From: a virus
IMG/VR virus record: IMGVR_UViG_3300029319_000253
Span: 2,037-32,466 of that record
Strand: one strand, 5' to 3'
Length of the DNA: 30,430 nt
This document shows positions 1 through 30,430 of the stretch, in pieces (position 1 is the first letter of the stretch; each line of letters opens with the position of its first letter). The position numbers and the translations under genes are program-made. The notes under the pieces were generated by a model. That model worked only from the letters and a program-made list of their open reading frames with translations. It did no database searches and was not told the DNA's origin.

Positions 1-370
1 GGTTTGAATTTACAAAGTAACCTCCTGAACCAGATTTGGGTGCTTTAGGTTGTATTTTATTTCCATCTTTATCAGTAGTATAACCCTGATTATTGGCAGT
101 TATACTTGGTAAACTTGCAGCTGCTCTATACTTGAATATTTGTATCTCGAAGTAATCTTGTAAATCTGTGTCTAGATCTGTGGGATATTGTAAAACACCT
201 CCACCACCTATTTTGCTTTTGAAAAGGTTTTCAAAAAATGAAGCTAGACCAGTTTGTTTTTCTTGTTTCTCTACTTCTTCCGATGTATTGTTAGCAGCAA
301 TGTTTACCGCATTTGAGTTACCTGAAAGACTTTGTTTTTCTGCTGCATCAAAATTTTCTGCTAAAGCCAT
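1..370 (-). CDS. Probable virion structural protein, N-terminal part (runs off left edge)
   Basis: The reading frame opens at an ATG at 370, reading left, behind a clear ribosome site (GAGGTG a few bases upstream). It stays open for 123 codons to the window edge, so the C terminus is missing. The first 35 residues are polar and rich in Asn, Glu and Gln. They are followed by an amphipathic stretch (ASFFENLFKSK), a short Gly run, and a motif of the form LQYPTDLD-x5-DYFEIQIFKY. I associate such YP-D...QDY...I..Y motifs with cyanophage virion proteins of unknown role, but that is memory, not a search. It starts four bases after the stop of the preceding gene, so it belongs to the leftward unit headed by gp4. 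No enzyme motif is visible. Confidence 0.7.
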   Translation of the reverse strand, partial: MALAENFDAAEKQSLSGNSNAVNIAANNTSEEVEKQEKQTGLASFFENLFKSKIGGGGVLQYPTDLDTDLQDYFEIQIFKYRAAASLPSITANNQGYTTDKDGNKIQPKAPKSGSGGYFVNSN

Positions 371-374
371 AATA

Positions 375-662
375 TCACCTCAATATTGCTTTTATTACTA
401 TATTTCTAACATTATCTAAGAAGTCTATTGAACCATACTCATCAATTAATGTTGCATTATCATTTATTAAGTTATCGGTAGCACCTTTTTTCATCAACTT
501 TAAAGATTCTGTATACATTAATGTTCCTGTTTTATTATTAAAATCTGTATTATCACTGAATGTATATACACTATATGATGAGTTGCCAAATGTATCATCT
601 AAAGAAATGTAATACTTCTTACCATTAGAATTTCTTAATCTACTACTATGCGTTATGGCCAT
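375..662 (-). CDS. Hypothetical protein, 95 aa
   Basis: A small soluble protein that I do not recognise. The sequence has short beta-like stretches (KKYYISLDD, SSYSVYTFSD) and a polar, Asn/Asp-rich middle, with no Cys pairs, membrane segment or catalytic motif. Its ATG overlaps the stop codon of the upstream gene as TAATG, so its translation is probably coupled to that gene. The following gene begins four bases beyond its stop. By position in a late leftward unit headed by a head-completion gene it may be a minor virion or assembly protein, but that is only context. Confidence 0.65.
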   Translation of the reverse strand: MAITHSSRLRNSNGKKYYISLDDTFGNSSYSVYTFSDNTDFNNKTGTLMYTESLKLMKKGATDNLINDNATLIDEYGSIDFLDNVRNIVIKAILR

Positions 663-1171
663 TACTTATCCCTCCATACTCTGTAAGGTGGAAAATCATT
701 GCCGTCGTTATTGATAAATTTTGATGTAGGTAATAAAGACACCTCTGCCATCTCCGATTCGGGTATTCTCATAATATTACCTTGTATCCCACTGAAATAA
801 TACCTGTGTATTGTCTTTCTGGGTACAACTGCACCGTCGCCACTATTTAGAAGGCTTTTTGCGACTCCTTCTCTTAATTTATTATTTAGGTAATGTAGAT
901 TGGCTCCAAGAAATCCATCTTTGAAGACACCTAACACATAACTCATTGGAAACTGATCATAATACTTTAACTTTTCTGGTTTAGTTGCAACATAGTTGAA
1001 AAAGTATAGCTCACCAACTTCCACTGGCCCAGATACTTCACCAAATTCGCCAGGATCGTCATATTCTGCACCTTGATAATTCTGCAAAGCAGTCATCAAC
1101 ATACTACGATACCAGTCACGACTGCGGTTTCGTTTGCCTGCCTCTTGTATAATCTGGGAAGCGATACTCAT
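662..1171 (-). CDS. Phage structural/packaging protein, possibly gp2-like (DNA end protector)
   Basis: 169 aa. The centre carries a motif I associate with T4-like phages: VGELYFFNYVATKPEKLKYY continuing D-QFP (about residues 51-74), then KDGFLGANLHYL (about 85-96) and a basic helix. The N-terminal 25 residues are helical and basic (ASQIIQEAGKRNRSRDWYR). In T4 the DNA end protector gene 2 is next to gene 4, and here this gene follows gp4 with an ATGA overlap. That context supports a gp2-like or related head/packaging role but does not prove it. It is shorter than T4 gp2 (about 274 aa). The alternative is an uncharacterised conserved virion protein of cyanophages. Confidence 0.6.
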   Translation of the reverse strand: MSIASQIIQEAGKRNRSRDWYRSMLMTALQNYQGAEYDDPGEFGEVSGPVEVGELYFFNYVATKPEKLKYYDQFPMSYVLGVFKDGFLGANLHYLNNKLREGVAKSLLNSGDGAVVPRKTIHRYYFSGIQGNIMRIPESEMAEVSLLPTSKFINNDGNDFPPYRVWRDK

Positions 1172-1608
1172 TTAATACCTAGTTCCTTCTCGGTGAAAAT
1201 TTTAAATTCCCATAGTCTATCATCACAGAAGTCTTTTGCAGCCTTCCATTTAGCCTGATTCACACCCCATGTATAGACCTCATTCATCCATGTTTTAGTT
1301 TTTTTCGATGGATTTGTGACTGGTTCTTTACATTGTCTTGCTGGTTTGACTTCAATTACCATACGACGAGTGTTCTTAGACCCATCAACATACTTGATAT
1401 AGAAGTCTGGAAAGTATCTTCTCCTACGGCCACTGACTGGATCCCTGTATGGTATTGAAAATTCTTCACTACCCCACTCAATGATATGATCGTGAGAATC
1501 ACAATATACCATGAATTTACGTTCCCATAACGACCTATAGATGATGTTTCTGGGATCTCCTTTGTATTTTCTGGGGTTGGTAGGCCTATACTTCCCACTA
1601 TAGCTCAT
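1168..1608 (-). CDS. 4: Head completion protein gp4 (PD-(D/E)XK nuclease-like)
   Basis: 146 aa from the ATG at 1608, close to the roughly 150 aa of T4 gp4 (also called gp50). An upstream TTG at 1620 is in frame but would place the start in the leader. The family pattern is plain: NPRKYKGDPRNIIYRSLWE (11-29), SEEFSIPYRDPVSGRRRRYF (47-66), PDFYIKY (67-73), IEVKP (85-89) and a C-terminal NQAKWKAAKDFC helix. E29, D68 and E86-x-K88 fit a PD-(D/E)XK nuclease active site. In T4, gp4 acts at head completion so that filled heads can join tails. It is the first gene of the leftward unit and overlaps the next gene by ATGA. A late promoter candidate (CTAAATAG, read leftward from 1642) lies about 27 nt upstream. 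Confidence 0.93.
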   Translation of the reverse strand: MSYSGKYRPTNPRKYKGDPRNIIYRSLWERKFMVYCDSHDHIIEWGSEEFSIPYRDPVSGRRRRYFPDFYIKYVDGSKNTRRMVIEVKPARQCKEPVTNPSKKTKTWMNEVYTWGVNQAKWKAAKDFCDDRLWEFKIFTEKELGIK

Positions 1609-1613
1609 AAATA
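1606..1613 (+). promoter_or_regulatory. T4-type late promoter (CATAAATA) for the rightward baseplate unit
   Basis: An exact NATAAATA late -10 element that ends 33 nt before the ATG of the tail-tube cap gene. It overlaps the start codon of gp4 on the other strand and faces the leftward late promoter at 1635-1642. Confidence 0.6.
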
Positions 1614-1634
1614 AAAGCAATAACTAGCTGATAT

Positions 1635-1642
1635 CTATTTAG
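1635..1642 (-). promoter_or_regulatory. T4-type late promoter candidate (CTAAATAG) for the gp4 unit
   Basis: Read on the minus strand the bases are CTAAATAG, the CTAAATA variant seen upstream of other units in this window (2606, 11869, 20629). Expected initiation near 1628 would give gp4 a leader of about 20 nt. Confidence 0.5.
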
Positions 1643-1646
1643 AGAT

Positions 1647-2609
1647 ATGTCAAGAAGACCAAAAAAATACTTAATTAATGATATACGATCAAGATTCCAG
1701 ACGGTAGCTATTGATAATAAGTATCAAGTTTTTATGGAACCGAATCTGAATGTGTATAATGCAGCTGCGGACGTAGGTATATCAAGAAGATTTGTAGATG
1801 AAGATCTAGGATTATATGCTTCTGAAGCTGTTTTGCCTGGATCATCATTTGCTGATGTTGAGGTGTCAGGAGATAGACAAGGTATTACAGAAAGAATGCC
1901 TTTTAAAAGGATATATGATGATGTGACTCTGACTTTTATGGTAGATAGAGAGTATAAAGTTTTGAAATACTTTGAAGCTTGGATGCAATTAATAAATCCT
2001 CTACATGGTCAAACTGGAGGGAAGGCAGATAATCAAATTATGACTTTGAATTATCCAAAAGATTACAAATGCACGATGAGTGTGGTTAAATTTAATAAAG
2101 ATTACTTTAAAAATGGTGGTGCTTACATATATTATTGCTTCATAAGATCATGGCCATTATCAATATCATCAGTGCCTGTAAACTATGAATCTGGATCAAT
2201 ATTGAAATTAAATGTAACTTTTAGATATGAAAGATATGTTATGGAAAATGTAACCAGAGGTATGATTAGATCTGGGTGGAAAGGATATTCTGATTCATTT
2301 GATCCTTGGATGGGTAACTATGGTCAATTTGATAGTGATTATTTTGGATTCGATCCTGATTTTAAATTAAAAGAGACAGGTAACTCAAAAAGTGAATCTA
2401 ATAATAACAACAAAGATAAAACTAACGTTAATTCATCATCAACATTTACTGGTAATGAAATTTATGTAAACAAAGATGAGGAAACTGGTGGTTTTTATAT
2501 GAAACAATCACAGGAAGTAATAAATCTCTATTTAAGGTTGGGAGTTTATGAAGAAAGAGAAGGAAAATACTATGAAAAAGGCACTTTAAAAGAGATAAAA
2601 CCATACTAA
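1647..2609 (+). CDS. 48: Baseplate tail-tube cap/initiator protein (gp48/gp54-like)
   Basis: 320 aa. In T4, gp48 and gp54 sit on top of the baseplate hub and nucleate polymerisation of the tail tube, and both share the tube-protein fold. Residues about 40-220 look like that family: GVISRRFVDEDLG-type N-terminal region, then PGSSFADVEVSGDRQGITER, MPFKRIYDDVTLTFMVDREY and KYFEAWMQLINPL, followed by beta strands with aromatic residues. The length matches T4 gp54 (320), but cyanophage homologues are usually annotated gp48, so the exact orthology is uncertain. From about residue 248 there is a low-complexity Ser/Asn/Lys linker, then a short charged C-terminal segment that I do not recognise. It heads the rightward hub unit behind the late promoter at 1606. 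Confidence 0.75.
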   Translation: MSRRPKKYLINDIRSRFQTVAIDNKYQVFMEPNLNVYNAAADVGISRRFVDEDLGLYASEAVLPGSSFADVEVSGDRQGITERMPFKRIYDDVTLTFMVDREYKVLKYFEAWMQLINPLHGQTGGKADNQIMTLNYPKDYKCTMSVVKFNKDYFKNGGAYIYYCFIRSWPLSISSVPVNYESGSILKLNVTFRYERYVMENVTRGMIRSGWKGYSDSFDPWMGNYGQFDSDYFGFDPDFKLKETGNSKSESNNNNKDKTNVNSSSTFTGNEIYVNKDEETGGFYMKQSQEVINLYLRLGVYEEREGKYYEKGTLKEIKPY

Positions 2610-2612
2610 ATA
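2606..2612 (+). promoter_or_regulatory. Late promoter candidate (CTAAATA) before gp26
   Basis: A CTAAATA element that overlaps the stop codon of the preceding gene and ends 20 nt before the gp26 ATG. It matches the other late elements in the window and could restart transcription for the hub-assembly genes. Confidence 0.5.
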
Positions 2613-2632
2613 AAGCACTGAAGTGAATAATT

Positions 2633-3349
2633 ATGCCATTACCAAAGATTGTTACGCCTACTCATGAATTAACTCTACCATCAAATGGAAAGAAAATAAC
2701 ATATAGGCCTTTTCTGGTAAAAGAAGAAAAAATACTTATACTCGCAATAGAAAGTAACTCCCTTAAAGATATTTCTAGAGCTATAAAAGATGTACTTAGA
2801 AACTGTATTCTCACGAAGGGTGTCAAGGTTGATGAACTTCCTACTTTTGATATCGAATACTTATTTTTAAATATTCGTGCGAGATCTATAGGTGAAAGTA
2901 TTGAACTTGTTGTTACTTGTCCTGATGACGGTGAAACTAAAGTAAATGCTACAGTTTACATTGATGAAGTTCAAGTAAAAACAAATGAAAAACATAACGC
3001 TGACATCAAGATAGATGACACATATACTATGAGAATGAAATATCCATCATTAGATGAGTTTATTGATGAAAACTTTAATTTCGATGGACAGGCTTCTAAT
3101 AATAGTTTTGAAATTATTGCTTCTTGTATTGATATGGTGTTCAGTGAAGATGAAGCGTGGGAAGCAAAAGACTGTACTAAAAAGGAACTAACTCAATTTG
3201 TGGAACAACTAAACTCCGCTCAGTTCAAAGAGATAGAAAAATTCTTTGATACAATGCCACAGTTATCTCATGATATTGAAGTAGAAAATCCAAAAACAAA
3301 AGTCAAGTCTACAGTCAAATTAGAAGGGTTAGCAAGTTTTTTCGGTTAA
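2633..3349 (+). CDS. 26: Baseplate hub/tail assembly protein gp26
   Basis: 238 aa, slightly longer than T4 gp26 (208). The N terminus LPKIVTPTHELTLPSNGKKI then YRPFLVKEEKILILAIES, and the middle FDIEYLFLNIRARSIGE, are characteristic of the T4-like gp26 family, which is needed to build the central baseplate hub. The C-terminal third (about 150-238) is acidic and resembles tail assembly chaperones of other phages, with helices around FVEQLNSAQFKEIEKFF. The last sense codons are GCA AGT TTT TTC GGT TAA. They contain the slippery heptamer T_TTT_TTC described separately, which would join this protein to the next frame. The next ATG lies two bases past the stop. Confidence 0.88.
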   Translation: MPLPKIVTPTHELTLPSNGKKITYRPFLVKEEKILILAIESNSLKDISRAIKDVLRNCILTKGVKVDELPTFDIEYLFLNIRARSIGESIELVVTCPDDGETKVNATVYIDEVQVKTNEKHNADIKIDDTYTMRMKYPSLDEFIDENFNFDGQASNNSFEIIASCIDMVFSEDEAWEAKDCTKKELTQFVEQLNSAQFKEIEKFFDTMPQLSHDIEVENPKTKVKSTVKLEGLASFFG

Positions 3350-3377
3350 GTATGGCTCATTTGAGTGCTGAGTCATA
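3337..3377 (+). promoter_or_regulatory. Candidate programmed -1 ribosomal frameshift signal at the gp26/gp51 junction
   Basis: The heptamer T_TTT_TTC occupies 3337-3343 and is aligned to the gp26 frame as X_XXY_YYZ, two codons before its stop. After a 7-nt spacer comes a hairpin whose arms are TATGGCTCA (3351-3359) and TGAGTCATA (3369-3377): nine pairs with one G-U and a 9-nt loop. A -1 slip reads CGG TTA AGT and then the ATG at 3352, so the downstream gene is entered in frame with no stop. The product would be about 300 aa (237 + 3 + 60). Confidence 0.6.
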
Positions 3378-3534
3378 CTATGAATTGACATTCTCATTAA
3401 TGCAGTATCATAAATATAGTTTGACAGAGCTAGAAAACATGATGCCTTGGGAGAGGGACGTTTATGTCAATTTACTAAGGAACTATCTAGAGGCTGAAAA
3501 ACTCAAACAGCAACAACAACAAGGATTAGGATAA
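3352..3534 (+). CDS. 51: Small tail/hub assembly chaperone, gp51-like
   Basis: 60 aa. The sequence has the pattern SYYELTFSLMQYHKYSLTEL, then ENMMPWERDVYVNLLRNYLE and a Gln-rich tail. The PWERDVYV...L motif is typical of the small downstream half (T part) of tail assembly chaperones in long-tailed phages. Cyanophage proteins in this position are annotated gp51, although T4 gp51 (about 249 aa) is much longer, so the name reflects position more than full homology. No ribosome site precedes the ATG, and the ATG lies inside the left arm of the hairpin at 3351-3377. Translation therefore probably depends on frameshifting from, or coupling to, gp26. Its stop overlaps the next start as TAATG. Confidence 0.75.
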   Translation: MAHLSAESYYELTFSLMQYHKYSLTELENMMPWERDVYVNLLRNYLEAEKLKQQQQQGLG

Positions 3535-4820
3535 TGGTAGGGCCGTTAGCACTTTTAGCAGGAGCAGCAAATGCATACCTTATCATTGATGCAGCAATAA
3601 AGCTTACTAATTATTTTAGAAATAGGGGTAAAAATGATACTTTTACCACTCCTGACAATACAGACAAATTAAACAAAGATAATATTGATAAACAGAAAAA
3701 TTTTGCGAATGTAAATAGAGACTTTAGAGGTGGTGCTGCTAATAATATAAGATCTACGAGAGGTGGTGTATTAAGTTTTCTTGGTGATCCTAGTAGAAGA
3801 TTAGATGATGCACCTGATATTGTAGAAGAAAATCAATCAGTTCTTAGAGGTGTAGAGACTCTTGGTGGATTTTTTCCTCCTTTAAATACTCGTGAACCAA
3901 ATATTGACAATCAAAGAATTGTAGAGTCGGGTTTTTTAGGTGTTCGGTTAGAAATAGATAAAATAAACAGAAATATAGATGCTATAGCAAGAGCTATGGC
4001 TGAGAGTGCGTTGTTTGAACAAAAATATAGAAAAGATATGATAGATGCAATGCGTCAGGATTTAGTTGAAAAGGGAAAAGATAGATCAGAAACAAGAAGC
4101 GAACGATCTATATTCAATTTAATCACAAGACCAATAGAACAAGCTCAAGCGAGATTGGGTAAGTTTAAGAATGATTTTGCTAAAGCTATGTTACTTTCTG
4201 CTGGTCTTGAAGCCGCAAATATATTCTTTCCAGATTTTGGAGGGGATAGTGAAGGTGGTGAAGAAGGTGGTGAAGATGAAACTAAAACTCCAAAAGTTGG
4301 CGATTATTACTTTCAAAAACATTCGAGAGGTGGGGATTACTATGTATTACAATCAAATGGGGTATTTAAGAAAGTTGGAAGAGCAAGACCGAGAACTGGA
4401 ACACAGTTCCCAAAATCAGCTTTTGATCCTGTCATAGAAAGTATTAAAAATAATCAAAAAACTAATTTAGATGGAGGAGGTGAAGATAATAAAGGAACCG
4501 ATTTCAGAAGGGAAGATAATAATATTGGTGACTTTAATTTTGATATGGCATCTGAAAATAAAAATAATCTTAATGAAACGTTTAATTCTGAAACTAATTT
4601 AACATTTGATAATAAAATATTCAATTCTGAAACTCCTGTAGCTATGAATGTAGGTGGATTAGAAGGTGGTGAAAAAGTTACTTTTATAGACATGCGTAGG
4701 AAAATCAATGATTCCGCTCAGGGTAGTGATGTTAGTGGTGCTGACAGTGAATTAGTTGATAATATTCCTGAGTTTGATCCAGCAAGATCATCAATATATG
4801 AAGCTTTTGTATCTGCGTAA
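3534..4820 (+). CDS. Tail lumen / tape-measure candidate protein 1 (428 aa)
   Basis: I do not recognise a named family. The N terminus (residues 1-29) is hydrophobic (LALLAGAANAYLIIDAAIKL). Next come a polar, Asn/Asp-rich segment, helical charged regions (about 140-235, with EIDKINRNIDAIARAMAESA), an acidic Gly/Glu stretch near 235-250 (SEGGEEGGEDE) and a low-complexity Asn/Glu-rich C-terminal half. It follows the chaperone pair gp26/gp51 directly, where long-tailed phages usually keep the tape measure, and precedes gp27. T4 has genes 28 and 29 (tape measure) in this neighbourhood. A structural or tape-measure-related role is an inference from position, length and composition. It is linked to both neighbours by TAATG overlaps. 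Confidence 0.65.
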   Translation: MVGPLALLAGAANAYLIIDAAIKLTNYFRNRGKNDTFTTPDNTDKLNKDNIDKQKNFANVNRDFRGGAANNIRSTRGGVLSFLGDPSRRLDDAPDIVEENQSVLRGVETLGGFFPPLNTREPNIDNQRIVESGFLGVRLEIDKINRNIDAIARAMAESALFEQKYRKDMIDAMRQDLVEKGKDRSETRSERSIFNLITRPIEQAQARLGKFKNDFAKAMLLSAGLEAANIFFPDFGGDSEGGEEGGEDETKTPKVGDYYFQKHSRGGDYYVLQSNGVFKKVGRARPRTGTQFPKSAFDPVIESIKNNQKTNLDGGGEDNKGTDFRREDNNIGDFNFDMASENKNNLNETFNSETNLTFDNKIFNSETPVAMNVGGLEGGEKVTFIDMRRKINDSAQGSDVSGADSELVDNIPEFDPARSSIYEAFVSA

Positions 4821-6094
4821 TGGAAAAAGATTTTAACCCCATAAGAGATTTAAGATCTCCCGAAGTTGATCCCTTCAATGTTCCTGCTGGTCAATCGACA
4901 CAGGAAATAGAGGCAATACGACTTACACTTGTGGTGACAAGAGAAAAAACAGAAAATTTGGTAAAGTTACTCAAAAGAAACGGATTGTTATTTAAAAAAG
5001 ATGTTGAAAAGATAAAAGAATTACAAAGAAGACTTAGAAAAACAATTCCTCGTATACCAATTTTACGTGATGATTCTATCAGCGAGAGTCAAATTTCTAT
5101 GGATGGTAGTAGACGTTCTAGATTTGATGCTATGAGAGGTTTTAATAGACCCCCAAAAACACCCACAACAACTTCTGTTCCTGTTGCAAATCCATTTCCA
5201 TTCTTTGAAATAGCTGTTGCTATTATAGGAATTTTTGGAATTAAGGGAATTAAAATGCCAAAATTCTTGAAAAATTTGTTTGGTAAAGGTAAAGGTGCGC
5301 CTAGCACAATTGATGACATATTAAAACAACTTGATGATCAGATTAAAGGCCGCCCTATTACGATTGATGATATATTAAAAAGACTTAATGAACAAATTAG
5401 AGAACTTGAAAAAGCCAAAAAAGTTGTTCCTACAAGTCTTAGAAACTTACAAAAAAATCTACAAAGTGTACAACAAAATCAAACTACAGCTGCTAGAATG
5501 TATTCTGGATTTGAGAAAAATAGAAATAAAATTATGTCAGGCAAAAAGTTTGCAAATAACAAGAGAATGTTTGAGAAAGAACTAAAAAATTTAGAAAAAG
5601 GCATTCCAGAATATAAAATTATGGAATTTCTTAATAAAAATAATATTACTAGTCCAAAGTTATTAAAAATTAGACTTAATCAAGGTTATAGAGCTGATGC
5701 AGACAGATTAGCTAAATCACTGAAAAGTGGAAAAATAACAGAAGGCGAATATGCTACAGAATTATTAAATTTACAAACTAGATATGATAAATTTTTGCTT
5801 GAACTTGACGTATATGCCAAAGATGTAGAAAATATTGTTGGTAAATCTTTAAAATCTAATTTGTATAAAAAATACAAACAACCATTACCAAAATCACTTC
5901 AACAATCTAATAAAGAAATAAGAGAGTTTATAAAACAAAACGTTTCTCCAGATAATCCCCTCTACGAGATATTAAATAAAGGTAAAAGTAAGGTTAAGTT
6001 GGATGGCAAGCCAATGTCTAATGATATTGCTATGTTAAATACAGATACAAGAGATAGAGAAACAATCGTCATCATCACAGATTCAATAGCGTAA
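4820..6094 (+). CDS. Tail lumen / tape-measure candidate protein 2 (424 aa)
   Basis: A highly charged, largely helical protein. Residues about 28-75 look coiled-coil-like (IEAIRLTLVVTREKTENLVK, then KKDVEKIKELQRRLRKT). A Pro/Thr-rich linker leads to a hydrophobic stretch at about 124-142 (PFFEIAVAIIGIFGIKGIK), then an exact two-copy 18-residue repeat (163-180 and 181-198, TIDDILKQLDDQIK / TIDDILKRLNEQIR), then Lys/Asn-rich helices to the end. Coiled-coil content with one hydrophobic patch is what tape measures look like, and the gene follows the assembly chaperones, but no family was recognised. The TAATG overlap with gp27 suggests coordinated production of tail-interior and hub proteins. At 424 aa it is shorter than T4 gp29 (590). 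Confidence 0.65.
   Translation: MEKDFNPIRDLRSPEVDPFNVPAGQSTQEIEAIRLTLVVTREKTENLVKLLKRNGLLFKKDVEKIKELQRRLRKTIPRIPILRDDSISESQISMDGSRRSRFDAMRGFNRPPKTPTTTSVPVANPFPFFEIAVAIIGIFGIKGIKMPKFLKNLFGKGKGAPSTIDDILKQLDDQIKGRPITIDDILKRLNEQIRELEKAKKVVPTSLRNLQKNLQSVQQNQTTAARMYSGFEKNRNKIMSGKKFANNKRMFEKELKNLEKGIPEYKIMEFLNKNNITSPKLLKIRLNQGYRADADRLAKSLKSGKITEGEYATELLNLQTRYDKFLLELDVYAKDVENIVGKSLKSNLYKKYKQPLPKSLQQSNKEIREFIKQNVSPDNPLYEILNKGKSKVKLDGKPMSNDIAMLNTDTRDRETIVIITDSIA
5306..5413 (+). repeat. Two-copy 54-bp in-frame tandem repeat
   Basis: Copies at 5306-5359 and 5360-5413 encode 18 residues each, beginning TIDDILK. They are most alike over the first 40 or so bases. The 18-residue period suits helical stacking in a coiled coil. 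Confidence 0.7.
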
Positions 6095-7380
6095 TGTCAT
6101 TATTTACTAAACAAGTAAAAATAAAAAATTTGACCATTTTCTCAGCAGTTGATCCAACGTCATATGCTGCTTTAGGTGAAAATATCACAACAGTATTGGA
6201 TATTCATTACTTTGAAAACATCTTTCAACCTAATTTTGCGTTTCAAATTAAATTTGTAAGTATTGACAATCCTTTGAGTGATATTCAATTACGAGGGACT
6301 GAAAGAGTTAGTATTGAGATAAAACATGATAGTATCGAGGAGTCATTTGAGTTTGATGATTTAGTTTTAACATCGTTTGTTCAAAACTCTGCAGAATCAA
6401 CCGCAAATATATTCACAATCAAAGCGGAACCTGTGGGAGCAATTAACAATGAAAAGAATAGAGTTACACAAAGATATGATAACAAAGTGGTCGGAACAGT
6501 TCATGTAAAAAACATATTACAATCGCAAATAGGAGCTAGTGAGGATGATATTGATATAGAGGATAGTGTAAATCAAGTGGGATTCTTCGGTAATTATTGG
6601 AGACCTTACAAAGCTTTATATTGGATAGCTAAACGTTCAATGTCTGGATCTATGCCCGAAGAGGGTGGATCTACTGATAGAGTTGGATTTTTATTTTGGA
6701 TGACGAAGAGTGGATATAAATTTAAAAGTATAGACACTATGATATCTGATGCTAAGAATGGGGATGTGTATGAATATGTACAACATGACGCTGTTCCTGA
6801 TGATCCAAATTTTGTTTTAGAAGATCCTAAATTTGAGGTTGATCAGAATATTATCTTGCAAATGATGAATTCAATGTATGGTGAAAATAGAAGGTACTTT
6901 AACTTACACACTTTACAAGTAAGTGATAATGCTCCATTTTCAAGAGAAGATGCACAACAAGCTCACTTGGGTGAAGAGGAAATAGTGGATCTTGATTTTG
7001 ATATAAATCAAATTCCTACGGTTCCTACTCGAAACGTGATTATGGATTTCACAATGAGAAGGGATGGAACAATTCATGATGGATCAGAAAAAAAATTAAC
7101 TGATGGAGAATATGATCCACATAAAATTATTAGTCAAGCTAAAATGAGATATCAAAGTTTGAGGTCTAGATCTCTTAGAATTACTGTTCCGATGAATTTA
7201 GATCTAGAAGCGGGAGATATCATATCTGTTAAGTTGATAGATAGTATGAAAGGCACCGATAAGTGGATGTCTGGATTGTATATTATCAAGGATCTCAGAC
7301 ATAGTTACATAACTGATGAAAAAGGTGTACAATGTCGTACATACCTCAGGCTTATAAAAGACACGCCTGGAGATGATTAA
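6094..7380 (+). CDS. 27: Baseplate central hub protein gp27
   Basis: 428 aa (T4 gp27 is about 391). In T4, gp27 forms the trimeric cylinder that joins the tail tube to the gp5 spike. The order of elements fits: an N-terminal beta domain (FTKQVKIKNLTIF ... DIHYFENIFQPNFAFQIKF), an insertion with GNYWRPYKALYWIAKRS near residue 167 (the part that in hub proteins packs against the central tube), and a C-terminal domain with TVPMNLDLEAGDIISVKLID, WMSGLYIIKDLRHSY and a final beta strand. Such a C-terminal pattern is shared by gp27/gpD-like hubs. The gene is flanked by TAATG coupling upstream, and downstream by the CP12-like gene instead of gp5 directly. Confidence 0.8.
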   Translation: MSLFTKQVKIKNLTIFSAVDPTSYAALGENITTVLDIHYFENIFQPNFAFQIKFVSIDNPLSDIQLRGTERVSIEIKHDSIEESFEFDDLVLTSFVQNSAESTANIFTIKAEPVGAINNEKNRVTQRYDNKVVGTVHVKNILQSQIGASEDDIDIEDSVNQVGFFGNYWRPYKALYWIAKRSMSGSMPEEGGSTDRVGFLFWMTKSGYKFKSIDTMISDAKNGDVYEYVQHDAVPDDPNFVLEDPKFEVDQNIILQMMNSMYGENRRYFNLHTLQVSDNAPFSREDAQQAHLGEEEIVDLDFDINQIPTVPTRNVIMDFTMRRDGTIHDGSEKKLTDGEYDPHKIISQAKMRYQSLRSRSLRITVPMNLDLEAGDIISVKLIDSMKGTDKWMSGLYIIKDLRHSYITDEKGVQCRTYLRLIKDTPGDD

Positions 7381-7383
7381 ATA
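7377..7383 (+). promoter_or_regulatory. Possible weak late promoter (TTAAATA) before the CP12-like gene
   Basis: TTAAATA differs from the CTAAATA element by one base, overlaps the gp27 stop, and ends 24 nt before the ATG. The match is weak and is included because a leader of this size suits the strong ribosome site that follows. Confidence 0.3.
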
Positions 7384-7393
7384 GCTATAGTAT

Positions 7394-7400
7394 AAGGAGG
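7394..7400 (+). promoter_or_regulatory. Consensus ribosome binding site (AAGGAGG)
   Basis: AAGGAGG, 7 nt before the ATG at 7408. It is the strongest Shine-Dalgarno site I see in the window. Neighbouring structural genes rely on stop/start overlap, so this gene is set up for independent, efficient translation. Confidence 0.8.
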
Positions 7401-7407
7401 TACTATT

Positions 7408-7635
7408 ATGAAAACAATAGAAGATCACATAGAAAAAGATAAAAGTCTGATTCAAGACCCTACTATTTCCCCTGCAGCACGTAGACATGCAAAGGAAGAA
7501 CTTCATGAATTAGAAGTTTACGCAGAACATCATAAAGAAGAGATTGAAGCTGGAGATCATCATGACCCTAATGCATTAGAGTTATTCTGTGATATGTATC
7601 CAGATGAACCAGAATGTTTGGTGTATGACGACTAA
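7408..7635 (+). CDS. cp12: CP12-like Calvin cycle inhibitor (auxiliary metabolic gene)
   Basis: 75 aa, acidic. The C terminus ALELFCDMYPDEPECLVYDD carries the hallmark of CP12: two cysteines (C61, C70) eight residues apart, in the form C-D-x2-P-D-x2-E-C-x2-Y-D-D. In cyanobacteria CP12 ties GAPDH and phosphoribulokinase into an inactive complex and so switches off the Calvin cycle. Cyanophages are known to carry CP12 genes, proposed to push host carbon toward the pentose phosphate pathway. Here the N-terminal cysteine pair of host CP12 is absent and the central AWD-VEEL core is reduced to RHAKEELHEL, so GAPDH binding by the C-terminal loop seems more likely retained than the full mechanism. 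The gene sits between gp27 and gp5 with its own strong ribosome site, and its stop overlaps the gp5 start as TAATG. Confidence 0.88.
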   Translation: MKTIEDHIEKDKSLIQDPTISPAARRHAKEELHELEVYAEHHKEEIEAGDHHDPNALELFCDMYPDEPECLVYDD

Positions 7636-9920
7636 TGGCTGGAGTTCTTGAAGGATCTGACAGTTTTTCTGGTATCAATTGGTGGATAGGCCAAGTTGCT
7701 CCTAGAGAGACTTGGGCAGAAAACACTTTACTTAAAAATGATAAGGATGTTGGAGTTGTTGGAAGAAAAGGGGATATAAACGTTTATCCTAACCGTGTAA
7801 AAGTTAGAGTTGTTGGGTATCATGATCAAATTGAGGATCCCAATGATCTACCTTTTGCATCTGTAATGGGTAATCCATTTATATCTAGTGGATATGGGGC
7901 AGCTCCTAATACGCATCAATTGGAGGGTGGGGAAAGTGTTTTAGGTATCTGGATAGATGGTGAAGATGAACAAAAACCTGTAATCACTAACGTCTTCATG
8001 AAAAGTCAGCATGCTGTTGATGGAGGAACGACTGATCTAAAAAGTAACTCTACCACAAGACAAAATATTATTCAATCAACAAGTGATATTAATAGTCGAT
8101 TAGACTCTTCTAGTCTATGGGCAACTGAGTTAACTGGTGATGCGTATGGAGAAAAAATGTTTTCTGGTGAATTTGTAACAAATTATGATTTCTCTAAATC
8201 ACAACCACCAGAAGTAAGTAAGTATACGAAACAAGGTAAGTTAAGAACTCCAGCTCAGATAGCAGCTGCTCAAAGACTAGAGACTAAAAAGTGGAATGAG
8301 TTCCTACTTTCTGAAAAAAATGAAGGTTTTATAGATGTAGATCTAGATCTTATATCAGGTAGGAATGCTTATGTAGTAGATCCTGCTTTGGTCAATAATG
8401 GAGGTGGAACTACTGGGCCTGTTAAAAGTTATGAAGAGACTTTAGCAGAAGTTAAAACTGACTCTCCATCTTGTAAGAGAGATAATATTATTGGTGTGAT
8501 AACTGGGGCTATAGAAGATTTTACTAAATTATTGATTAATGTTGAGAAGTATGGTGAATTTTATGTAAATGCAGTTACAGGTATGGTCGTAAACTTCCAA
8601 GCAGAAATGAATCAAATAGCTAGAAAGATTGCTGGTGCTTTGACTGGAAAAATTAATAACATGAGGGATTATCTTTTTGGTGAAATAGAAGAAAAGATAA
8701 ATGCATTTACTAACAAAATTATTCCAGAGGAATTAAAACCAAAAACTGGAGAGGCCATAAAAAATGTCACAGATACCATATATTGTTTATTTGGTAATGT
8801 GATTGATGGATTAAAAAATATGATTGGTAATTTTTTAAAGGAGTTGATTGGTAAAATTGTTAATGTACCCCTATGTGCTGCAGAGCAATTAGTCGGAACT
8901 TTACTAAATGATGTGTTAGGTAGTATTAACGATACTATCACTCCTATCTTATCGAGTTTAACTTCAACTTTAGGTGGAGCCCTTGGATCTGTTACTTCTT
9001 TAGTCAACAAAGCTTTGGAGGGTGCTAATCTTTTATTTAATTTTCTTGCTTGTGATGATCTTAAGTGTCCTTTACCAAGTAGATTTGATAATACACTTGG
9101 CCCACAACAAAAACAAAAAGATAGAGTAGATAAGATTATGGAGGGAATATCAGGTATTAGTGGTGAACTTGGTCTTGATGGAGAGTTGCCCAGTATATTT
9201 AAAAAATCAGACGGAGATCCTTCAGTTGTTGCCAGTTTAGTTGGAGGTTGCGACAGTAATATCCTGAGATGTGGCCCACCAACTGTAGAACTTTTTGGTG
9301 GATCTGGAGTTGGTGGTGTAATAAATGCTGTTGTCGCTGAAACCACTGAAATAGTTGGTGCGAACATCCTTGATCGTGGATTAGGATATAAGGAAAAACC
9401 ACCATATGTTGTTTTTCGTGATGCATGTGGAGATGGTAAAGGTGCAAGGGCTAAAGCAATTATAAATCCTGATGATGGTGGAATTGATGGATTATTGATA
9501 GAAGCTTCAGGCTATGGGTATAATAGTAATTTTGATAGGATTATAACAACATCTGGTATTTTAGATTCTGATACTTCTGTGGAAGGAGACTTAATGACTG
9601 GCCAAATCAATAGCGTCGTCGTTGCCGCGCCTGGATTTGGTTATAATTCAACAGATACGATAGATGCTGGTAATGCTGATCTTAGTCCAATAGTTCTTGG
9701 TGGTAGAATAGTTGGAGTAAAGGTCAACAACAAGGGTAGTGGATTTACAAACATACCAGAATTACGCATAAATACTGAGACTGGAAGAGGTGCTGATTTA
9801 AGAGCAGTCTTGAATTTTGTTCCTGTAAGTGAAGTTTCAGAGACATTAGATCCAACACAAATTATTTCTGTAGTTGATTGTGTCGATAAACCATTAACAA
9901 GAAATCCAATAGGTGAATAA
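7635..9920 (+). CDS. 5: Baseplate hub / spike protein gp5, without lysozyme domain
   Basis: 761 aa. Residues about 10-125 resemble the OB-fold of T4 gp5, which sits on gp27: INWWIGQVAPRETW, VYPNRVKVRVVGYHDQ, LPFASVMGNPFISSGYG, then ESVLGIWIDGEDEQKPVITN. The lysozyme domain that follows in T4 gp5 is not visible. Instead, residues about 285-500 are long amphipathic and hydrophobic helices with few charges (FTKLLINVEKYGEFYVNAVT, VLGSINDTITPILSSLTSTL), with several cysteines. The C terminus (about 570-735) is a beta-rich module with recurring G-x-GY motifs (DRGLGYKEKPP, ASGYGYNSN, APGFGYNS, NKGSGFTNIP). The beta-helical needle is not in this polypeptide and appears to be the next gene. Such lysozyme-free gp5 is known for cyanophages. 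The helical region could have a membrane-active or scaffold role, which is inference. Confidence 0.8.
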   Translation: MAGVLEGSDSFSGINWWIGQVAPRETWAENTLLKNDKDVGVVGRKGDINVYPNRVKVRVVGYHDQIEDPNDLPFASVMGNPFISSGYGAAPNTHQLEGGESVLGIWIDGEDEQKPVITNVFMKSQHAVDGGTTDLKSNSTTRQNIIQSTSDINSRLDSSSLWATELTGDAYGEKMFSGEFVTNYDFSKSQPPEVSKYTKQGKLRTPAQIAAAQRLETKKWNEFLLSEKNEGFIDVDLDLISGRNAYVVDPALVNNGGGTTGPVKSYEETLAEVKTDSPSCKRDNIIGVITGAIEDFTKLLINVEKYGEFYVNAVTGMVVNFQAEMNQIARKIAGALTGKINNMRDYLFGEIEEKINAFTNKIIPEELKPKTGEAIKNVTDTIYCLFGNVIDGLKNMIGNFLKELIGKIVNVPLCAAEQLVGTLLNDVLGSINDTITPILSSLTSTLGGALGSVTSLVNKALEGANLLFNFLACDDLKCPLPSRFDNTLGPQQKQKDRVDKIMEGISGISGELGLDGELPSIFKKSDGDPSVVASLVGGCDSNILRCGPPTVELFGGSGVGGVINAVVAETTEIVGANILDRGLGYKEKPPYVVFRDACGDGKGARAKAIINPDDGGIDGLLIEASGYGYNSNFDRIITTSGILDSDTSVEGDLMTGQINSVVVAAPGFGYNSTDTIDAGNADLSPIVLGGRIVGVKVNNKGSGFTNIPELRINTETGRGADLRAVLNFVPVSEVSETLDPTQIISVVDCVDKPLTRNPIGE

Positions 9921-10663
9921 TGACAGATAGTTTTCAACCAATACCATTTACACCAGCTGATGTGTCAACTTCTGGAGCTTTATCGGACGAGCAAATTCAA
10001 GCAATTGATAATCAAACAGATCAGGCAACTGAAGGTGATTTTACAGAAGGATCTTATAAAAATAGATTTGATGCTAAAAAGTTACATAGAGATTATGATC
10101 TTGACATAAAAAATCACTATCGAGTTGAGGCAGGACAAAATTCACCATTCGGAAATGTAAGTTATCGTGTTCTAACTAATGCTGGATCTGGATTTTCATT
10201 TCATGAAGATGGTATAAATCGGGAAAATCTTCAATGTGTGGCAACTGGTAGATCTGTAGAAGCTCTTGGAAAACAAATAGAAAGAAACAGGGATGCAGCT
10301 CAGGATGAAATGATTCCAGCCAAACTTGTTAAATGTTTTAATGGTGATTATGTTGTAGATTGTGATAATGGTGATATAATTTTTAAGGCTGATAATATTA
10401 AGTTTCTTGCTAAAGGCACCTCAGATACCAATGACGGTGATATTCATATGCAAGCTAATAAGAATATATTCATGGATGCACCTGATGTCAGGATCGTGGG
10501 ATCTAATCTTAGATTGACTGCTAGAAAATCATTTACAATCTCAGGAAAAGTGAGTGGTGGTATTGTTGCGGGCCTATTAAGTATGGCCTCATCTGATGAT
10601 TTTGGTGCATCAATATTAATGAAACAAATGAATTCTCTTTTAGACGCTTTGAAGGCACAGTAA
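9920..10663 (+). CDS. Baseplate spike, gp5 C-terminal beta-helix-like protein
   Basis: 247 aa. After a polar N terminus (1-70), residues about 75-120 contain RVEAGQNSPFGNVSYRVLTN and HEDGINREN. Residues about 130-215 form short alternating strands (DYVVDCDNGDIIFKADNIKF, DGDIHMQANKNIFMDAPDVR, SNLRLTARKSFTISGKVSGG), as in the triple-stranded beta-helix needle at the C terminus of T4 gp5 and VgrG proteins. A short hydrophobic helix follows. It starts in a TAATG overlap with gp5, so the likely arrangement is a gp5 hub and needle encoded by two cistrons. A role as the membrane-puncturing central spike is inferred from this context. Confidence 0.65.
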   Translation: MTDSFQPIPFTPADVSTSGALSDEQIQAIDNQTDQATEGDFTEGSYKNRFDAKKLHRDYDLDIKNHYRVEAGQNSPFGNVSYRVLTNAGSGFSFHEDGINRENLQCVATGRSVEALGKQIERNRDAAQDEMIPAKLVKCFNGDYVVDCDNGDIIFKADNIKFLAKGTSDTNDGDIHMQANKNIFMDAPDVRIVGSNLRLTARKSFTISGKVSGGIVAGLLSMASSDDFGASILMKQMNSLLDALKAQ

Positions 10664-11520
10664 TGGCACACATTTTTAAAACTTTTGCAAATAGATTAAC
10701 TGTAGGTAGTCAGACTGCAGCGGGTATTGTAAATCCACAGAAACTTCCTTATGAATCTTCAACGTTTGGTGGACTATCCATATTAAATGGCCCAGTTCAG
10801 ATAGGTGTTGCACCACTTTTACCTGTTCCAAAAGGAGTTTTAGATATAGGCCCGTCAGTTCCTACATCAGGCCCACAAGCATTATCTGCTGTGAATATAA
10901 CACATCCTTTAAGTGGAATTGTAATTACGTCTGCGAAAACTGGAATTACAATTACAGCATCAGTTGATAATGTAATAACTGCTCCAGAAAATTATTTTAA
11001 TGGTAATGTTAAAATATCATTAGGAGCTCTCAGAAATAGTCATCTTAATACTTGTACAGGAGCAAGTTGCACTTTTGGTGGTAGTACAATTAATAGACAG
11101 GGTTGGAAAGGATTTGATATCAAACATCCAAACAAGAAAGGACACAGACTCAGACACGTTTGTGTGGAAGGGCCTGAGGCTGCAGTTTATGTAAGAGGTA
11201 CGTTAAAAAATTCTAATATTATTGAATTACCTGAGTATTGGAAAGGACTTGTAGATCCAGAAAGCATTAGTATAACCTTGACACCAATCGGGTCTTATCA
11301 AGAATTATATATAAAGAACATTGAGTGGGGTCAAAAGGTAACTGTCATGAACAGTACCAGCGGTTCAATTCACTGTTTTTACTCCATTTGGGCTTCCAGA
11401 ATAGACGGAGAACCCTTGGTAGTAGAGTATGAAGGTGAAGATCCTTCCTCATACCCAGGCAACTCAGAACAATTTTCAATTTCTGGCTATGATTATGGTA
11501 GGGGTGTTGACAACTCGTAA
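10663..11520 (+). CDS. Spike-tip or fibre-like virion protein with EGPE-VYVRG motif
   Basis: 285 aa. The first ~130 residues are beta-rich and of low charge (GGLSILNGPVQIGVAPLLPV). From about 145 there is a conserved-looking module: GWKGFDIKHPNKKGHRLRHV, then CVEGPEAAVYVRGTL, IELPEYWKGLVDPESISITL, TPIGSYQELYI and YSIWASRIDGEPLVVEYEGE. I associate this module with the C-terminal region of phage and bacterial fibre proteins, often near intramolecular chaperones, but the usual S-D-x-R-x-K chaperone start is absent. Its position right after the spike gene, joined by TAATG, suggests a tip or a fibre attached to the central hub. The exact role is unknown. Confidence 0.6.
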   Translation: MAHIFKTFANRLTVGSQTAAGIVNPQKLPYESSTFGGLSILNGPVQIGVAPLLPVPKGVLDIGPSVPTSGPQALSAVNITHPLSGIVITSAKTGITITASVDNVITAPENYFNGNVKISLGALRNSHLNTCTGASCTFGGSTINRQGWKGFDIKHPNKKGHRLRHVCVEGPEAAVYVRGTLKNSNIIELPEYWKGLVDPESISITLTPIGSYQELYIKNIEWGQKVTVMNSTSGSIHCFYSIWASRIDGEPLVVEYEGEDPSSYPGNSEQFSISGYDYGRGVDNS

Positions 11521-11556
11521 TTGTTATGATACCATTATATTAAGATTTTAATTCTT

Positions 11557-11793
11557 ATGTCTGACGATTTCTGTTCACAAGACTCCGAATACGTAACAAG
11601 TGTTATTATCGACATTAACAGAAGATCATTTCTTCTTGTTAGTAACGAAGGTGTGATGCAAGAAATAGTTTGTGATAATGCAACTCAATTTATGGACATT
11701 TGGGAAATAGTTCATGTTGTGTTAGACATAGACTCAGATATTAAAATCATTTACGTAGATCCAGTCGTTTCGGATAGTGCGGGCGTGGTGTAG
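11557..11793 (+). CDS. Hypothetical protein, 78 aa
   Basis: An acidic small protein (VTSVIIDINRRSFLLVSNEG, MDIWEIVHVVLDIDSDIKII) predicted by eye to be mixed beta strands and one helix. I recognise no family. It begins 36 nt after the preceding gene with no strong ribosome site. Its last 15 bases overlap the 5' end of the tRNA-Gly gene, so the final codons (GCG GGC GTG GTG TAG) are also tRNA acceptor and D-arm sequence. That overlap suggests the true coding end may have been altered when the tRNA was acquired. Confidence 0.6.
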   Translation: MSDDFCSQDSEYVTSVIIDINRRSFLLVSNEGVMQEIVCDNATQFMDIWEIVHVVLDIDSDIKIIYVDPVVSDSAGVV

Positions 11794-11849
11794 TGGTAAC
11801 ATACGAGTTTTCCAAACTCCTGTCATGAGTTCGAGTCTCATCGCCCGCT
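11779..11849 (+). tRNA. tRNA-Gly (anticodon UCC)
   Basis: 71 nt that fold as a cloverleaf. The acceptor stem is GCGGGCG / CGCCCGC. The D arm is GUGU-AGUGGUA-ACAU. The anticodon arm is CGAGU-UUUCCAA-ACUCC (one C-C mismatch at 27-43) with UCC at the anticodon position. The T arm is AUGAG-UUCGAGU-CUCAU, and the discriminator base is U. CCA is not encoded. A T-run follows the acceptor stem. It reads GGA and GGG codons and sits just before the large Gly-rich fibre genes. Confidence 0.93.
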
Positions 11850-11868
11850 TTTTGGTGATAGAAGTTGT

Positions 11869-11875
11869 CTAAATA
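11869..11875 (+). promoter_or_regulatory. Late promoter candidate (CTAAATA) for the giant fibre gene
   Basis: CTAAATA lies 19 nt after the tRNA and 37 nt before the ATG at 11913. The leader just before the ATG holds a short imperfect hairpin (TTCGTT pairing with AGCGAA), and I see no clear Shine-Dalgarno site. Confidence 0.5.
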
Positions 11876-11912
11876 CTAGGAGATTATAATTTCGTTAGCT
11901 GGATAAGCGAAA

Positions 11913-14900
11913 ATGCCACTAAGTAGACTAGAAAATTTCTTAAAGAATGTTGACGGAAACGTTATATATGTTAATCCAACGGATTTGGATGCGACAGACA
12001 GTATTGAGAACCAAGGAAATTCTTTAACGAGACCCTTTAAAACAATTCAGAGAGCTCTATTAGAAGCCTCTAGATTTTCATATCAAGTTGGACAAAATAA
12101 TGATAAGTTTGATCGTACAACAATCATGTTGTATCCTGGCACACATGAGATTGACAACAGGCCTGGATTTAACGTAGTAAATGCGAGTGGAAACGCTTCA
12201 TTTAGAGATAGATTAGGTAACTCACAAAGTTTAACACAATTAACAGAGACAAGTAATTATAATTTAGAAGATCCTACAAACGAACTTTATAAGTATAACT
12301 CAGTAGAAGGTGGTGTAATTGTTCCTCGTGGTGTATCAATAGCTGGTTATGATGTAAGAAAGACAAAGATAAGACCTAAATTTGTTCCTGATCCTACAGA
12401 TTTATCAGTTACAAGGGCAGCTATATTCAGATTAACAGGTGCATGTCATTTCTATGCAATGACATTCTTTGATGGTGATCCTCAAGGCTCTGTTTACAAA
12501 AACTATACTACAAGTAGATTCTCTCCACAGTTCTCACATCATAAACTTACATGTTTTGAGTATGCTGATGGTGTAAATGGTGTTGGTGTTGGTACTTCAT
12601 CTACCACAACTGACCTTCAGATGTATTTCCATAAGATTCAACAGGCTTTTGGAGATAGTTCTGGTAGAGGAATTGGTGATTTCCCATCTACTACAGATAT
12701 GCAACCATCTCTTCCTGAGTTTGAGATTGTTGGCCCAGTTAAGGCTGAGGATGTTGGTATTACTAGTATTCGTGCTGGTACAGGAGGAACACCAGATCAA
12801 GTAATTACAGTACAAACAAGTGGAAAACATGGGCTTGTTGTCGATAGTCCGATTCGAGTAGCTGGTGTTAATACGTTCCCAGACATTTATAATGGTAACT
12901 TTGTTGTTTCTTCTGTAACAAATGATGAAAAGTTTAGTTACCTTGCATCTGCAACTCCAGCTGATGGATTACCATCACTAGATGGAGATGAGGTTGTAGT
13001 TGCTGATACCGATAACGTACAAGGTGCATCACCATACATATTCCACTGTTCAATGAGATCTGCATATGGTATGTGTGGTCTTCATGCTGATGGATCAAAA
13101 GCATCTGGATTCAAGTCTATGCTTGTATCTCAGTTTACTGGTATTGGATTGCAGAAAGATAATAATGCGTTCTTAATTTACAATAAAACATCGGGACAAT
13201 ATGATACAAATGAAACTGCCTCTGATAGTGAAAAACCACTATATTTAAATGGTAATGCGATTTATAGACCATCATATAAAAACGCACATATTAAGACATC
13301 AAACGATGGATATATTCAGGCAGTATCTATATTCGCTGTTGGTTATTCTGAACATTTCACTACTTCAGAGGGTGGTGATATGTCAATCACCAACTCTAAC
13401 TCTAACTTTGGTGCGGTTGCCTTAAATGCAAAAGGATTCAAACCAGCTGCGTTTGCGAAAGACAACAGAGGATATATTACACATATTATTCCACCAGAAA
13501 ATCAATTCAAACAGGACATATCAGTTGAGTGGGAAGCTATAAATGTAACAAAAACTGTTGCAGCTGGTAGTTCTAGTCCTTCAAAAATATACTTAGATGG
13601 ATTTACTGATTCCTCAACACCTCCTGTACATGTTATTGCTGGTTACAGAATTGGTTCCAAGAGTGATGAATTATTACATGTAAGTGTTGCTGGTGTTGGA
13701 ACTGTAACTACACCAATCAGAATGTTAAATCCTGATGGATCTGAGGGTGATATATCAATCAAAGAATATGAGGTAAGTCGTACAGGTGCGATTAATAGTA
13801 TCGCATCAAGTGTTCTTACATTAAGAACAAATCACAAGTTACATGCAGGGGAGAGTATTCGTGTTCTTTCTGATAGTGGATACTTGCCTGACGGAATAGA
13901 TTCAAATGTAATTTACTTTGCGATTACTAATGATTCTACCGCTGAAACATTAAACGCAAATCAAATCAAACTTGCAAGAAGTAAAAACGATGCGTTGTTA
14001 GGTGGTTCTGGAAACTTTATCACAATTAATAACAACAAAGGTGGAGTTCTTAAGATTCAGTCAAGAGTAAGTGATAAGGCTCCAGGCGATTTAGCTCATC
14101 CAATTCAATATGAGAATGGTAACTGGTATGTTAGAGCAAGTAATACAAATACTTTGTTTACACAGGTTGCTGCAAACTCCGAGACTATTGGTGAAAGAAC
14201 AGGAAAGACATTTATAAAGAGAAAAGAAGATACAAGATCATTAAATGATAAGATCTATAGACTTAGATATGTCATACCAAAAGAATCATTAGATGCAAGA
14301 CCACCAATTCCTGGCTATACTTTACAGGAGTCTAATACTGTTGGTGTTGCTGGTGCATCTGAATTTACAAATAATATTCCTGATGTAACGGCTCAGAGAA
14401 ACCTTCGTATTTTAAAGAGTATTGATAGATCTTCAAATACAGGTATTACAACTGTTGTTACAGAAAAACCACATAATTTAATTAAAGGTGATCAGGTACA
14501 ACTTAGAAATGTTAAGAGTGGTGCAAACTCAAATGGAACTCTGAATAGTGGATATAATATTGTAACTGATGTTGTCGGTATCACAAGTTCAAAAGGATTT
14601 GAATTAAAGTTCTTAGACACAGATCCAGGCACATACACTGCACATACAGCAAGAGATAATAATCTTCCTGTGGTTGCCAGATGGAAACATAAGGATACAT
14701 TTACTGTATATCGCTCAGAAACAGTTAAAGCTCACGATTATCAGAGACAAGATGGTGTTTATCATCTGATTTGTGTTGATAGTAGTATCTCACCAACTGT
14801 AAATGAATTTGATGCAAATAAATTTAATCAGAATATTACTGATCTATATCCACAGTTTGATGCTGATAACTTTACAATGGATCCAGAACACGCAGCTAGT

Positions 14901-17900
14901 TTTGCGATCAATGAACCAATTGGTAAAGTTGTTACTAACGATCTTAGAAATAGTGTAACAAAAGAATTTACTAATAACTTCATTGTAGGACATAGAGTTG
15001 GTTTTGCTATTACCTTTGCAGAGGGTTCAACTAACGCTGGTATTACTACAATATACACTGGTAATGTACAACATAACTTAAATACAATCACATCTATTAC
15101 TTTAGCTGCTGGTGGATCTGGTTATGGTTCTGCTGGAACATTATACAATGTACACCTAACAGGCGGTAGTGGTCATGGTGCAACTGGTAATGCAACAGTC
15201 AACGGAAGTGGTCAAGTTACTGCTGTTGAGATAGTTGATGGTGGTTCTGGATACACAAAAGGTAATACATTATCACTTAGAGCGGGTGGTAACAATGCAC
15301 AAGTGACCGTAGCTACAATCAATGATAACATTGGTGATGCAATTCAGATTATTGGTGTTGGATCAACAGAGGATAGATATAATTCTGGATTCAATGGTAT
15401 TCATACAATCACTTCAGTCACACCTACAAGTGTAAGTTACAATAGTGGTTACACTGCAAGTGTTGGTGTTCATAGTGTCACAACAGCTGGTATCCACACT
15501 GGATTCTTCATGTTGGCTGGTAACGCACCAAACATAAACACAATGGTTTACAGTGATAAGAGTGTAGGTATTGTAACTGTGACCACTGATGAACCTCATG
15601 GATTGAGTGTTAATAACTCATTTAAGATAGTTGGTGCTGCACAGACAATCTATAACGGAGAACACATTGTATTTGAGAAGATTGGTATTACTACGTTCTC
15701 ATTTAAATTTGTAGATCCATTCACTCCAGCTACATATACAACAACTGGTGGAAAGGCTCAGGTTCTTCCTGTCATGTATGGTGCAAAAGGTGGTGTAATA
15801 CAAGAAGGAAGTGAAAGACTAGATCAAAGACAGATTCCTCTAAGTGTTGGTATTCATACAACTCTGAATAATGCAACTTTAACTGCAACAAATACAACAT
15901 TAACATTAACTAATTCTTCTGGATTTAACAAAGGAGATTATATACAAATAGATGAAGAAATTATTCGTGTATCATCTAACTTCTCTAATAATGCAGCGAC
16001 TGTTCTTAGAGGTCAGTTAGGATCGAGAGCAGATAGTCATGTCTCAAATTCTGTGGCTAAAAAGATTCGTATCTTGGCAGTGGAGAAGAGAAGGGCATCT
16101 GTTCTTCGTGCATCTGGTCATACATTTGAATATCTTGGATTTGGGCCTGGTAACTACTCAACTGCGTTCCCAGAGAAACAAAGTAAGATACTTACAAGAG
16201 AGGCTAAGTTCCTTGCACAGTCAACTATTGATAATGGTGGATCTGTAGTTTATACTGGTGTTAATGATGCTGGTGACTTCCATATAGGTAACAAAGTTGT
16301 TAACTCACAGGATGGTACAGAAGCTACATTTAATATTCCAGTTCCAACTACAACAGGATCAGCATCTGCTGACTCTGATGCAACAAGTGGAAGATTAGAT
16401 GTTATCTTTGATAGTGCATTTGTAAGAGAGGGACTCACAGTTGATGGTAATAATAATACAACTGTAAGAGTTAATGCTCCTACAACTATCACAGAAAAAC
16501 TTACTGTCACATCTACAAATGGTGCTGAGTTCCACTCAATTGACTTAACTGGTGGATTATCGCCTGCAAGAACAATTACTTATTCTGCTGAGACTCCAAC
16601 AGGATCTGGAACTGTAGGTGATATTGTTTATACTTCTGATCCATCATTTGGTAAGTACATTGGATGGGTATTCACTCCACAAGGTTGGAAGAGATTTGGA
16701 TTAATATCTACCGAAAGAGATCTAGACACATGGGTTCTTGGTGATGAGAACAATAACGGAAGACTTGGAATCGGAACTACAGCTGCAGATCGTGCTGGTG
16801 TCAATGCAAACTTTAGAGGTGCATTAGATGTTAGAGGACAGATTGTTGCAGATAAGTTATTGATGACTGGTATTAGTACTTTCCAAGGTACTACTATCTT
16901 TGAAGATGTAGAAATAGAGAGACTAAAAGTTACTGGTAGTAATGATGTAACTGGTGTTTCAACATTTAGTAAACAAGTTATTGTTGGTGCTGGAATAACT
17001 GCTAATCAATTAAAGGTAACTGGTATTAGTACATTTGCTGGTGCTGGTACGCCAGTTATAATGCAACACAAGGCTGATAAAACATTTGCTTCAAGTGCTG
17101 TAAGTCATGCAACTAGTCCAGCGTTTATTACAATTAGTGGTCATGGTTACTTTACTGGTGAAAAGGTACAATACGTGGCTGGATCAACACCAATTGGTGG
17201 TCTTACTGATAGAAGAACATACTTTATAATAAGAAGAGATACTAACTCTATTAAACTTGCAACAACTCTTGCCAATGCTCTTTCAGATACTTCAATTGAC
17301 TTGTCATCAACTGGCGCAGGCACACATAAATTTATACTCCGTAGTAAATCTTCAGACTCTGTTGCAGCTTCAAGTGCTGATGGTGTTGGTTTATCAGTTG
17401 ACCAATTACATGTTGTTGGTATTGCAACCTTCCCAGCAGCAGTTACTTTAACTAACGTAAATATATCGCAAATTAATGTTTCTGGTCTTTCCACATTCAA
17501 TGATGCGATAGATATAAACGCTACTTCTGAATTTTCACAACCAGTCAATATTAATGCTACATTTAATGCTAATGGTGATGTTAATCTTGGTAACGCAACT
17601 TCTGATACAATTACTGCAACAGGTAGATTTGATAGTGACTTAGTTCCAAGTACAGACGGATCAAGGGATCTTGGTACATCTACATTAGAGTGGAAAGACT
17701 TATTCCTCGATGGAACTGCTCATGTTGATACATTAGATGTTGATGCAAATGCAGGGATAATTGGTAATCTAACTGTAGGTGGTAATTTCTCAGTCAACGG
17801 AGTCGTTGATCTTGGTAATGCCGCAAGTGATACCATAAGTGTAATAGGTAGATTTGATACTAGTTTACTCCCATCAACTGATAGTACAAGAGACTTGGGT

Positions 17901-19610
17901 GCATCCACAATGGAGTGGAGAAATTTATTCATAGATGGAACTGCACATATTGATACATTAGATGTTGATGAAAATGCAGGGATAATTGGTAATCTAACAG
18001 TCACAGGAACCAGTGAGTTTAATAATACAGTTGATGTTGACGCAGACTTTGCTGTTAGAAACGGAACTACTGATAAATTCTTCGTTGACAATGTAACTGG
18101 TAACACAAACATTGAAGGTACATTGACTGCTGATGGCCATGCTGAATTAAATTCTACCCTTAATGTTGATAGTAACACCACTGTCGGTGGTAACTTAACA
18201 GTTTCTGGTAAAATACAACCATCAGCTGGATCTGGTACAGGAAACGGTATTCATTGGGCTGACAATCCTGGCGGTGGAACTGGTGATAATGCATCCATCA
18301 CATACTTTGCACAATCTGGAGAAAATACAAAATTAAGAATAGCAACTGGAAATGACTTCGATGATGAAATTGAATTAGCAACAACTAATGATTCATTTAC
18401 AAAAGTCACTTCAACCCTTGATGCAAGTAGTAGTACTACAGGTGCCTTCAGAACTGATGGTGGTGTTGGTATTGCGAAAAAACTTTATGTTGGTACTAAT
18501 CTTAATGTTGGTGGCACACTCAATGTTTCAAGTAGTGCAACTGTTAATAGTCTTAAGGTATCTGATCTTACAAATAATCGTGTTGTAATCGCTGGGTCTT
18601 CTGGAGAGATAGAAGATAGTAATAATCTAACATTCAATGGTAGTACGTTAGGACTCACTGGATCTCAAACTATTAGTAGTAACTTATCAGTTTCTGGTAA
18701 AATACAACCATCACAAGGATCTGGTTCTGGAAATGGTATTCGTTGGGCTGATAATCCTGGCGGCGGAGCTGGTGATTTTGCATCCATTACATACTATGCA
18801 GAATCTGGAGAGAATACAAAATTCGTAATAGCAACTGGAGATAATCTTGATGATGACATTGAAATACGAACAACAGGTAATGGATATACAAAAATTACTT
18901 CGACTCTTGATGCGAGTGGTTCTACTAATGGTGCCTTCAGAGTAGCTGGTGGTGTTGGTATTGAGAAGAAACTTTTTGTTGGTGGAAATATTACTGGCAG
19001 TGGAACATTCACTGGTAATGGATCTGGATTATCATCACTAAACGCAGATAATCTATCAACAGGAAAAGTTCATATTGATCGTCTTGGAAGTGGAACTAAG
19101 AATAGTAACACATTCTTAGCTGGTGACAATACGTTTAGACAAGTTATCGTTGCTATTAACTCTGCAACCAATGAGGGTAACAACAGAGTCATTACATCAT
19201 CTGGAACTGGTAGTGTTAATGGAGAAAGTAATTTAACCTTTGATAATGTAAGTCTTCATGTTCATGGTGGTTCTAGACAAATTGTTTGTGATGGTAACAT
19301 AGTTGCTTTCAACTCTGATATCAGACTTAAGACTGCAATCCAACCAATTGAAAATGCAGTTGCAAAAACACTTAAGTTAAATGGATTTACATACGAACAC
19401 AATGAAGTTGCAGAATCAATAGGATATAAATTAGATGGAGAAAGATTTGCTGGTGTATCTGCACAAGATGTTCAATCAGTATTACCAGAAGCTGTCAAAC
19501 CAGCTCCTGCAGATCCAAATTACTTAACTGTTCAATATGAAAAAATTGTACCTCTCTTAATAGAGGCAATCAAGGAACTTAAAGCAGAAATCGACGAACT
19601 TAAGAAGTAA
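11913..19610 (+). CDS. Giant tail fibre/adhesin with C-terminal S74-type intramolecular chaperone
   Basis: 2565 aa. The N terminus (VIYVNPTDLDATDSIENQGN, then RPFKTIQRALLEASRF, TIMLYPGTHEID) is the pattern of a right-handed beta-helix that begins many large cyanophage virion proteins, and the helix-like region seems to extend to about residue 500. The middle contains recurring modules of the form T-x2-PHGL-x3-D-x-V-x-I (five copies), two GSGY motifs near 1070-1115, and about five TGISTF-type repeats near 1650-1860. Residues about 1890-2040 hold a 75-residue tandem repeat, and about 2090-2365 a second duplicated block. The last 98 residues (S2468 onward: SDIRLKTAIQPIENA ... FAGVSAQDVQSVLPEAV ... 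YEKIVPLLIEAIKELK) match the Peptidase_S74 chaperone. Family knowledge says it trimerises the fibre and is then cut off before the S-D. The promoter and start at 11913 make it the first gene of the fibre unit. Confidence 0.85.
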   Translation: MPLSRLENFLKNVDGNVIYVNPTDLDATDSIENQGNSLTRPFKTIQRALLEASRFSYQVGQNNDKFDRTTIMLYPGTHEIDNRPGFNVVNASGNASFRDRLGNSQSLTQLTETSNYNLEDPTNELYKYNSVEGGVIVPRGVSIAGYDVRKTKIRPKFVPDPTDLSVTRAAIFRLTGACHFYAMTFFDGDPQGSVYKNYTTSRFSPQFSHHKLTCFEYADGVNGVGVGTSSTTTDLQMYFHKIQQAFGDSSGRGIGDFPSTTDMQPSLPEFEIVGPVKAEDVGITSIRAGTGGTPDQVITVQTSGKHGLVVDSPIRVAGVNTFPDIYNGNFVVSSVTNDEKFSYLASATPADGLPSLDGDEVVVADTDNVQGASPYIFHCSMRSAYGMCGLHADGSKASGFKSMLVSQFTGIGLQKDNNAFLIYNKTSGQYDTNETASDSEKPLYLNGNAIYRPSYKNAHIKTSNDGYIQAVSIFAVGYSEHFTTSEGGDMSITNSNSNFGAVALNAKGFKPAAFAKDNRGYITHIIPPENQFKQDISVEWEAINVTKTVAAGSSSPSKIYLDGFTDSSTPPVHVIAGYRIGSKSDELLHVSVAGVGTVTTPIRMLNPDGSEGDISIKEYEVSRTGAINSIASSVLTLRTNHKLHAGESIRVLSDSGYLPDGIDSNVIYFAITNDSTAETLNANQIKLARSKNDALLGGSGNFITINNNKGGVLKIQSRVSDKAPGDLAHPIQYENGNWYVRASNTNTLFTQVAANSETIGERTGKTFIKRKEDTRSLNDKIYRLRYVIPKESLDARPPIPGYTLQESNTVGVAGASEFTNNIPDVTAQRNLRILKSIDRSSNTGITTVVTEKPHNLIKGDQVQLRNVKSGANSNGTLNSGYNIVTDVVGITSSKGFELKFLDTDPGTYTAHTARDNNLPVVARWKHKDTFTVYRSETVKAHDYQRQDGVYHLICVDSSISPTVNEFDANKFNQNITDLYPQFDADNFTMDPEHAASFAINEPIGKVVTNDLRNSVTKEFTNNFIVGHRVGFAITFAEGSTNAGITTIYTGNVQHNLNTITSITLAAGGSGYGSAGTLYNVHLTGGSGHGATGNATVNGSGQVTAVEIVDGGSGYTKGNTLSLRAGGNNAQVTVATINDNIGDAIQIIGVGSTEDRYNSGFNGIHTITSVTPTSVSYNSGYTASVGVHSVTTAGIHTGFFMLAGNAPNINTMVYSDKSVGIVTVTTDEPHGLSVNNSFKIVGAAQTIYNGEHIVFEKIGITTFSFKFVDPFTPATYTTTGGKAQVLPVMYGAKGGVIQEGSERLDQRQIPLSVGIHTTLNNATLTATNTTLTLTNSSGFNKGDYIQIDEEIIRVSSNFSNNAATVLRGQLGSRADSHVSNSVAKKIRILAVEKRRASVLRASGHTFEYLGFGPGNYSTAFPEKQSKILTREAKFLAQSTIDNGGSVVYTGVNDAGDFHIGNKVVNSQDGTEATFNIPVPTTTGSASADSDATSGRLDVIFDSAFVREGLTVDGNNNTTVRVNAPTTITEKLTVTSTNGAEFHSIDLTGGLSPARTITYSAETPTGSGTVGDIVYTSDPSFGKYIGWVFTPQGWKRFGLISTERDLDTWVLGDENNNGRLGIGTTAADRAGVNANFRGALDVRGQIVADKLLMTGISTFQGTTIFEDVEIERLKVTGSNDVTGVSTFSKQVIVGAGITANQLKVTGISTFAGAGTPVIMQHKADKTFASSAVSHATSPAFITISGHGYFTGEKVQYVAGSTPIGGLTDRRTYFIIRRDTNSIKLATTLANALSDTSIDLSSTGAGTHKFILRSKSSDSVAASSADGVGLSVDQLHVVGIATFPAAVTLTNVNISQINVSGLSTFNDAIDINATSEFSQPVNINATFNANGDVNLGNATSDTITATGRFDSDLVPSTDGSRDLGTSTLEWKDLFLDGTAHVDTLDVDANAGIIGNLTVGGNFSVNGVVDLGNAASDTISVIGRFDTSLLPSTDSTRDLGASTMEWRNLFIDGTAHIDTLDVDENAGIIGNLTVTGTSEFNNTVDVDADFAVRNGTTDKFFVDNVTGNTNIEGTLTADGHAELNSTLNVDSNTTVGGNLTVSGKIQPSAGSGTGNGIHWADNPGGGTGDNASITYFAQSGENTKLRIATGNDFDDEIELATTNDSFTKVTSTLDASSSTTGAFRTDGGVGIAKKLYVGTNLNVGGTLNVSSSATVNSLKVSDLTNNRVVIAGSSGEIEDSNNLTFNGSTLGLTGSQTISSNLSVSGKIQPSQGSGSGNGIRWADNPGGGAGDFASITYYAESGENTKFVIATGDNLDDDIEIRTTGNGYTKITSTLDASGSTNGAFRVAGGVGIEKKLFVGGNITGSGTFTGNGSGLSSLNADNLSTGKVHIDRLGSGTKNSNTFLAGDNTFRQVIVAINSATNEGNNRVITSSGTGSVNGESNLTFDNVSLHVHGGSRQIVCDGNIVAFNSDIRLKTAIQPIENAVAKTLKLNGFTYEHNEVAESIGYKLDGERFAGVSAQDVQSVLPEAVKPAPADPNYLTVQYEKIVPLLIEAIKELKAEIDELKK
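17586..18035 (+). repeat. 225-bp in-frame tandem duplication in the giant fibre
   Basis: Unit 1 is 17586-17810 and unit 2 begins at 17811 with the same phase. The landmarks CTTGGTAA (17586/17811) and GGGATAATTGGTAATCTAAC (17754/17979) are both exactly 225 bp apart. Each unit encodes 75 residues containing LGNA-SDTI, STRDLG or SRDLG, DGTAH-DTLDVD and NAGIIGNLTV. Confidence 0.85.
18192..19000 (+). repeat. Two ~320-bp direct repeats 489 bp apart in the giant fibre
   Basis: Copies at about 18192-18510 and 18681-19000 share TCTGGTAAAATACAACCATC and encode LSVSGKIQPS, then GNGI-WADNPGGG, SITY-A-SGENTK, IATG, TSTLDAS, and GGVGI-KKL-VG. A unique stretch lies between them. These are recent fibre-shaft duplications. 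Confidence 0.8.
19314..19607 (+). other. S74-type intramolecular chaperone domain
   Basis: Encodes residues 2468-2565 of the giant fibre. It opens with S-D-I-R-L-K, where self-cleavage is known to occur just before or at the serine in this family, and ends in a coiled-coil-like helix (IEAIKELKAEIDELKK). Confidence 0.85.
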
Positions 19611-19614
19611 AACT

Positions 19615-20628
19615 ATGACAACACCATCTGGACAAATATCAGCTCAAGACATTAAGAATGAGTTTGGTGAACATAATGGAAAAATGAGGATGTCAGATTA
19701 TAGAGTTAGTCAAACATGTGGAGAACTAACTTTGAATATAGGTGACGGAGTGCCATCATCAGGTGCAATTTCATTTGATAATTTGAGAAATAAAAGGTTG
19801 AATATTGTAGTTGATTATTACGCTGATAATTCTAATTTAAATCGTGCATCGAATGGTGCTAATACCATGAATGCCAGAACCAGATATGATCAACAAAATG
19901 AAAGAGTTACTGTAATTGGTGGATTAAGATCTAAACCAAGTAATACCGCACCACATCGAGTAAGAATTCATGTGAATCAAACTCTAGGTGGTGCAAAAGG
20001 AGGTAAGAATGTTTGTGCATTAAGAACAGGTAATTTTGATGCTGGCACATCTTTAATTGTAGATGTGGGTAGTAATGGAAGAATATATGGTGGCGGCGGA
20101 GATGGTGGAGAAGGTGGAAATGATATGGATGCTGGTAATCCTGGCCAAGATGGGGCTTCTGCGTTAGGTATTGATCACCAAGGAACAACTGTTAATGTTG
20201 CCAGTGGTGCATTAATTCGATGTGGCTTCGGCGGTGGTGGAGGAGGCGGCGGAGGTCGTCAGACTGATAAAGGTTCAGATAGAAGAGCTGGTGGCGGAGG
20301 CGGCGGCGGTGGCCAAGGTTATCCTGGCGGCTCTGGTGGTGATCGTGGTAGAACTCATGTTGATGGTGCTGATGGAACTGCTGGTGATTTAACAGAAGCT
20401 GGTGAAGGTGGCGGTGGTGGAAATAATGGTAATCAGGCATATGGTGGTGCTGGTGGAGAAGGTGGTGGTCAAGGAGAGGCCGCAGACGCTGGTGCTGGTT
20501 CTCAACATGGTTCTGGTGCTGGTGGTGGACAGGGTTCTGCGATCCGTAAGTCAAGTGGAGTAAATTGGTCTTTTGGATCTAACAACGGTTCAATTGTTGG
20601 TGACACCAACCAAACAGGTGTGTCATAA
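19615..20628 (+). CDS. Polyglycine-rich adhesin-like virion protein
   Basis: 337 aa. The N terminus (TPSGQISAQDIKNEFG ... MSDYRV ... DGVPSSGAISFDNLRNKR, residues 3-60) is a small domain I have seen at the front of many marine-phage fibre proteins (G-x-IS-x2-DI ... ISFDNLR-K). A beta-rich segment follows to about 150. Residues about 155-315 are extremely Gly-rich, with runs of 8-9 glycines and GGGG-x repeats. This resembles the polyglycine-II sandwich tips of gp38-type adhesins of T-even phages, in which surface loops between Gly runs bind the receptor. That is analogy, not shown homology. It starts five bases after the giant fibre and ends just before a late promoter, so it is probably a fibre tip or adaptor of the same unit. 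GGC codons are unusually frequent for such AT-rich DNA. Confidence 0.7.
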   Translation: MTTPSGQISAQDIKNEFGEHNGKMRMSDYRVSQTCGELTLNIGDGVPSSGAISFDNLRNKRLNIVVDYYADNSNLNRASNGANTMNARTRYDQQNERVTVIGGLRSKPSNTAPHRVRIHVNQTLGGAKGGKNVCALRTGNFDAGTSLIVDVGSNGRIYGGGGDGGEGGNDMDAGNPGQDGASALGIDHQGTTVNVASGALIRCGFGGGGGGGGGRQTDKGSDRRAGGGGGGGGQGYPGGSGGDRGRTHVDGADGTAGDLTEAGEGGGGGNNGNQAYGGAGGEGGGQGEAADAGAGSQHGSGAGGGQGSAIRKSSGVNWSFGSNNGSIVGDTNQTGVS

Positions 20629-20635
20629 CTAAATA
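20629..20635 (+). promoter_or_regulatory. Late promoter candidate (CTAAATA) for the second fibre unit
   Basis: CTAAATA begins at the base after the stop of the Gly-rich gene and ends 26 nt before the next ATG. An inverted repeat, GTTGGTG-A-CACCAAC (20596-20610), lies just upstream, inside the preceding gene. Confidence 0.55.
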
Positions 20636-20661
20636 ACATATAGGGTAATAATCTAGAAAGA

Positions 20662-23600
20662 ATGAATAGATCAAGAGTTACTGCAGATTTAGCTTCACAC
20701 GGAAATATATTCGTAGATATTGCCAATGATCGTGTTGGAATCGGAAGTACAATACCCACTGATAAAGTAGATATAGATGGTGGTTTTAAACTTCATGATA
20801 GGTCTGGTTTTGACAATCATATAACTTATGGAACAAATCCCCCAACTATAACATTTCCTTCTGGCAATCCTGCCAATCTTGCAAAAACTCCTACGTTAGT
20901 TTTTGGTGATAGAACTAGCGGTGGCGACTTCAAAATTTACCAAGATTTCTATAGTTTGCATATGAGACACTTTGGCCCAAGTGGTCTTCATATAGGTTCT
21001 GTGGCTTCTCATATACAAATATCTGGATCTAATGGTTCTAACAACACTCAAGCGTCTATAAGAATTGATGCTGGAGCAAATGAGGGTGTAAAATTATATT
21101 CAGGCGGTACACAAAGATTTGAAACTGTTGGATATGGAGTTACAGTTCTTGGAACTACTGAAACTCAAGAGTTAAATGTTACTGGTGTTACAACAACGAG
21201 TGATGATATAAACTTAGCAAACAATAAAAAAGTAAAATTTGGAACAATGGGTTTCCAGATTTATCAAAACACCAGTCCTTCTAACAACGCAATAATTCAA
21301 CAATCAGCAGCAGGTCAGTTCTTAAGATTGATAACAAACGGTGGTGCATTAAGTATCGAATCAGATTATGTTAGTCTTAGAAACTCTACAAATAGCACAC
21401 AAACTGCTATCTTTGATGCTGATGGAAAAACAAGTTTATATCATAATAGTAATCTCAAATTTACCACAGAAAGTAATGGTGTTAATGTTACAGGAAATTT
21501 AGTTGCCGATTGTATTAACTCAATAGATCCTGACTCCTATACAAACCATTTTATAACAGGTGCTATTCAAGATGGTAGTGGTTGGTCAGCTCAAGGAATT
21601 GCCTTTGGCCAAGGAACAGGTAAGATGGCTGCTTTTGGAGTCTCTAATTCACTATACATGGCTCATGGTGACGGTAGTAATGCGAATAGCTTAACAACTT
21701 TTATGGAAGTCAGTAATGCTGGGAGAGTAAAACTACATTATAATGGTAGTGGCAAATTTGAAACTTCAAGCACAGGCATTAACGTAACAGGCGATATTAC
21801 TTGTACATCAGATTTAATACTTGATTCAACTAATACTGATTATCCAAGAATTACATTACATTCAAATGCTTCAGGCATAAGAAAATATGCAATTATTAAT
21901 GGTCAAGGTTGGAATCAAGATGCGTTATTAATCTATGACATAGATGGTGATAATACAAGACTTACTATCGAACCAAATGGTTTAGGTATTAATAGAGGAG
22001 CAAATAGCATATCTCATGGTTTAGATGTTGGCGGTACTGCCATGATTAGGGGAGATATTGATGGAACAGGTGATTTAACTCTTACAGATACTACTGCCGA
22101 TAGTGCTGCTGGCCCAGAATTTAAACTCTTCAGAAATAGTGCATCACCAGCCGACGCAGATTATCTTGGACAGATTAAGTTTGCTGGAGAAAGTGATACA
22201 GGTGTAGAGAGAAACTATGCGAAGATTACAGGTAAGATATTAGACGCAAGTAACGGAACAGAAGATGGCATTATTGAGTTTGCACATATCAAAGCTGGAT
22301 CTCAAGTAATTACTGGTAGATTTAGAAGTGATAGTTTACAGTTATTGAATGGAACACAACTTACTGTTGCTGGAACAACAACATTGAATAGTCCTGTAAC
22401 TATAAACACAAGCACAAATGAACAATTAATTTTATCAGGTTCATCTAGTCCTTACATACAGTTTCAAGAAGGCACAACAAATAAAGCATATATTCAATGG
22501 TCTCAATCTGGATATTTTCAACTTGGTAATGAAGAAGCAGGTGAAGTTTTAAGATTAGCAGATGGTGAAAGTGGACTCATATGGAGAGTTGGAAGTAACA
22601 ATAGAACTGTCTGGACATCAGGAAATGACGGCACTGGATCTGGCCTCGATGCTGATACTGTTGACGGTTTACAGGCTTCACAGTTTTTAAGAAATGATGC
22701 AGATAGTACAATACAAGCTGTTTTAACTACTCGTAGAATATCAGTTCAAGCAAACCACGATATTAGATTTACCGATGGAAACTGGACAGGTAATACTACA
22801 TCTCCAAAAATTCAAGCACACTCTAACTATCTTTATATAGTTGGTGGATCAGGTGGAATAATTTTTAGGGAAAATGCCACAGACAGGTGGCATATAGAAG
22901 GAAGTGGTCATTTTATTCCCAAAGCTGATAGTACTTATGATATCGGTACTACTGGAGTGAGAGTTGCAAATGGATATTTTGACACTTTATATGGTGATGG
23001 ACAAAACATAACTGGCAGCACAATTCGACCAAACTTAACCTTTGATGGTAATCATTTAGTAGTAACTCAAGGAACTAGTGGTGGTGCAACTGCTAATACT
23101 GATGCATCATTAATTTTACATAATAACAATAATAATTATATCCAGATATTAAGTCCAAATAATAAAGAACAAGGTATATTATTTGGTGATGATGCCGACA
23201 ATGATGTAGGAAATATAATTTACGATCACAGTGATAATGCATTAACCTTTGCAACAAATGGTGGAACGAATGAAAGAGCTCGCTTCACATCAGCTGGTCA
23301 ATTTGTGATGGGAACTACTTCTTCTACTGGAGCAAGAGTTATAATTCAACAAGATAGTAGTGATACTAATCCTCTTGACCAACAAACCTGTGCAGATAGT
23401 TCAGGTATGAGACTTCAAAATTATAGTTTTTCAACTGGAAGGTTTACTGCACTTTCAATGGAATGTTGTAATTCCTCTTCAGTTCAATCAGCATCCATAA
23501 TTGCACAGTCAGTTGCAAGTGGTACATCACCAGATATTATAATTGCACAAAGAACTTCAAATACTGCAAATACAGAGAGACTTCGCATCAAATCAGATGG

Positions 23601-24756
23601 TAGTACCAAATTCTCTAGAACAGCGTCTGGAGTTGATGCAGGCACAGTATTAGTTAATACTGATTATAGCAACTATGGAGTTGTCTGTGTTAGAGATAAA
23701 AACGCTACTCATGACGCTTGTTTGCAGGCTGAAAATGAAAACACTGGAAATAATGAATATAACAGGATTTACCGATCAGTAAACAGAAACTCAACTGAAT
23801 GGGCAAATGCAGCATTATGTGCAAAGAGTCATGTCTTTAGAATCAGTGGTGGTTCTAGTAGTAGCGATAAATTCTTTATTCAATCTGATGGTGTTAGATG
23901 CAATGTCACTCCTAATAACTTAGTTTGTAATGTTTTTCGTGCTAGTACAGGTTTTCTAAATTATGGTGTCTTTACAGCAAGAGACGCTTCAAGTGCAAAT
24001 GTACATAACGCAGGTTTTCAGGTAGAAAATCCAAGCACTGGATCGGATACAACTAACCAGTTCATGCGTTCGGTTGATTTAAATTCTGCCAATTGGGCCA
24101 ATGCTAAGTATTCCGCTAAAGCACATAGATTTTTGATTAGTGGCTCTGCTGATACCACTAAAGAACACCGTATCACATCAGCTTGTAATTTGATTACAGG
24201 CCGTAATGATGGAAACTTCACATATAATGATACCAACGCAACAAATAATACAATCTCAGAACTTTATGGTGGAACAGTCGCTGGTAATAGAGGTATTCTT
24301 TCTTTAGCTGGTAGAACTGGAAGTAATAATGGTGATCTTGGAACTATCTGGTTTGTTAATGGAAACAACTCAGGAACATCGCCTGGTAATAACATGAGAT
24401 TGGCTGCTGCAATTCAGTCAAAATCTTACACCACCAATAGCAACGCAAGTAGTAATTCAGGTGCTTATATTCAATTCTATACTAAAACACAAGGTGGATC
24501 ATTAACAGAACGTTTTCGAGTTGATCATGACGGTCATCTTATTCCAAATGGAAATAATAATTATGATTTGGGATCTTCAAGTAGTGGTTGGAGAAACTTA
24601 TATGTAAACGACGCACACTTCTCTAACAAAGGAGGTTCAAATAGTGTAGACGGTACTTGGGGCGATTGGACATTGCAAGAGGGTGAAAATGATATCTTTA
24701 TGATAAATAATCGTACAGGTAAAAAATTCGCAATAACCATGAGGGAGGTTTCATAA
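20662..24756 (+). CDS. Tail fibre protein, 1364 aa
   Basis: A beta-structured fibre with the composition and motifs of cyanophage tail fibres: N-terminal VGIGSTIPTDKVDIDGGFKL, repeated VTG-x-T / NVTGNL units, HSNLKFTTESNG-type elements, SGLDADTVDGLQASQFL (about 655-671), and DSTYDIGTTGVR / NNYDLGSSSSGW elements. Residues about 1004-1068 and 1100-1165 are a diverged internal duplication (NYGV-x3-RD, then the core N-x2-WANA-x-x-AK-H-F-ISG). The C terminus GTWGDWTLQEGENDIFMINN followed by R-TGKKFAI resembles the usual end of such fibres. No S74 chaperone is present, in contrast to the giant fibre, so folding probably needs the partner proteins encoded next. It starts at the ATG at 20662 behind a late promoter, and its stop overlaps the next start as TAATG. 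Confidence 0.82.
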   Translation: MNRSRVTADLASHGNIFVDIANDRVGIGSTIPTDKVDIDGGFKLHDRSGFDNHITYGTNPPTITFPSGNPANLAKTPTLVFGDRTSGGDFKIYQDFYSLHMRHFGPSGLHIGSVASHIQISGSNGSNNTQASIRIDAGANEGVKLYSGGTQRFETVGYGVTVLGTTETQELNVTGVTTTSDDINLANNKKVKFGTMGFQIYQNTSPSNNAIIQQSAAGQFLRLITNGGALSIESDYVSLRNSTNSTQTAIFDADGKTSLYHNSNLKFTTESNGVNVTGNLVADCINSIDPDSYTNHFITGAIQDGSGWSAQGIAFGQGTGKMAAFGVSNSLYMAHGDGSNANSLTTFMEVSNAGRVKLHYNGSGKFETSSTGINVTGDITCTSDLILDSTNTDYPRITLHSNASGIRKYAIINGQGWNQDALLIYDIDGDNTRLTIEPNGLGINRGANSISHGLDVGGTAMIRGDIDGTGDLTLTDTTADSAAGPEFKLFRNSASPADADYLGQIKFAGESDTGVERNYAKITGKILDASNGTEDGIIEFAHIKAGSQVITGRFRSDSLQLLNGTQLTVAGTTTLNSPVTINTSTNEQLILSGSSSPYIQFQEGTTNKAYIQWSQSGYFQLGNEEAGEVLRLADGESGLIWRVGSNNRTVWTSGNDGTGSGLDADTVDGLQASQFLRNDADSTIQAVLTTRRISVQANHDIRFTDGNWTGNTTSPKIQAHSNYLYIVGGSGGIIFRENATDRWHIEGSGHFIPKADSTYDIGTTGVRVANGYFDTLYGDGQNITGSTIRPNLTFDGNHLVVTQGTSGGATANTDASLILHNNNNNYIQILSPNNKEQGILFGDDADNDVGNIIYDHSDNALTFATNGGTNERARFTSAGQFVMGTTSSTGARVIIQQDSSDTNPLDQQTCADSSGMRLQNYSFSTGRFTALSMECCNSSSVQSASIIAQSVASGTSPDIIIAQRTSNTANTERLRIKSDGSTKFSRTASGVDAGTVLVNTDYSNYGVVCVRDKNATHDACLQAENENTGNNEYNRIYRSVNRNSTEWANAALCAKSHVFRISGGSSSSDKFFIQSDGVRCNVTPNNLVCNVFRASTGFLNYGVFTARDASSANVHNAGFQVENPSTGSDTTNQFMRSVDLNSANWANAKYSAKAHRFLISGSADTTKEHRITSACNLITGRNDGNFTYNDTNATNNTISELYGGTVAGNRGILSLAGRTGSNNGDLGTIWFVNGNNSGTSPGNNMRLAAAIQSKSYTTNSNASSNSGAYIQFYTKTQGGSLTERFRVDHDGHLIPNGNNNYDLGSSSSGWRNLYVNDAHFSNKGGSNSVDGTWGDWTLQEGENDIFMINNRTGKKFAITMREVS

Positions 24757-25223
24757 TGCCGATCTATCACAATGGACAACGAGTAAATCCAATCGTTCAG
24801 ATGTTTGATGAACGATTGAGCAGTGCTGTTGGCGACAATAGTACTGGTTTCAAAGATATTAAAACTTTAAAAACTTTTACTCCTAAAGTAAGTGGTAGTA
24901 TAGTACATGTTTTTATGTTCTGTCAGACATGGCATCCAGCAACAACAGAAGGCCCATCTACAGATACATATGGTCGATTATTACATAATAATAGTGGGAG
25001 TTATGCAGTATTTACTGAGAATGACAGGATGCAAGGTAACTTTAACTTTGATGAAAGATATCATCATGCTGGAATTTCAATAATGGGATCTTTCACTACA
25101 GCAAACACAAACTCAACGACAGTTAAATTTCAAGCTTCGATGGGAACAACATTAAATGCTACTTTTGATTATTTTCATGCTTATGGTGGTCGTTTTCGTC
25201 TCATAGAGTATGATGTCACTTAA
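24756..25223 (+). CDS. Tail fibre partner / virion protein, 155 aa
   Basis: A short beta-rich protein (IYHNGQRVNPIVQMFDERLS, VSGSIVHVFMFCQTWHPATT, GISIMGSFTTANTNSTTVKF, then HAYGGRFRLIEYDV). Its start overlaps the stop of the 1364-aa fibre (TAATG). The pattern suggests a small jelly-roll-like domain of the kind found at fibre tips. A role as a fibre cap, receptor-binding tip or folding partner is inferred from position and coupling only. Nothing suggests an enzyme. A late promoter for the next gene begins right after its stop. Confidence 0.65.
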   Translation: MPIYHNGQRVNPIVQMFDERLSSAVGDNSTGFKDIKTLKTFTPKVSGSIVHVFMFCQTWHPATTEGPSTDTYGRLLHNNSGSYAVFTENDRMQGNFNFDERYHHAGISIMGSFTTANTNSTTVKFQASMGTTLNATFDYFHAYGGRFRLIEYDVT

Positions 25224-25229
25224 TAAATA
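25222..25229 (+). promoter_or_regulatory. T4-type late promoter (AATAAATA)
   Basis: An exact NATAAATA element overlapping the preceding stop and ending 17 nt before the ATG at 25247. The 15-base string ATAAATATCTAAAAA recurs at the next promoter (25675-25689). Confidence 0.6.
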
Positions 25230-25246
25230 TCTAAAAATATAATCAA

Positions 25247-25678
25247 ATGGCTTTAAATAGTTTTGCAGTATTCGATGCTCTAAAAGATTTATCAATTACC
25301 GAATATACTTGTTACGGTGATATAACTGATGATGATTCATTAAAAGAAAATTTAAAAATAAAAGTTGGTATTAATACAATCACAGATGAAGTGATATTTG
25401 CAGAGCCAACTTTTACTTATTCTGAGTTCAAATCAAAATATGATTTACATCTCGCTAAAGAACCAATGAATAAGTTGAGAGAAGCGAGAGATGATAAGTT
25501 ATTAAAAACTGATTGGACACAAAATGCTGATGTCCCTAATGCAATTTCGGAAAAGTATAAAACATATCGTCAAGAATTAAGAGATTTACCAGCACAATCA
25601 GGACTTAACCCTAAAGTTGATGATGCAGAAGGCCTTCTAATTGATGACTCTGTTACTTGGCCTACAGAACCATCATAA
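25247..25678 (+). CDS. Tail fibre assembly chaperone (phage tail assembly chaperone family)
   Basis: 143 aa. The second half has the signature of small phage tail-fibre assembly chaperones: LREARDDKLLKTDWTQNADV (about 83-102), EKYKTYRQELRDLP, then VTWPTEPS at the very C terminus. The first half is a variable acidic region. Proteins of this family are non-structural helpers that fold or attach fibre proteins, and they usually follow the fibre gene, as here. It has its own late promoter (25222) and is followed by another, so it seems to be transcribed on its own as well as by read-through. The chaperone role is family knowledge; which fibre it serves is inference. Confidence 0.75.
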   Translation: MALNSFAVFDALKDLSITEYTCYGDITDDDSLKENLKIKVGINTITDEVIFAEPTFTYSEFKSKYDLHLAKEPMNKLREARDDKLLKTDWTQNADVPNAISEKYKTYRQELRDLPAQSGLNPKVDDAEGLLIDDSVTWPTEPS

Positions 25679-25681
25679 ATA
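25674..25681 (+). promoter_or_regulatory. T4-type late promoter (CATAAATA)
   Basis: An exact NATAAATA element overlapping the preceding stop codon and ending 17 nt before the ATG at 25699, the same spacing as the promoter at 25222. Confidence 0.6.
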
Positions 25682-25698
25682 TCTAAAAAAACTATAGT

Positions 25699-26358
25699 AT
25701 GCCAGCATTAATTTGTAATTTGCCCTCTTATCATGTGTGGGTGCGAAAGGAATATCTAACAGATCATAAGAGTGGACATGGAGAATTCGTAGAAGGTTAT
25801 TGGGTATCAGCTAAATCTATCCCAGGCCGTGCCTTTTATTTTGAAACATATCTACCAGACTATGCGGCGATGTATGATAAGTTACCCATCAGTGCTTTCG
25901 TATCATCACCTGAGCTACCAGATCCAGATATGACATTACATAATCTGCAGTTCTGGAACTGCATGGACTATGGAGTTGTAGCTGTACAGAAACAATTTGT
26001 AGGTTCAATGCACTATGAGATTATGACCAGAGACTTTGGTAATCAGACAGGGACATATATTTGTACATTAGATAATTATCATCAAGACGTAGACGCAATA
26101 GATTATTCTACAAGTGAACAACCACCAGAACATAAGTCACATAATCTAATTGAACTTGACAATGGGCAGTTTGCGTTGTATCCTAATAATAGAATGAGAA
26201 TATATGATAACAGTTTGACACCAGAGAAACCAAAGAATCCTGATTTTAAGGTATCAACAATTTATTATCAAGTTGAAAATGGCCATGACCGTGATGGTCT
26301 AGGGTCTGAAGAGAACTATTTCTGGAAAACTGCGAAAGAAAGATCTGATGGCGATTGA
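25699..26358 (+). CDS. Conserved-looking phage protein of unknown function, 219 aa
   Basis: A soluble protein rich in aromatic residues (SYHVWVRKEYLTDHKSGHGE, EGYWVSAKSIPGRAFYFETY, LHNLQFWNCMDYGVVAVQKQ, then FGNQTGTYICTLDNYHQ). The compact globular look, with many Tyr, His and Trp, suggests a real folded enzyme or binding protein, but I see no named motif. I have a vague memory of homologues near tail fibre genes in other cyanophages, not a firm family. It has its own late promoter and overlaps the next gene (an oxygenase) by 11 bases, so the two are probably translated together and may work together. Confidence 0.65.
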   Translation: MPALICNLPSYHVWVRKEYLTDHKSGHGEFVEGYWVSAKSIPGRAFYFETYLPDYAAMYDKLPISAFVSSPELPDPDMTLHNLQFWNCMDYGVVAVQKQFVGSMHYEIMTRDFGNQTGTYICTLDNYHQDVDAIDYSTSEQPPEHKSHNLIELDNGQFALYPNNRMRIYDNSLTPEKPKNPDFKVSTIYYQVENGHDRDGLGSEENYFWKTAKERSDGD

Positions 26359-26920
26359 ATCTGATTTAATAAGACGTTATTGTGGAGCATTTACATCAGA
26401 ACAATGCAAGGAAATAATATCTCATATTGATTATTTTGAGAAACATAGTTTGATGTTTTATGATAAATCATCTTTACATCTAACTGATCATGTGACTTTA
26501 AATGTATCTCATGATTGGGATATGGATGAGACGGCTAGTTCTAGAATATCTAATTTAATACTACCTAAATTCAAACCATGTGTTGATGAATATTTACAAG
26601 CTTTTAGTGTGTTGAATGATCATAAGTTTTTATTATATGATCTCAAAGTAAAGAAGATACCTGTGGGTGGTGGTTTTCATTCATGGCATTTTGAGACAGG
26701 TGGAATTGAAAATTGTCATCGAACTTTTGTGGTTCAATTATATGTCAACGATGATTTTGAAGGAGGAGAGACGGAGTTTTTATATCAAAATAGAAGAGAG
26801 GAAGCTGTTGCTGGGGATGTTTTGATATTCCCTGCTGGATTTACACATACCCATAGAGGTAATCCACCAATAGGAGGACATAAGTACCTTATAACTTCTT
26901 GGGGATATATGCAAGGATGA
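26348..26920 (+). CDS. 2-oxoglutarate/Fe(II)-dependent oxygenase, prolyl 4-hydroxylase-like
   Basis: 190 aa. The C-terminal half follows the P4H double-stranded beta-helix pattern: GGGFHSWHFETG (107-118), RTFVVQLYVNDDFEGGETEF (125-144), AGDVLIFPAGFTHTHRGNPP (155-174) and GGHKYLITSW (176-185). Likely iron ligands are H114, E116 (an H-x-E variant of H-x-D) and H169 or H167; K179 is the likely 2-oxoglutarate-binding residue. The N-terminal helices (about 1-75) start SDLIRRYCGAFTSEQCKEII, typical for this class. Substrates of phage members are unknown; proline or lysine hydroxylation of a protein is the family's usual chemistry. It overlaps the preceding gene by 11 bases and the next by ATGA. Confidence 0.85.
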   Translation: MAIESDLIRRYCGAFTSEQCKEIISHIDYFEKHSLMFYDKSSLHLTDHVTLNVSHDWDMDETASSRISNLILPKFKPCVDEYLQAFSVLNDHKFLLYDLKVKKIPVGGGFHSWHFETGGIENCHRTFVVQLYVNDDFEGGETEFLYQNRREEAVAGDVLIFPAGFTHTHRGNPPIGGHKYLITSWGYMQG

Positions 26921-27441
26921 GAGATGTAGATTTAATTACATTGGCTAAAATAGATTTACTGAAAGGTAAAGTCGATTGTGATCTAGATTCTTTATCTAAA
27001 ATTCTTTTAGATAATTATCACAACAAATTTGAATGTGAGATTGATAGTACATATTTTGAAGACTCAATATGTCCACCTAACGATATAGTTGATGATATTA
27101 TAAAACAAATACAGATAGATTTTACTGCTGCAACTGGAGAAAAAATCATTCCAGTAAATTATTGGGGACATATACATGAGAAAAATATGAGTACGAACAC
27201 ACATAATCATAATGATACCTATGTTTCATCTGTTGTTTATGTAGAGGTGCCTGAGGGATCTGGTAGTATTGTTTTTAGACCAAAATTAAATCAATATGAT
27301 AATAGTGCATATTCATCTAAATTTGCTCCTGAAAGAGGTGTGTATTATGTGTTTCCAGGCTACTTGGATCACTATGTAACGAGGAATATGTCAGATAAAC
27401 TTAGAATTTCGTTATCTATAAATTTTAAGAGGGATAAATGA
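26917..27441 (+). CDS. 2-oxoglutarate/Fe(II)-dependent oxygenase (2OG-FeII_Oxy_5-like)
   Basis: 174 aa from the ATG at 26917, which overlaps the preceding stop as ATGA. A TTG at 26899 would add six residues but is less likely. After an N-terminal helical part, the oxygenase core is NYWGHIHEKN, THNHNDTYVSSVVYVE, GSGSIVFRPK, GVYYVFPGYLDHYVTRN and LRISLSINF. H98-x-D100 and H152 are the probable iron ligands and R163 the 2-oxoglutarate salt-bridge residue. This pattern is common among phage-encoded oxygenases of marine viruses; the substrate is unknown. With the preceding gene it forms a translationally coupled pair of two different oxygenase subfamilies directly downstream of the fibre cluster. 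Confidence 0.82.
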   Translation: MRDVDLITLAKIDLLKGKVDCDLDSLSKILLDNYHNKFECEIDSTYFEDSICPPNDIVDDIIKQIQIDFTAATGEKIIPVNYWGHIHEKNMSTNTHNHNDTYVSSVVYVEVPEGSGSIVFRPKLNQYDNSAYSSKFAPERGVYYVFPGYLDHYVTRNMSDKLRISLSINFKRDK

Positions 27442-27443
27442 CA

Positions 27444-27451
27444 TATAAATA
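27444..27451 (+). promoter_or_regulatory. T4-type late promoter (TATAAATA)
   Basis: The exact T4 late consensus TATAAATA, beginning three bases after the stop of the oxygenase gene and ending 24 nt before the ATG at 27476. Confidence 0.7.
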
Positions 27452-27475
27452 CAAGTACTGGATCGTGTGTTTACA

Positions 27476-27823
27476 ATGAAAGGTATTTTTAAAATAATTA
27501 GTCATTCATCAGATACAAAAACTATTTCAGTTAAATTTAATAGATTACATTCACAGACATCTATCGAAGATTGTTCATCCTTGAGTGTTAATTATAGTAA
27601 CTATGATACATCCACTATTGAAGCTTTTGCAAGTAATTTAATGAGAAAGAGTGGACAAAGTAGAATTCAAAATGCAGAAGAAAAACTCTCTATAATTAGT
27701 GCTAACACTCCAACAAGTGTTTCTGGTTCATTTGTCATGGATGATTTGGTAGGAAAAGTAATTCAAGGAGATGTTGACACTAAATTCAAAACAACTTTAT
27801 CTGCAAGAAAGGTAGAACTATGA
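27476..27823 (+). CDS. Hypothetical protein, 115 aa
   Basis: The ATG at 27476 (MKGIFKIISH) is preferred over an in-frame GTG three codons upstream. The protein looks like mixed beta strands and one Ser/Asn-rich helix (TIEAFASNLMRKSGQSRIQN), ending in a strand with basic residues. I do not recognise it. It has its own consensus late promoter and overlaps the next gene by ATGA. By position it is a late product linked to the fibre/modification region, but there is no direct hint of function. Confidence 0.65.
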   Translation: MKGIFKIISHSSDTKTISVKFNRLHSQTSIEDCSSLSVNYSNYDTSTIEAFASNLMRKSGQSRIQNAEEKLSIISANTPTSVSGSFVMDDLVGKVIQGDVDTKFKTTLSARKVEL

Positions 27824-28314
27824 ATTATAACAATCTTAACTCTGAGGCCTCTTACATCAAATTAGATGATTTTGCTTTATGCAACATTAAGGTTGATTCT
27901 GGGTGGGTAGGTGTTCATCCAAAAATAGAAAACTACGGATTATATTATTATTTGTATGATGGTTCTCCTAAAGTTGGTATCGCTTTTGAAACTACATTAG
28001 TTAGCCTCACAAAAGGTGCCTTAACATCTACAAAGAGTCATTTAGAAAAATCTTTAATCATAGAAGCTAGTGATAGTTGTGATATCTTGATTTTCAATAC
28101 TATAGATAAAACTCAAGACTGGACAGGATCATTAGTCACAAATACATTTACCTGTGATAATGCAAATAGCTATCTTATTTGTATTGATGGAGCTCCGAAA
28201 GTCAATAGTACAACTATGCAGAAGTTTGACTACTCTAAACTAACATCAGGAAAAGAATATAGTGTTACATTAAATGGTGGCGTATTGGGACTTTTTACTA
28301 AACTCGTCGTATAA
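27820..28314 (+). CDS. Hypothetical protein, 164 aa
   Basis: A beta-rich soluble protein: YIKLDDFALCNIKVDSGWVG, YGLYYYLYDGSPKVGIAFET, SLIIEASDSCDILIFNTIDK, then TFTCDNANSYLICIDGAP. Even spacing of strands and aromatic residues suggests a beta-sandwich, but I recognise no family. Translation is coupled to the upstream 115-aa gene by ATGA. Its last 45 bases overlap the end of the halogenase gene on the opposite strand, so the two genes converge with no intergenic space and no terminator between them. Confidence 0.6.
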   Translation: MNYNNLNSEASYIKLDDFALCNIKVDSGWVGVHPKIENYGLYYYLYDGSPKVGIAFETTLVSLTKGALTSTKSHLEKSLIIEASDSCDILIFNTIDKTQDWTGSLVTNTFTCDNANSYLICIDGAPKVNSTTMQKFDYSKLTSGKEYSVTLNGGVLGLFTKLVV

Positions 28315-29481
28315 TACTGCTACATTAGCCCACATAGAACTAGGATATAAAGATATCCACTTATTGTTATGTTTGATATAATTTTGCCATAAAGTTAGAT
28401 CTGTATTATCTCTCTGATAGTATTTCCAAAAATCAGTATCATTTCTTGGACTGAGTTTATAGAGGTGAAGTAAGAAGTCACTATTGTGTAACCACAATTT
28501 TTTCATAACTTTATTGTATGATTGTGGATTATAATTTCTTTTTATAGTTTTAACTAGGTTTGTGATACTATATTGTATCATGTACAATGCATTTGATTCG
28601 AGTGGTTCTATGAATCCACTGGTAAGACCGAGTGCCACAATATTACCTTGCCAAGGATTGTCTAAGAAACCACTAGTCCATTCTAACAGTCTAGGTTCAC
28701 TCCCTTGATATGGTTCATAGTCTGAATTATATTCTTGGAAGTATTTTAGAGCCTGATCTGTGGTACAAAACTGTGAAGCAAAGACATAACCACAACCACG
28801 TTTCTCTCTTGTATCAATATTGAACTGCCAACCATAGTCAAGTGCTACAGATTCCGTATAGTTGTATGGTTTTTCATTCAACTTAAATGACTGAACCCAA
28901 GCTTTATTAACAATATGGCCTCTACTTGTAAGATCTATAAACTTTCTATCCCGTACAAATTTTCTTTTGAATCCCGTGCAATCAAGATATAGATCATATC
29001 CTTTTGGTAGTTCTTCAATAGTATCGATTATATGAATTGTTCTCTCTGTATATTTTTTGAGAAGAGTTGGTATGAGTTCAGCATCTAAGTGATATGCATA
29101 TCCTTGCCATCCTTTATCACTATAAAATTTATCATTTAAACTTTCCTTTGGTAAATTATATTTTTGGTAATCATCTAGCCAATCATCAAGACCGTTTGCA
29201 TCATACCAGAATGTAAATTTAAATCTATCATCACCACCATTCCACGATACCTTTTCATTTCCATTCTTAATTAATCCATTACACTCTGAAACCCAAGTAT
29301 CATCATCAATACCTAATTCGTTGAAAAAATTTCTGAGTTGTGGCAATGATGATTCACCCACGCCAATGATTGGTATCGTAGGACTTTCAATCAAAGTGAT
29401 TGTTGATTCTGGTATATGTTTTTCAATGTGTGCAGCTGCCATCCAACCAGTAGTTCCGCCACCAACAATACAAATTTTCAT
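28270..29481 (-). CDS. Flavin-dependent (tryptophan-type) halogenase
   Basis: 403 aa. The N terminus MKICIVGGGTTGWMAAAHIE carries the GxGxxG flavin-binding motif in the G-G-G-T-x-G-W form typical of these halogenases, and GVGESSLPQL (40-49) follows. By alignment from memory with PrnA, K72 (in CNGLIKNG) matches the catalytic lysine K79, and E295 in EPLES (292-296) matches E346. The signature W-x-W-x-I-P is changed to W218-Q-F-N-I-D, followed by GCGYVFASQF. Reduced flavin and oxygen make hypohalous acid, which the lysine directs to the substrate. The protein is about 100 residues shorter than tryptophan halogenases, mainly at the C terminus. A cyanophage halogenase (VirX1, phage Syn10) with broad, iodide-preferring activity has been described, and this is probably of that group. 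Its start overlaps the upstream oxygenase gene by ATGA. Confidence 0.88.
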   Translation of the reverse strand: MKICIVGGGTTGWMAAAHIEKHIPESTITLIESPTIPIIGVGESSLPQLRNFFNELGIDDDTWVSECNGLIKNGNEKVSWNGGDDRFKFTFWYDANGLDDWLDDYQKYNLPKESLNDKFYSDKGWQGYAYHLDAELIPTLLKKYTERTIHIIDTIEELPKGYDLYLDCTGFKRKFVRDRKFIDLTSRGHIVNKAWVQSFKLNEKPYNYTESVALDYGWQFNIDTREKRGCGYVFASQFCTTDQALKYFQEYNSDYEPYQGSEPRLLEWTSGFLDNPWQGNIVALGLTSGFIEPLESNALYMIQYSITNLVKTIKRNYNPQSYNKVMKKLWLHNSDFLLHLYKLSPRNDTDFWKYYQRDNTDLTLWQNYIKHNNKWISLYPSSMWANVAVLYDEFSKKSQYATI

Positions 29482-30062
29482 CCGTGATCAATACAGTTGG
29501 GTAACAGGTCAGTCACAACTCTAAAATTATGTGGATTGACATAAATTCCCATCAGAATATGATATATGTCATCAACCATTGCAAATGAACCATGTTGTTT
29601 CTTTGTATTTAACATGTAGGCTCTCCCTGCCTTTAATTCAACTATATTCTTATCGTATACAAATGCAAACTCATGTAGTTCAGTCTTGTTCAGAGGAATG
29701 AATATTCTTAGTTGTTGAGTCGTTTTGTATGCATCTCTGTGGAGTCGAAAGAAACTACCACTATTCATATTGACTGCATGACATTTTGCAAGACTGTTCC
29801 ATTGACCAAAGAAATTAAGAAGTGAAGGACACTTCTTTAAATTATCATTCACCTCTCCTTCTCTATCATCTTTACTTGTTAAATCAAGTTGTTCTGGGCT
29901 ACCTGTTAAAGGTAGTCCTTTTTTATGATTACTTCCATCTATCCAATTATCTACTGATTTAAGTTCCTGTATGATAGTATTAGAATCAAACTTCCAATCG
30001 AGTTCGACAATATCACCATAACTATTCAGTATCGTTAGTAGTCTTGATTGTGTATCGTTCAT
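29478..30062 (-). CDS. Asp/Asn beta-hydroxylase-like 2-oxoglutarate oxygenase
   Basis: 194 aa from the ATG at 30062; an in-frame TTG at 30107 would give 209 aa but a longer overlap with the upstream gene. The core is NMNSGSFFRLHRDAY (98-112), LRIFIPLN, LKAGRAYMLNTKKQHGSFAM (143-162) and YHILMGIYVNP. H108-x-D110 and H157 fit the iron-binding triad of the aspartyl/asparaginyl beta-hydroxylase cupin. The N-terminal ~90 residues are acidic and include a Ser/Asp-rich loop. Its start lies 41 bases inside the upstream small gene, and its stop overlaps the halogenase start (ATGA), so the three form one leftward operon. The substrate is unknown; joint action with the halogenase is inferred from the tight coupling. 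Confidence 0.7.
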   Translation of the reverse strand: MNDTQSRLLTILNSYGDIVELDWKFDSNTIIQELKSVDNWIDGSNHKKGLPLTGSPEQLDLTSKDDREGEVNDNLKKCPSLLNFFGQWNSLAKCHAVNMNSGSFFRLHRDAYKTTQQLRIFIPLNKTELHEFAFVYDKNIVELKAGRAYMLNTKKQHGSFAMVDDIYHILMGIYVNPHNFRVVTDLLPNCIDHG

Positions 30063-30312
30063 TTTTTGGGAGTTCACGTAATTTATCCATTTTTCTGATG
30101 TGTTCAATCTTCATGATTTCATGATACATTTTGATCACACCTATGGGTGCATCAGCTTTCCACATGAAAGGTAATAATCCATGTATTATACTCTTAAATG
30201 CAATCTTTATCAACCTACTAGAATTTATAACAGAATGCCATAAATGAAAATGATATGACCATCCTGTTTCAGTCTTTAAATGATAGATTGATTCTTTAAT
30301 TATGTTACGCAT
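30022..30312 (-). CDS. Small protein of unknown function, possibly DUF6356-like
   Basis: 96 aa. The sequence IYHLKTETGWSYHFHLWHSV, then SSRLIKIAFKSIIHGLLPFM and WKADAPIGVIKMYHEIMK, has the shape of a short family (H-x-S ... A ... IHG-x-x-PF) that I associate with the name DUF6356; this is from memory. There is an amphipathic or weakly hydrophobic segment at about 33-51, so membrane contact is possible. It is the first gene of the leftward halogenase operon. The ATG at 30312 lies only about 8 bases beyond the -10 box of a strong sigma70-like promoter, so the transcript would start at or just before the start codon. Its 3' end overlaps the next gene by 41 bases. Confidence 0.6.
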   Translation of the reverse strand: MRNIIKESIYHLKTETGWSYHFHLWHSVINSSRLIKIAFKSIIHGLLPFMWKADAPIGVIKMYHEIMKIEHIRKMDKLRELPKNERYTIKTTNDTE

Positions 30313-30314
30313 AT

Positions 30315-30329
30315 TGGTATATTATACCA
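30315..30329. promoter_or_regulatory. 15-bp inverted repeat over the -10 box (possible operator)
   Basis: TGGTATATTATACCA is a perfect inverted repeat with one central base. It covers the -10 box of the sigma70 promoter and ends three bases from the start codon. It could bind a repressor or simply reflect AT-rich -10 sequence. Confidence 0.4.
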
Positions 30330-30348
30330 TAACTATCTATGATGTCAA
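30321..30348 (-). promoter_or_regulatory. Host sigma70-type promoter for the leftward halogenase operon
   Basis: Read on the minus strand: TTGACA at 30348-30343, a 16-nt spacer, then TATAAT at 30326-30321. Both hexamers are perfect consensus. It points to host RNA polymerase, and thus probably early expression, unlike the late promoters elsewhere. Expected initiation near 30314 is next to the ATG at 30312. Confidence 0.75.
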
Positions 30349-30352
30349 AGAT

Positions 30353-30360
30353 GATAAATA
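30353..30360 (+). promoter_or_regulatory. T4-type late promoter (GATAAATA), divergent
   Basis: An exact NATAAATA element 51 nt before the ATG at 30412. It lies 4 bases from the -35 box of the leftward sigma70 promoter, giving a compact early/late divergent control region. Confidence 0.6.
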
Positions 30361-30411
30361 ATAAGAACCGATAGATATCGGAGACACGGTATATACCACT
30401 AGAGGAGCCAC

Positions 30412-30430
30412 ATGGCATCAAATATTAAGT
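30412..30430 (+). CDS. Start of a gene that continues beyond the right edge
   Basis: ATG GCA TCA AAT ATT AAG, preceded by the ribosome site AGAGGAG 5 nt upstream and by a late promoter at 30353. Only six codons are visible (M-A-S-N-I-K), too few to name it. It is most likely another late structural gene. Confidence 0.6.

Follow-up and report, generated by a model that had tools for sequence, protein, structure and literature searches.

We describe here the junction of two genes within the window, the 30,430-nucleotide stretch of DNA from a T4-like cyanophage that was analysed. An open reading frame on the plus strand at 2633–3349 encodes the 238-residue short form of gp26, a putative N-type tail assembly chaperone (PF12322, phrog_150), and its match to the Pfam T4_baseplate family PF12322, the family of T4 gp26 and gp51, lies above the curated cut-off (E 8e-74; 248 bits, cut-off 24.5). 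The gene ends ...GAA GGG TTA GCA AGT TTT TTC GGT TAA, such that the slippery heptamer T_TTT_TTC occupies 3337–3343 (plus strand) in the gp26 frame, exactly where the initial annotation had put it, with a single sense codon, GGT, between its last codon and the zero-frame stop TAA at 3347–3349. A ribosome slipping back one base would read CGG TTA AGT ATG ... TAA at 3343–3534, the predicted C-terminal tail of a fusion, passing through R-L-S-M into the conventional 60-residue ‘gp51’ open reading frame (3352–3534, plus strand) and meeting no stop until 3534, as the initial annotation had also read it; the predicted gp26-gp51 fusion is 300 residues long. Against phrog_634, the baseplate hub assembly catalyst, the 60-residue product aligns (E 7e-26) with positions 60–117 of 121 only. 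Its ATG at 3352 sits two bases past the gp26 stop (TAA GT ATG) and, in the window and many relatives, is buried in a hairpin, and we found no Shine-Dalgarno sequence close to it in the window, both points having been made for the window from the first reading of the DNA. The hairpin has an 11 bp stem (plus strand; 5’ arm 3349–3359, 3’ arm 3369–3379) that starts 5 nt after the heptamer, and a Shine-Dalgarno-like GAAGGG is situated at 3323–3328 (plus strand), with 8 nt between it and the heptamer and 23 nt between it and the ATG, too far to serve the latter. We regard the 60-residue ‘gp51’ frame as probably the tail of a fusion, and not an independent gene. The next open reading frame (3534–4820, plus strand, 428 residues), a candidate tape measure gene, overlaps the -1 tail. 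The tail and baseplate gene block also contains a CP12-domain gene of auxiliary metabolic type (7408–7635; PF02672, E 8e-13; phrog_627, E 1e-39), and by eye the window encodes a putative 2-oxoglutarate/Fe(II) oxygenase-like protein (26348–26920, plus strand) and a putative tryptophan-halogenase-like FAD protein (28270–29481, minus strand; MKICIVGGGTTGWMAA...).

As a control for chance, eight slippery heptamer types were counted in the 9,770 codons of the window’s genes, giving 49 occurrences, two of them T_TTT_TTC; the one at the end of gp26 is the sole heptamer of the 49 that lies within three codons of a stop. Loss of the heptamer in close relatives, which would speak against a role for it, was looked for in the 80 IMG/VR loci closest to the window’s gp26, and the gene ends with xxT TTT TTC NNN stop in every one. 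A wider junction sample, composed of these 80 loci, further scans and annotated phages, comprises 194 sequences with 177 distinct junctions and is biased to sequences related to the window and to P-HM2. In 173 of the 177, as in the window, an X_XXY_YYZ heptamer of the form T6N stands in the zero frame, separated from the stop by no more than two codons (TTTTTTC in 147, TTTTTTA in 20, and TTTTTTT in 6). The four junctions without T6N are those of the T-even phage HX01, two Vibrio phages classed as Ackermannviridae, and the IME-SM1 record. The two Vibrio phages (L083, 3700–3780; L088, 3690–3760) keep the -1 tail and have CTT_TTT_C with five T; here ribosomes may slip in the P site, on UUU. The Stenotrophomonas phage IME-SM1 (L085, 3720–3740) also has five T, which fuses gp26 to another frame, and we rejected it as a natural in-frame fusion or +1 case; because its close relative BUCT608 (L197, 2718–2735) has six, a homopolymer sequencing error in the public IME-SM1 record is likelier.

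Codon choice was analysed in 102 representatives (clusters at 80% amino acid identity) that fall into 20 clusters at 50% amino acid identity. The codon preceding the slippery pair is AGT, TCT, GAT, AAT, GCT, GGT, ACT, or CAT, ending in T in all 102, and the slippery codons themselves are TTT TTC in 80, TTT TTA in 17 and TTT TTT in 5. Elsewhere in the same genes just six of 100 Phe-Phe pairs are written TTT TTC, and TTC TTT is the most frequent form. Selection at the heptamer acts on nucleotides rather than on amino acids. The proposal that an ordinary Phe-Phe codon pair happens to precede a fortuitously open frame can draw on the slippery heptamers that arise by chance elsewhere in the window, and on the modest statistics of the hairpin when a single sequence is considered, but it does not account for conservation over 20 such clusters together with codon-level constraint; conservation rules chance out, and we give it a negligible probability.

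From the heptamer onwards the -1 frame is open for 57–78 codons in all 172 cases in which it closes, and in the same junctions the +1 frame closes after a median of seven codons. Loss of the in-frame -1 link was likewise sought as a refutation, and the link is open throughout the junction set, the overlapping frame coding for the conserved phrog_634 domain. One alternative is termination-reinitiation, in which a ribosome that has just ended gp26 would melt the hairpin and begin anew at the ATG at 3352 to give a separate 60-residue gp51, and the placement of that ATG just past the stop and within the hairpin, in the window and in many relatives, speaks for it. However, 55 of the 173 junctions contain no ATG in the -1 frame before the tail domain, and 47 contain no ATG, GTG or TTG, with the tail still conserved; in these 47 the tail is therefore expressible only by frameshifting from gp26. 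We accordingly rejected independent expression of the 60-residue frame as a general explanation, since many relatives have no start codon for it. Restarting also leaves unexplained the invariant phase of the heptamer, the NNT rule for the preceding codon, the position of the Shine-Dalgarno-like element close to the heptamer but far from the ATG, and the homology to T4 gp51 of the linker upstream of the ATG, and we consider it quite improbable. In P-HM2 (L091, 3789–3881) gp51 is annotated as 30 residues long, yet the -1 frame can be read onwards from the terminal gp26 heptamer without a stop, and the true N-terminus of this protein is probably gp26.

The sequences flanking the heptamer on both sides are under selection, although the upstream Shine-Dalgarno-like signal is only partly separable from the peptide. 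Among the representatives, predicted pairing with the anti-Shine-Dalgarno 3’ end of 16S rRNA peaks for 8-mers ending 7 nt before the heptamer, with a mean of -7.1 kcal/mol against a background elsewhere of about 0 to -2.5 kcal/mol. Synonymous shuffles average -5.5 kcal/mol and a median of 27% of them reach the same strength, so that the signal reflects in part the conserved L-E-G peptide and in part codon choice. Downstream, a 9 bp hairpin with arms at 3351–3359 and 3369–3377 had been described initially, following a 7-nt spacer. These arms do pair, with one G-U; in the prediction, however, the stem gains two further base pairs (3349–3359 with 3369–3379), and the spacer is therefore 5 nt and not 7. 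Taken alone, the window hairpin is mildly unusual (z -1.75; 12 of 200 shuffles are as stable), and the support for it is comparative and does not come from single-sequence stability. The 46 nt downstream fold at a mean of -9.3 kcal/mol in the representatives versus -4.4 kcal/mol in synonymous shuffles that keep the -1 frame protein, and in 56% of representatives no more than 5% of shuffles are as stable; the first paired base follows 4–5 unpaired nucleotides in 38 of the 53 strongly folded representatives. The stems themselves differ across relatives, and include GTATGGCTCA/TGAGTCATAC (as in the window), GCCCTC/GAGGGC, GGCTCTC/GAGAGCC, and GGTTC ATAT GAACC. In an ungapped alignment of 73 junctions, the window helix is the best register in paired cells, and its covariation is 0.188 versus 0.133 in shuffles, with none of 500 shuffles as high. 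Among the 37 sequences with a GTATG arm, one pair is U-A in 22, A-U in eight and G-C in two, and is broken in five, with the 3’-side change altering the encoded residue; the compensatory changes that had been suggested as a check on the hairpin are thus present. In a substantial minority of lineages the hairpin is weak or missing, so it is not essential everywhere.

These flanking elements also bear on the possibility of transcriptional slippage, in which RNA polymerase would slip on the T run and alter the number of U residues, the fusion then being made by ordinary translation. In its favor, the run is homopolymeric and six to eight long in all variants, but known bacterial sites are longer, at about 9 A or T (PMC5009743). 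Here the run is mostly exactly six T in codon phase, and an upstream Shine-Dalgarno-like element and a downstream hairpin at ribosome spacing point to the ribosome. We find slippage by the polymerase very improbable.

We strongly favor programmed -1 ribosomal frameshifting as the source of a long gp26-gp51 form. Most ribosomes would end gp26 at the TAA at 3347, and a minority, held by the Shine-Dalgarno-like contact about 8 nt upstream and by the hairpin 5 nt downstream, would slip by -1 on T_TTT_TTC and read CGG TTA AGT ATG... to give the 300-residue fusion; both the slip and its rate are things that we infer. The two forms, short and long, would then work on the tape measure or hub complex as tail assembly chaperones of the lambda G/GT type. 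The initial annotation had cast gp26 as G and gp51 as the T extension, with a minor product of ~300 residues, and sequence comparison supports this assignment, the product being a predicted one of that length. The E. coli dnaX signal consists of an upstream Shine-Dalgarno-like element, a heptamer, and a hairpin about 5 nt downstream, and the window shares this three-part layout, although in dnaX the heptamer is A_AAA_AAG and the frameshift product is the shorter one, whereas here it is the longer.

At the level of sequence the locus has a short form and a predicted frameshift-extended long form of the lambda G/GT type, the -1 shift lying at the end of the gene and directly ahead of the candidate tape measure gene; in lambda the G to GT ratio is about 30:1 (PMC5009743). 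The next open reading frame is plausibly the tape measure gene, encoding 412–864 residues in relatives and giving weak tape-measure phrog hits in S-CRM01; homology of its product to T4 gp29 was sought and not found. A confident structure model of gp26 (pLDDT 87) is mixed alpha/beta. Among solved structures the closest hit that makes biological sense, at ranks 5 and 10, is the HK97 tail assembly chaperone 2OB9, although the match is not significant (E 0.55, probability 0.41) and gp26 differs in being larger and mixed alpha/beta; searching solved structures by sequence with gp26 gave no convincing match.

The relationship to T4 itself is informative about the history of the locus. T4 genes 26 and 51 are divergent, on opposite strands, and therefore no frameshift can join them; gene 26 of the T-even phage HX01 has no heptamer, and we rejected frameshifting in T4 itself. 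The initial remark that T4 is not known to frameshift here was right, and T4 gp51 already carries a gp26-like domain (PF12322, residues 1–201, E 4e-52) and, after it, the phrog_634 tail (E 1e-23). T4 gp26 and gp51 are detectably paralogous (E 2e-6), and the window gp26 shows homology to both, in the case of gp51 over its N-terminal 200 residues. In architecture the predicted fusion corresponds to the whole of T4 gp51: a profile built from predicted cyanophage fusions is colinear with T4 gp51 residues 16–246 and unbroken at the junction, the alignment covering linker residues encoded upstream of the ATG at 3352, and the profile also matches gp51 of 44RR, Ac42, and KM3. Thus one frameshifted cyanophage locus would make the two products that T4 makes from two divergent genes, a duplication. 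Vladimirov and colleagues are said to have stated in their 2022 abstract that frameshifting is conserved in several T4-like groups, and that T4 itself uses genes 26 and 51.

Within the Straboviridae, the heptamer and -1 tail are also present in Aswh_1, Citrobacter phage Ci1, and a Schizotequatrovirus, and the same heptamer is found in phages of Stenotrophomonas, Xanthomonas, Vibrio (Schizotequatrovirus), Citrobacter, Aeromonas, Rhizobium, Agrobacterium, and Nitratidesulfovibrio, accompanied by the -1 tail in those of Stenotrophomonas, Xanthomonas, Nitratidesulfovibrio, Rhizobium, and Agrobacterium; gp26 of SRB7757, used as a query, found no relatives in viral contigs. In Vibrio phage TCU-VP03-AIR1 (L198, 1453–2301) a gp26 homologue carries the annotation deoxynucleotide monophosphate kinase, which is probably wrong. 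In a tree of the domain, T-even 26 and 51 form one supported group (98/93) apart from all frameshift-type sequences, and the simplest reading would seem to be that in the T-even line one duplication replaced an ancestral frameshift. We infer this history, and do not take it as read from the tree, because the tree is midpoint-rooted and has long branches. In Klebsiella phage KM3 (L201, 2001–3295) the long (51) and short (26) chaperone genes lie one after the other on the same strand, which may be a vestige of the duplication. We lean towards a view of the site as a three-part module with a near-fixed heptamer and a hairpin that would have been redesigned several times (at least four stem designs, mostly 4–5 nt from the heptamer), with T-even 26 and 51 arising from one duplication that replaced the ancestral frameshift.

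The short and long tail assembly chaperones of T4-like phages were identified by Vladimirov, Gautam and Davidson in 2022 (Virology 566:9-15), as cited in the PRFect paper (PMC10885494) and in a 2025 Pakpunavirus paper (PMC12846349), and according to these citing sources polyT slippery sites occur in T4-like short-form genes, with a separate-gene solution in some. Judging from that work as it is cited, the frameshift idea has thus been published before for T4-like phages, and what is added here is the detail of the three-part RNA signal and stronger comparative evidence for a further member locus; no cyanophage ribosome-profiling paper was found in the literature searched. Both T4 proteins, gp26 and gp51, appear in the literature as chaperones of hub assembly; assembly requires gp51, yet the virion does not contain it (PMC3004832). 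Sullivan et al. (2010) noted that cyanophage and marine-vibriophage gp51 is short of roughly the first 200 residues, and that gp51 seemed absent from Aeh1 (PMC3037559). The cyanophage and vibriophage proteins would look truncated because gp26 supplies the missing part through the predicted frameshift. The cyanophage records examined give gp26 and gp51 as two genes, sometimes with a wrong start for gp51. Programmed frameshifting at this locus would thus tie the hub chaperones of T4 to the general G/GT scheme of long-tailed phages.
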